Shown in pieces: positions 1 to 64,000 of a stretch of 64,000 nt of DNA. The notes beneath the pieces were generated by a model. The model saw only the letters and a program-made list of their open reading frames with translations. It was not told the origin of the DNA and did no database searches. The DNA is taken from assembly GCF_001638985.1 (NCBI RefSeq), contig NW_017265145.1:744001-808000 (forward strand), in the 5' to 3' direction. The stretch is from Phycomyces blakesleeanus NRRL 1555(-). Lineage: Eukaryota > Mucoromycota > Mucoromycetes > Mucorales > Phycomycetaceae. How positions within the stretch are numbered: position 1 is the first letter of the stretch; each line of letters begins with the position of its first letter. The position numbers and the translations under genes are program-made.

Positions 1-1131
1 TAAAAATGCCTTTTTGTTTTGTTAGAAGCACAATCAATAAATTTAATCAAATCATTTACCTTGGATAGGAAGTGCGATGTAGGACATCAGAGAAAAGAAT
101 GGATTGACTTTTGACGTAGCAGCCATAATGCATACATTTATAACTGACCAGATACGAGTGATAATCAAGACTATGTATGTAGAATATGAGTATACAATCA
201 CAAGAATCACACAATATATCAAATGATCTCAATTATTAAGCGAAAATAATCATGTATCTTTCTTCTTACCAATAGGGTACCAAATAACTCTACTGACTGT
301 CTTTAAAACATATGATGATTCTAGTTTTCGGTCATTTCTTGTTGACAACTGGGATTGCAGTAAGCTTGATGGCATTGATGGTTGCTCTTCCGGCATGGTA
401 CCCAAGCGGTGACGAGGTCGAAAAAATAGATGTGAAAAACAATAGTTGCGGTTGTTTTGGTTACTATCCACAGCTAGATTTGCATTAATTGCGACCTCTT
501 CTCTTCGCATTTTGATCAAGATTATGCAGATTGAAATACAGCAGTAAAGAATAAAGATGGCTACCCAGAGGTATATAGTAGTGATGGCCCACAAAAGTGA
601 TCCCCTGTGGGTTGAGGCGTTGTACCAGCAAATCCCCATATGATTATTATGGCCGTAGTGTGTATTCTTTGGAAATAGAGGTAATATAGCGAGTATGAAT
701 GCAATAGAAAAACTTCCAATGACATAGTACCACCCGAGGTGTTTGATGTTACGGGCAGAATGAACGTAGACCAAATGCAGATTGATGGCCATACAGGTGA
801 AGCAGGCTGCACTAAACACATTGCAGAATATGAATAGAAACATGCAAAATCCACAAGTTTTTACCGGAAGGAATGGTTTGTTTCGGCACATCGAAGCTGC
901 ACCGAGAAACATGTGCGATATGGCACCATAAACTAGTAAACGAAGTGATGCGCGGTCGTAACTTGGAGCTATCCAGCGAATGAAGCCATAACCGAGACAT
1001 ACGATTGCAGTGCCGATGAATGATATGATAAATAGACCACCACTGATTTTTTTTGAAAATGTCAAAAGATCATCAGGTACAACCCCAGCATCTAGTTCTG
1101 TCTGATTAAAGTGCCATAAAAACGACGCCAT
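1..1131 (-). CDS. Seven-transmembrane receptor, cAMP-receptor-like fungal GPCR (3' end outside window)
   Basis: Two exons are visible: 270-1131 and 60-170. A donor at 59-58 leads off the left edge, so the C-terminus is missing. The phases match (GTAAGA donor at 269, TACATAG acceptor at 171). The protein starts MASFLWHFNQTELDAG, with a likely glycosylated NQT before the first helix. Hydrophobic helices follow around residues 30-53, 65-85, 90-120, 130-150 and 180-205. A long basic loop rich in Ser/Gln/Asn follows (about 210-280), then TM6-TM7 in exon 2 (ITRIWSVINVCIMAA and FFSLMSYIALP). The layout fits the Dictyostelium cAR/Git3-like GPCR group expanded in early fungi, which signals through heterotrimeric G proteins at the plasma membrane. 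The ligand cannot be inferred. The start is the first ATG of the open frame. Confidence 0.8.
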
Positions 1132-1523
1132 GCATGGTAATCCTAGTAGCGAGAAAATAAATTATGGTCTACAAGAAGAGTGTCGAAAATAATGCAAAAA
1201 AAAAATCAATAAAAATAAATATATAGATTTATTACCAAACTGAAACCTGTCAACTACATTTCCAAGAATTTTATCTAGCTGATATTAAATATCATATGTA
1301 TATAATATTTAATCCTGGTTTACACCCCAGTGTAATGGTGAATAGGTGTATATCCCTTATATAATTGGGCAAGAGTTGCATAATATTTATATTTGTGGTA
1401 TTTAAAAGGGCTTAGATGCCTACAATATCAAAGTCTCGGAAAATACAGTTTGTTTCAATTTGCAAATAAATTTATACATTCTTGTTGATATATATATATT
1501 CTCTCTCTCTCTGTCTTTCCCCC
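1132..1523. other. Intergenic, promoter side of the receptor gene
   Basis: This AT-rich spacer lies between the TMEM230 3' end and the receptor start, both on minus. It contains a CT microsatellite near 1500-1512. No ORF or RNA gene is evident. Confidence 0.6.
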
Positions 1524-2093
1524 CTACTCTCCCCAGTCGGGAATCATGGCAAATTCATACCCGGGATATCTGTAGTACGCATAATAGGCAATGTACATAT
1601 GATACACACCTATGTTAAAGAAGATATTTTACATATATTTAGCTGTGCATAGGCTATGGGTGTGATTTATTTATAGAATATATATTACCTGGAATAAACA
1701 TTATACATCCAACAACGATAAATGGAATTCCTCTTTCTCCCCAACCCTTTATTTTTATAGCCACCGTTAGTATTAGAAACATTTGTTTAGTGTGAAAGTC
1801 ATAAATAAACTTACATTTGCAGTAATATAATCAAGCTTAATCAAGACTCCAACTACAATAAGAGCCGATCCTGCCAAGAATAACAATGTAGCCAAGAAGA
1901 TTGCTTGCCATGGCACTGTGATGACAGTATTAGTTTTTTATTTTCTTTTATTTTCTTCTTTTCGAGCATGTATATGTATAAATTGTTTGCCTTCTGGCTC
2001 TGGTGCAATAAACTGCTCGGCCGAAAAGCCGCTATCTTCTTGAAGTTGAGCTCGTTGTCGACGCTTTGATTTCGATTTGAATGGATTGTGCAT
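1524..2093 (-). CDS. TMEM230: TMEM230-family small membrane protein
   Basis: Four exons (1991-2093, 1815-1915, 1689-1746, 1524-1609) give 115 aa, close to the ~120 aa of the animal protein. The phases agree only if intron 1 is a GC-AG intron: the donor reads AAG|GCAAAC and the acceptor CATCACAG. Landmarks are EVPWQAIFLATLLFLAGSA (TM1), ERGIPFIVVGCIMFIPG (TM2), and the family tail in which HMYIAYYAYYRYPGYEF runs into IPDWGE and the stop. TMEM230 proteins have two TM segments and act in secretory/endosomal vesicle trafficking; that role comes from the animal family and is not shown here. The basic N-terminus (MHNPFKSKSKRRQR) probably faces the cytosol. This gene is easily missed because no long ORF covers it; the open frame at 1853-2161 is a shadow. 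Confidence 0.9.
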
Positions 2094-2405
2094 TGGGATT
2101 CGAAGAAAATCACAAAGTTGCGGTCAAGTGAAAAATAAAAAGCCAAAAGTCGGCATGCCATAGCTTTTTAGCCCAACTCCGCCAAAGTTGCTCACATGGT
2201 TTAGCCCAAAAGACGAGAAATGGAGAAAATAATAATAATCTCTTTTCCTCTTCTTCTAGTAACATAGAGCTATCATATTCACGGACATTATATATATAAT
2301 AAGGCTCAGTTTGTTGGACAAATTTTACATATACATGTATAACTATCTTTTGTGTATATGTTTATATGTGCATATATAAAAAATCGAATTATAAATATCT
2401 TTAAT
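2094..2405. other. Intergenic between TMEM230 and NIPSNAP
   Basis: About 310 bases of AT-rich sequence upstream of TMEM230 and downstream of the NIPSNAP stop (both minus). I see no feature beyond AT runs. Confidence 0.5.
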
Positions 2406-3927
2406 CTATCTTAAGGGACTGTAGGTCAAAGGCTTCAATATGTAAGACTGCATACTATCAATAAAGCGAACTATGTAGACAGCAATTAATAATCTTAGAA
2501 TACTCACAAAATTTCTAATGTATTTGATATAAATATTAGCTTACCAGTCTTGTAAACTGTATCAGACCATCCCTCCACATTCCAGGCCTCCTCACGCGTT
2601 GTCTTGCGTGCTTGTAAATCCCTATCGTAATACCCCAAGCCAATTTAGTAACTTGTCTATTTCAAACAACTTATACTTACGGATAAGACCACATATGGTG
2701 AACAGTATTCAGGTCACCGAGTTGACTGAACCAGGCACCCACAGGTTCACAGAATTGACGTCTGCACTCGAGGCCCTTTCGCCTATAGAAATTGATTATT
2801 TTAATGATCTCTTTCTAACCCTCTGTGCGTGTGTAGATTACGGATACATTTCTTAATAGACAAGGTAGCTTACCAGTGCATTTCCCATTCCAGCAGATGT
2901 CCAGGCTACACAAGAAAGTATACCTTGTTAAGCGGATATTTAAAGAATATACGTCATATTTTGATTATTCTTACCTTTAGACTATACTTTCGTAGTTCAT
3001 ATATTCCGTTTGTTACGGTAGGCGGAGATGTCTTCCAGAAAGAAAACTCAAGCATGATGTTGTTATATCTGGAGATCAACAGAGGACGAAGTTCCTTCAT
3101 AAACTGTGCGTAGGCCTAAAATGTAGTATTATTATGGCAATCAAAGGAAATGTTACTAGATTCTGTGTAAACTTACAGGATCCCGAGCTAACTGCGCCAT
3201 AGTGTGCTGATGTCCAGGATACCCTTTGTATTCCCAAATGTGAACTAGTGTAACAGTGGGTTTCAGTATCAATAATCCATGATTCACCTAGGAAACATCA
3301 TTGATTTTCCCACCCCAAATTCGTTTACCCCACTTATTCAGTTCATTTTTAAACCAAGAAAAAACACGAAACACCATCTTACCAAACGTATCCAATTCTC
3401 CTACTTCAATGGACCAGCTTCCACACAGATGAACATCGTTGGCAGGATCATTTGCGATCCGAGGATAGTGAAGAGATCTGATGCGCATAAAGAAAAATGG
3501 TTTATTTTCATTTTCTTTTTATATAAAGAACCCACTTTCTTACTTACACTAATTTGATGTATTCTTCAACCTTGTCGGGCTTAACTCGATGCTCTATATC
3601 CAGCGGTTAGGTTAGGATGGGTATATTTATGTATAGCAACCATTAGAAGCCAAACTTACTCTGAAGCTCATGAACATATTTTCCTCTAGCGAGCACCTTG
3701 GAATGAGTTTGGCTTTCATCTTCCTTGACTACTTTTGATCCATAAAGCACAGCTTCGATGATTTCATTGGCCTTATTGGGAAGGGATGCCACAGTATCTT
3801 CCTCCTTGGTCCGGAGTCTGATCGGAGAAGTATGAAGTCTTGCTAAAGGGGTAAGCATACGTACACCAGGAAGCACATTGGAGATACGTGCTCGAGCAGC
3901 TTGTCTGGTAAGCGATAGCATTAACAA
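2406..3927 (-). CDS. NIPSNAP-family mitochondrial protein
   Basis: Nine exons: 3660-3927, 3548-3593, 3383-3477, 3177-3244, 2975-3115, 2874-2905, 2681-2782, 2545-2621, 2406-2470. The total is 894 nt, 297 aa, and every junction is in phase. The N-terminus (MLMLSLTRQAARARIS...RMLTPLARLHTS) is Arg/Ser-rich with no acidic residues, as in a mitochondrial presequence. Family landmarks follow: SKVLARGKYVHELQ, HRVKPDKVEEYIKLV, PRIANDPANDVHLCGSW, VHIWEYKGYPGHQ, FWKTSPPTVTNGIYELR, PGHLLEWEMHW and the C-terminal ILKPLTYSPLR. NIPSNAPs are stress-responsive αβ-barrel proteins associated with mitochondria; in animals NIPSNAP1/2 mark damaged mitochondria for mitophagy. Their biochemical activity is not settled. 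The gene is unusually exon-rich for its size, with exons down to 32 nt. Confidence 0.92.
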
Positions 3928-4142
3928 TAAAAAGTAAAAATAAAATAAAATAAAGATTGGTGATTTGGAATAATGAAAAAGAAAAAGAAGAGGAAGAGGA
4001 ACAAAACTCTCACACCCAGAAAGTATTTAGTTTTAGTATTTTTTTATAGACTATGCATCTTGCGTCACACCATACTCTCACCCACACACTTGTAATATGC
4101 TTACAACTTTATCCATTTATTTATAATTTATATATAGTATAT

Positions 4143-4837
4143 TTAATTAACATCTGTAGTGTCTACGATATCTTGGGATGCTACTTTTTGACTGTCTTTG
4201 GAGTCTGTGGCCGTGACTGTGGCCTTGGTCTTTGTCGTTGTTGCCGGTGTTTGTGCTGATGTGTCTTTAATAGTCTTTTGCTTCTTTGGCGCTGATCCTT
4301 CATTCTCTAAGGCTTCTTTTCGTCGTTCAATAGCCGTCTTTAATGTGAGTGTAGGTGGAATGACATCTTCAAGAAACTCGAATTGTTCTACCTCTGTCAC
4401 AGTAGAAGCTATTAACAAGTAAAATATATTGTAAATTAGTATAGATTAATCAACCAAGAACTGCAATATTATGTTACTTTTTTTTTACTTTGATAATTTT
4501 ATTTTACCTAAATCTTTATAGTAAACTGTCTTTCTTTTGTCTCGCTTAGCTCTCTGATATCCTTCTGTGACAAGGTATTCCATAAACAATTCCTGTAATA
4601 TACAATATATAAATATACAATGTTTTTAATTGACATTTCAAAATTTCAAGAATCAATACTACAAGTGAATGTGGTATTTGTACTCACAGTAGCATAAGCA
4701 ACACAGAATATAGCTTCTGCATTGATCAATGACACATCCTTGTCTTCTTTGATGACGCGTTTGACTCTTGCCAAAGGTATGATTGTTGTGCCTGGCAAGC
4801 GTTCGAGTTTTGAGTTGACGGTTGCCTCGGATTCCAT
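4143..4837 (-). CDS. Histone-fold protein, Dpb3/POLE4/CHRAC1 type
   Basis: Three exons (4688-4837, 4508-4592, 4143-4408) give 166 aa. The H2A/NF-YC-like fold covers about residues 15-95: LPGTTIIPLARVKRVIKED, then NAEAIFCVAYATELFMEYL, then GYQRAKRDKRKTVYYKDL. The rest is an acidic-polar, low-complexity tail (STVTEVEQFEFLEDVIPP...). The histone-fold sequence is typical of the small DNA polymerase epsilon subunit Dpb3/POLE4 and of the remodelling factor subunit CHRAC1. Both dimerise with a partner histone-fold protein and bind double-stranded DNA in the nucleus. Sequence alone does not decide between them. POL2, the polymerase epsilon catalytic subunit, is 48 kb away in the same window, but I infer no functional linkage from that. 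Confidence 0.88.
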
Positions 4838-6027
4838 GAGTTATGAATGAATGAATAAAAAAGAGAGTTGTGTAGGGCAAAGTAAGGGACTTTGAAGGTT
4901 AGGAAAAAAAAATGCCAGTCAAAGCGAAACTGCCTTATTCTGGTGACTGCTTCGTTTCTCCATTTCCAGACATTATGAATATAGAAATTGAGTAAAGGTA
5001 TGTAATAAACTAATATTTGTTGTTCTTTAATACAACTGATAATTAACATTTATGCATGTTATGCAAGTAATATACTTGGTTAATAGTCTTGTAATAAACT
5101 GGGCATTTTCAGTAATCCATTATAAACGGTCCTTTTATATATATATAAAGGTTTATGATTTTAAACTCTTAATAATGCAAAAAAAACTTATATAGAAAGA
5201 TGTGTTATATTTTGGTACATCATGGCCATATTCTTGGTAATCCGCTTATTCCTATTACTATTGAAGGGCTGAATATGCTGATTTATTTAATCTCATCCAA
5301 ACATCATAATTTATAATGTCACACAGTTGCAAAATGAATAGTGAATTAAGGAGTGATGCTAGGGAGTACTCTCAATGTGATGAGCAATAATCTCAGTGTG
5401 TGAATGTCGGATTACTAGATTATTTATCTGATAAAAGAGTTCGTGGCTTTTACAAATGGAAGAAAAAGGGTGGATATTGACTTGTTGCCTAGATATGTAA
5501 ATATGTAAATATATATATATATATATATTTGATAAAGAGAAGAGCATAATACATGTTGCTCTTGACTATCTGGGTCTGACAACCAAATGTGAAAATATGA
5601 AAAGGCTTTTTGAGGTAAATGTACATTAGAAACGTGTAATATTTTCTTATATGTTGCTAATGCATTTCAAAAAAAAATAGTGCTTGCAGTGACATCAAAT
5701 GAGTTACTATAGACCTTATATTATTCAAAAGTAAATCCAGGATGTTTACTAATGAACAGCCTTTGAACAATAAATAAATAAAATTCTGAAAACCTATTAT
5801 GATTTAAATAGGTGGAGACTCTAGCTGTGTAACCATTTTTATTGGAATACAAAGATCCAAAATAAAATTCTATATCAGTGTACTGTACATAATATAGCTT
5901 TATTCTATTGGAGGATGCGGGGACTAAACCAATTTATTTTTTTTGCTTGTTCCCGGCGGTCAAATAAAAAAACACAATGCATCAAGTAGGAAAGAAAAAT
6001 AACTCGGAAAAAGTTGTTCTTTTCATT
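4838..6027. other. Intergenic (1.2 kb)
   Basis: AT-rich spacer between two divergent genes (histone-fold protein on minus, Q-salvage gene on plus), so it must hold both promoters. An AT dinucleotide run lies near 5509-5528. I recognise no ORF or RNA gene. Confidence 0.5.
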
Positions 6028-7215
6028 ATGTCTCTCCCTACTGACAATTTCCTTGACGCAGTTCGCGTATCATCCAGAAAATGTATCGAAAAAAGTGCAG
6101 TCAAGGTTGGCATTTAACTTGAGCAAACACTAAAGTTGTATCTAACGCGTTCTATTCTAGATATCCGACGAAGGCATACGTACTTTCCTTCAGAACCTCG
6201 ACAAGCATCAGTTTGAAGAGCTTGCAATCGACTCTCCCATGCGCATGCCTCTCAAGTTCAATTCAGTGGCAGAAGAAATCAATTTTGTCAGTTTTATTGA
6301 CTTATTAAACTTTGGAAGCGGCTATCGTGTACCTCTTCATGAATTGGCTGGTAGAGGGTAAGAGACGTAAACACTCCATCCCAAAGCATGAATATCTTTA
6401 TAATTATCATTGCCATTTGCAGTGCTTTCGATACTATCCGCTTTGGTGCCATGTCTTTTCACATCGGAGGGACACCTATGACAGCCAATAAATTCAAAAA
6501 TATCACAGCCTATGAAGTATCAGAGATCTTCCAGATCCCTATTGAGCGTGATGTTCATCCTCCCAACATGCCCTTTGTCACAATGTCCGAACCGACTCCT
6601 CTTAAGCCATTGGCGGTTGGAATTGCTTCCGTTCTCAATACTACTGGTGAATTCCTCGAAAAGCATCACTACAACGACATGGCTAGTTTTATATTGGATG
6701 TTACCAAGCCGCAGTCGAATCAGATGCCCTCTGCTTCCAGACTTGTAGAGCATCTCGTAAGAGCGCTGCCGGGATTGCAGGATCTTTACACTATCGACGG
6801 TGAAGATGTATACATTTTTAAAAAGGCACAGATCCTCACTTATCACTTGTGGATGTTCTTTAAGGATCAGGATCCTGATCGATTTGACTTTGCAGACATT
6901 GAACGTTTGACAATCTTTTCTGATAATGTGATTCCTACTATGCTAGAACATCTAGGAATCTTGGTTATTCCTTCTGAATGGAAGCAAGATATTGTAGATA
7001 ATAAGGACATTGGTGAAGAAAAGGCAACGATTCTTCGAGCAGCTGCTATTGTGGCATGTGATAAAATTGTTCAACTGACACGGTCATCATCACCCATTGG
7101 ACAAATCACAAACATGATTGAAGGTGACCTTGATGTGTATCTCTGGAGACTTGGAAAGGAAGGCGAATATCGAAATATTCCTCGGATTGAGTGGAGGGAC
7201 ACAGTGATGTTTTAG
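6028..7215 (+). CDS. QNG1: Queuosine-nucleotide N-glycosylase/hydrolase (Q-salvage family, DUF2419)
   Basis: Three exons (6028-6105, 6161-6357, 6423-7215) give 355 aa against ~341 for the human enzyme. The apparent start at 6388 (MNIFIIII...) is intron read-through. Landmarks are MSLPTDNFLDAVRVSSRK, FNSVAEEINFVSFIDLLNFG, FDTIRFGAMSFHIGGTP, LYTIDGEDVYIFKKAQILTY, LTIFSDNVIPTMLEHLG, LRAAAIVACDKIVQL and the C-terminal YLWRLGKEGEYRNIPR. The family releases queuine base from queuosine-5'-monophosphate, so that tRNA-guanine transglycosylase can re-use it in tRNA anticodons. Eukaryotes cannot make queuine, so its presence implies scavenging from diet or bacteria. No TGT gene is visible here. The intron donors are GTTGGC (weak) and GTAAGA. 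Confidence 0.92.
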
Positions 7216-7523
7216 CTAGTCTTTATTTAAAATATACAATAAAAATATTTATATAAGCATTTCATCATATTTTTTTTCTCTCTTTGGGCCATGCAAGGCG
7301 GCCATCGTGACTTGCTTTCAGGCAAAGGCATGTTTTTGAGCTCTTTCTCTCCCCGCCTTTTGCCTTTCATGCCCTTTTTCGTTACTTTTTGCTCTGGTAC
7401 AACCCTCTGTGTGGTAAGAAAGAAAGCAAAAGAAGGAGAATAATGTGTATAGAAAAAAAGGGATTATTTTTGTATGAACACAAGTAATTAAAATTGTACT
7501 TTTGATGTGGACGTGCCCCAGTG
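7216..7523. promoter_or_regulatory. Spacer/promoter before the zinc-finger gene
   Basis: About 300 bases between tandem plus-strand genes. It carries the QNG1 3' end (AATAAA-like signals near 7238) and presumably the next gene's promoter. No defined site is recognised. Confidence 0.35.
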
Positions 7524-8854
7524 ATGCTTCCACAAGTGCCCCATAATCCACTCTTTGCAGACCGTCTTCCGCAGCCCAGCAGCTACGCATCCGCTCCCAT
7601 AAGACGGGAGTACGACGGTACAAGAACATTCAGCTACACCGATGCTTATTCTGCCCACATTCCCAGTGATTTCTCCATGCAAAATACTCAATCGCCACCG
7701 ACAATATCACATCACAGTTATCAGGAAGACCATCCTTCATCTCCCTTTCCATCCATCAGCACAAGTCCATTCCACACTTTGGATCCAACCAGACAATATG
7801 ATTCTGTTGAACCGGAAAGAAACCAGTCTGTTGATCCATTGGCTGGAAGGTTGACCATGCGCTATTCGTGCAGGACAAGCCCGATACCAGACTGTGATAC
7901 ATATGGTGTCGAAACATCGTATTTGAGTGGGCAATCACAGCAACAGCCGCAACAACAGCGCCAGCAACAGCAACAACAGCAACAGCAACAACAACAGTCG
8001 CAACAACAGCAAAATCAGCAACATCAGCACCAGCAACAGCAACAACAACATCAGCAACAGCACCAGCAACAGCAGTCGCAACAGCAACAACAGCAACAAC
8101 AACAACAACAACAACAACAACAGCGTCAAAGGCAGCAGCACCAGCAACCCCAGCAACCCCAACAGCAGCCTAAACGTCAGCAGCGCCAGCAGCAACATTC
8201 TCAGCAGCAGCAACCCCAACAGCACCATCATGAAAATAAGAAGATAAAGGTCCAGTCATCGACACCGCTTGAAAGACCTTATGTAAGATTTTTGTTTTTA
8301 AGTTGCGAAATCTCATTCTCTTGTTTTAGACGTGTTTATTTCCTAATTGTGGAAAGGCATTTACGCAACAGGGAAACCTTAAGGTAGGGATAAATATTAT
8401 CATTTAGGGCTTGAATTCATTGTTACTCTTATTAGACACATTCCAGAAAGCATACGGGTGAACGACCTTATCATGTAAATAAAATTATGTAGATTTTGCT
8501 GCTAGCAATATATACATACATACATACATGTGTGTATTAACCTCGAAAATTGTAGTGCTTATTTGCAGGATGCCAGAAAGCATTTACTCAACTCGGTAAT
8601 CTCAAGACACACGAGAAGATACACTGGCCAGTTAAGCCTTACATATGCCAATTCGAAGGATGTGGCAAAGGGTTCACACAGCGTGGAAATCTAAAGGTAT
8701 ATCTATATCTATATACACATATACATATACATATATATATGCATACATATGATTTGTATTCAGAAAGTAAAAGGAAAAGAGATTACAGAATGATTCTAAA
8801 AGAAAGTACAATTTTTAGACACATCAAGTCAAAGTACATCAACAACATGCCTAA
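7524..8854 (+). CDS. C2H2 zinc-finger transcription factor with long polyglutamine tract (Azf1-like)
   Basis: Five exons (7524-8282, 8330-8383, 8436-8474, 8556-8696, 8819-8854) give 342 aa. Residues about 140-240 are almost pure Gln with His/Arg/Ser interruptions. Three C-terminal fingers follow: CLFPNCGKAFTQQGNL, CLFAGCQKAFTQLGNL and CQFEGCGKGFTQRGNL, each with paired His. The acceptor of exon 4 is placed at 8555 because the more obvious downstream AG at 8568 would delete the first cysteine of finger 2. The repeated F-T-Q-x-G-N-L-K-T-H helices resemble fungal Azf1, a glucose-responsive nuclear factor that is also Q/N-rich. DNA targets are inferred only. The start is the first ATG in frame; an additional 5' exon cannot be excluded because a CCCCAG acceptor lies just upstream. 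Confidence 0.85.
7936..8235 (+). repeat. CAG/CAA trinucleotide repeat tract (coding polyQ)
   Basis: About 300 bases of mixed CAA/CAG codons inside the first exon of the zinc-finger gene. The CAA/CAG mixture argues for selection on the Gln tract and slows slippage. The complementary strand shows a meaningless poly-Leu frame. Confidence 0.9.
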
Positions 8855-9192
8855 ATCACTTTTTATTTCTTTTTATTTCTTTTTATTTCTTTCCTTTTTC
8901 TTTATTATCTTATGGTTATTATTTTTTTTTATTTCTTCCTTTAAATGTCTTTCTTTTCTATACCCTATCTCCAACCCCACTCCCTTCCTTACGAAGCTTA
9001 TTGCAACCTCTAGGCTATGAAGTGTTTCCCTGAAAAATTCAAATAGATTAGAAAGTGCACACATGCATATGGATGTGAATAAGGAAAAAAGTGCTTAGGT
9101 GAGGGTAGATAAGGATGTTATATATTTGGTTTTATTCGTTTTGCTTATGCATATATTTCGGATATGGTTTTTCTGCTTTTCTTTATTTCTTT
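8855..9192. other. Convergent 3' spacer
   Basis: Spacer between the zinc-finger gene (plus) and the proteasome alpha gene (minus). It is pyrimidine-rich, with three repeats of ttttatttct around 8870-8890. No gene seen. Confidence 0.5.
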
Positions 9193-10232
9193 CTACTGGG
9201 TTTCCTCAGTAGTAGAGGCATTAGCTCCCACATTCTGTTCCTTTAACAAAGCGTCGATCTCGGCTGGTTTATAAAGTTCATATTTAACCTTATCGTTTAC
9301 CAACCGAATGGTAGCGAACTCCACTATATCACACAATTTTAGTTTAACCTCACTTATTTTTTTTGTAACAATAACAATATCAAAAAACAAAGAAAATTAT
9401 TATGCTTACATTTCTCACTTGTCAGTGTTGTACTATCCATAGTCTTGCTCAAAACCTTGATAGCCAATGCCTTGGCTTCCTCCAATGTCAACTCTTCCTT
9501 GTGATCCTGCTTCAGAATACTTTGAGCAGTGGCGTTGTTGGCACCAATGCATGTTGCTTTCCACCCGCCATAGTTACCAGAGGGATCAGAGTGATACAAC
9601 TGGAAACCAAAATGCTCATCATAGCCAGCAAAGATAAAAGACACGCCAAAAGGACGCAGACCACCATACTGTGTATAGCCCTGCTTCAGATCACACAAGC
9701 TCTGTACCAACTGCTCCACAGGGATCTCTTCGTTATAGCTAAACAGATATCTCTGTGCACTTGCTCGTGCCCAGTTGATGAGGATATTTGCGTCGGCTGT
9801 AATTCCTGCAACACCACAAATCATATTGCTATATATACATAGTAATGATGTAAGCAAAAGTATACAATGACTGAATAAAGCAAAAATAAAAACATAAAAA
9901 CAAAATCGTATTGTGGATTACGCAACTCGTTCAACTTGTAAATCTTCTCGGACGACGCAGTCTGTTCGAGTAGCTTTGAGGTGACCTTTTTCTCTGCAGC
10001 AATGACAATTCCATCTTTGGCAAGAATTCCAAGAGCAATTCCGGCGTGAGAAATTGCCTCCATGGCATACTCAACCTGGTAAAGACGACCTATCAGGCTG
10101 TGGGCGTCAGGTACAAGCCAGAATATACGTGGGTTATTGGCTTTACAGCCTTCCCAGCAACGTATAAACGCGTCATTGAGATTTACCTTCAGGAGAAAAG
10201 ATTGTCGTTCTCGAATCGTATCTTCGTGACAT
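9193..10232 (-). CDS. PRE9: 20S proteasome subunit alpha type 4 (alpha-3, Pre9/PSMA4)
   Basis: Four exons: 10187-10232, 9927-10089, 9410-9828, 9193-9323. Total 252 aa. The N-terminal proteasome alpha signature is complete ([20 protein letters not shown] then [12 protein letters not shown]). Family landmarks are [59 protein letters not shown] and [16 protein letters not shown]. As an alpha subunit it belongs to the outer gate ring and is not catalytic. The intron after KLND uses the atypical donor GA|GTTGCG; I chose it because it alone restores the conserved [11 protein letters not shown] stretch. Upstream (10311-10337) are CGCGCAC and GTGACGT motifs that also occur upstream of RPT6. Confidence 0.95.
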
Positions 10233-11840
10233 AATGTGGTAGGATGGTGTACTGTTGAGGAAGAGGTTCTTAAAAAATTAAAAAGGGCCGTGATTACGTG
10301 CTTGTGGATACGCGCACGCTACAATTGTGGGTGACGTCGTACTCCGTTTTTGGGAAAATGGAGTTGCGCTGGGCGAAATGCATTGACAGATCCAACTAAT
10401 TGGGTGCACAACGCAAAGTATATAGAATTACATATTTATTCTTTTAAATTTATTAGCTTCATGTTTTTACATGAGAGCAATTGTAAAGGGTGTAAAGCGT
10501 AGGCTTTTTCTTTTACCGAGAAATATATTTATGAGATGGGCATTGAGCTTAAAAAGTTAAGTTAAGCGAGATAGAGATAGGGTGAGCATGTATATATCAC
10601 TGTTGGAAAAAAGAGTGGTGATTCCGATGGTGATTTTGGAAAAACCCCACCGGAATCACCATTTATTTTCCATAGTGAATATGTGTGGCTTCATAGTAAA
10701 GCCTTTTTTTTACAATACATACAGAGGTTTATGCAAAAAAAAAATATCATTCTAAAACAATCTATATTTTTCTTTGGTCTGGTAGTAATCGATGACTAAC
10801 ACCAACCTGCCTATTGGTAAGGTGGGATACGATAACTTGACTAGGGTGCATTGCCAATACCACTATGTATTGTTCTATTGACAACTTATTCAGCAAGCTA
10901 CATATTATATGTATCTATTTATATGCTTTATAAAATCAGTACATAATTCCCCCTGGAAATTGATTGTGAGTATGGAGAAAGGAACAAAAGGCATACTTAA
11001 GAATAGTATGCTTGTTACATTGTCAATAGTATAGGTTTAACTTCCTTTCTTTTCTTCTATTTATTTTTTTCAGTACTAACCATCAAATCAATGTTGCTTA
11101 ATTATAGAATTTTACATTTATGATGAACTGCTTCTGTGGAAATTCTGAGAGGGTAGACATTCTGTGAACTGCCTGGCTTTTTCAATACCACAATTCTTTT
11201 TGAGATTCACCTAGACTATTCAAATAACGCAAACAACTTAACAAATACAACCACTTTAATAAACGACATTTTCTAATTAAGCTATTATAAGTCTATGTGA
11301 GTGTCTTTTTATGCCGTTATAAAAATGATTGCATATTGCGAACTGATCCTATTACTTGATCATTAACTGGAATTACAAAGAGAAAAATTAATTGGAATAT
11401 CAAGGGGAGATATTAGTCATTTGTCGAGAATTATAGGCATAATACTAGACTCACATTTAATGGTTTAGCAGTTGACTTTTTGGAATTATTAATATCTGAT
11501 GATCAAGAAGTATATATATATATTAGATAAATAAATAAAGTAAAATAAAATAAAATAAAATCAAGCAAAACAGGCAAGGCCACTGTATGAGTTGTTTTTG
11601 CTTATGTATATATGTACAAGACGGGTCTAGGAGCTTAAGGATAATACAGTCAAGGAGTGCAGATTTTCTTTTAAAAAAAACCTAAATAGTTAATAAGCAA
11701 TATCAACAAATAATAATATATTCAAGGAAACACATTGGTCTAAGGCAATATTAATCACTTTTGCAAAATAAAACCATATTATTTGTAAGAAGTGTGATAT
11801 TTTATAAGGAAAAATTTTGTCTTGTTTTGGGAATCAAAAA
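10233..11840. other. Intergenic (1.6 kb)
   Basis: Holds the proteasome alpha promoter next to 10233, an imperfect hairpin at 10599-10677, and otherwise AT-rich sequence with short homopolymer runs (a TAAAA-type repeat near 11540-11560). No ORF with family resemblance. Confidence 0.5.
10599..10677. repeat. Imperfect inverted repeat / hairpin
   Basis: Arms TGGTGATTCCGATGG (10616-10630) and its complement CCACCGGAATCACCA (10647-10661) pair at 14 of 15 positions. Flanking CACTGTTGGAAAA and TTTTCCATAGTG extend the palindrome imperfectly. It could be a tiny hairpin element or a structured regulatory sequence. Confidence 0.6.
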
Positions 11841-13853
11841 TCAATATGAGGTTGGATCAGAAAGACAGGTACCAGCACCTGTCTCCAATATATCACTGGT
11901 TGATCTGTAGACTTTTAGACGTACAAAGGGTGTCTGTAATAATTCCATACCAGCGGAGAACTGAGACAATGCATGGTCGTCGATAGTCACTTCCTTTGTG
12001 CACTTTCTTTGATCAACCAAAGAAATCCTAGTCGAAAAATCCCAGTCTAATCATAACAGTAACATAATAGTTTTGGTACATTATATTATAAGCACCTGTA
12101 ATTATCTGACATATTACCAAGCTAGTATTACCTAGAAGAGATCCCGAATTTTCCTGATGACTTCCTGCTACCATATGAGCAGGATCCAAATGAGTTTTGG
12201 GACTTTTCCACAAACCGGTATTGTCCATATCAGGTCTCCTAGACAAATATCGAGCCAGAAACTGAGGTCCTTGAGCTTTTCTCAAAAAAGGATGAGAAAG
12301 AGCATCTTGAATTGAAATGCGCTCAAAGGGATCCTTGATCAAACAAAGACGAATGAAGTCTTGAAATGCTGTGCTGGTTTGATACTTGCATCCACTGCTT
12401 TCAAGAGTTGGAGGGGGCTCATTTATAATAGACGAGAATATCTACAGGTAATTAGTATTGATAAAGTATATATATATTTAATAGTATGGATTATAACTTA
12501 CCTTGAGTGGATCAAGGTGCCAACCGGAAGGACGCCCAGAAGCAAGTTCAATAGCTGTCATGCCAAGAGACCATATGTCAACCTTTGTATCATAAGCTCG
12601 ATTCATAAGAATCTCTGGGGCCATCCAGCAAGGTGTTCCAACAAATGATCTACGAGAAGCCTTTTTGGCCTCTGTAACCAAAAGAGATGGTGTTTGTTCT
12701 TGAGAAATAGATTTAAAGGAAATTGTGTCAGAGCAAGGTGATATTTGAAGATCGGGTATTGTCGTTGTATCCTGTTGATATCCAGGTAAAGATGAAAATG
12801 AAGGTCTTAATTGAAGACTGTCAATAGCTCTGCAAGGTGCCTGCAGGAAACTCTCGGACTCTGACGATACTCCATCAAAATCGAGTAATGCATCAGGGTT
12901 GACAAGACTATCACTGACTCCAAAGTCAGCTAATTTGACAATTCCTGTTGTGTGATCTATCAATAAGTTTGCAGACTTGAGGTCTCGATGGACGAGTCCA
13001 TTACTGTGGAGGTATTCGAGACCAAGAGCGGCCTGGTGAATTATGCTAATTGCCATGTTAGTACATGTCCTAAAAACATGATGTTTAGCTTACCATCCAA
13101 CAACGGTCTCTTCTAACCCATAATGATTGTTACGAGCCAATAGACTGTGACATGAGCCTACACAAAGGATAAAATTAGAAAGAGAGACAGGAGGAGAGAG
13201 AGAGATGAGCCAGTAATTATCAGTAATAGGAAGGAGAGAAGAGATAATTAATTATTGACTGGATATAGCAACTAAAATTCAAATGAATGTGTTTTTTTAT
13301 GTATATATATTCGTCTTCTCTCCTTACCAGCCGACATTATTGGCATCACAATGTGTAAAATCGAGCAGGATACAAAGCTCTGATGTACTGGGAGTATGTG
13401 TGGGTGACGACAGAGGGTCATAATTTGAATTTCTTTGCGTAGTCTCTCCAACCGAGAGGGCTCGCCATCTTCTAGCCGGTCAAATGATTCCAGAAGGATT
13501 GTCTTAACGGCAACGAGCGATCCTGTCGGCACATGTACGGCAGCGTACACCTTTGCCGTCGCGCCCGAGCCAATTTTTCTGACGAGATCATAGTCTGTAG
13601 ACGATGTTGAATAGCTAGATGGCTTATCGAGTGAGCGTTGCTGTCCTGGCCAGATAGATGCTGTCAATCGACTGACTTTGTCTGACAAAGATCGATGACG
13701 AGACAATGGTTTAATTTCTGCTGTAGGAGGAGACGCATCCGTGGAAGCCCTTTTGTGGCGCCTGTGGCGCATGGCTGAAGATAGCATGCGATTGATAGAA
13801 GTTTGGCGCCTGGGTAATTCTGGCTCGGAGTCTCGCTTTGAAAGAGTACTCAT
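11841..13853 (-). CDS. STE20-group protein kinase, OSR1/SPAK (Fray)-like, with long activation-segment insert
   Basis: Five exons (13328-13853, 13094-13157, 12502-13045, 12132-12441, 11841-12046) give 549 aa. A basic, Ser/Arg-rich N-terminus precedes the kinase domain, which starts at [20 protein letters not shown]. It has the catalytic VAVK lysine, [32 protein letters not shown] and [16 protein letters not shown]. The C-lobe end, [17 protein letters not shown], matches OSR1/SPAK/Fray. Between DFGVSDSL and [10 protein letters not shown] lies a Ser/Thr-rich insert of about 80 residues where OSR1 has about a dozen. The C-terminus ([20 protein letters not shown]...) does not look like the conserved CCT domain that reads RFxV motifs. 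The GTAAGC intron in the middle of helix D must end at the ATTAG after TACTAAC (acceptor 13046). The apparent ORF start MAISII is therefore intronic. Confidence 0.85.
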
Positions 13854-14226
13854 GATGTGAAAAGGGTAAAGAAAGAGAGAAGAAAGACTCTTCGATTTCT
13901 TTAAAAAAAATGGAGTCCAATATATCTTTTTTATTATTAATATTATTCTTGTTATTTTTAATTTTTAATTTATTTTTTTTGAAATCTACTGGCAAAATAA
14001 AAATTCAATTGCATTATGGTAGGCTCCAGGTACTGTATAAATTAAAGCTCAAGTACATTATAGATTATTCAATGGTTTAAGCTTTGGCTGATACAATAGC
14101 ATGATGGACACGTTATTTATGAAACATTTACTTGTTGCTTTCTATTAAGAGAGAGAAAAAAGGGGGAGGGGAGGGGAAGTGGTTGGTGGGGGTGCCAAGC
14201 AAAGGATAAGGAGAAAGATACATATC
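13854..14226. other. Intergenic, promoter side of the OSR1-like kinase
   Basis: Includes a G-rich run at 14158-14192 (gggggaggggagggg followed by ggtgggggtg), a possible quadruplex-forming tract, close to the 3' end of the FYVE gene. No ORF seen. Confidence 0.5.
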
Positions 14227-15086
14227 TCAGAATGTTGACCACTGCCAACCATCCAGAGCAGAATATGGAATTGGGTCAAATTTGCCTAAATTAAATTCAT
14301 ATGACACAGATCAACGATAGTCTAGAATAAAGACATAGGCCAATGATAAAGATGTGTTTTTCTTACCTAACGATAACAAGTATCCACCTTCAGTATCTGA
14401 CACCGGAGCAGGTAGAATGATATCTGTAAAAAGAAATAAGAAAAAAGCAAGAGAACTTATGTAAACAGCACAATACAGAGGAGATCATTAATAGCCTTGC
14501 TTACCATCCCGTCCAATTTCCATTATGCCTTCCATTGCTTGCGGTTCAAGTGTCATGATGCTACGATGCTTATCTCGTGTATTGGGTGCAATGTCTGCTT
14601 CGTCCGTACACCCCTTTTTGGTTCTGAGTATTTCCCAAAGGTAATATAATACGCACTTATCACATCCACGGCATAAAACCCCTTTAGAATTAAATAAAGC
14701 GTTTTTGTCCAACCGAATACTTTCTGAGCAGTGTCTATCACAAAATATCTTTCCACAATAACTACAATGGTGTCAATTTACAAGCACACCAAAAACATTA
14801 GAACAGCCTTTTTGACCACAAAGTGTAGTGCTAGAATACGGCTATAATTTATTATTATTATTGTTGTTGTTATTAGTAACTATTATGATTCTATGGTTTT
14901 TAAGCGTTCTTATACCTTCCAATGAGCTCTTGAAGGTAGATCTACAATATTTTGCGATTCTTGATTGACCACAGACCTCTCAGTAATCAAGGTTTCCCGC
15001 GTAGGTACTTCTGGTAGGCTAGAGTCTGCTTTTGATATAGTCAATTTCCTAGGCTGTTTGTGGCTCAAAAGATCGTAAATCTCCAT
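14227..15086 (-). pseudogene. FYVE zinc-finger protein interrupted by an in-frame TGA
   Basis: Four exons (14916-15086, 14505-14841, 14367-14423, 14227-14285) join in phase to 207 codons. The start is MEIYDLLSHKQPRKLTISK. A FYVE finger follows, with W before the first cysteine pair (HWKPYSSTTLCGQKGC), then SNVFGVLVN, then a TGA codon at 14773-14775. The same frame continues HHCSYCGKIFC, DRHCSESIRL and GVLCRGCDKC. All eight zinc-ligand cysteines are present. TGA sits where FYVE fingers carry the Arg of R-HHC, one C-to-T change from CGA. No intron with legal borders removes it. The C-terminus SALDGWQWSTF is typical of related fungal FYVE proteins. FYVE domains bind PI3P on endosomes. The locus could be a recent pseudogene, a read-through gene, an edited transcript or a sequencing error. 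Called a pseudogene with that caveat. Confidence 0.75.
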
Positions 15087-16151
15087 TAGTTTGTACTAAG
15101 AAGAACTGATATACTTTTTTGTTGCAAGTTTAATAAATACTTTGTTGGCAAAAGTATATATTTGAACTACCGCATCGGTAATTATGAAATGAAATCTTCA
15201 AGAAAAAATGAACAATCTGACCAGCTTTAGAATATCAATCGAGTATAATACTATTGCTGTTAGTATGCCTTGTAAGCCTCACCTATTTGCATGATATATC
15301 CATGAGACATCAATTTAATTTTGGCTATAATTTAGAAGAAACAAGACAAAAACAAATGAAGATTCAAGTAGTAATATGATGAAATCATATATGTAACAAA
15401 TAAAATAAAGACTTATTATTTATTTGTTGATAGTTTCTAAGAGGAGAAGACATGTTGTAGATATACCTGATGGGCTGTTTTCTTTTTGTCTTTGGTTTTA
15501 ATACGCGAATGACTAACGGTGATATTCTAATACTGGCAATATCCTTAGCCAATAGATATCACTAAATGGCATTTCATTTCTTCCTTTCTTTTTGATGACA
15601 GTAATCAGTCTGAGAGTAACTATTAAACCTGATATAGAATTTTATAATGTGCCCAACTTCATTCCAAAGTGATTGGTCTAGGATAATATTATAATAAAAA
15701 AAAAGATCCAGCTCATGCCTAGCAGATTTAGTTTTATGTATTCAATGTGTATTTATCTCATTTCTCACATGTCGTTTGAGCAAGCGTTTATTACAGTAAA
15801 CTCTTCCAAGATAAGATTGGAATAAAGAGCGTGGTAGGTCTATGTCCTCTACAAAATCATAAGCAAGGGGTTTGCTTGTATCGTATAATCTATATAATTT
15901 TTACTAAGAGTCTGGGGAAATAACTGAATCTTTAATACCCTTTATAATTAGTATTTCCTCAACAGTACAAAATCTTAACAAGCTCAACGACTATTCTAAT
16001 TCATTGTGGTCCATTAAATTTGGTTAACTTAGAGTTCAGTATAGCACAGTAAAGCATAACTGAGTAAATGTATTTAATTTATCTGAATGGTAACTGCAAC
16101 TAAGCTTTATTTCCGATAATATTGTCTATACAATAAAGAAAAAAAAAGAAA
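15087..16151. other. Intergenic (1.06 kb)
   Basis: AT-rich sequence upstream of the FYVE gene and downstream of the cystathionine beta-synthase stop. No ORF, repeat or RNA gene recognised. Confidence 0.5.
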
Positions 16152-18160
16152 CTATTTCTTGGCGTGTTTAACAAGGTAGGTCAAAAGATCCACCTTGGTA
16201 ACAACGTGCTTGACTCTAGATCCATTGGCAGACTTCTCAGTAACAATAGCGCTGGAGTTCTTCTCGAAGAAGCGGGTCAGTTTATCCAGGGGGGTATCGA
16301 CGGTGATTTCGTCGAACTTGCTGGTACCGAGGTTGAACCGGAACATGACCTCTGAAACAGGAGTAGAGGGCTTAGCGCGACCAGAGGCCATACGAGAGAG
16401 AATGTTGCCCATGGTAACAAGACCCTGGAGGCGACGATGAGGACCGGCAGCAACAGGCAGCTGATCAAAGGCATTCTTGTGCATAATTTCAATGGCTTCC
16501 TCGCAAGTGGTCTACGATAATTACAGAAATTATCAGTAACCTGATATTAAACACGCATTATTCCAGCTTACCTGGCCATCGACAGTCACAGCCTCACTCA
16601 AGTTAAGGCTGCTGACCTTGGCACCATCGTATTCTTCCTCTGCCTTCTTTTCGAAGCTTTGAGACTCAAATTTCTCATCAGTGAAGCCACGCTCTCTCAT
16701 CCAGTCATCGTTCAAGAACTTGGTCATATAGTTACGAACTGAGTCGGGTAAGATGACAACACAACGCTGTCCTTCCTTGAGCTGCTTGGCGGCTTGGACG
16801 GCAGCATACATAGCAGTACCAGAAGAGCCGCCACAAAGGATACCTTCATCACGGATAAGGCGTCTGGACATCAAGAACGAGGGCTTATCTTCAGACTTGA
16901 CCCACTCATCAACCAAGGGACGCTTCAGGACATCAGGGATGAAATCATATCCGATACCTTCAACTTGGTAAGAACCACCCTCGACATTGAGAGACTCGGG
17001 GAGGGCCAGGATAGAGCCAATGGGATCAACACCAACAATCTAAATGGCCATTTACATTTAATACAGTTATGGAGACAAACACACATACGCACACCGCCAG
17101 TAATTTTCGTTTAGGAAGTGAAGCTTTACCTTGATGTTGGGGCATCTCTCCTTGAGCTTCTTTGCAATACCAGTGATAGTTCCACCAGTACCTGCACCAG
17201 CGACAAGCATATCAATCTTACCGTCGCAAGAATCAAGAATCTCCTCTGCAGTGGTATCGTAGTGAGCAACAGGATTGTAAGGGTTGTTATACTGATCAAG
17301 AATGACAGCATGAGGAATCTCATCTCTCAACTTTTTGGCAACGCCAATGTGAGATTCGGGAGCATCCCAAGCAGCTAAAGAAAAATATCGATACGAGTTA
17401 GTCTTTGTTTTTTTTTATAGACAAGCAAAAAAAAAACTCTGAGATTCGAAATCTTCCACCACTAATTCAAAAAATTATATTGTTTTACCTTCAGTGGGAG
17501 TACGAATAATTTCGGCACCCAGGGCCTTGAGCACGTCAACCTTTTCCTGAGACATCTTCTCGGGCAAAGTAATGATAACACGGTAACCCTTGACAGCAGC
17601 AGCAAGAGCAAGTCCGATACCTTTATAGTATTATTATTTCAGTAAAAAATAAAAGAGGGTTATAATCAGTATTCACAATCACTTTGGAGGCTTGGATTTG
17701 GTCTTATTTACTATTGCTTAATTCACAAAGTAAAAAAAAAAATCTTACCAGTGTTACCAGAAGTGGGCTCGATAATTGTGCTTACACCAGGAGTAATCCA
17801 GCCAGACTTCTCAGCCTCTTCAATCATACGCTTAGCAATACGATCCTTGACAGAACCACCAGCATTGAAGTACTCGCACTTGGCAACTATTGTAATGACA
17901 TTAATAAGATGTATATTTCACATGCCCTTGCTTAATTTCGTAAAGAGAAAAGATCACTTACGCAATTCACACTTGAGGCCTTCATCCTTGGCAATCTTGT
18001 TGATACGGACAAGGGGAGTACGGCCAATGTTATCCAAGATAGTGTCACAGATCTTGGGGGCAGGACCACTAGAGATGCAATTAGCATTTTTTCAATTAAC
18101 TTTAGGTGATTCTTACAGCTTGATGTGGTTGTGCATTTCGTAACTGATCTCAGAAGCCAT
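16152..18160 (-). CDS. CYS4: Cystathionine beta-synthase, heme-less fungal form
   Basis: Seven exons: 18117-18160, 17962-18068, 17749-17886, 17489-17620, 17130-17374, 16572-17039, 16152-16511. Total 497 aa (yeast Cys4 is ~507). The PLP core shows [31 protein letters not shown] (PLP lysine), [26 protein letters not shown] and [14 protein letters not shown]. Two C-terminal CBS repeats follow ([20 protein letters not shown] and [20 protein letters not shown]). The enzyme condenses serine and homocysteine to cystathionine in transsulfuration. The N-terminus before GPAPK is only ~16 residues and lacks the heme-binding segment of animal CBS. This fits the fungal form, whose regulation by S-adenosylmethionine via the CBS repeats is variable. 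All exon phases agree. Confidence 0.96.
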
Positions 18161-18910
18161 GTTGGTTATACAAAGGTAAGAAGGCGTGAGAAAATAAATA
18201 AAAACTAAAAGAACTTTTATGAAGAAAAAAAAAGCTCGAGAAAAAATATTCAATCTCAGATTTGAATCATCAACATTAACTTTTTTTTTGAAACAAGTGA
18301 ACATCAGCCAAGGGGAGAAAAAGACTTTTATTATTATTATTATTATTGTTATTTAAAATTGATGGTTTAAATATATATAGTATAATACAAATTTAATATA
18401 TTAATATTAGGCAATTACTTCCTTGCTATAGTGGTAAAGTCTAAGTTATTAAGGTCGTTTATAAAGCGGAAAGAAAAAACTTATGTGAATAAGGGTATCT
18501 GTTTTTTTTTTGTAATATTTACTAAAATATGTTTCAAATAATATGAAAGAAAACAAGAAATGATATATTATGATATTCACTGATAGAAGTACAAATAACA
18601 GCTATGAGCTCTTAATGTACCAGCCTTCAGTTGTATAATTTTATCTAAAGTATAGGACACAAGCAAAATATATTACACTTGTAAGGATAAACTTTCCCTT
18701 GTAACTTTAGTTTGGGTTAGGTGTAATTCGTTTTATGCATTCTTGTCTTTTACTTTAGTATGATAAAAATTAATAAGACACTGTAATGATACAAGAAGTT
18801 TTTTTTTTTTTTTCATTTCATATCAACTCTAAACAGCACTTGTTATACGTATACACACACATATATATACATATGATATAAAGAGTGAATATATTTGTAT
18901 TAAAATTAGT
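18161..18910. other. Intergenic (0.75 kb)
   Basis: AT-rich spacer between CYS4 (promoter side) and SAM50 (3' side), with an ATT microsatellite at 18330-18350 and a poly-T run near 18800. No gene seen. Confidence 0.5.
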
Positions 18911-20674
18911 CTACAAAAAGTTAACACCGAGACCAAACTGAAGACCAGGTACAGGCAAGTCAGTTGAAGTGAACTTCAAGGGTACACAGAAGTTGACCTC
19001 TACTCTAGCTACGTCGTGATGGAAGATCAAACCGAAGCCTGCTGCTGTTCGAGGTTCCTTGACAAGTTCTTGAACAGTATCAGCCAAGGGAACATCTGTG
19101 AATACATACAAAATTAGCTCTTGGTATTATTTACAGTTCTTACGCCTTACTCTTGTTCCATTCGATTATGCTACCAGCATTCACAAATGCATGACCCTTT
19201 ACTGGCAGATGAGACAGTCCGGGAAGAGAGCTGACCAAGCTAAGTCCAGCAGCCCAAAATAGGTTACCACCCAAGGCATCGTCTAATGAATTATATAAAT
19301 ATACATTTTGATTTTTCAATATGTCTATTTACGAAAACTTACTACCATCTCTAGGACCAATACCACCAGCCTTGAATCCTCTAACAGATAAGGGCCCACC
19401 GAGGTAGAAGCGATCAGATACATTGACACTATAATCGTTGTCTACGGTGGCAAGTAAACCAGCCTTCAAACCGGTGCTCAAGATCAAACGACCGTTCTCT
19501 CTAGGTTGCAATTCATTGCCCACCAAACTTTTGTGATACTGGGCAGACATCTCCTGCTTGACATAGTGGACCTCGCCCTGGGTGCCTGTACCAGCTACCT
19601 CCTGGAACATACCAACATAGTGACCAGTGGTAGGCAAACTAAGACTGTCACGGGTGTCACGGACAAAGGAGTGGGATACAAATGTCTTTTGATTCTTGCT
19701 CGAATGGGCACGAACGCTATAGTTTGATAAGTAATTATGATAGTTCTTCAATTGACAGAACTTACGTTCCTGATGCCTTGGGATGTGCAGTAATGTCTCT
19801 GTCAGACATTCCAATTGTAACCTGATGGCTACCGTAGCTTGAAATACCCTAATATAACTAATTCAATCCACACGCTCTGCTCCCATATCTCGGATTTATA
19901 TATGCATATGCATATATATGCGCTTTTCTTTGAAGTTTACCTTAAACCTAATACCAGCCGATTTCTCATTTTCATCATAAAGATTGATGAAAGAGTAATC
20001 CTTGATCGATCCACTCACAAAGGCTTCAAGCTTAGAATAAGGTGAAGCATTGAGAGGGGTACTGATAGAAGCCTAAATTCTTAATCAGATACATATCATT
20101 CGACAGTCTTGTGTTAATCATCCACAATATATTACCTCAACCTTGGCCTTGGTACGCTGGCCAAAAGAGAAGCTCAAGTTGGCACTCTCTGCACCACCAA
20201 ATATGTTACGCACAGCCACTGATCCAGCCTAATACACAACATAGACCTTAATATTGGGCTGCCCATAATCTTGCCAATAAAACACAATTTACCGTGTAGG
20301 CTTCATAGTCTCCCACAGCGATCGATGTTTTGTACAGTCCCTTGGGCTTCTCTTTCAGATCGATCATCACATCAACGGTATCAGAAACAGTTGGGTTTGT
20401 GTTCAGATAAACTTTGATTTCGTCAAAGATATCGAGATTATCGAGCTTGCTCGCAACTTGCTGCACATTCTTGAGGACCTCGGAGGTGTTCCCGGCTTTA
20501 AAGAGCCCAGAAGTAACACTGTTGAGGAATGACGAACGTGTAGCTGACACGCCAAGGATCCGGAGAGCATTGACATGAAGAGGTGCTTCGGGATTAAGGG
20601 TCTTATAAAAAGGAATAAGAACGCGTCATGAATCACGGAGAACGAAGTAAATGATTTACCGTTGTAGTAGCCAT
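18911..20674 (-). CDS. SAM50: Sorting and assembly machinery component Sam50 (mitochondrial outer-membrane beta-barrel)
   Basis: Eight exons: 20660-20674, 20293-20601, 20136-20228, 19941-20072, 19766-19848, 19343-19716, 19151-19282, 18911-19095. Total 440 aa. The N-terminal part is a single POTRA-like segment (VNALRILGVSATRSSFLNS, LDIFDEIKVYL, VDVMIDLKEKP). The Omp85 beta-barrel follows (VAVRNIFGGAESANLSFSFG, FVSHSFVRDTRDSLSLPT, FYLGGPLSVRGFKAGGIGPR) and ends in PGLQFGLGVNFL. FYLGGPLSVRGF carries the loop-6 VRGF motif that identifies Omp85 insertases. Sam50 inserts beta-barrel precursors (porin, Tom40) into the outer membrane and contacts MICOS. The first coding exon is only 15 nt (MATTT). 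Confidence 0.95.
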
Positions 20675-23600
20675 GGTAAAGTTGATTTATGCAGACTTGT
20701 TAGGGAAAAAGTCTTGCGTAGAAATGACTTGTTCTCTTGATTCCAGTCCGCCCGTATTTATCACGTTTCTCTAGACGAGACTGCGTATAAACCCCCTGCG
20801 AGACTTTAGCCAGGTCGCTAAAGGAGTTTTAAATCAAAGGTTACCATAGATGATACCTTCACAGTACATGGTATTAGATACTCGTATAAGAGCTCCAAGT
20901 ATCAATACAATAAATTCCTAGGACGTAATGCAAGGTTCGGGAATATCTACAGTTTAAAATTTTGGGTTTGATATCTATCAATAAAAATGAGTATAGTTTG
21001 GATATGAGTTCATTCATCATCCTAAACATGATCACTATTTTATTATTTTACATATCAGTGTTTCGTGAATTCACTAATTCTATTCATATAAAGAAGATGT
21101 TTTTTTATTATGTTGCCCATTAGACAAAGGTCTTTAGCTTCTAATATATGTCCTAAAAATTCAGCTACATGTGCTTCAGCTTCTTATCTCCAAGAACAAG
21201 TTTATTGAAGACAATATGCAAATATACGTGTATAAACATTTCTTTGAAACTATTTTCCTTCCTTGTTCGAACCTATTTATACTATAGTAAAAGAAAGGGC
21301 GATTTTAGTAGGATATTTTTGCAAGGTTTCGGGGGATCTAAGGGCTACTTTAAAGTTGAGTTGTAATTAGACACCACTCTTCTTTTCTTTAGCGCTCTAA
21401 AGTGTCTTTCAGAATCCTGGATTTATTCATTTAGTTTTTGCAAATTCTCTTGGATTTTTTGCTTTGAAAAAAAAGTATAAGTTATATATTGTAGCATAAA
21501 GAAGAATATTTCCTGCAAAATAAAATAAATCCAACATGCAAACAAATTTGAAATATTGAAACTTAAAGAAAAATAAGAAAATGACTATCGAGTATAAAAG
21601 CATACAACCTTGACACAGTGATTTCTTTTGGAAGTCTTCATTAAATCCTACAAAATAAATTAAGCTTTTTTAAAAGATTCTTTTTTTTGCGTTTTGGAAT
21701 ATACTATATTGTTCACAATTAAGAGTTGCACACAATTTTTGATATCGTATATAAAAAATTAGATATTATATTGTGATAGTAAAAACTCTATTTTATTTCT
21801 TAAAAATCAATCAATCAGACATCGACTGTATGTATATATACTGTAGATACCAGACAAACAAGAATGACCCAGAAACTGGGATTTATTATATCTCAGGCAT
21901 ATTTGATCGCCCAACAATAAAAGATAAAGCTGTAAATTTTTTTTTGGGCAGTTTTATGCGATTTCAAAACTCTACTATATATATAATGAGGAGTATAACA
22001 CATATTTAACCTGACGGATATATTGAAGGGGGGTCTCAAGGTATGGTACATACACTGAGAAATAATTTGTCACAGACATGCAAATACATTGGTTGCCTGT
22101 CATCTTTCCTAAGTTTCTTCAACTAGTTAAAGACTGAAAGATAGCTACACCTGGAGTATAGACAGTCACCCAAAATATTATAAATGCTTTCTGTTGAGCT
22201 AACAATTTTAAGCATGTTTGATAATTCATTAATACTGCTTGCAATAGTTTTTTGTTTTTTGTTTTATTGAGTGCCTTATGTGATTTGCCTTTTTCTTAAA
22301 TGCGGTTGATTATTCTTACTTTAAAGCTTAGGATTACATGACATATAGTGCTTTTATAAAATATTACTTTATTTGTTTAAATTCGCACTACCTTAGACTA
22401 CAAGAAATATAATAACCACTAATCCTCCATTTTTCTTTTGGCCTTTTGGCTGGAAGAAATTGGAATAATACTTTTGTTTGAGTTTTATTTGGGCCTAAAT
22501 TTCATCGCTTAATCTGAACGTAAAAAATAAAACTAACAAACCAACCAAACAAACAAACAGGATTCATAGCTTCAATTCAATAAATTCCATCCTTCTCCCA
22601 ACTTTATTATGTTTTGTGGCAGCTTTGAATACACTGTCGTATAATCTATTTGATCATAAATTAGCTGATGCAACGCAGCGGCTTATATTAAGAATTTTCG
22701 ATGTTTTGCGAGCAGTAGTTCTGGAAATTGGAAATCCAGTAAGCTTGTTTAAACTTTGTGTAGTAGTAATCCAAGGTTAGTGCGTGTTTCTGTCCACGGA
22801 CTATTGCAAATGTCCTTTATCTTAGAAAATAAGAGGTTTGTATCCTTTTTAGAGTCGCCTCTTCAGTAAACATAGTTTCAGAATAATTATCTATCATACT
22901 ATGGAGTATTTCTACATTTATACTCTTCAGTCAAAATATCGCAGCAATATATGATACATATTCTTACCAGAAAATCATTTTTTATACTTTCTATGATGTA
23001 TTTTCTCTTTCTTTTTATTTGATTTTGAAAAATAAGACAATGTGCTTAAAACGATGAGTGAGCCTTTAAAAATTTGGTTACTTTCTGCAAACTATGTAGG
23101 TTTCAAAATTCATATTATACTGTCACGATTTGGGCAAAGTATTTATAAGAAAAAATGTTTAGTTTGCAGCATCAATTCAATCCAATTTAAATGAAAATGG
23201 TTTGGAAATTGGGATTGGCTTAACGAGATACTTTATGAAACAATAATAGTTTATGTAAAGTCTTTCACAAATATTAAAACAAGAAGGGTTACTTGTAAAT
23301 AATACATATAAAGGTAGAAAAGAGAATTTCAGGTGACTAATATAAACTTCTTTTTCTGCAAGGTAATACATGAAATTTGTATTCATACAGAGAAAAAGGG
23401 CTGGTTACTTGATACTTTGTACCCCCCGTAACTCCCTTGTCCAAACGTAACGCCCTTTAGTCTAGAACGATATGTACAGAAGATTTGTTCCAAGTTAGAC
23501 CGGCCCTTGAATACAAGTATACTTCTAGTAAAGCTGGCCTTGTACATTATTGTTATTAACTATATCCCCCTCCTTTAATATATATATTAGACTTGTCTCA

Positions 23601-23964
23601 CAGACTTTGCGACTTAGAGTCAAGCTTGATTCTTGCTCTTGAGGACTTCAATTCACTGCATTTCTCAGCTGTTACACGGCTGTATTCCAATTATTCATGA
23701 CCTACCAGTTCAATTTGTTGTCATCAAGGTAGCCAGGTTCATTTCACAACTCTTTATGGGCCTGATCGACCACAAGAAGTGTTAAACAGTCAGTGAGACA
23801 TAACTATAGCGAGTATCTACTAGATAAGCTGCTCTTTTAATGAATAAGAACCATCTGAGATTGGTGCATAATTAGTAGACACGTGACAGTATGGAGGTAT
23901 CATTGTCACCATGTAAAATAGGTTCTTTTTTTTTTTAAAAAAAAGAAAAGTACTTCTTTTGGTT
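20675..23964. other. Gene-free interval (3.3 kb)
   Basis: This is the longest stretch in the window without a recognisable gene. It is strongly AT-rich, has only short open frames lacking codon bias or family resemblance, and I see no long inverted or direct repeats or RNA gene. The right end must contain the promoter of the RING-CH gene. A decayed gene or an untranslated RNA cannot be excluded by eye. Confidence 0.5.
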
Positions 23965-25283
23965 ATGGTGAATATGCTTCTAGATAATAATGAAGATGAT
24001 TTGGGTACAAGTTATCGATTATGCAAAATATGTCTAGAAAAAGACGATATTCGTCGATTGATATCGCCATGCAAATGCAAAGGATCAATGTAAGCCATTT
24101 TATAGATCCAACCGATGGAGACTGATGATCATCCAAAAGGAAATATATTCATACCTCATGCATGGCGTCATGGCGAAATTCACTTATGGAGAGTGGTAGA
24201 GATGGCGATCTCTATCATTGCCAGTTGTGTAAGCACAGGTTATATATTAAACAGCACCGTCCGTGGGCAGCACTTTTAAACCATAAAGGTAAGTTAATGA
24301 AAAACCCCCGTATCGAGTGAACTGGCATGAATTGTCTGACTTTAGTGACCCGTTCGCTGATCACTGTTGCACTCCTGGTACTTTTGTTGGTCCCTTCTGG
24401 TAAGCTGGAGTAATATGTGTCGTTATTAGACTAGAATCAATTTCATCGCGAAAAGTTCTCTTTGATTCACTATAATTAATATCGGATCTTAGGGGTGGTG
24501 ATGAAGGTGTTTATACAGCTCTCGGTTATATTGTCAAATTATCCAGATGGTCTTATCAAGGCCTGGTCTTCTAGCTCAATTAAGGATGTATTTACCACCA
24601 GCCAGATAGACGTACATGTTCTTGCTGCATCCTCCTCTTCAGAAACAGCTGTTCGTGTCATTTACTCTCCGTTTCCTGTCTGTTTCCGTCTCTCATCATC
24701 CGATAATTACGATCTCTTCAACAGCAGAGCACTCAACTTATTTTTATTTCCATTTTCAGACGAGCGGTTTTGGCAGCTGATCCTCTGCCGACTAGAGCAT
24801 TTTCATCTAGGGTTCTTTTTGATAGGAAGTGTGAACAATATCTGGTTGACCTACAAGATTCTCGATGATATGTTCGATTTGGTCTTGATAGGTTCAGACA
24901 CACTCCAAGACGGGGTCCAGGTAGAAGGAGAAGAGGAAGAGGAAGAGGAGGAGGAAGAGCCCAATCTACCTACGATCAATCGTCGAGTGGGAAAACTTGT
25001 CAAGAGCATGTTACTCTTCCATTGTTGCACTCTTGTGGTTCTGTTTTGGATTCATTTCAATTTGTTAGCTTTCCACACAGATTCACCCCAAAATGACCCC
25101 CAGACGTACAACACTCGTCAATTTTTAGCAGAATTGCCTATGTGGACCCTCCGTTGGGTTACCCTTGGCATTGCAGTAGGAGATTTTGCGCTACGGAGTA
25201 TTTATCGATGGCTGGGACGCATCAGCAATTGTGTTGCAGAAGAAGAGGTGCTCACATCGCCTGAAAATCAACCATTACACTAA
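23965..25283 (+). CDS. RING-CH (MARCH/Doa10-type) membrane E3 ubiquitin ligase
   Basis: Four exons (23965-24089, 24140-24288, 24346-24399, 24493-25283) give 372 aa. The N-terminal RING-CH finger is complete after splicing: YRLCKICLEKDDIRRLISPC, KCKGSM|KYIHTSCMASWRNS, then LYHCQLCKHRLYI. This gives the C4HC3 order with His in the fourth position and Trp before the last pair. Hydrophobic helices follow (SLITVALLVLLLVPSG; around LILCRLEHFHLGFFLIGSV; MLLFHCCTLVVLFWIHFNLL; a segment near the C-terminus). The protein is probably multi-pass in ER or endosomal membranes, with an acidic poly-Glu loop between helices. MARCH-type ligases ubiquitinate membrane proteins. The substrate is unknown. The acceptor of intron 1 (24139, CAAAAG) is weak, but only it restores the finger. 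Confidence 0.85.
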
Positions 25284-25491
25284 TTTACATACATCTCATA
25301 TACACCCACCCACCCAAGTATATACATATATACATATATACATATATAAATGTATACATAGATACGTTTTGTTCACTAGATAATACGATCATACAGTCTT
25401 CAAAATTACGATACCAAATGGATAAGATGACAAAAAAAGACTTTATAACTGCCAACAGGCTTAAAATAGGTTTCTTTTTTGAATGTTGAAT

Positions 25492-26373
25492 TTATGCCTC
25501 AACAGCAGCGGGGGCAGCGGGGACAGGAGCAGGAGTGAAGTCCTGGACAATGGGCTCCTCAACATCGGTCTCCTCCTTGGGTTCAAGGATAGTGACAATA
25601 TCGGGAAGAGTGTTCTTGGGTCCATTGCGGCCGGTAGGATCACTGTCAAGCATGATCTTGACCTTGATACCGAGGACACCCTGACGCAACATAACGTGGC
25701 GAACAGCAGTGGTGATGAAATCACGAGCGGGCTGGCCGGAGTGGATCATGAAACCATCGCTGAACTTCATGGCCTTGGCGCGGGCAGCACGGAGCTTACC
25801 GGACACAACAACCTCGCAACCCTTGGCGCCAGACTCCATAACGAAGCGGACGACACCGTAGCATGCACGACGGACAGCAAGACCGTTGAGGAGCTTGTAC
25901 TTGACAGACTCGCACTGGGCAATGGCGCAGAGACCACGGTTCTGGACACGCTCGGCGTAGAGCTCAACAGCGTTCTCGGCGAACTTGAAACGCTTCTGGA
26001 CGAGGAAGGTCAATTCACGGATGCGACGACCCTTCTCACCAAGAACGTTCTGGGTGTGTGTGGCACGGATGATGATCTCAGTGCGGGCGGGGGTGACACG
26101 GACCTCAACACCAGCATAACCATCCTCAGCGAGTTCACGAGTGAAGTATTCATTCAACTCGGCGTAGAAGACACCATCGGCGACCTAGAAAGACAAGGTT
26201 GTCAGTGCAATGGCCAATATAATCTAACACACGTTTAGATAATCGATCGACTTACAAACTAGGTTGGCGGACAGAAAGTTGGATTCATATACATATTGGT
26301 TAGCTCATCAATCCATCCATGCATCAATCCATCAGTGTCTAACCTTTCTCTTCTTGGAGATTTGGGCAGCCAT
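25492..26373 (-). CDS. RPS3: 40S ribosomal protein uS3 (RPS3)
   Basis: Coding exons are 26344-26373 ([10 protein letters not shown]), a 3-nt microexon 26256-26258 (TTT, Phe) and 25492-26184. Total 241 aa. Family landmarks: [18 protein letters not shown], the KH domain with [55 protein letters not shown] and [14 protein letters not shown]. It lies at the mRNA entry side of the 40S subunit. Without the microexon the protein would read KRKVADG and lose the otherwise invariant Phe of KRKFVADG. The last exon is noticeably richer in G+C than its surroundings and uses codons such as CGT, AAG and CTC, as expected of a highly expressed gene. Confidence 0.97.
26256..26258 (-). other. 3-nt microexon of RPS3 (one Phe codon)
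   Basis: On minus the sequence reads CCAACCTAG|TTT|GTAAGTCGATC: a good acceptor, three bases, a perfect GTAAGT donor. Flanking introns are 85 nt (26259-26343) and 71 nt (26185-26255). It supplies the Phe conserved in uS3. Confidence 0.82.
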
Positions 26374-26679
26374 CGTTTCACTGAAAAAAGGAAGGAGGAT
26401 GGTATGGGCTTTCCGGTGCTGTCAAGAGGCCGCCAGCGGCGTGTGTGCCCTCCAAGTTTCCTGCGGCAACAATTTGACTCTCCGACCGGACCACTCTCTG
26501 GTCCCCCTAATTTATTTTTTTAAAGCATTTTATCACAGCCAAAACTAAATGAGAAAGGAAAAAAAAAAGAAAAAAAAAAGAAAAAAAGAAGCATATATCA
26601 ATATCAATATAAAATACGTAGGGAAAATTCCCTATTATTTATCCCTTGTATGGGCTGAAACCAGAGGCCCCTCTTTTGA

Positions 26680-26710
<31 letters not shown>

Positions 26711-26915
26711 CAATCGATATTCTTTATCGCAATCAAGCCTGTGTTTTCTAAATCTAATTTTCTTTCTTTGATTTCCCCTGGCTGAGAAGTGACTGCAGCG
26801 CTCTCTCGTTTATTTCCATACCTTGCCTTAAATGTCAAGCAAACCAACTCGGATAAAACCACCCATCGTCATTCTTCCCACTTTTATTTATTAATTCCCT
26901 TCCTTCTTTCTCCCA
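26374..26915. promoter_or_regulatory. Divergent intergenic region of RPS3 and a small coiled-coil gene
   Basis: The part next to RPS3 (26380-26500) is GC-richer than the local background and probably holds its promoter. An A-rich tract lies at 26550-26590 and an AT dinucleotide run at 26682-26704. No defined factor site is claimed. Confidence 0.4.
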
Positions 26916-27164
26916 ATGTCAGATATCAAGACGTATCGCAAACAAATGTCACAAACAAGAAACGGTAGCACCGAATTTATGGCCAATAGTCAAGGCTTGC
27001 AACGCACAGACGCGTCCTATATTCACCTCAGCAGAGAACAGCAGCAGCTACGAGAAGAAATTGCCCGACTCAGACAAGAAGAGCAGCAGCTGTGCGAAAA
27101 AGACGTCTGGGTCAAGAAAAACATTGTTGCCGTTAGAGAGCAAATGCACAATGAAGATAGATAA
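26916..27164 (+). CDS. Small coiled-coil protein of unknown function (82 aa)
   Basis: A single-exon open frame of 82 codons. Residues about 35-80 are a strongly predicted coiled coil, dominated by Glu/Gln/Leu/Arg heptads (LSREQQQLREEIARLRQEE, then QQLCEKDVWVKKNIVAVRE). The N-terminus is polar. I do not recognise a family. The coding look (regular heptads, no rare codons) and isolated position between two promoters make it a plausible real gene. It could also be a conserved subunit of a larger complex. It converges with the MRCK/ROCK-like kinase gene, whose stop lies 165 bases further. Confidence 0.5.
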   Translation: MSDIKTYRKQMSQTRNGSTEFMANSQGLQRTDASYIHLSREQQQLREEIARLRQEEQQLCEKDVWVKKNIVAVREQMHNEDR

Positions 27165-27329
27165 TAGCCGTTGTGTGGCGACCACAAAGATACCATAATA
27201 AACATTCCTCAAATTTTCTATATTCAAGGCTATTGAGAAGATATGGAGTCCAGCTATGCTTTATATTTTATATTATGGGGATGATATATATGAAAGATTT
27301 AGTATTATTGGCTGTCTATAGGATGAAGG

Positions 27330-30300
27330 TCAAATTGCCAAGGATGCTCTCTCTCGTTCCATGCTGGTATCACTAGGATATTTGCTAGAATTTTTCTGCT
27401 CTCGCCCAAGGGACCGTAACCACCATTTCTGTTCCGTCTTATCGGCTGCCATCAGATAATAGGGCTTTTCCTGCATTAACTTCCGGTAGTCATCGCAAGC
27501 TAATGGATAGTCTATACACCAGTCATGGCGGCTATATCCACATTCAGTGCAAATTATTGTGGCCTGTTCGTCATGACATATTAAACAATGTACATCTGAT
27601 CCTTCTATACGCTCAAATGAATGGTGCTTGGTCGCATTTGATTGCTGAAAAGAGGTTTTCTAGAAAATGAAAAAGGGGGGATATATTAGTATACAAATGT
27701 TTATAGCATACATATATACATATATGAATGTATCCATTGTATTTTAGGAAACTCACATTGATAAGCTGCTGTCGTTTCAGGGTCAATTGACAAATCTTTT
27801 TTGTAGCCATCAAAATTGCATGCTCAAGTTCCTTGTGAATTTTCCGCTGTTGTTCCTCGCTCGAAGTATTCATACCACTTGCCCTGAGCCCATTAATCAA
27901 ACGAGAACGAGCTTCGAGAGTCTTTTTTGCACCTTCCATGTAACTTTCTTCTAACTTCAGTTGGCTATCAATTCTGGCCAATTGTATACTACTATCATGA
28001 GACATAGGACGTGTTATTGTAGTAGAGACAGTCTTTGAAGTAGCAAATGTTAGTATTTAATATCATGGCTACTATATTTCTTACCGATTCACTTGCACAT
28101 GAAAGACTGTCTAGCACTCTAATGGAGAAAGTGCATTCAGCCTGAGAGGGGTTTAGGAAAGCTAGCTCATTGCTTTGCACAGGTTGAATAAGCACAGTTG
28201 GGGATCTAAAAAGAAACGTGATTGAATAAGAATGCCTAATAAATAAACTGACAACCTTACGCGATTGGAATCCTTATGTCAGGAAGTTGTCTTTCAAGCT
28301 TTTCACAATTCGAAGGCTTATTCTTGAAAGCTAATAAATTTCCATTTTTATATTGCACATAAAAAGCTTGGAAGTCTTTGGAACTTGGGCGGGTTGAAGT
28401 AGTGATTCTAAGAGGACCTCTGGGGCTGGATCCTACTTGTTTTTTAAATATATAAATAAAGTATAATGATTAATACTAATATATTGAATTTATAAGCTTT
28501 TTTTTTTAAAAAAAAACCATATATTAATAACTAGCTATATTAACTTTACCTTGACTAAACCACCCTTGTTTTTTTGAATATACTTTATCTTCGCGTTTAT
28601 CTTGGTCATTGCTTTGGAACAATCTGCTTACTGTAACTGTCTCAGTTATTCGGTGCTGGGGTTGTAGAGCATCTTTGTGGAGGCGGGATAAATCCCGTTT
28701 GGCATCATGTAACGCATTTTCAGATTCCTCAAGGGCCTTTTCAAGTTGACGGATGGTTTCTCTGTCCTTTCGCCACATTATTGACAGAATCATGCTCCGA
28801 CCTTGCTCAGGTGCATTGGGCTCCAAAGTTGGGAGTGCAGGAAGTGTTTTAGCAATCTGTCTAGTCTTTCCGACCGTCTTAAACTCACGTCGAAGGTTTT
28901 CCAGTTCGATTCGCAAGGATGCGGCAGTGAGCTGTGTAGACTTTGCCAAGGCACGCAACAACTGACACTCTTTACGCTCCGCTGTTATGGCACATACCAA
29001 TGTTTCCTTTTCATTATGAAGATCCTCCAGGGATTTCTCTACATTGGCAAGGTGCTGGATATAATCTTGATGCTGGGTCTCATGTACAGTATTGTCTTTT
29101 TTATGACTCTGAAGCTGGGTACTAGTAAGTTTTAAGTGCTGCTTTGTTTGTTCGTGATCAAGTATCTCTTTTTCGAGATTCTCTTTAAGTTCGATTCTTT
29201 GAGAAGTTTCATTCTCTAGCTCCTGTAAAGCATTGTTTTTTTCATTTTCTAATTTTGCAGTGTCGTTAGTGAGTGCCTGAATTGTCTGGAGGAGATTTGA
29301 TAGGCTGGCTTCTTTTTGAGATCTATCTGATTTCTGCTGCAATTCCTGCTCTTTCCAAATCTGTAATTCACAGGCTTGCTGGTTGGATATTTCTTCCAAT
29401 GATTTTATCCTATCTTCTAGTTCTGTGACCGTCAGCTTAAGTTTGGTATTATCTTGTTCAAGTTGATCGACTTTAGGATTTACGGCATTGTGAACTTCTT
29501 CAGTATATATAGTGTCAGAAAGCATATCCTTTAAACGTAACTGGGGATCATTTAGCTGTCTTAAGTTGGCGATGTCATCTTTCATACTTGGAAGGATGTC
29601 CTTTGTCGTGTTTGGCATAAGACTTGAATATGTGTATCCAATAAATGGAAGACTTCGTCCTTCATATACGCCAGTATTATTAGTCTGCTCGCTAGTTATA
29701 GTCGGAACCGTGTCTTCTTCAGGGACCGAGAAATTAGATGTGTCATCTGGTGAAGATAGAACGGGAAGAAAAGGCGGTGTGGCTGTATATATGTATATAT
29801 ATATATGCGTGTGTATGTATGTATGTATGTGTGCTGTGAGTACTTGAGCATATGTCAAGGATTATTCCCACCTTCAAAAGATTACATTACCTCCTCTTAT
29901 ATTCTCCCAATCGATTCCTTTAAAGAAAGGATGGTGTTGTATTTCTTGGATTCCATTTTTCCCTAAACGATCCTCCTTTTTGCACAATAGCCTAAAGGTA
30001 ACGTTACTATTCTGATACTTAATATGCGAATGAGAGGAGTGTGATTTACTTGCAAATAAGATCTTTCGCTTCCTCGGAGATCGGAATGTCATCGTTGAAC
30101 TTTAGAGAAGACTGGGCAGATCTATATTTAGCAAGACAACAATGCAGATCACCCACAAATTACTTACTTGATGAAAAATAATCTTCCGATAGGTCTCGCT
30201 CTCGCTATCTCGCGAATAAAATGGCGGGTTTTCTTGAAGGACCTCGTACAAAACAATGCCCACAGACCACCAATCAACTTCTGTACCGTAAGTAACATTG

Positions 30301-31321
30301 CCCTGTTGTGATTCGAGTACTTCGGGAGAAACGTAATCGCATGTTCCAACTGGTGTTGTCGGTGGGATCTATCAAGTAAAGAAAAGAAAAAAAGGCGAAG
30401 CCTATATTTGTATACAGTACAGACTATGATCTTGGATTAAATATTTACCTTTGAGCAGTGATCGATTCTAATACACGATCCAAAGTCTGCTAGTTTGACA
30501 TGCCCACTATTATCAATAAGAATATTTTGGGGCTTAATATCCCGATGAACGTATCCCAATGCATGCAAGCTATCAACAGCCAGGATTGTCTCGGCCATAT
30601 AGAACCTCGCTTCATCTTCATTAAGGCAAAGATTTTCTTTACGATCGAGTACACTGAAAAGATCGCCTCCACCGGCATATTCCATTACCAGATAAAGATT
30701 ATCCACATCTTGGAAGGCGGCGTGGAGGACAGGCATCCAATGGTTTGCGTCTGGGTGTGACAAGACTAAGCGTTCTTCCATTGAGAATGCCTTCTAGTAA
30801 AATTAAATGGTAAAATATGTGAGCTTGGATGACTTATTTGGTGAATTGACATACTTGTTGCTGTTGTAATAGTGGATCTTTACTAAGAACTTTCATCGCA
30901 TATACATTACCGTCTAGTTTACTGCGGACTACAGAGACCTAGAAGATATGAGTTGGAGAAAAAGGTTTATAGACGGAGAATTGTTCTACTAAACAATCCT
31001 ACTCACTCACGCAGTAACTTACTATGCCAAAGAGCCCATTGGCAAGAGGCCGAATGACCTCAAAATCATTCTTGTTGATTCTTGCCGCTCTTAGTTGCTT
31101 CTCGACCTTTTGGACTAAAAAGATTCGTGTCAGATTAAGCTTATTGATGTGGGGTTATTACATTGACTGAGAAACTCTCCGATAGTTTCTTGTCTATTGG
31201 TTCTCTGGTAAGCTTCACAATCATCATAAAGAGCTAGAAGGGCGTCTAGGAGGGCATCAGTGGTGTATAAATGGCGCTGTTCTAAACGGGCGGAGATAGA
31301 GGAATGTTGGGAGACAGGCAT
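27330..31321 (-). CDS. AGC protein kinase of the DMPK/MRCK/ROCK family with coiled coil and C-terminal C1 domain
   Basis: Twelve in-phase exons: 31162-31321, 31023-31114, 30855-30938, 30449-30793, 30168-30368, 30050-30111, 29891-29991, 28550-29782, 28261-28435, 28085-28205, 27757-28032, 27330-27644. Total 1054 aa. The N-terminus LYTTDALLDALLALYDDCEA matches MRCK. The kinase has the VAIK-type lysine (VYAMKVLSK), YVHRDIKPQNILIDNSGHVK, LADFGSC, TYGTEVDWWSVGIVLYE, and the AGC tail SSPDDTSNFSVPEED. The first Gly of the glycine-rich loop is replaced (PLANGLFGIV). A ~400-residue coiled coil follows, then a beta-rich stretch, an HR1-like helical segment, and an atypical C1 finger (HHSFERIEGSDVHCLICHDE with CTECGYSRHDWC). 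The protein ends with a PH-like tail (PYYLMAADKTEQKWWLRSLG). Such kinases act downstream of Rho/Cdc42 on actomyosin. Here that is inference. Confidence 0.88.
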
Positions 31322-31886
31322 GGTGAAGAGGTGTGTTGAATTATTTGCCTGTTGAGTGTTTGTTATATTGTATTAATTTATGATATTCTAATATATGGTT
31401 AATTAGTAGCAATGTAGAGGGAAGGGTGACAAACAATAATGGTAATAAAAATAAGAATATTAAGAAAACAAGGGTACGAAGCTAAGAGAAGGAAAAGAAT
31501 GGATGTTTTCGTCCTTGCTCGATTCTATTTATCGTATATAAACATTCTCCTTGTTTGGTAAGTGATGGACAACAACGGTTTTTTTAGCCCACTGTGTAAA
31601 GATCCATGACGTCCTCCTTTCTCCCCCCTCCCTTCCCCCCCAACCCACCCACCCACCTTAATAAAGCACAAATCTTTTTGGATTTACGGTGGAATCATAC
31701 AATCTTCCAAAACCACCATCATGATTGGATACACCACTTCAACCAGCGCAAATAATCAAGAAATTCAGGACTTTTTTTCATTAAAACTATGACTTGACAA
31801 GGAAGATGTTTGTCACCTGACCCACTTTCTCTTTCTTGGTGTCCGCCCTCCTCTTTTTCTTTTTCTTCTTCTCATCTCCTGCCCTC
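31322..31886. promoter_or_regulatory. Divergent promoter region between MRCK/ROCK-like kinase and PHO85
   Basis: 565 bases separate the two start codons on opposite strands. A C-rich pyrimidine tract (31619-31656) lies on the PHO85 side. Individual transcription-factor sites were not identified. Confidence 0.4.
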
Positions 31887-32795
31887 ATGTCTGCCGCCAA
31901 CGGAACATCTGATCAACGGTACACGCGTTTAGAGAAACTAGGCGAGGGCACATATGCTACAGTGTTTAAGGGGAAGAGTCGTCTTGGAGGAGAGATAGTC
32001 GCACTCAAGGAGATTCATTTAGATGCAGAGGAAGGTGCTCCATCCACTGCTATCCGCGAGATCTCTTTGATGAAAGAATTGAAACATCGTAATATTGTCC
32101 GCCTCCAGGACGTTATCCATACAGAGAACAAGCTCACTCTCGTCTTTGAATTTATGGACCAGGACCTGAAAAAGTTTATGGATGTCACCGCACGATCTAG
32201 TCATGGTGCACTCGAAACACCTATGATCAAGTCATTCATGTACCAACTGCTACAGGGTATTGCTTACTGCCATGAGAACAGAGTGTTGCATCGTGATTTG
32301 AAACCCCAGAACTTGCTTATTAACAAGCGAGGAGAACTCAAGTTGGGTGATTTTGGTCTTGCACGTGCCTTTGGCATTCCCGTAAACACCTTCTCCAACG
32401 AAGTTGTCACGCTTTGGTATCGTGCACCCGATGTCCTGTTAGGTTCACGAATGTACTCAACTTCAATCGATATCTGGTCAGCCGGCTGTATTATGGCTGA
32501 AATGTACACCGGTAGACCCCTTTTCCCTGGAACTACCAACGAGGACCAACTCCAAAAGATTTTTAGAGTGATGGGTACTCCTACCGAACAAACATGGCCA
32601 GGCGTCTCTCAGTTGCCAGAATATAAACCTGCTCAGGCTATCTATCCTCCGCAGCATATCACCCAGATTTTGCCTACATTGGATCCAATGGGACTTGATC
32701 TCTTGAGTAGAATGCTCCAATACCAGCCCCAAATGAGAATCTCTGCAAAGGATGCCCTTAGCCATGTGTATTTTAACGATGTAGCTCGCTCCTAA
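31887..32795 (+). CDS. PHO85: Cyclin-dependent kinase Pho85
   Basis: An intron-less gene of 302 aa, about the usual length for Pho85/CDK5. All CDK hallmarks are present: [25 protein letters not shown], the [14 protein letters not shown] helix, [32 protein letters not shown] and [20 protein letters not shown]. The PSTAIRE helix followed by SLMKELKH, and the Ser in the T-loop where Cdc28 has Thr, identify Pho85 rather than Cdc28. Pho85 with various cyclins controls phosphate response, glycogen metabolism, polarity and the cell cycle. I start at 31887 ([12 protein letters not shown]). The open frame extends upstream to an in-frame ATG preceded by a Phe-rich stretch, which looks like leader sequence. 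Among multi-exon neighbours, this is one of the few intron-free genes. Confidence 0.96.
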
Positions 32796-33069
32796 TGGCT
32801 TAACTATAAAAAAGAAGAATATCCAAACTTTGACTCTACATATTCACCTCAACACTTACCCCTCTCAATCTCTCTATTTCTCTCTATCTGTTGAACTCAA
32901 TTTACTATCTTTTATATATGTCCAACATATAAGCACAAGCATTCATAATGTAAACAGCCCACGTTTGCATGGATAATAAACCTTTCTTTCTCTCTTTTTT
33001 GTTGTTTTATATATGTATATATATGATGTGTGTGTATATATTTTAGGTAAATGTAAAAAAAATAACGTC
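32796..33069. other. Convergent 3' spacer of PHO85 and CCT6
   Basis: Short 3' spacer with TC microsatellite stretches and TATA-like repeats. No gene seen. Confidence 0.5.
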
Positions 33070-34956
33070 TTACTCGCCAAGTTGAGGTCCCTTGAGCGAA
33101 GTTCTACCAGCACGCATCATCTCATCAACCAACAAAAGGTTACTGGCAATCACAGAGCTATAAAATAGTATTAGTATCTCTATTCATAAATAATAACAAT
33201 AAAACAAAACAAACTCAATATTACCAAGAGTGTAACATGTGGCGGTGAACTCTGTAGTTGCTCCATACACCTTCCAGCTTGGGGTCCATGGTCTCGCCTG
33301 TCTTGAGATCTACACCAACAATATGTCCCTCCATATGCTCATCCTGAAGAGCAACAATCACGTCTTGAGCATCAAAACCAGCATTTTGAGCCAAAACCTT
33401 GGGGATGACGAGAAGAGCATCGGCGAATGCCTGTACACCCATCTTGGCTCTACCCTTGACACTCTTTTTGAATTCAACCAAATGTTGTGAAAGAGCAACT
33501 TCAAATGCACCGGCTCCAGCAACTACAGCCTTGTCTTCGATCGCATTCTTTACTGCACGGAGACCATCACGGACAGCATCGTTGATCTGGGCAATTGTGT
33601 GTTGGTTAGGTCCCTTGATGAGGATAGTGACACTGTAAGGATCCTTGACGTCTTCAATGAATGTGAATTTCTCTTCTCCAAGAACCTGCTCATACACAAG
33701 TCCAGCATAACCCAGAATCTCAGGAGACAAATCATCAACCGAGTTCTGAGCAACACCACCGCACACTAACTGGAGGCGCTCCATGTTTCTACGTTTGGCA
33801 CGGCGAAGACCGAGAATGTTGTTCTTGGCAAGGATATCGAGTGAAAGAGGGTCAATACCCTTTTGGTTGATAATAACAAAGCCCTTGTTGGCGTTGACAC
33901 CAGTGCAGAGAGAGTTCTTGAATTCGACCAACTTGCGTACCTTGTCGTCTACATGCTTACGCTCACTCTCAACCAGCTTTTCGCGCTGTTCAGGGGTGGA
34001 ATAGAAGAAGCCAGAATTGATCTCACTCTTCTCGTATTCCAGACTCACGTTAAGGGTAAGAATAAAGGCATCTTCAATCTTCTTGGGCATATCAGGGTGA
34101 CGGGCACCATGATCCATCACCAAACCACGCACAAGTCGGGACTCACTCTCGGAACGGTGCTGCATTTTCATGATCTCCACCATGTGCAAATCAATAGGCT
34201 CTCCTTCACGGTAAATGGCAAGAACAGCATCCACAACAGCCTCAGTCAATGTATCTGCCAACGAACGGTGTACCTTTGTACGCAACGAAGTACGTGCCAC
34301 AGACACCAACAATTCACGGTCTACTACAGGCTTAGGGGTCTTAAAAGTCTCAAGGAACTTGAGTGCCTCGTTCTTTGCTGCATCATAACCCTCTGTAATC
34401 ACTCGAGGGTGAAGTCCCTCGGAGATGTATCTCTCAGCCTGCTTAAGAAGTTCTCCGACAAGCAATACAATCGAAGTCGTGCCATCACCTGTGATTTCAT
34501 CTTGTGCAGTGGCAGCCTTGGCAATCATGGCAGCAGTGGGATGTTGGATTTGCTGCAGATTATAAATAACATTTTTAGCTTTTAATTCCTTAATTGTTCT
34601 CTTCATCCATCGTCATCTATTTTTACCATCTCGGTCAGCAAAACCTTGCCATCCTTAGTCAACTTGATGGAGCCTGCACCATCAACCAGCCTAAGATGCA
34701 CATTAGGATGAGTTCATTATTGGTGTGTACGTAACATCATCAGAAAGCTTGTATTACATTTTAATGGTACCGCGGGGACCAAGGTTAGAACGCAGGACTT
34801 CCTGGAGACCAATAGCAGCGGTGATGTTCAACTGGAGAGCCTGACCGCGTCGGGCGACATCTGAGTTGGGGTTAATCAATTTAAGTGCTGATGATGCCCT
34901 ATATTACTCATAATTATTAATATCCACTCGAAAAAAGGCGCGTTTGGAATTTACAT
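33070..34956 (-). CDS. CCT6: Chaperonin TRiC/CCT subunit zeta (Cct6)
   Basis: Five exons: 34955-34956 (two coding bases, AT), 34758-34898, 34627-34690, 33225-34552, 33070-33157. Total 540 aa. Landmarks are [60 protein letters not shown] (ATPase), [39 protein letters not shown] and the end [18 protein letters not shown]. The EINSGFFYS motif is specific for the zeta subunit. CCT folds actin, tubulin and WD-repeat proteins in the cytosol. The initiator ATG is interrupted: AT at 34956-34955, a GTAAAT donor, a 56-nt intron, then ATAG and G GCA TCA TCA. No other ATG is in frame upstream of LKLINPN. MKRTIK at 34606 is intron read-through. Confidence 0.95.
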
Positions 34957-36432
34957 GATGAACAGGGAGTGTTCTTTTTTGTACAGATGGATGAAGAACG
35001 AGAATGAAGTGAAGGAGCTCTAAGGTGGAAGGATGGGTGGCTGAGATAATCCAAAAAAGGCAACTAAAGTCACGATAGTTAGCATCACTGTAGACAATTA
35101 GATTTTGTTATTCTAACAAATAAATACAATACAAAATAATATTTAGACGAGGTAGACCGGTTGTCCCTATTGGGACAGTTTAAGAAGCAATAACCATACT
35201 ACTCTAAGAAAGAAAAAACTGTTCCTCTAAGTTCATTCAAATATTTGATACTAAAACAAAAAACAAACATAACCCATAACCCATACAAAAATTGAAAACC
35301 TTGGTTCAAATAAAATAGCAATAATTGCACTTGTTTAGTTTCTTTTTTCTTTATGTCATACATTGTATACTCATCTTCTAACATTTATGATAACATTTCT
35401 TCCTAAAGTTTATTATAAGCTTTTTATACTGTTAGCAACTTAAGTATTCACTACCCATTTGCACTACCTGTTTGTCTAAATTTATGAAAGTCTTTCAAAT
35501 TTCTATAATTATCTTGATAGATAAAGGTTCTCTTGTGTAAATCCAATTGCTATATAGTGTGCCAGTTGATCCCTAACTTTAGCTACTTCTCTACTGTTTA
35601 TCAATTGGGCATACAATTACCATTGACTACAACATGTGCGAAATTCAGATATTCCCTTCAGTTAAATGTTTACTTGCCCCCATTGTTCATCTCAAAGGGG
35701 AACATAATTACATTGCGAGTTATCCGTGCAAGAGTCATTCGTGAACTTGTTTTTAAAAATACAGAAGGACCAAATATAAGTCATGTGCAGGGTATCTCCC
35801 TTTCTTTTTAAAAATATAGAAAGATATATATATATATGATAATGATGATGATAAGTATTCTCTAAGTAGCCTTTTTCCTTTTCTTCATCTCTTCCTTGCC
35901 CATTAACTATATCTGATCCTGCACCCTGTACCATTATTGATTTTGTTTCTCTTTCTATAGTAACCCTCTCATAAGATTTGAGGCCTTTAAGACACCCCAA
36001 GCATCGCCGATCATTACGAAGCGTGACTGTGTAGGGACTAATAATAAAATATTGTTTTCTACAAAAAAGATCTCTAAGTAGCTTTGGTTTAAGTAAAGTT
36101 TTTAAATAGAATGGTATTTAATAATACAAACTGCGCCTTTTATGGACTTAATAAAAGCAAATGACCATTTACGAAAATATCAAATGTCTACCATATCCAG
36201 CTGTTATTTAATCTTAATCTGGTACAATATATAGGATTAGCAAGTACAACGATCAGCTCCTTCTATTATTTCTCTCCTGATAAGTTGTATATTGCTCAGC
36301 AATTTGATATTCAAAGGATTTTTTTAGATGACTGCATGTGTGTGTATTTATTAGAGGAGAAATGATGAGCAATATAAAACATAAGGGAAACATAGAAAGG
36401 CAAAAAAATAAGTAAAAAGTTCAAATTCATAC
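34957..36432. other. Intergenic (1.5 kb)
   Basis: AT-rich region between the CCT6 start and the 3' end of the bZIP gene. A small perfect hairpin (tgtccc tatt gggaca) lies near 35162-35177. No coding sequence with family resemblance. Confidence 0.5.
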
Positions 36433-36735
36433 TCAATGGGAAACAGAATTGGTTGTGATTGAAGAGATCTGCTGGCCATTCCAGTCGAAAAGATCATCTA
36501 ATCGAAACTCTAGGGGAAAGATGTCGGACAGAGACAAACCGTCATCTTCATCAGAGGAGAAATGCGATAATGGGGGCGAGCCAAATTCTGCAGAACCATT
36601 GAGTATACTTTCTTCTTTATGATTTACAGCCTCCGCTGCAGAGACAGGCCTAGAACTTGATGAGATTGAGAGTTGGTACGATCGTTGAAGCTTAAGTCCC
36701 GCTTTGCAAAAGGGAATTCCATTGGGTGGTGGATT
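36433..36735 (-). other. Candidate activation-domain exon of the Hac1-like factor
   Basis: Open for 100 codons in the same frame as the bZIP. The composition shifts from Ser-rich (QLSISSSSRPVSAAEAVNHK) to acidic/aromatic (LSHFSSDEDDGLSLSDIF, EFRLDDLFDWNGQQ), then a TGA. DDLFDW resembles short acidic activation motifs. No canonical GT-AG intron joins it cleanly to the zipper exon. It may be joined by unconventional splicing, or be a 3' UTR open by chance. Confidence 0.5.
36629..36649 (-). promoter_or_regulatory. Possible Ire1-type CNGCNGN loop hairpin
   Basis: On minus, GCC-TG-TCT, then CTGCAGC, then GGA-GGC can form a six-pair stem with a two-base bulge and a seven-base loop. CTGCAGC matches the CNG|CNGN loop cut by Ire1 in XBP1/HAC1 mRNAs. 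It lies between the bZIP exon and the acidic tail. No equally good partner hairpin was found near the zipper. Confidence 0.3.
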
Positions 36736-36807
36736 TTAGGACGTTGAGTACGACAAAGCAAAGATAGAGAAACAAGGTATTCTTGGAGGGTTCCAGCAAT
36801 CGAGATC

Positions 36808-37420
36808 TTAAAATAAGCTCTTGAGCCTGTTCGCGATCCGTGCTGAATCGCAAAAGCCATGAAACATAAAGGAGGAAGGGGAATTGGATTTGACTTGAGC
36901 CTGGAGTTCTGCCAACTGACGACTAAAGGCTTCGAGTTGGGTCGTCAGTGCCTCGTTTTGTGCTTCCAAAAGTTTTGCACGCTTTGTAATCTGATCATTT
37001 TCTTGTTTGAGTTGTTCGTTTGTGGACTCAAGTGTAGCGACATAGCGACGCTTTTTATCGCGCGATTCTTGTGCGGCTGCTCGATTACGTAACACTCTGC
37101 AAGAAGAGGAGAAGATTTAGCAATTTTCCTCTAACTAGACTTTGTAGCGTGTACCTTTCTTTAGCTTTCTGCTCTTTTGTTGTTGGAGAAGGTTCTGGCT
37201 GAGCCTGTAGTTCTTCAGCAAACTGACGAGGTGTAATGTTTTTGACACTAGAATACTCAGAATTTACTGGACTTGGTTCTCTTGAACTGGAAAAGAGGTC
37301 TTGAGAAACAGGGGAAGCTACGGTGACCAGGGGGTCAATAGTGAAATTCACTGGCATTGAGAGCATTGCAGAGATAGATTCGGCATCCGTAGGTTGAACA
37401 TCATATTGAGAGGATTCCAT
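36808..37420 (-). CDS. HAC1: bZIP transcription factor of Hac1/Xbp1 type, unspliced form
   Basis: Two exons (37155-37420, 36808-37096) encode 184 aa. The basic region is KERVLRNRAAAQESRDKKRR, whose NRxxAQxSR pattern is the Hac1/Xbp1 signature. It is followed by a leucine zipper: YVATLESTNEQLKQENDQIT, then KLLEAQNEALTTQLEAFSRQ. Soon after the zipper the frame runs into a stop (TAA 36808-36810). In the same frame, beyond two stops, 100 further codons (36433-36735) encode an acidic/hydrophobic activation-like tail. This is the layout of HAC1/XBP1 pre-mRNA, where Ire1 cuts out a non-spliceosomal intron under ER stress so that the potent activation domain is joined to the bZIP. The family function is the unfolded protein response in the nucleus. 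The junction itself is not proven here. Confidence 0.78.
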
Positions 37421-37812
37421 TGTTGTTGACTTGGTAAAGATGTTTGAATAAAAAAGTTACAAGAGAAATCTAACCACCACCCAATGGAAGTTTCAGATTT
37501 GTCGACTAAAGAACATCATAATAATATTGGGAAGTAATTTATACCTTGTGTGGGATTGATTTCGCCCAATCAAAATCCTCCACTTGTTCAGTTAAGCTAC
37601 GTCAACCAGATTGTAACCCCACCCCCTTTTTTTTTTTGCTAATTGTGCAGTTTGTAGAAAGTCTAAACGGATTTACATTTTTAATCTGAAGATCGCACAA
37701 TATTTTATTACTTGGTGTGATTTGGTTATTTTTATACTATTCACCAGCGAACAAGGGAATTGTCGAGGGAATTGCATCGAGGGAATTGAAAGACAAATTA
37801 CTTTTCATACAA

Positions 37813-37839
37813 GAGAAGGTGTTATCTCACAGAAATTTT
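37813..37839. repeat. Left arm of a distant inverted repeat (partner 44425-44449)
   Basis: The arm contains GGTGTTATCTCACAGAAATT. The complement of 44425-44449 reads GAGGTGCTATCTCACAGAAA, matching at nearly all positions. Both copies flank the MITE and LINE. Confidence 0.55.
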
Positions 37840-37916
37840 GATTTTCCATGAGATGACCATTTAACGGCACTTTAATTTCCAAATATTTGTTTCGCTTTTT
37901 ACTAAAATGGTAACCA

Positions 37917-37974
37917 CTCACAGAATTTCTGTGAGAAGTGCCCAAATCACAGAAAATTCGAACGAATTTTCTGT
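37917..37974. repeat. Two adjacent perfect palindromes
   Basis: CTCACAGAATTTCTGTGAG at 37917-37935 is a perfect inverted repeat around one base. Positions 37949-37974 form a second: ACAGAAAATTCG, AA, then its exact complement. Both share the TCTGTGAG/ACAGAAA core with the arms at 37813 and 44425. Confidence 0.8.
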
Positions 37975-38266
37975 TACTTATATTTTTGACAAATGGTGCC
38001 AAGAATCTTTGTTTAAGCAAGATGTTGGTATAAGACCTAAACTACACAGAGGTTAATATTGAGACTAAAGATCAATAGTACAGAAATGACTATAACATAA
38101 ACAGATAATTAGGTGCTATTTACTGTGAAGTAAAAAAAAATTACTAGTATAAAAGTTCTACATAGTCACATAGTAGGCAATAGGAAGAAGGATATGTATA
38201 TAATGTGAGGCTATTAGAAGTTGAAAGATATATCTTAAACACTTATATACCAAGGACTTTATATGC

Positions 38267-38458
38267 TCACATTGAGATAGATATTTGCAAAGAACAAACT
38301 ACCTCTGGAAGAGTAAAACGGAATTCTTTCTTGCGCTCAGCGTCAGAAAGGTCTTCAAGATTTAAACGTTTACGGCTTCTCCTATTGGCTTTAGTTTCCT
38401 GAAATTCTTTATCACTAGTATTAAGATACTCGATCAGGTCAGGGTTAATTGAAAACAT
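38267..38458 (-). CDS. Short open frame, possible first exon of an unknown or truncated gene
   Basis: 63 codons starting MFSINPDLIEYLNTSDKEF, followed by a basic cluster (TKANRRSRKRLNLEDLSD) and AERKKEFRFTLPE, after which a GTAGTT donor-like sequence occurs. I find no convincing continuation downstream and recognise no family. It lies within 40 bases of a MITE, so it may be a remnant of a gene disrupted by the insertions, or chance. Confidence 0.22.
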   Translation of the reverse strand: MFSINPDLIEYLNTSDKEFQETKANRRSRKRLNLEDLSDAERKKEFRFTLPEVVCSLQISISM

Positions 38459-38494
38459 TTTTTTTTATTTTGGGTGCAAGTTGTCTTTATATTA

Positions 38495-38935
38495 GGGGGT
38501 TTCATTATCTCTTAGGATTAGGATTCGGATTAGGATTCGGAAAGCGGATGTTAAACCTGTAGCTAATGATAGTGAATATAAAATGAAAATTATTGAGTCT
38601 CCCTTTTTAATTAATCGTTTTATTCTTGAACCTGATATTTTATTCTAAACAATTGTTAATTTCTATTACTTATATTGGACATTTAGCTTATAAAAAGTTG
38701 ATATATAAAGTAGAAATATGTAATAGAGGCAAATAAATTGATAAACTTTTGCTCTAAGTATTTCAAGACGTCAAAATGAGCAATCCTAAATTTCAATCCG
38801 AAAGCCTTTTCCTTCGGATTAAATCTACACATTTTAATTCTATTCAAATTCTTCTCAGCCAATCATTTCATAATGTAAACACCCGCTTTCCGAATCCTAA
38901 TCCGAATCCTTATCCTAAGAGATAATGAAACCCCC
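38495..38935. mobile_element. MITE with ~55-bp terminal inverted repeats and TA target duplication
   Basis: The left end GGGGGTTTCATTATCTCTTA continues into GGATTAGGATTCGG repeats. The right end is its complement (…TAAGAGATAATGAAACCCCC). About 55 bases of each end match with only two or three differences (one in the GGAT[T/A]AGG part, one near the inner border). Both ends are flanked by TA (38493-38494 and 38936-38937). The 441-bp element carries no transposase frame, so it is a non-autonomous element, by its TA duplication probably mobilised by a Tc1/mariner- or related DDE-type transposase. Confidence 0.85.
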
Positions 38936-39018
38936 TATTGGTATTAAGAAAGAAACTCACTGCTTTTGATTTTCTTTCTCGCAGAAATTGTAAAAAATTA
39001 AGTTACGATATTTATTCC

Positions 39019-39033
39019 GACGTTGGGCATCAA
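39019..39033. repeat. Target-site duplication of the LINE (3' side)
   Basis: GACGTTGGGCATCAA, identical to 44388-44402; immediately followed by the element's A-tail (read as T on plus). Confidence 0.95.
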
Positions 39034-39232
39034 TTTTTTTTTTGTTTGTATGGAGCTGTGACAGGCTCAGATTTATTAAAGTTCTCTGAATGAGTAGGGC
39101 AAAAGAGAAAATTACAACATTTGTTTTGAGGGTTTATGGGGGTTATTTGATGTTTTTGGCTTTTTGGTTTTTGACTTGTTTTTGTGTGATTTAAACTTTT
39201 TTTTTTTTTTTTGTTAAAATGTTAATGTGGTG

Positions 39233-42200
39233 TTATGCGAGGGAAGAGTCAGCGGAGTCAAGCTCGAGCTCTGAGCAGATGCGGGAGATTGATTTCCTAG
39301 CAGTGGCAAGAACCAAGGAAGGTAAAAAGGGAGCAGAGTTAAAGTGGAGTGCCCAATGGTGGTCCCAGATAGCAAGGATGGTCAGTCCGAAAACCGAGGC
39401 GGCTGGAATACTGGGGTTCAGCGTGGGAGGGAAGAGAAAGGATGTGAATGCCGAGGAAAGTGCAGAAGGTGGTGGGACGGTGCCGAAAAATTCTAACCAA
39501 ATGCCTAACCACACCGCAGATTTCAAAGGACAAGAAAGAAGAAAATGCTCTTGCGTCTCGATTGACATCTGGCAGATATTGCAGAGAGGTGAAGAAACAG
39601 TGAAGGGCATAATGTGGTGCAAAAGAGCTCGGCACGATAGTTTGTTGTGTAAGCCGCGAAACCAAACATTACGGGCCCGGTGAGGAAGTGCGAAAGACCA
39701 GAAAGAGTGCAGTTGGCGAGGGCTAAGATGGGGGCTAAGTGGTTGAGCATTAGCATGATGATGAGAACAGGTCAGCCGGTAAGAGCGCGTGGACAAGCGT
39801 GACCAAGGTTTGCCGAGGACCAGAGCAGAGATGAAGGGATCAAAGTCAAAGGGGGACCCATCTCGAGGAGGCATATCCAAATGTCGCGATTCTAGGATGA
39901 ATGTAGGAATACAAGCTCTGAAAAGGATAGGGTGAGCCACAAGTGAACGGTCGAGAAGTCTTTGCAGGATACGATTAAGAGTGATAAATCGAGGAAGAGG
40001 TCTAGCAGGGGCAATGGGCATCAGGACGTCCAAATTATGATCAATTTGGTATAGGTGGTTAACCTTCAGGTCTCGCCAAGATTGTCGGTAGGGCGGATGA
40101 GAGGGAGGGCTATTAACCATGGAGGACAAGGGCAACATAAGGCACGTGGATAGATTCGTGAGGACGTCGTCAAACTTGTGCGGGAGGTGGTCCATGGCCT
40201 TCAGGACAAGATGAAGAGGCGAATCCAGTGAGCGATGGGTGCGAGGTCTAGAGTCTGGGAAGATCCAAAGTAGAAGGGGATCACAATCCGTATTCTCAGT
40301 GCGAAGGAGAGAAGCCATCCATTTGGGGACCAAACCACGGGGACCCAATGGGTTCTGGATTATTGGCTTGAGCCAACGAAGCTGAAGAGCGCATTGCTGT
40401 GTAATCGGGTCGAGGATGCCAAGACCACCTTGAAAGCGAGGAAGGCAGAGGGTGTCCAAAGCAATGGGGGGGAACGAACGGAAGCGGAAGAAACGGCGCA
40501 TCAGAGTGCGTATTTTTTCGAGAAAAGAGACGGGGAAGGATACTACGCGCAAGACATGCCAAAGTTGGGCGAGAATGAGAGAGTTCATGACAGTGGCACG
40601 GCCGCGGAAGGACAGGGTGCGTGAGCCGTGTAGAATACAGCTATTCTCAATCTTAGAAAGAAGGGCCTGGCCAAATGAGTCTCGTTGGGCAATGGAGGAG
40701 AAAATTGGATATCCCAGATAGCGAAGAGAAGAGGAGGAGGTCCGGTCATGCCAATCCGTAATATTGTGGGTCCGTAGATGTGAGGACCAGTCTGGCAGGG
40801 GTGAGCCCGAAAGTGAAAATGCCTGCGTCTTGTGAAGATTTACGCGGGCGTTGGAAGCCGCAGCATAGGTGTTGAGGTGGGTGTGGAGGCGAGACAACTG
40901 CCCTGTGTCAGAAAGAAAAACAAGTAAATCATCAGCGTACGCAAGGAGTTTGATCGGTGACAGAGGAGAAAGACCAGCAGGAACAGATGGTTGAAAGCCC
41001 GAGAAGGACTGGTCATGGATCACTCGTCGTAGTAGAGGCTCAAAAACTAGATTGAACAGTATAGGGGAGAGAGGGTCCCCTTGGCGTAGTCCCCGAGATT
41101 GAGGCAAAGGGCGCGAGAGGAAGCCATTCACATTTATTTGCAATTTAGTAGAAAAGAAGAGGTTAGAGATCGAGGTGACAAGAGAGGAGGGAAATCGAAA
41201 GTGTGTCAGTACTTGGCGAAAATATTCCGGATGTACTCTATCATATGCTTTCTCCTGATCGAGGAGAAGTCCAACACCAGCTGATCCCTCCTTGGCGGCT
41301 TGTGCCATGACCAGCCTGGTCAGCATTCCATTATCGGCGATGAAGCGACCCTGAACGAACCCTGTCTGGTAAGGAGAGACAAGTGAAGTGACCGTGGTAA
41401 TCATGCGAGCATTCAGCAATCGGGTAAATACCTTGGCATCGGTGTTGATCAAGGCAATTGGGCGCCAGTTCTTCAAAGAGGTGAGATCGCCCTTTTTTGG
41501 GAGCAGGCAAACGCAGGTGGATTGCCAGGATTCCGGAAAAATGCCTTTTGATAGGGCGTCGTTGTAGACTTCCGAAACCAGATCACCACAGACTGGGTGG
41601 TCTAGTATCAAGCGAAGGATCTCGTAGGGTAAGCCATCGGGACCGGGACTGCTAGAGGTTGGAGTGCGCGACGCACCAGAGCGGATAGTAGACAATGACA
41701 GAGGACGAGTGAGGGCAGTCTGCCGACTTTCTGACAGACCAAGGTCAGAAGGCAGGTGAGAGAGCAGGTCGTCCAGAGCAGATTGGTCGATAGGGTCCGG
41801 GGTATACAAGCCTTCATAAAAGGCGGCAGCTGCTTCGGTCATCTTTTCGGGGGTGGAACATATTTCGTTTGTTGCAGGGTGGCAAAGGCTGGCAATTGAC
41901 TTGCGTGACTGACGAGTGGCGATGGTGCGCTTGAGATATCCAGCAGAGGTCTCACCTTGTTCCCGCCAGTGTTTCCCAGCCCTAAGGGACATGATCTCCA
42001 CTCGTTCAAGTTGGACTTGCTGCAGAAGCCGCTCAACAATAGGCAGCTGAAAATTCTGTGCAGGCTGGTGTCGAAAACGGTGTATTAGTCTGTCTCTCCG
42101 TTGTTGCAGGCTTGCTTCCAGGTCGGTGAGAGAGGGTCGGAGGTGGCGAGAGAAACACTTGATAAAGCGTATGACTTCGCTCTTTATCGAGTCCCATCGT

Positions 42201-43033
42201 GCTTGAGGAGAGAGGTTTGCGGGAAGGGCAGGGATGAGGGTGGATAGAAGAGTGTTGAGGTCGGTGCAGAAAGATGTCAACCTGGCAAGTCGGGGGTTAG
42301 CACGCCAAAGTCCCTTACCAGAGGATTGGGTGGAAGGGAGAGCCAAGCGGACGGTCAACAGGCAATGATCGGACCAGTTTTGGTGAATATATCTCACCTG
42401 GGAGTCAGTAGTGCGAGGGTGAAGATCAGGAGAGGCAAGAATATAGTCGATTGTAGTGGAAGACAAGGCGCGATGAAAGGTGGGTTGTGGGTTCTGGCCA
42501 GGAGGAGTGACACAGTCAATCATATGGTTGTCCAGAAACTGGAGCCACGCTAGTGGGGCACGACGTCCGAGAGCGTAGTTAGAGTGAATGGCATGGTTAA
42601 AATCACCTAATAAAATGAAGTTGGAAGGATTGGATGGAATGAGGTCAGGTGTCGACAGTAAGGAAGAAAGAAAATCATAGCGGGGAGTTCGAGAGGCGGG
42701 AGCATAGATGACACCCATCTTGAATGGGGAAAATTTATTGTCAGTATGAGTGACAGTTGTAATGATGCACCTGCCGCAAGGACTAAATAAAGGGTCTGTG
42801 AGAATAATATGGGGGGAGAGGCATACAACACCACAGTGTGGCGACCATAAAGATGAAGATGACCGAAATTGTTGGTCAAAAGTGTCTTGAAGCATAGAAG
42901 AGGAGGCATGGGTTTCTTGCAGGGCTAGTATATCAATTCCCTGAGAGCGTAGGTGGCGTATAAAAAAGGAGCGTGATTCAGGGTGTCCAACTTTGGGTAG
43001 ACCCCTACAGTTCATTGTGCCTATTTTTATCAT
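39233..43033 (-). CDS. LINE ORF2: endonuclease-reverse transcriptase (1266 aa)
   Basis: Residues about 1-230 form an exonuclease-endonuclease-phosphatase fold: TMNCRGLPKVG, LALQETHASS, ILLGDFNHAI, TIDYILASPDL and the catalytic SDHCLLTV. The reverse transcriptase follows at about 500-740: LLPKKGDLTSLKNWRPIALI, SPYQTGFVQGRFIADN, GLLLDQEKAYDRVHPEYF, SRGLRQGDPLSPILFNLVFE and AYADDLLVFL (YADD near residue 700). The C-terminal part has a zf-RVT-type cysteine cluster (CNICQMSIETQEHFLLSCPL). It nicks target DNA and primes reverse transcription. Its ATG overlaps the ORF1 stop (ATGA, 43030-43033), suggesting coupled reinitiation. No stop or frameshift is present. Confidence 0.96.
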   Translation of the reverse strand: MIKIGTMNCRGLPKVGHPESRSFFIRHLRSQGIDILALQETHASSSMLQDTFDQQFRSSSSLWSPHCGVVCLSPHIILTDPLFSPCGRCIITTVTHTDNKFSPFKMGVIYAPASRTPRYDFLSSLLSTPDLIPSNPSNFILLGDFNHAIHSNYALGRRAPLAWLQFLDNHMIDCVTPPGQNPQPTFHRALSSTTIDYILASPDLHPRTTDSQVRYIHQNWSDHCLLTVRLALPSTQSSGKGLWRANPRLARLTSFCTDLNTLLSTLIPALPANLSPQARWDSIKSEVIRFIKCFSRHLRPSLTDLEASLQQRRDRLIHRFRHQPAQNFQLPIVERLLQQVQLERVEIMSLRAGKHWREQGETSAGYLKRTIATRQSRKSIASLCHPATNEICSTPEKMTEAAAAFYEGLYTPDPIDQSALDDLLSHLPSDLGLSESRQTALTRPLSLSTIRSGASRTPTSSSPGPDGLPYEILRLILDHPVCGDLVSEVYNDALSKGIFPESWQSTCVCLLPKKGDLTSLKNWRPIALINTDAKVFTRLLNARMITTVTSLVSPYQTGFVQGRFIADNGMLTRLVMAQAAKEGSAGVGLLLDQEKAYDRVHPEYFRQVLTHFRFPSSLVTSISNLFFSTKLQINVNGFLSRPLPQSRGLRQGDPLSPILFNLVFEPLLRRVIHDQSFSGFQPSVPAGLSPLSPIKLLAYADDLLVFLSDTGQLSRLHTHLNTYAAASNARVNLHKTQAFSLSGSPLPDWSSHLRTHNITDWHDRTSSSSLRYLGYPIFSSIAQRDSFGQALLSKIENSCILHGSRTLSFRGRATVMNSLILAQLWHVLRVVSFPVSFLEKIRTLMRRFFRFRSFPPIALDTLCLPRFQGGLGILDPITQQCALQLRWLKPIIQNPLGPRGLVPKWMASLLRTENTDCDPLLLWIFPDSRPRTHRSLDSPLHLVLKAMDHLPHKFDDVLTNLSTCLMLPLSSMVNSPPSHPPYRQSWRDLKVNHLYQIDHNLDVLMPIAPARPLPRFITLNRILQRLLDRSLVAHPILFRACIPTFILESRHLDMPPRDGSPFDFDPFISALVLGKPWSRLSTRSYRLTCSHHHANAQPLSPHLSPRQLHSFWSFALPHRARNVWFRGLHNKLSCRALLHHIMPFTVSSPLCNICQMSIETQEHFLLSCPLKSAVWLGIWLEFFGTVPPPSALSSAFTSFLFPPTLNPSIPAASVFGLTILAIWDHHWALHFNSAPFLPSLVLATARKSISRICSELELDSADSSLA

Positions 43034-44385
43034 TGGTTAATCTTGGCCTCTGCGTCGAGGGCTTTCTTGCTATGTGGGGGAGTGAAGCGAGGAGGTGAGA
43101 GGGATGTGTTGCGGCCTATTGGACGTACTGTCCGAGAAAACCGGAGATGAGAGAGGCGAGAGGCATTCTGAAGACGGAGAGTCCGAGCCTCGACTCTATC
43201 CGTGAAGTCAGTGATCATGTCGTCGTCTATCTCATCGTCCCAGCCCTTCACAGGAGTGTCAACAGAACGACTTCGGGGACGAGGGCCGGAGGACGTGGTT
43301 GTCGCAGATATTGTCGTGATGGCAGGGAGGGTTGCCGGTAGGGTTAGTTTTGCAGACTCAAGCAAAGCAGGTTTGTGCGGATTGTGCTTGGAAGCCTCGG
43401 ATCCTCCGTAGGTGAGCGAGAGTGCAGTCGGAATCAGAGGCTTAGGCTCGCGGATAGGTCGATCGAGCTTAACGTTGCGGTGGGGGTGACGGGATCGCTT
43501 GTTTGAGGTCTTAGAAGTCTTGGATGGATCGGAGGAGTGCGGGCAATTGGCTTGCAGGTGGCCGATCTTGTTGCATCCAAAGCACGTTCGGGTTTCGGCT
43601 GGGCGCTTAGTGCACTGGGTGACTTCGTGTCCCATTTCCTTGCAATAAGTGCAGTGGGAGCCCATCGAAGGCCACTTACCGAGTATCTTTTGCGTAGCGT
43701 CGTATGCTATTTGGTACGTCAGGGAATCGGATGGCACCTCGTCAGTGGGGGTGTTGGCAAGGACAACATATCCAGAGCCGTCAAAAAACCCATACGTTTC
43801 GTGAACGGCGATCTCACGCACTTTACCAAAAGGAGACATACATTTCGTGAGCTGTGTAGCAAGTTCCGGATAGGGGACACGAGGAAGCTTGGTCAGGAAA
43901 ACACGGCGAACAATTGTGCCAATGGGAACAGCCGGTTGAGCGGGAAAAGATGAAACGCCGACTACCAAAGGATGAGAGCACGCTCTCTCACAGTCAGCAC
44001 TGGTAGCCAGGTGGAGCTCGCATGTATCAGGGGAATAGCGAGATCCAAGAGTGATTCCCATGTTAACTTCGCGAGGGTAAGCTGCGAGAAGGGCTCTCCA
44101 GAAAGGGTCGAAGTTGGGTGACGTTTTTGGTGGGGCGGTAAAGAATACAGAGAACTTAGAGGACCCTACACGCCAGGTACGTGGGGTTGTGTTATTTGTA
44201 GAGCTAAAGATAACATGTGGTTGCTTTTCGGTGAGTGGAGGTGCATTCTGTGTAGCTACTTGTGAGTATAGTGGTGTCAGAGTAGGTGAGATTGGTGTGA
44301 ATGAGGTTGCCAATGGTGGAGATGAGCCAGTGGTGGAGGGGTTTTTGACCCCTGGTGGTTCCGGAGTGTTAGTGGAAAGAGCCAT
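43030..44385 (-). CDS. LINE ORF1: gag-like RNA-binding protein with CCHC knuckles (451 aa)
   Basis: The N-terminal ~100 residues are Pro/Ser/Thr-rich and probably disordered. A middle region (about 75-230) has an RRM-like nucleic-acid-binding pattern around IVRRVFLTKLPRVPYPELAT and CMSPFGKVREIAVHETYGF. Two zinc knuckles follow: CTYCKEMGHEVTQC and CFGCNKIGHLQANC (CX2CX4HX4C), then a basic tail (KRSRHPHRNVKLDRP). Such proteins package the element RNA into ribonucleoprotein particles and chaperone target-primed reverse transcription. The stop codon overlaps the ORF2 start. The ATG lies two bases inside the element's 5' end. Confidence 0.93.
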   Translation of the reverse strand: MALSTNTPEPPGVKNPSTTGSSPPLATSFTPISPTLTPLYSQVATQNAPPLTEKQPHVIFSSTNNTTPRTWRVGSSKFSVFFTAPPKTSPNFDPFWRALLAAYPREVNMGITLGSRYSPDTCELHLATSADCERACSHPLVVGVSSFPAQPAVPIGTIVRRVFLTKLPRVPYPELATQLTKCMSPFGKVREIAVHETYGFFDGSGYVVLANTPTDEVPSDSLTYQIAYDATQKILGKWPSMGSHCTYCKEMGHEVTQCTKRPAETRTCFGCNKIGHLQANCPHSSDPSKTSKTSNKRSRHPHRNVKLDRPIREPKPLIPTALSLTYGGSEASKHNPHKPALLESAKLTLPATLPAITTISATTTSSGPRPRSRSVDTPVKGWDDEIDDDMITDFTDRVEARTLRLQNASRLSHLRFSRTVRPIGRNTSLSPPRFTPPHSKKALDAEAKINQ

Positions 44386-44387
44386 GA

Positions 44388-44402
44388 GACGTTGGGCATC
44401 AA
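44388..44402. repeat. Target-site duplication of the LINE (5' side)
   Basis: GACGTTGGGCATCAA, identical to 39019-39033. Confidence 0.95.
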
Positions 44403-44424
44403 CTTTTTATATTTAAGAAGTCCC

Positions 44425-44449
44425 GAATTTTCTGTGAGATAGCACCTCT
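44425..44449. repeat. Right arm of distant inverted repeat (partner 37813-37839)
   Basis: GAATTTTCTGTGAGATAGCA followed by CCTC; complement of the left arm with a few differences. Confidence 0.55.
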
Positions 44450-44675
44450 ATTTTTCATGGTTAATTTGAAAAATTGCAAAAGTCTCCTTAATGCTGTTAT
44501 TTGATTTTTCACAATACGTTATTTGGAAATTTTGTACACGCTCATTGAGATTTTGAGAACCACTGATTGGATAATGTTTTTCGCGCTTATTGATTTTTTA
44601 TTTTACGACAATTGGGTTTTCAGAAATCGCTGAATAATTTTTGAAATCCGCTATTTGGGACCGTACGCACTGTAT

Positions 44676-46246
<1,571 letters not shown>

Positions 46247-48632
46247 AATGGAGGTGTATAAGAGGAACAGTTACTTTGAGTTTAGTTACAACGGCGCGCA
46301 CCATGATGAAGCTACACCGCGACTTTCCTTTGAACCGTACGTAATCAGTGACGTGTAAATTGATTTTAAATTCCGAAGATCAGAGCAGCTTTGATACAGT
46401 ACATCCAGTTTATTTCTCTTCGTTTTTATAGTTAATCTGAAATCTGTAAATCAATGAAGAAGATTTGGACCGTTTACAATATCACAATAATTGGTATGAA
46501 AGGGTGGCATACAGGGATTAACTTTAAATCTCACTTATGAAGCATAAACAATAATAATAGTTTAGAGAATCTCCAATAGTCACTTTTATCTCAACTTTTA
46601 TGTCAAATTTAAAATTTTAGTTAAAAGTCCTATAACCAACAACTCGATTTATTTTATTTTACGAAAAATTTATTGTCCTGAATTTTATCTTTCTGCTAAA
46701 TTTGACAGGGATTTAAAAGTTTTAACTGAAGACGCTCTCAAAATTTATTCCAAAAAAAAGATAGATTAAGACCGTTATTTGTGAACTTTTATTTTCTCTG
46801 TAAGAATTTGTCTTCATTATAATTCATAGCATCTACCGGTAGATGTAATATAGAAAGAAGTAATATGAGAATATTTATTTTGCTTACAGATCAATATATG
46901 TATTTATTTCTGAAAATAAAAGCATACACTATTTTCTAAAAACAATGTCGTACTAACAGGTTACATTTTGTATGTCTTGTATTATAAATTTACGGATTTC
47001 GTGATATTGTTTTCAGGAAATAGTGTATGGTTTATTTCATACTCTGGATTAACAATCCGGTGATCTGGTCTGCTGGAAAATTTGGTACTCTTGTTTTCGG
47101 TACAGATAAATAAATGCCAATATTTCATCAGTATAACGAGAGCCTTTCCTTTTAAGAAAAAATATAGATAGAAACATAGTAATACTTGTTAATTATCATT
47201 ATATATATATATATATCAATATGTAATACATCGATCGGCTCTTTCATAATTTGGTAGCTTTTAATATGCCTTTAACAAACAAGGTGCTAATTTAAAATTT
47301 GTACTATCTAATTCTTTAATAAGAACCTTGTTCAAATAAAGCTAGTCTTTGGGAAATTAGGACCTCTTTTTCGTTTTCATTCCAGTGTTGTGCATGTATT
47401 ATATTGTTTCCCTTCTACCGCACCGGAAACCTTAAGTCAACACTTCTCATTTTAGGAGTGTTTGGGTAACCTGTACATTTTCATGTGTGGCAAAAAAAAG
47501 AGCAAGTCAAATTGGACTTTTGTGTGGGAAATAGGACCATTAAAAATGTCAGTTCTAGAGTTTGTGAACACAAGATGAATTGCTCATGTGTGCAATGGTA
47601 AATACGAAATATAATGTATTTACCAAACATGCCTGTAAAGAATGTCAGAGTATTGAATATTACTGTAGGTTTTTTGTGTCACATAGAAATGCCTATCTTT
47701 GCTAATACTATGGAAGTATTTGGAGCAAATTTGCTGTCTAATTCGTTAACTGCTAGGTGTTATATTAGGTATATAGGTCATATAAGTACATAAAAGCATT
47801 ATACGTCTAAAGAGCAAGGTGTACTGCGCAAATGCATGCGTTGTACATAGTGAAACAAAAGGAGAAATGCTGCAATGGCTCCCGTCTCTTGTTTGCTTGA
47901 TTAGGCACCTTGCAGTTTAATCAGGTGTGAGACTGTGTGGGTGCTTCCCTAAAAATATTGGCTGTCGGGGTCACTTATTCTTAACTCTCAGTGATAAATT
48001 CATTGATTCTCAGTTTGCACCTGGTTCAAAACCAGAACCAGTCGGATGAAAACCTACAGAGTAACAGATCTAGGTTATCTGCTTTGACATCTATCATTGT
48101 TTTTTTCTCGTCTATACTAAGCCAACCAATGCTTTTATTTTCATATTGAATACTTAATTACAGCCGAATGGTAAAAGCAAGCCAAGGTCTGAAAAACAAA
48201 TATAAAAGAAATGATTCAAATCCATGCACAATGTATCTTTTATAGATCTTCAGTTGTACATACCGGAAGGGTCGATTTAGCCGGGCTCCGACTCACCTCC
48301 AAATAGATAGACATTGGTGAATAATGTACGGTTGTTTATTCTGCCAAGTGAATGTACCTAATCATAGTTGTCCCCACATCTACTCTAATTCTAAGCATCG
48401 GAGAAAACGGCCCGGGAAGGGTTAAGACTGGACTGGGAATAAATGCCCAAGGCAAAAGAGAATCATACGGAATCCAGTTGAATATCTCTAAATGAATACC
48501 ATGAGAAAGGTCCAATAGCTTCGATTAGAATGCCGTCAATAGTTTTTCCGTAATATGAATTTGTGGCAGTTTTGAAAAAAAAAATTATACTTTAGTATTA
48601 CTCTCCCTTCTTGTTCCGTTCCCGCTCCTGCG
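46247..48632. other. Intergenic (2.4 kb)
   Basis: Lies between two divergent genes (RPT6 minus, SUR2 plus), so both promoters are here. The middle (46400-48500) is AT-rich. An AT run lies near 47202-47216. I see no ORF, tRNA or transposon ends. Confidence 0.5.
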
Positions 48633-49753
48633 ATGAATGCCACAACACAATTCTTCACTTCTACCATACAGGCATCTCTTCGGTGTGATCCTTGGTCGGA
48701 TGAAATGCTCACTCTTTGGGTCCCAATTGTATTTTATTGGGTCTACAGCATCTCCTTTCACTTTTTGATGAAGGCCGAAATCCCATTCTTTGAGAAATAC
48801 CGCATTCACACCTCAAGCGACATGGAAAAACGCAACCGAGTATCTATCACTAAAGTACTCTACATGGTTGCTTTTCAACAAGTCATTCAAGTCATCCTGG
48901 GCATCATTGTTTTCCGGCCAGTCGATCAAAACCTTTTGGCTATCCAACAAGTCAGATCTATTAGATTTCTGACAGATGCCGCATTCAATCTCTTAACTAA
49001 ATTTACTCAATCGAGTGACATGATCTTCAAAATTGCAAGTTCAATTGCCTCAATAATCTACTGGGGTATTATTCCTGCTTTCCAGTTCGTTTCTGCTATG
49101 TAAGTTAATTGTTCATAGTTTAAGGAGCGTAGATAAAAGAGAGATTTTTCAGTGTTATGGATAATAACCTTCCACGCAGGGTTATCATGGACGCACATCA
49201 GTACTTTTTCCATCGCCTGTTTCATGTCAATAAATTCCTTTATCGACATATTCACTCCCATCACCATCGCTTGTATGTTCCATATGCATTCGGAGCATTG
49301 TACAACCATCCTGTAGAGGGGTTTATGTTGGACTCTGTCGGAGCAACACTTGCAGTTGAGATTACTAGAATGTCGCCTCGCTTGAGTATGATCTTCTTTA
49401 CATTCTCAACACTCAAGACAGGTAAGACCAGAATTACAGAAGAGGAAAGTGAGTCAAATTTGACCAAAACATGACGTTCTTTTTCGTTATTTCTAGTTGA
49501 TGACCACTGTGGGTATGCACTTCCATGGGATCCACTGCAGTTTCTGTTTGGAAACAATGTCGAATAGTAAGTATAGTGTAACTGTGAGGGCAGCTTTATT
49601 GACTTGTGCTATAGTCACGACATCCACCACCAACCTTACGGGATCAAGAAGAACTTTTCCCAACCCTTCTTTACCATCTGGGACAAATTCTTTGGTACTG
49701 AACTGTCTGTACAACAAGTAAAAGCTTCCAGAAAAACAAAGAAAGTCGAGTAA
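48633..49753 (+). CDS. SUR2: Sphinganine C4-hydroxylase (Sur2), fatty-acid hydroxylase superfamily
   Basis: Four exons (48633-49099, 49153-49421, 49497-49566, 49615-49753) give 314 aa. The N-terminus has hydrophobic segments (LWVPIVFYWVYSISFHFLM; VLYMVAFQQVIQVILGIIVF; IIYWGIIPAFQF). The di-iron histidine motifs are complete: DAHQYFFHRLFH, HSHHHRLYVPYAFGALYNHP and YHDIHHQPYGIKKNF. These match ER-membrane hydroxylases that convert dihydrosphingosine to phytosphingosine, the main fungal long-chain base. VDDHCGYALPWDP and NHPVEGFMLD are further Sur2 landmarks. The C-terminus ends in a lysine-rich KASRKTKKVE, plausible as an ER-retrieval-type basic tail. Confidence 0.94.
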
Positions 49754-50105
49754 ACCTCCCTTTTCTTTCCACCTCTCTCATAAACCCTACCCTCCATCCT
49801 ATCTATTTTTCTATTATTGTTCTCTTTATATTCCATACGTAGTCACTCGTAATTTCATCTATATTATTCCTTGTGCTGCTTATTCTACTTGCATTCTTAA
49901 TAATTCCGTTAAATGACACCTTTCATATCATCCCCACTTTATCTTGATAAAATCAAGCTTAATTATCTCATTTTTTTAAAAGTTGCAGAAAGATATTCTT
50001 TATGAAATGATGCGGTTTTCTCTAGATAGAATTATTGAGGGATAAAGAAAGTGAAAGGTAAAAAAAAGCGGGAAGGTAAGCAAAGCGAGATTAAGAGTGG
50101 CGTAT
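49754..50105. other. Convergent 3' spacer of SUR2 and PUF6
   Basis: 350 bases, AT-rich, 3' UTRs of both genes; no other feature. Confidence 0.5.
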
Positions 50106-52352
50106 TTATTTGGCAGCCAAGAGTTCAACCAACAGCTTGGCTCCAGAATTCTTCTCCGCTGCTGCCTCGATCTCTTTTTTATGGGGCTTGAGCGCCTTAC
50201 GAACATCCTTCTTGGTTGACGGCTCTTCTGCAAGTGCGACGACAACAAAGCTACCGAAGTTTGTAGCAAAGTAGCCAAGATGGGGCTGAATAACCTCGAG
50301 AAGTTTGGGAGCGAACTCAAGGGGAGCGAGAGCTAAAAAAAAATAGGAGTTTTCTTTAATATTCTATTTAATTATGTTATCTAATTTATACTAACCCTTA
50401 TCGTTCGATTCTTCTGCGGTATCAGCCTTAATCATAGCCTTGATGATACGGTTAGCGAATCTATCCACAATAATATGGTTCTCATTTTCGATGGGCTCTG
50501 CAGCCAATTCCAAAATAGAATTGATAGCAGCAGTTTTGTCACCTAATTAAGCATATATTTATGAGTATTTGGACTTTGGGATTAAAAAGTAAAAACAATA
50601 ACCTACCATCAGCATGGAGCATAATTTCATGGACTACTTGGGATGAAAGCTTCTCGCGCATCAATGTGCCAGCATTATCTGCCACCATCTTGATCAAAAG
50701 TGGTGAACTTGCCTTCAAAAGTTCAAGCGATCTTTGTTGGGGATCTTTTTTGCTATTTCCATCCAAATATAGAAATTAGAGAATGTACCTTAGTATTTTT
50801 ATGCATGAAAATGCCTTACCTGGTGCGAATAGCATCACCAGCCTTCAATTCCTGAACAGTCTCGGGGGACAAGTATCTGGTATTACGTCCAGCCAAAATA
50901 TACAAAAAGAAACGTCTACCAAATTTGTTGGCGAATAGTTCCTTGGCGTTCTTACTCAATTCCTACATTAGCACAAATATAAGTAAATCGAATATATTTG
51001 AATGCATAATGTATTACTTACACCAAGAACAGCCTTGGTGATCAGAACAGTATCGTCAGTAACATCCAAAAGACGTAACAGAACAATGTAACCCTGTTCG
51101 TCACATGCAATCTTGGAAAGGAACGGTTTGAAGGCTTTAATAATGGTTTTACGATCCTACAAGAAGTACATAATTAATCCAGTAATCTCAGTCGCATTTC
51201 AGTATTAATTTACCTTGGGGGTAGCATATGTCAAACAAAGCATAGCAACGCGAGCACCTTCACGGGTATGGACAATGTCTTGAAGATTCTCCTTGATATG
51301 ACCAAGAACATTCTAAAAGAAGCAAAAAAATAAGAATATATTCCTTTTATTTACAGCATCATGACATATGTCGTTCTTACCTCGCGACCCTTATCGTCAG
51401 TAAGCACCAGGTACTGAAGCAATGCCTTGTGTACAATACTGTTGACAACAGTACCCTTATCCATGCAGCCATCCAACATTTCTCCCATATATTTCAAGAT
51501 AGAGTCTTTCTTCTCGGGGAGCTTCTCCAATAATTCATCAAGAGACTTGGCTCCTCCACCGTGGTTAAAGAGAGTCATCTCAGGACCATAGAACTCCGAC
51601 AATAGTTCCTGGCGCTGTGCAGAGGTGGAGTACTGAGAATAGAATGATTCAATGACATTCGAAGCTTCTTTGTGGCGGATAAGCTTACGGATGTGACCAC
51701 GGAACTCAGCAAGAATGCTATCACGCATCCAATGACTACAGAATCACCATAATTAAATTATAAAATTTAGTAAAATTCTGTTTAACTTGTACAATTCACA
51801 TAGACTTACCAGTACTCAAGTGCCTTAATAACAATAAACTTTCCATACATCGACTTTGACAGCTCAAGGTACTTGCCCTTAAGTTCCTCGGCGATCTGAC
51901 GTCTCTGATCAGAGTTACCTTTCTTTAAGCATGTCTGGATCATACGTGATGCGTCGTGCTTAAAAATAACCTAATGACCCGGAAACAAACCAAAAAAGTT
52001 AATTTTTAATTTAGCTTTCTTCATTCGTTAAATCTACTTGCTTCCTGAACACGACCGGTAATAACAGCCATGATCTCGTCCATTAATTGCTTCTGCTCAT
52101 CACGCTTAATATCACTACGGCGCAATTTTTCCCAAATACGCTTTGCCTCGGAGATCATGTCGAAGTTGCGATCGTGAGCCTTGCGCTCCATTTTGGTCTG
52201 TCTCTGTTCACGACGGGCCTCTACCAACACATTGGAGGTTATTATAAGCTCAATTCAGCAATGCTCCTGTAGTTTTTACCAGGCTTAGGCTTCTTGTTGT
52301 TTACGACAGCATCGGTGGGGGCTTCCTTTCTCTTGGCGGTGAATTCAGACAT
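50106..52352 (-). CDS. PUF6: Pumilio-family protein Puf6/PUM3 (CPL domain)
   Basis: Ten exons: 52280-52352, 52042-52220, 51810-51970, 51381-51735, 51214-51312, 51022-51156, 50820-50962, 50607-50752, 50396-50542, 50106-50332. Total 554 aa. The N-terminus is basic (MSEFTAKRKEAPTDAVVNNK). The charged segment EAKRIWEKLRRSDIKRDEQK precedes the PUF repeats: FKHDASRMIQTCLKKGNSDQ, ELSKSMYGKFIVIKALEY, EGARVAMLCLTYATPK, DEQGYIVLLRLLDVTDDT. The C-terminus matches the CPL region (RRFFLYILAGRNTRYLSPE, FGSFVVVALAEEP). PUF6/PUM3 proteins bind structured RNA or DNA in the nucleolus and function in 60S biogenesis; in yeast Puf6 also represses ASH1 mRNA. Intron 2 uses a GC donor (GAA|GCAAGT, 51971-52041), required for phase. 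Confidence 0.93.
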
Positions 52353-52552
52353 GATGTTATTATCGGATCACACACTTTGAGATCGTTCTTTTTTTGCTAA
52401 AAAGTAAAGTGTCTCGGAAAGTGTAGTCACGGCTTGAAAGCCACAGGCGGAGCCACAATTAAAGGAACGCGCTTGGACCAGACAACGCGAACCCTGTTTA
52501 TTTTAAGTTGGACCGCGTTTTTAGTAAATTGTCGTGTTGTGTATCTCTTCCC
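52353..52552. promoter_or_regulatory. Bidirectional promoter PUF6 / POL2 with three ACGCG motifs
   Basis: Only 200 bases separate the divergent start codons. ACGCGC (52467-52472), ACGCGA (52485-52490) and an inverted ACGCGG (52513-52518) lie on the POL2 side. ACGCG is the core of the MluI cell-cycle box bound by MBF in G1/S genes, fitting a replication polymerase. Function is inferred. Confidence 0.5.
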
Positions 52553-55500
52553 ATGGCGATTGGCAAAGAATTTGGTGCATCCAAACAATTTCAGAATTCA
52601 AGGGGAAGAGGCCGACAACTGGGATCTACACGGGCTAATAACTCGGCTCAGAAGTATGGTCTTCCAACAAATTCTATCAATGAACCATCCAACCAAGATC
52701 AGCGGTTCGATGATGTTAAGGCATTAGATGAATTGGAAGCAAAATTCAATTTCAGTCGTTATGAAGATGGTCCCGAGCAATTGGGCTGGATGCTTAACAT
52801 GCATGAGGTAGAAACAACTTGTATGCTACTATAAATCGACCCGACGATAATTTATAAAAAAAGTACATGCATAATAGACCCTCATAAAAGACGATGAATG
52901 GCCTTCTGGAAGGGCTGGAGTTGATTTTTACTTTCTCAATGACAATGGAGAGACCTTTAAAACTACACAAGCCTATAGCCCATACATGTTTATTGGTTGC
53001 AAGGTAAATTAGGGAAACAAAGATAAATCTGTAAAAACCCTTCTTTTTCTTTTAAGAATAAAAAAAACGCATTTTATTAAATATCATCTGCAAAAAAGGC
53101 AGGAACCGAGGCAGAAGTTGAAGAGTTTCTGAGACGCCGATTTGAAAATACCATTGAAAAGATGAAGCGGGTCAAAAAAGAGGATCTTGACCAGGCATGT
53201 TCTTTTAGACTCAGTGTGGCATAAAATTCAAAGCTAACTTCATTATTTACATTTGTATACATATATATAAAGCCTAATCATCTGGTAGGAAACACACGCA
53301 CATTGATTCAACTGTATTTTAGAAATATGAATGATATGTACGGTGTACGTCGTGTTCTTTTACCAGCAATAAAAAAGAATCAAGCGAAGATCAGTGCTAT
53401 GGATACATATGCAGAGGTCGTTAGGTATACTTATACAAAAAAAACATGTCATTTCTTTTTCTTGGAAAGGCTAATATGCTCTATATAGTGAAGCTAATAA
53501 TGTTCACTACGAGCCTGAACATTCCTCTGCCTCCATGGCCTCTCGCAGAAACCCTAATGAGTCCCTGGAAAATATCATTGATATTCGAGAATATGATGTC
53601 CCTTATTATGTCCGTGTAGCTATTGATCTCGGTAAGGATAATAAGTCAAATAAAAAGTAAGAGATGATTAGTGAACATATTTTTTGCAGATATCCGTGTA
53701 GGTCTTTGGTATACTGCAACTGCAAAAGACGATGGTTCCGTTTCTCTATCACTTCGCCCTGAGCTTGTTCATCGTCCTGAACCTGTTGTCCTTGCTTTCG
53801 ATATCGAAACCACTAAGTTGCCACTCAAATTCCCTGATGCTTCTTACGATTCTATTATGATGATCTCATATATGATTGATGGACGAGTAAATATCTATAT
53901 AACAAAATACAAATATTATTTTATAAATGCTGAAAGTTATATTGATAGGGCTACTTGATTACAAATAGACAAATTGTAAGCCAAGATATTGAAGATTTTG
54001 AGTACACGCCAAAACCCGAATTCGAAGGTCCATTCACAATCTTTAACGAAGAGGATGAGGTAGGAGCTATAACAAGTTATTGAATAAATAATTTATCGTT
54101 TTTCTTGGTGTTAGTGTGCTCTTTTGACACGATTCTACGAACATATACAAACCGCTCAACCGAATATATATGTAACATATAACGGTGACTTTTTCGATTG
54201 GCCATTCATGGAAGCACGATCCAAAGCGAATGGTATTGACATGTACAAGGTAAAATAAAAAATAAAATAACTGAAAGACTAATAATGTTGTATAGGAAAT
54301 TGGTGTATATAAAGATGAAGAGGATGAATATAAGTGTAAACACGCCAGTCATATGGATGCCTTTAGATGGGTGAAACGTGATTCTTATTTACCACAAGGA
54401 AGTCAGGGTCTTAAAGCAGTGACGACTGTTAAGTTAGGATATAACCCTATGGAATTAGATCCAGAAGACATGACTAGGTAAGTAAAGTGGCATTAATAGT
54501 AATAAAATAAAATCTAATTTAGCACCTATTAGATTTGCTTCAGAGCAGCCACAGACGCTCGCCCAATACTCTGTTTCAGACGCTGTAGCAACATACTACC
54601 TTTACATGAAATACGTTCACCCTTTTATCTTCTCCTTGTGTAATATTATTCCTTTGGTTCCTGATGAAGTGCTACGAAAAGGAACAGGAACTTTATGTGA
54701 ATTGCTGCTGATGGTAGGCTGTTAGATTTCTAGATATGATTATCAATGCATATGGTTAACACTAAACAAATCAAACCTCCTTTTTTTAGGTCGAAGCTTT
54801 CAAAGTGAATGTTATTATGCCTAATAAACACATGGAAGCAACCAACCAATTTTTTGATGGACATCTCCTGGAGAGCGAAACATATGTTGGAGGTCACGTT
54901 GAAGCGCTTGAAGCAGGGGTTTTCCGAAGCGATTTACCTACTGATTTTAAAATAGAGCCACAAGCTGCACAACAAGTAGGAAATACACTATTAATGCAGT
55001 TATTTGTGGATAGACTTACCCAACTTCTGCCTTTTCTCTGTAGCTAATAGATCAACTAGATGATGCTCTTAAATTCACAATTCGAGTGGAAGAGAAGAAA
55101 AATCTCGAAGATATTGAGAATTACGACGAAGTGCGCGATGAAATCAAACGCCAATTAGAAGATCTGCGCGACAAGCCTTTACGCCATGAGCCGCCTTTAA
55201 TTTACCACTTGGATGTTGCAGCAATGTACCCAAATATTATTCTGACGAACCGACTCCAACCAGACGCTATGGTCGACGAATCAACATGCGCTACATGCGA
55301 ATTTAACCGACCCAACAAAACATGCGATCGACGTATGACATGGTCTTGGCGTGGTGAATACTTCCCTGCGAAACAAAACGAATATCGTATGATTCAGCAT
55401 CAGTTGAGTATCGAAAGCTTCCCGCCGAAGTTCCCAAATGGCCCCAAACGACCATGGCATACACTTTCTGAGGCTGAACAGGGTACTTTACTGAATAAGC

Positions 55501-58500
55501 GTTTGAGCGATTACTGCCGTAAAGTTTATAAAAAAGTTCATGAGACAAAGACGATCGAAAGAGAATCCATTATTTGCCAACGCGAAAATCCTTTTTATAT
55601 TGAAACTGTTCGAGCGTTCCGTGATCGCAGATACGAATACAAAGGTCTTCATAAAACATGGAAGCAAAACATGGACAAGGCTGTAGGAGAAGGCCAAATA
55701 ACAAGAATGGCGGAAGCCAAAAACATGATCGTCTTGTACGATTCGCTTCAGCTGGCTCACAAAGTCATTTTAAATTCTTTCTATGGTTATGTGATGCGTA
55801 AAGGTGCCCGCTGGCATTCACTTTCAATGGCTGGTATTGTGTGCTTGACTGGAGCCAAGATCATCCAGATGGCTCGTCAGCTTGTAGAACGTATAGGTCG
55901 TCCTCTTGAGCTAGATACTGATGGTATTTGGTGTATCTTACCCAAAAGTTTTCCTGAAACTTTCTCGTTTAAGCTCAAAAACGGTAAAAAAATCAATATC
56001 GATTATCCGTGTACCATGTTGAACCATCTTGTACACGCCAAATTTACCAACGACCAGTATCAGGATCTTGTTTCTCCTGAGACATTCGAATACAAAACTC
56101 ACAGTGAAAACAGTATCTTTTTCGAAATTGACGGACCTTACCGTGCCATGATTCTACCATCATCAACAGCTGAAGACAAACTGCTTAAAAAGAGATATGC
56201 TGTCTTTAACACAAACGGATCCCTTGCAGAACTCAAAGGTTTCGAAGTTAAGCGCCGTGGTGAGCTTAAGCTCATTAAAATCTTCCAATCTCAGATTTTC
56301 AAGGTGTTCTTGGAAGGAAAGACACTCGAGGAATGCTATAAGGCCGTAGCAAAAGTAGCTGATCAATGGCTGGATGTTCTGATAAGTGAAGGAGAAGAAC
56401 TTTCCGATGAAGAACTTTTTGAGCTGATTTCAGAGAATCGAAGTATGTCAAAGACGCTGGAAGAATACGGTTCTCAAAAATCTACTTCCATCACAACCGC
56501 TAGACGTCTTGCAGAATTTCTGGGTGATGAAATGGTTAGAGATAAGGGTTTGGCATGCAAGTTTATTATATCTAAGAAGCCTTTGGATTTACCTGTGTCC
56601 GAACGTGCTGTGCCGGTTGCTATCTTCAATTCCGATCCTAGTACACGAAAGCACTTTCTGCGCAAGTGGCTTAAAGACAATTCGATCGTAGACTTTAACA
56701 TTCGTGGTATATTGGACTGGGAATACTACAAAGAGCGATTTGGAAGTGTCATACAAAAGTTAATCACAATTCCCGCAGCAATGCAGAAAGTCAATAATCC
56801 AGTTCCTCGCGTGCGCCATCCTGACTGGCTTTTTAAGCGTGTAGCCGCAAAGGACGACAAATTTAAACAGCATCGAATTACCGATATGTTTACAGTTACT
56901 GATACCCCTATGATTGAAGACATTACAGGAGGATCAGACGTCGAGATGGAAAACGTAGAAACGGGAGATATTGAAGAGTTGGATGTTCCTAGAATGAATA
57001 ACAGTGCCGCTAGTTTGGTTAGTCGTCACCTCGCAAAGGTCACGAAGCGCAAGAAACCAGAGACTACCGCAGCGCTTCCTGAAGAAGATCGACAAGAAAA
57101 TATGCCAGACATGTATACGGACTATAGTGCTTGGCTAGTATTTCAGAAACGCAAATGGAAGCGACAGCGTCTTCTGCGCCAAGAGAATAAGGATATGTAC
57201 GGCCAAGTTAGAACAGGTGATAGAAGTAATGTAGGCGGCTACTTTAAACGTCAAACAGGATCTTTAGTTTCAAGTGTTTGGGAAATTGTGCAAATTGTGG
57301 AGACAGATTCACCAGGAGAATTCAAAATGTGGATTTTTGCACAGCAACAAATGCACTGTGTCAAGTTATCTATTCCACGAACATTTTACCTCAACAGCCG
57401 TGAAGAAGAGCCTACTGAAGTATTTCGACAAAATCCATCCTGTGAAATGGCTCGATGTGTACGTACACTACCACGCTCACGCCCCTGTTTGAATCTTTTC
57501 CGTATTTCTATGTCAGAAGCAAAATTCCAAGAAGAGCAAAAAAAATTCTCGTCCATTTTCAACGATCCGTCCACTGAAGGTGTTTATGAAACACAAATGC
57601 CTCTTGGTGTACGAGCTTTGTTGGAATTGGGTACTTTGTGCGAGGTTAACAAAAAGAAGGCTGGACGTAACAGCTTAGAAGACTCCTTTATATTGGATGA
57701 TTTAATTCCAAGAAGCGATTCTCGTCTACAGTACATCAGTCAACCCAGAGAATTCAATTACATCTATCTTTATCACGTCAATACAGATAATCGTCATTTC
57801 TTTATTCTTATCGGCGCCTCTCTCCCACAAGCACGCGTGTTTTTAGTTGGAAGCAGCCAGTTAAACCAACAGATGCCCAATATCAAACGTATCTATAACG
57901 ATATATATGAACAAAAATTTGGCGTATCAGAGCTTCAAAAGACTACCGTGGCTATAAAAAAAGATATGGAATTTGAAGTGACTTTCCACAAGAATGAAAG
58001 AGAAGTATTCAAGGGACTTAACAAGACTCTTGGAAAATACCAAGATCTAAAACGAGGTCCTACTGTGCTTGTTATAAGTTCTCCTCGCCCAGCCAGCTAT
58101 TTTACTCAGCAGACACGCGTGATGAATGAGTTTCCCTACATGACACTACTCTCACTACAGCAAGACAACCGATTTGACGCCCTCAATTGGGTGCAGCCTG
58201 TTATCAAGCGCATGTTTGAGCATTATTTTAATTTAAGTTCGAGTGTCAACAAAAGATTATCCCAGGCTAGATACTCATCTGTACCATTTTGCAATATTCC
58301 TGAAGACGCTAATCTATTCATGGCGGATATAGCCATAGCACGTCGTATGGTAAAGAACGATATGATTCTTTGGTGGTCTACTTCCACTAAGCCTGATCTT
58401 GGTGGGCGTGAAGACGATGAAAACTTGCTGGCAACAGAAGAACCGATAAATCCAGAAATCAATAATCCAGGTCTATATCAAGACATTTGTGTGGAAATTG

Positions 58501-59984
58501 ACATCTCGCGCCTTTGTCTTGACACAATTCTAGAAGCACCTTGCATCAACGAACTTGAAGGAACTTCAGGCGCGACTGCATTTGATGCCGTAGCACACAC
58601 ACTCGATGAGTATGCCAATGGTACCGTCAGCATCGCATCTGCATTTGGCGATGGGTCCATATCTCAAAAAACCTTTATGATGCTACGGTCTACGGTTCAA
58701 ATGTGGTTCGTTCAAGCGGCTGCCCAGGGCATCGAATTGGCAGAAGCCATGACAGAAACTCTCCACCGTTGGTTACTTAGTCCTACATCTGGAATGTATG
58801 ATCCTTGCATGTACGCGCTGGTACATGGTATGATGAAGAAGGTGTTTATGCAACTGGTGGCCGAGTTTAAGCGACTAGGTGCTACGGTGGTATTTGCAAA
58901 TTTTCACAAAATTGTGTTGGCAACATCCAAAGAAACTATGGACAGTGCTCTTCCTTATTGCGAGTACATACTTCGTTCAATTGAGAAAAAGCAAGTGTTT
59001 GAAGTAATTGGACTTAATCTGGTCGAGTACTGGGATGTATTAGTGTGGATGGACGAAACAAACTATGGTTGTGTTAACGCCAACACAGACGAAGGCACGA
59101 AGATTACATCTATTTGGAACATTCAGTCATACCTTCCCACTGCTGTTCAAGGAATGTTCAGAAATCTTTGTGCTGGTTTTGTACACCAGGAGCTTTTGAG
59201 TAAAAAGAAGTTCCCCCGAGGCTTGTCAGGCCACTTAGGAGTTCCAGGAGATACCAACCAAGTTAACCCACGTACACAACATATACAAGAGTATATCAGA
59301 AGTGATGTGATGCGAGGTAATTTGCGCTGGTTGCCACAGTTCTTACATCGTCAAGAAGCCAATACAACTGGCGAAGATGAGGCTTTAAAGTTTCCTCAAC
59401 TTCCGGGCTCTCATCTCAACATGACAAATCCTGCTCTTGAATACATCAAATTCATTTGTGCCGTGTTCAATCTCGACAAAACACTTGAAAAAGAAGTCCG
59501 AATCTTTAAGCGCAATGCTCTCAGGGCAATGGGTGGTATGAGTGACTTTAGCAGTGAGGCTCAGTTCCGGAACCCGTGTGAATATGTCAAAGTCTACCGG
59601 GTGGTTTGTACCAGTTGTAATTATACAGCTGATCTTGACTTCTGCCGAGATGAGAGCTTGAGGCCCGTAAATGGGCAAGTACAGCCATGGCGTTGCCGAG
59701 GCTGCCACTTTGAGTACGATAAGCATCGAATTGAGGAACTTATGATTGGTCAGGTACAGCGCTGGCTTACGTCTTTCCAACTTCAGGATCTTAAGTGTGG
59801 ACGGTGCCGTGGTGTGAAGCGCGAAAACTTGTTGCAACAGTGTGATAAGTGTGGAAGCGAATATTTGCCTACACAGTCAAAGGCTGATATTATCCGTAGG
59901 TTGCGAGTATTTGGAAACGTAGCACGCGAACAACAATTGCGTCTGTTGGGAGAGATTATTCAATGGAGTTTAACCCGTATCTAA
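52553..59984 (+). CDS. POL2: DNA polymerase epsilon catalytic subunit (Pol2)
   Basis: Twelve exons: 52553-52807, 52878-53003, 53099-53194, 53273-53424, 53489-53631, 53690-53886, 53949-54059, 54115-54249, 54296-54477, 54533-54713, 54790-54975, 55044-59984. Total 2234 aa. The exonuclease motifs are intact: [38 protein letters not shown]. The polymerase has [36 protein letters not shown] and [12 protein letters not shown]. The CysX cluster [13 protein letters not shown] follows [13 protein letters not shown]. The C-terminal catalytically dead half ends with two zinc modules ([13 protein letters not shown]...CRGC; CGRC...CDKC) that bind Dpb2. It is the leading-strand replicase in S phase. Intron 3 is GC-AG (CAG|GCATGT, 53195-53272). 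The 5' tenth has eleven introns while the last exon runs 4.9 kb without one. Confidence 0.98.
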
Positions 59985-61079
59985 AGGACGAATGTACATA
60001 ATACATATTCATAGCATTTTTATTTTACTTTTTTATTTATTTATATTAAAAACAAAAAAACAATTCCTTAATGGTTTTGCTTTTCCCAACTATAGGCAGC
60101 CATTTTCATTTTCATTTTTATTTTTATTATTGGTAGTTCGGTTTATTTTTGATATTGTACAAAAAAAAACATATACACCATACTCGAGCTTTGTGACAGA
60201 TGGATTAACTGCGCACTTAGCAGATACAATGGTATGAATTTCTTCTGATGTTGATCTAAGAGCAGAGTTATCTCCATCGTCCAGGTCTTGCGACTCGGCC
60301 TTTGATAACCCATACGCCCCCACAACAAGTAATTGAAGAAATTCATAAACGTGGTCTGGACGGCAATTTATGCCTTTTTTCCATTCTTTTTAGAAACGTG
60401 ACTGTTATGTGACATGTATTTATGATTGAATTTGGTTTACCTTTGTGCAACTGTCATCCACCAATAACAGGTTGTTATTTGTTACAGCGGGATTAAAGTT
60501 TTCAAATGACACTTTCAAACGTCACTTATTTAACAGTCATTCATTAATTTTTTGTTTTCTTCTGTCTATAAAAGCTGTACTTTTCTTTGCGCAGTCGTTG
60601 CTCTTTTATGAGGTAGTAAGCTTATGTGTACGGGCAAACAAACGATTGGACTTGTTCCTTTTTATAAATAACCCGTGGGAAGGTCTGAGAAAAACCACAA
60701 TGCTCTTACCGAGTAACTTGCGAAAGTGAGTGTGAGCAACCAGCGATTATTTCCTTGTTTGCCGCTATAACTGTTGAAGGTCTTTTTCCTTGTGAGAAAG
60801 ACTGGAGGGTTGGCAAACTTGGGTATTTGAAACCGGCTTGCGGGTGGGAACGCTATGCAGTGCAATACATAGGACTGGCACTTGTGCCAGCAACTCGATT
60901 CAGACTACTCTTCTTCCTCATCACCCCCAATAAACAAATAAATGAAAATAAATTATCTTCTATTCAAAACAATTCATTTATTGAATTTGAATGAGGTTTA
61001 ATCAATGCAGGATCTTTTTCTCTTAGCTTGCTTAGGTTTACTTTGACTTTATTCCTGCTTGACTACGGTTTATGTATAT
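59985..61079. other. Intergenic (1.1 kb) after POL2
   Basis: Contains the POL2 3' end and AT-rich sequence. No ORF with family resemblance. The distal end borders a MITE-like element. Confidence 0.5.
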
Positions 61080-61543
61080 TTGGTGTGGACAGACTAAAAG
61101 TTCAAAAAAGGGCAAAAAAAGAGCAAAACTTTAAGTCATATCATTGGGCGAGAGTTTTAATTAATTTTACCCCTTTTTTGCCCTTTTTTTTGGAGGTTCA
61201 AAAAAAGGGCAAAAAAAGAGCAAAAAAAGGGCAAAATTTTTAATCGACTCTAATTAGCTAGTTTTCTTCCATTGCCACTAAGATTGAGAAGAGAAGAATT
61301 TTTTTATAGAGAAGATATCCCATATGATGAGAGGTCTAGAAAAACTCGCAATAAAAGGTTCTCACTTAATGACAGAGACGGGATTATGCACAATTTTATC
61401 TAATATGTATTTTGAACTAATTCTGAACTTTTTTTTAAAAAAACGGTGTGGACAGTCATAAATTAGTCTGATTGACTGTTCTGGATGAAGTTGTTTTACC
61501 CTTTTTTTGCACTTTTTTTGAACTTTTAGTCTGTCCACACCAA
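61080..61543. mobile_element. MITE-like element with ~30-bp terminal inverted repeats
   Basis: The left end is TTGGTGTGGACAGACTAAAA and continues GTTCAAAAAA. The right end, read in complement, is the same for about 30 bases. Inside is a second palindromic block of G/A-rich repeats (61163-61240: CCCTTTTTTGCCC and GGGCAAAAAAAG units). There is also a degenerate internal copy of the end at 61445-61453 (GTGTGGACAG). 464 bp, no coding capacity. The target duplication is not clear. Confidence 0.7.
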
Positions 61544-61978
61544 TTGTATCATTATAAAATGAATTGCTAGCCACAAGCCTTGGAAAAGTTCATTAAAACA
61601 GCTGAAGCAATATAACAATATGCAATAAATTAAATTAATATACAAATAAACCTATATAAGTTTTTTCCAGCTTTATAAATATTTGTTATTAAATTTAAGG
61701 AAAAATGCGTACACCATCTATGTCAGACCTCTCTAAAAATTAAATCTAAATGCATCTATTATTCAAATACTTTAGAAACCTGATAACAACGATAAAGAAA
61801 TAAAAATCTGCGTATACAAATACTATCCCTATATTTATTGCAATGTCTTGAAGAAATAATAGTCTAAAAGCCACAGTGCTCTCCTAGTCATTTTCAAAGG
61901 CCACTCGCAGGACTGTGTTGATCTGATTTTCAGTACGCTTAGGATACTACGCTTTTTATCTACAATTCTTACATTATT
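61544..61978. promoter_or_regulatory. Promoter region of the sirtuin gene
   Basis: AT-rich; the sirtuin start follows at 61979. No defined site recognised. Confidence 0.35.
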
Positions 61979-63322
<1,344 letters not shown>

Positions 63323-63388
63323 CACGAGATTGTTGGATAAATACACACACACACACACTTGACTTTATTGAATACAAACAGCTTTGTA

Positions 63389-64000
63389 TTAGTCCTCATC
63401 TTCAGGATCTGCACCAAATTGTTTATAATCAATCTTCTTGCCGCGCGTCCGTCGGCCACCGGTAATAATAACGGACGTGTCAAGGGCTTCGAGCTCATCC
63501 TCTGAAAAAAATAATGAGTTACGAGCCATTGACTGTAATCTGCACTTACCAGATATATCACTCTTATCTTCCTCTGATGCTTCTCCATCGCTTCCTTTTT
63601 GCTTTGGTGATTTTGTTGGCTTAATCTTCTTTTGTACTCTAAGCTTGTTGCTAGCTTTACTGCTAGATTTGCTCTTTGACTTTTTACGATCCTCATCAGA
63701 AGAAACTAAATGTTATTTTGAGTAAAACTAGTTTTTTTTTGTATATCGAGAAAGTCCCCCTTCTCCTCCTACTAATAACTTACAATCTTCCTCTTCCTCT
63801 TCCTCTTCTTCCTCTTCCTCTTCTTCCTCTTCATCAGAGGTCGAGCCTCCATTATCATATTTTCCTTGGTGGCGGACACGAGGGGCTACTGGCTTGGAGG
63901 CTTTCTTTGAGGATGAAGAAAGCTTTGATGGCTTGGAAGACTTTGAAGGACTGAACAGACTAATGTGAGAATGGGGCAGAATGTAAGAGACGATGATTTA
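63389..64000 (-). CDS. CHZ-domain histone H2A.Z chaperone, C-terminal part (gene cut by window end)
   Basis: Visible exons (minus) are about 63784-63950 (edge uncertain), 63550-63705 and 63389-63501; the start lies beyond the window. The C-terminus reads EDELEALDTSVIITGGRRTR, then GKKIDYKQFGADPEDED. The GGRRTRGKKIDY core is the CHZ motif shared by yeast Chz1 and human HIRIP3, which bind H2A-H2B (H2A.Z-H2B) dimers. Upstream lie an acidic poly-Glu run of about 15 residues (TSDEEEEEE...) and Lys/Ser-rich stretches (RKKSKSKSSSKASNKL), as in nuclear histone chaperones. The poly-Glu tract is a GAA/GAG microsatellite at 63785-63835. It converges with the sirtuin gene. Confidence 0.75.

Follow-up and report, generated by a model that had tools for sequence, protein, structure and literature searches.

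The RPS3 locus in the window

The window, that is the whole stretch of 64,000 nt from Phycomyces blakesleeanus NRRL 1555(-) analysed here, carries on its minus strand, from 26373 down to 25492, a gene for the ribosomal protein uS3 (RPS3), referred to as copy A (Table 1). Pfam matches above cut-off to KH_2 (PF07650) and Ribosomal_S3_C (PF00189) identified the product as uS3, and uS3 entries of the PDB match the protein over almost its whole length. Read on the minus strand, the region following the coding part of exon 1 is AAG/GTTAGA ... CCAACCTAG/TTT/GTAAGT ... TCTTTCTAG/GTC (slashes denote splice junctions), with GTC GCC GAT (VAD...) as the opening of the last exon. Intron 1 contains a branch-like site CTAAC whose A precedes the intron end by about 41 nt, and intron 2 a branch-like CTGAC about 17 nt before its end. 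The original prediction had placed a TTT exon at 26258-26256 between introns of 85 and 71 nt, which upon re-reading was exact to the base. Translation of both possible products also bore out that TTT restores a Phe lost by direct joining of the exons, as uS3 with TTT has 241 aa and reads KRKFVADG, and without it has 240 aa and reads KRKVADG. Upstream of RPS3 and in divergent orientation lies a short Gln/Glu-rich open frame.

Table 1. Features of RPS3 copy A and its surroundings in the window, and location of the two other RPS3 copies of the genome.
Feature	Position	Strand	Description
RPS3 exon 1, coding part	26344..26373	-	30 nt, 10 residues, ends with KKRK
Intron 1	26259..26343	-	85 nt, weak donor GTTAGA, acceptor CCTAG
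Predicted microexon	26256..26258	-	3 nt, TTT, phase 0, codes for Phe11; in three of three paralogues found
Intron 2	26185..26255	-	71 nt, donor GTAAGT, acceptor TTTCTAG
Last RPS3 exon	25492..26184	-	230 codons and stop, to the C terminus
Short open frame	26916..27164	+	MSDIKTYRKQMSQTRNG..., 82 codons and stop
RPS3 copy B	C12:274828-275520	-	5' exons beyond 275520
RPS3 copy C	C23, locus L003 (G000:C23:648216-651782)	+	first exon upstream of 649511

RPS3 copies and splice signals

A search of the genome (53.5 Mb, 60 contigs) for RPS3 led to three copies, A in the window as well as B and C, and all three show the arrangement AAG/GT...AG/TTY/GTAAGT...AG/GTC at the same codon, with GT-AG introns on both sides of the microexon. 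Copy B reads AAG/GTACAT...TTTGTAG/TTT/GTAAGT...CTTTAG/GTC with introns of 82 and 129 nt, and copy C AAG/GTAAGC...ATTATAG/TTC/GTAAGT...TATTAG/GTC with introns of 414 and 96 nt, the codon being TTT in A and B and the synonymous TTC in C. Both splice sites at the microexon are thus kept while the lengths and much of the sequence of the introns differ among the copies, and retention of either intron leads to an early stop in all of them. Copy C has a further phase-2 intron of 94 nt after residue 46, which is absent from A and B. Two other candidates were ruled out: a longer exon at the position of TTT, as GTAAGT follows directly and read-through reaches a stop, and a zero-length recursive splice site (AG abutting GT), as TTY separates AG and GT in the three copies.

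Copies A and B lie on the same contig and are 99.6% identical in protein and 96% in coding sequence, with differences at 20 of 131 four-fold sites. A and C are separated by 58 synonymous and 4 non-synonymous codon differences (38 of 125 four-fold sites), and B and C differ at 37 of 125 four-fold sites. Some similarity above shuffles remains between intron pairs, judged by scores against shuffled sequences as naive global alignment misleads with unequal lengths, and therefore the copies are not independent samples. In each of the three intron regions the microexon motif is the only AG-NNN-GT. In the intron region of the window copy, AG-TTY-GTAAGT has a first-order expectation of about 1.6e-5, compared with about 0.010 for the less strict AG-TTY-GT; per copy, the values are about 1e-5 and 0.006-0.010 respectively, and the full motif was seen in none of 20,000 simulated regions per copy. 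A chance origin is unlikely because of this low expectation together with the same arrangement in three of the three RPS3 copies found.

The splice signals were compared with 29 reference introns obtained by spliced alignment from 12 other loci, namely one actin, three RPS23 and eight tubulin-family loci (4, 3 and 22 introns respectively); the set omits the tubulin loci L032-L035, actin-related loci other than L005 and the loci of PF00297 (ribosomal L3), for which two matches were found, each a single nearly whole stretch. The reference introns are 50-226 nt long, a range that includes the RPS3 flanking introns (71-129 nt) except for intron 1 of copy C. GTAAGT is used by three of three microexon donors compared to 10 of 29 reference donors, a contrast that is weak alone (probability about 0.04), the copies being related. 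Over the six intronic bases the microexon donors match the consensus completely (6/6; reference mean 5.2), and the exon 1 donors GTTAGA, GTACAT and GTAAGC at 4, 4 and 5 positions. Over nine bases, the microexon donors reach only 6 in each copy, because neither TTT nor TTC agrees with the consensus at any of the three exonic positions, compared to 6, 6 and 7 for the exon 1 donors and a mean of 6.8 for the 29 reference donors. The donor described as perfect in the original prediction is therefore perfect in its intronic part but not over the full nine bases. A branch-like YTRAY site was not found in intron 1 of copy C and lies 67 nt from the end in its intron 2, and just 17 of the 29 reference introns contain one. 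No enrichment of donor hexamers was seen when the window was compared with its own reversed sequence (7 GTAAGT versus 6 in the control). Among the five beta-tubulin-like loci, four (L024, L026, L027 and L028) have an internal exon of 17 nt with introns after residues 9 and 15, and for the fifth (L025) the alignment starts at residue 12; small exons thus occur elsewhere in this genome.

A simple spliced aligner (BLOSUM62, GT-AG introns at constant cost) was run with the first 60 residues of uS3 from Basidiobolus (P0014), Syncephalis (P0017) and Podila (P0056). The 3-nt exon was recovered unaided in 18 of 18 runs with the intron cost set to 8 or 12, and omitted in nine of nine with a cost of 18. 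The case thus rests on the conservation among the paralogues and not on the alignment score, and these runs show how the 3-nt exon would escape a gene finder that penalises introns strongly.

Residue 11 in public uS3 proteins

Public uS3 proteins were fetched as the union of the best 120 of 6554 matches to a Phe-bearing query and the best 120 of 2769 matches to a Phe-less N terminus, leading to 213 sequences. They are representatives from a database clustered at 90% identity, and many carry no species name. Position 11 is occupied in 208 of the 213, by Phe in 175, Leu in 29, Ala in two and Ile in two, and exactly this residue is missing from five. The named entries examined among the 29 with Leu are yeasts. 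The Phe is hence not invariant as originally predicted, and the distribution argues that the presence of residue 11 matters more than its identity. Together with the synonymous TTT and TTC across the copies, the near-constant presence of the residue reflects a conserved coding role of the microexon.

The five Phe-less entries, four of them among the best 120 of 6554 and one added from the best 120 of 2769, belong to Apophysomyces, Helicostylum, Rhizopus stolonifer, Umbelopsis and Endogone, which by lineage look-up are all Mucoromycotina from three orders. A Fisher test of Phe-less against Mucoromycotina gave p of about 2e-7, which is illustrative only, as it counts unnamed proteins as non-Mucoromycotina, uses our own taxon assignment and includes the search with the Phe-less query. 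Seven named Mucoromycotina entries have the Phe, at the protein level only: Phycomyces, Absidia, two Dichotomocladium, Syncephalastrum, Bifiguratus and Radiomyces. Lineage look-up was made for Bifiguratus and for the genus Phycomyces (in the Mucorales), and Absidia, Dichotomocladium, Syncephalastrum and Radiomyces are presumed by us to be Mucoromycotina. The closest named protein among the best 120 of 6554 is uS3 of Phycomyces nitens (96% identical), whose C-terminal tail resembles that of copy C with few differences; this match agrees with a placement in Mucorales. No DNA encoding uS3 turned up in one scan of viral_contigs. The R. stolonifer entry (P0098) also lacks a stretch of 16 residues, and a stretch is missing from the Radiomyces entry (P0030), each probably another annotation error.

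The simplest account of the Phe-less entries, as the sequences suggest, is a microexon that is old in Mucoromycotina and often skipped by annotation pipelines, some of which would detect it while others do not, and in these records the exon has probably been missed by gene-finding programs. That such an exon is invisible to gene finders, as originally stated, fits these relatives but would not hold for the seven other Mucoromycotina entries, should their genes have the microexon. Entries of Funneliformis (P0043, P0110), Cetraspora (P0048) and, less cleanly, Paraglomus (P0026) are wrong just before the Phe, which hints that the intron between K10 and F11 may be the older one and that the intron between F11 and V12 would be a later gain in the Mucoromycotina line.

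Probable splicing of the microexon and relation to known systems

From the genomic sequence and its comparison with the paralogues, TTT is very probably a genuine, normally included coding microexon of uS3, each flanking intron being removed separately by the ordinary spliceosome, and we infer its inclusion in the mature mRNA. A single-codon microexon is the best model because it explains the paralogues, the unaided alignments at low and moderate intron cost, and the Phe-less proteins, and the original view that one intron is really two around a 3-nt exon is backed by the same observations. Recognition would proceed by intron definition, each intron being short enough to be recognised alone, the 414-nt intron 1 of copy C aside, and the full intronic match of the donor may offset the absent exonic pairing. 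Because U1 bound to TTTGTAAGT would span all of the microexon and collide with factors at the adjacent AG, removal of the two introns is probably sequential. A similar argument on clashing sites has been put forward for plant microexons (PMC8831610, in the part consulted). Our guess is that intron 2 would be removed first; this order would be favoured because in human cells, according to the section of PMC6224609 used here, the exon junction complex (EJC) represses donors within 15 nt of a newly formed junction. The genome encodes the EJC subunit Mago. However, an EJC deposited after removal of intron 2 would, given the usual EJC spacing, cover the 3' end of intron 1. Skipping of the microexon would be in frame and leave the protein one residue short, and would thus go unnoticed by NMD or by a gene finder.

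A single intron of 159 nt without microexon, and accordingly a uS3 that is one residue short (KRKVADG), would fall within the length range of the 29 reference introns, is what the aligner chose at high intron cost, and would agree with the five annotated Mucoromycotina proteins of the KRKVADG type. It is nevertheless very unlikely, as it leaves AG-TTY-GTAAGT in three paralogues (about 1e-5 each), including the synonymous change between TTT and TTC, unexplained, and as the residue is present in nearly all fetched uS3, the seven named Mucoromycotina entries among them. We give equally little credit to the idea that the copies agree through recent shared descent instead of selection and that the motif may be a relic. 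The close identity of A and B on one contig and the residual similarity of the intron pairs are in line with such descent. Copy C, however, has kept both splice sites and the Phe codon in spite of 58 synonymous codon differences and 38 of 125 four-fold sites differing from A, and the Phe-less annotations of Umbelopsis and Endogone suggest an older feature.

Somewhat less remote, though still improbable, is alternative splicing of the microexon, the resulting uS3 proteins with and without Phe11 differing in import or chaperone handling. Since the exon is one codon, skipping would preserve the frame, and the exon 1 donors have fewer intronic matches (4, 4 and 5) than the microexon donors (6 of 6). 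The conserved GTAAGT donor would suit constant inclusion, and ribosomal protein genes are rarely regulated by alternative splicing, which both count against two isoforms. The position of the residue would favour them: in yeast Rps3, residues 7-10 (KKRK) form the Kap60-bound nuclear localization signal (NLS) and residues 11-30 the site of the chaperone Yar1 (PMC5098186, consulted in part). In the window copy, KKRK likewise closes exon 1, residue 11 is the microexon and residue 12 opens the last exon. Alternatively spliced, codon-sized microexons are also described for NLR genes of Tuber in the portions consulted of PMC4986451 and PMC10197012. Carried further, the exon might be older than the divergence of Mucorales, Umbelopsidales and Endogonales, and might have been kept because in-frame skipping yields a second uS3 without Phe11, that is a one-residue switch in ribosome assembly, which we likewise regard as improbable. 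Loss of Phe11 would in that case turn the NLS relative to the chaperone-binding helix, and the turned NLS would alter the hand-over from chaperone to importin.

If RNA confirms the constitutive microexon that we favour, a highly conserved fungal gene depends on the correct splicing of a 3-nt exon outside animals. To our knowledge, a dedicated microexon programme arose in animals. With three natural copies that differ in their introns, RPS3 would be a handy system for studying the order of removal around a tiny exon. In addition, some public Mucoromycotina uS3 sequences probably contain a false deletion of one residue, and in phylogenetic data sets such a deletion would look like a shared character.

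In the literature searched, with most subscription journals and bioRxiv outside the search and the sources seen in part, neither a microexon in nuclear uS3 nor a microexon study in Mucoromycota was found. The comparisons that follow refer to the consulted parts of the cited papers. Codon-sized microexons of 3 bp occur in the NACHT-ankyrin (nank, NLR) genes of Tuber melanosporum (Iotti et al., 2012, as cited in PMC4986451 and PMC10197012) and are, like the one in RPS3, fungal and one codon long. They are, however, many per gene, alternatively spliced for receptor diversity and from an ascomycete, whereas RPS3, which encodes a core ribosomal protein, has a single one that the normal protein seems to require. 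The 1-nt exon of Fusarium CYP621A was similarly inferred in a fungus from protein conservation within one over-long intron and lies inside a conserved motif; in contrast to RPS3 it belongs to a P450 gene of ascomycetes, its omission breaks the reading phase, and it has been confirmed by SRA reads, while the RPS3 exon is predicted from DNA (PMC12940212). Plant APC11 and VPS55 contain 1-nt microexons backed by RNA-seq and RT-PCR (PMC8831610). As in RPS3, these are tiny coding exons conserved over long spans and missed by annotation, and the conserved GTRAGT donor of VPS55 resembles GTAAGT, but they are shorter, from land plants and supported by RNA (PMC8831610). The original remark that a 3-nt exon is near the lower limit of the spliceosome is accordingly only half right, as 1-nt exons have been verified both in plants (PMC8831610) and in Fusarium (PMC12940212). 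The 20-nt switch microexon of Trichoderma Xlr2 is likewise fungal and missing from the gene model (JGI), but it is longer, glucose-regulated and part of a transcription factor gene (PMC11121469). Human RS-exons and EJC-repressed cryptic microexons share with RPS3 a donor that follows the preceding junction within 15 nt, their inclusion being decided by a part-spliced intermediate and the EJC; they are cryptic and repressed, whereas the RPS3 microexon appears to be normal coding sequence (PMC6224609). Exons of 3 bp and 1 nt are mentioned for fungal mitochondria as well (PMC12308204), where splicing follows a different system. Tiny exons as such are therefore already known, and what is new here is the core ribosomal host gene, its three natural copies, the likely age of the exon and the one-residue gaps in the databases.
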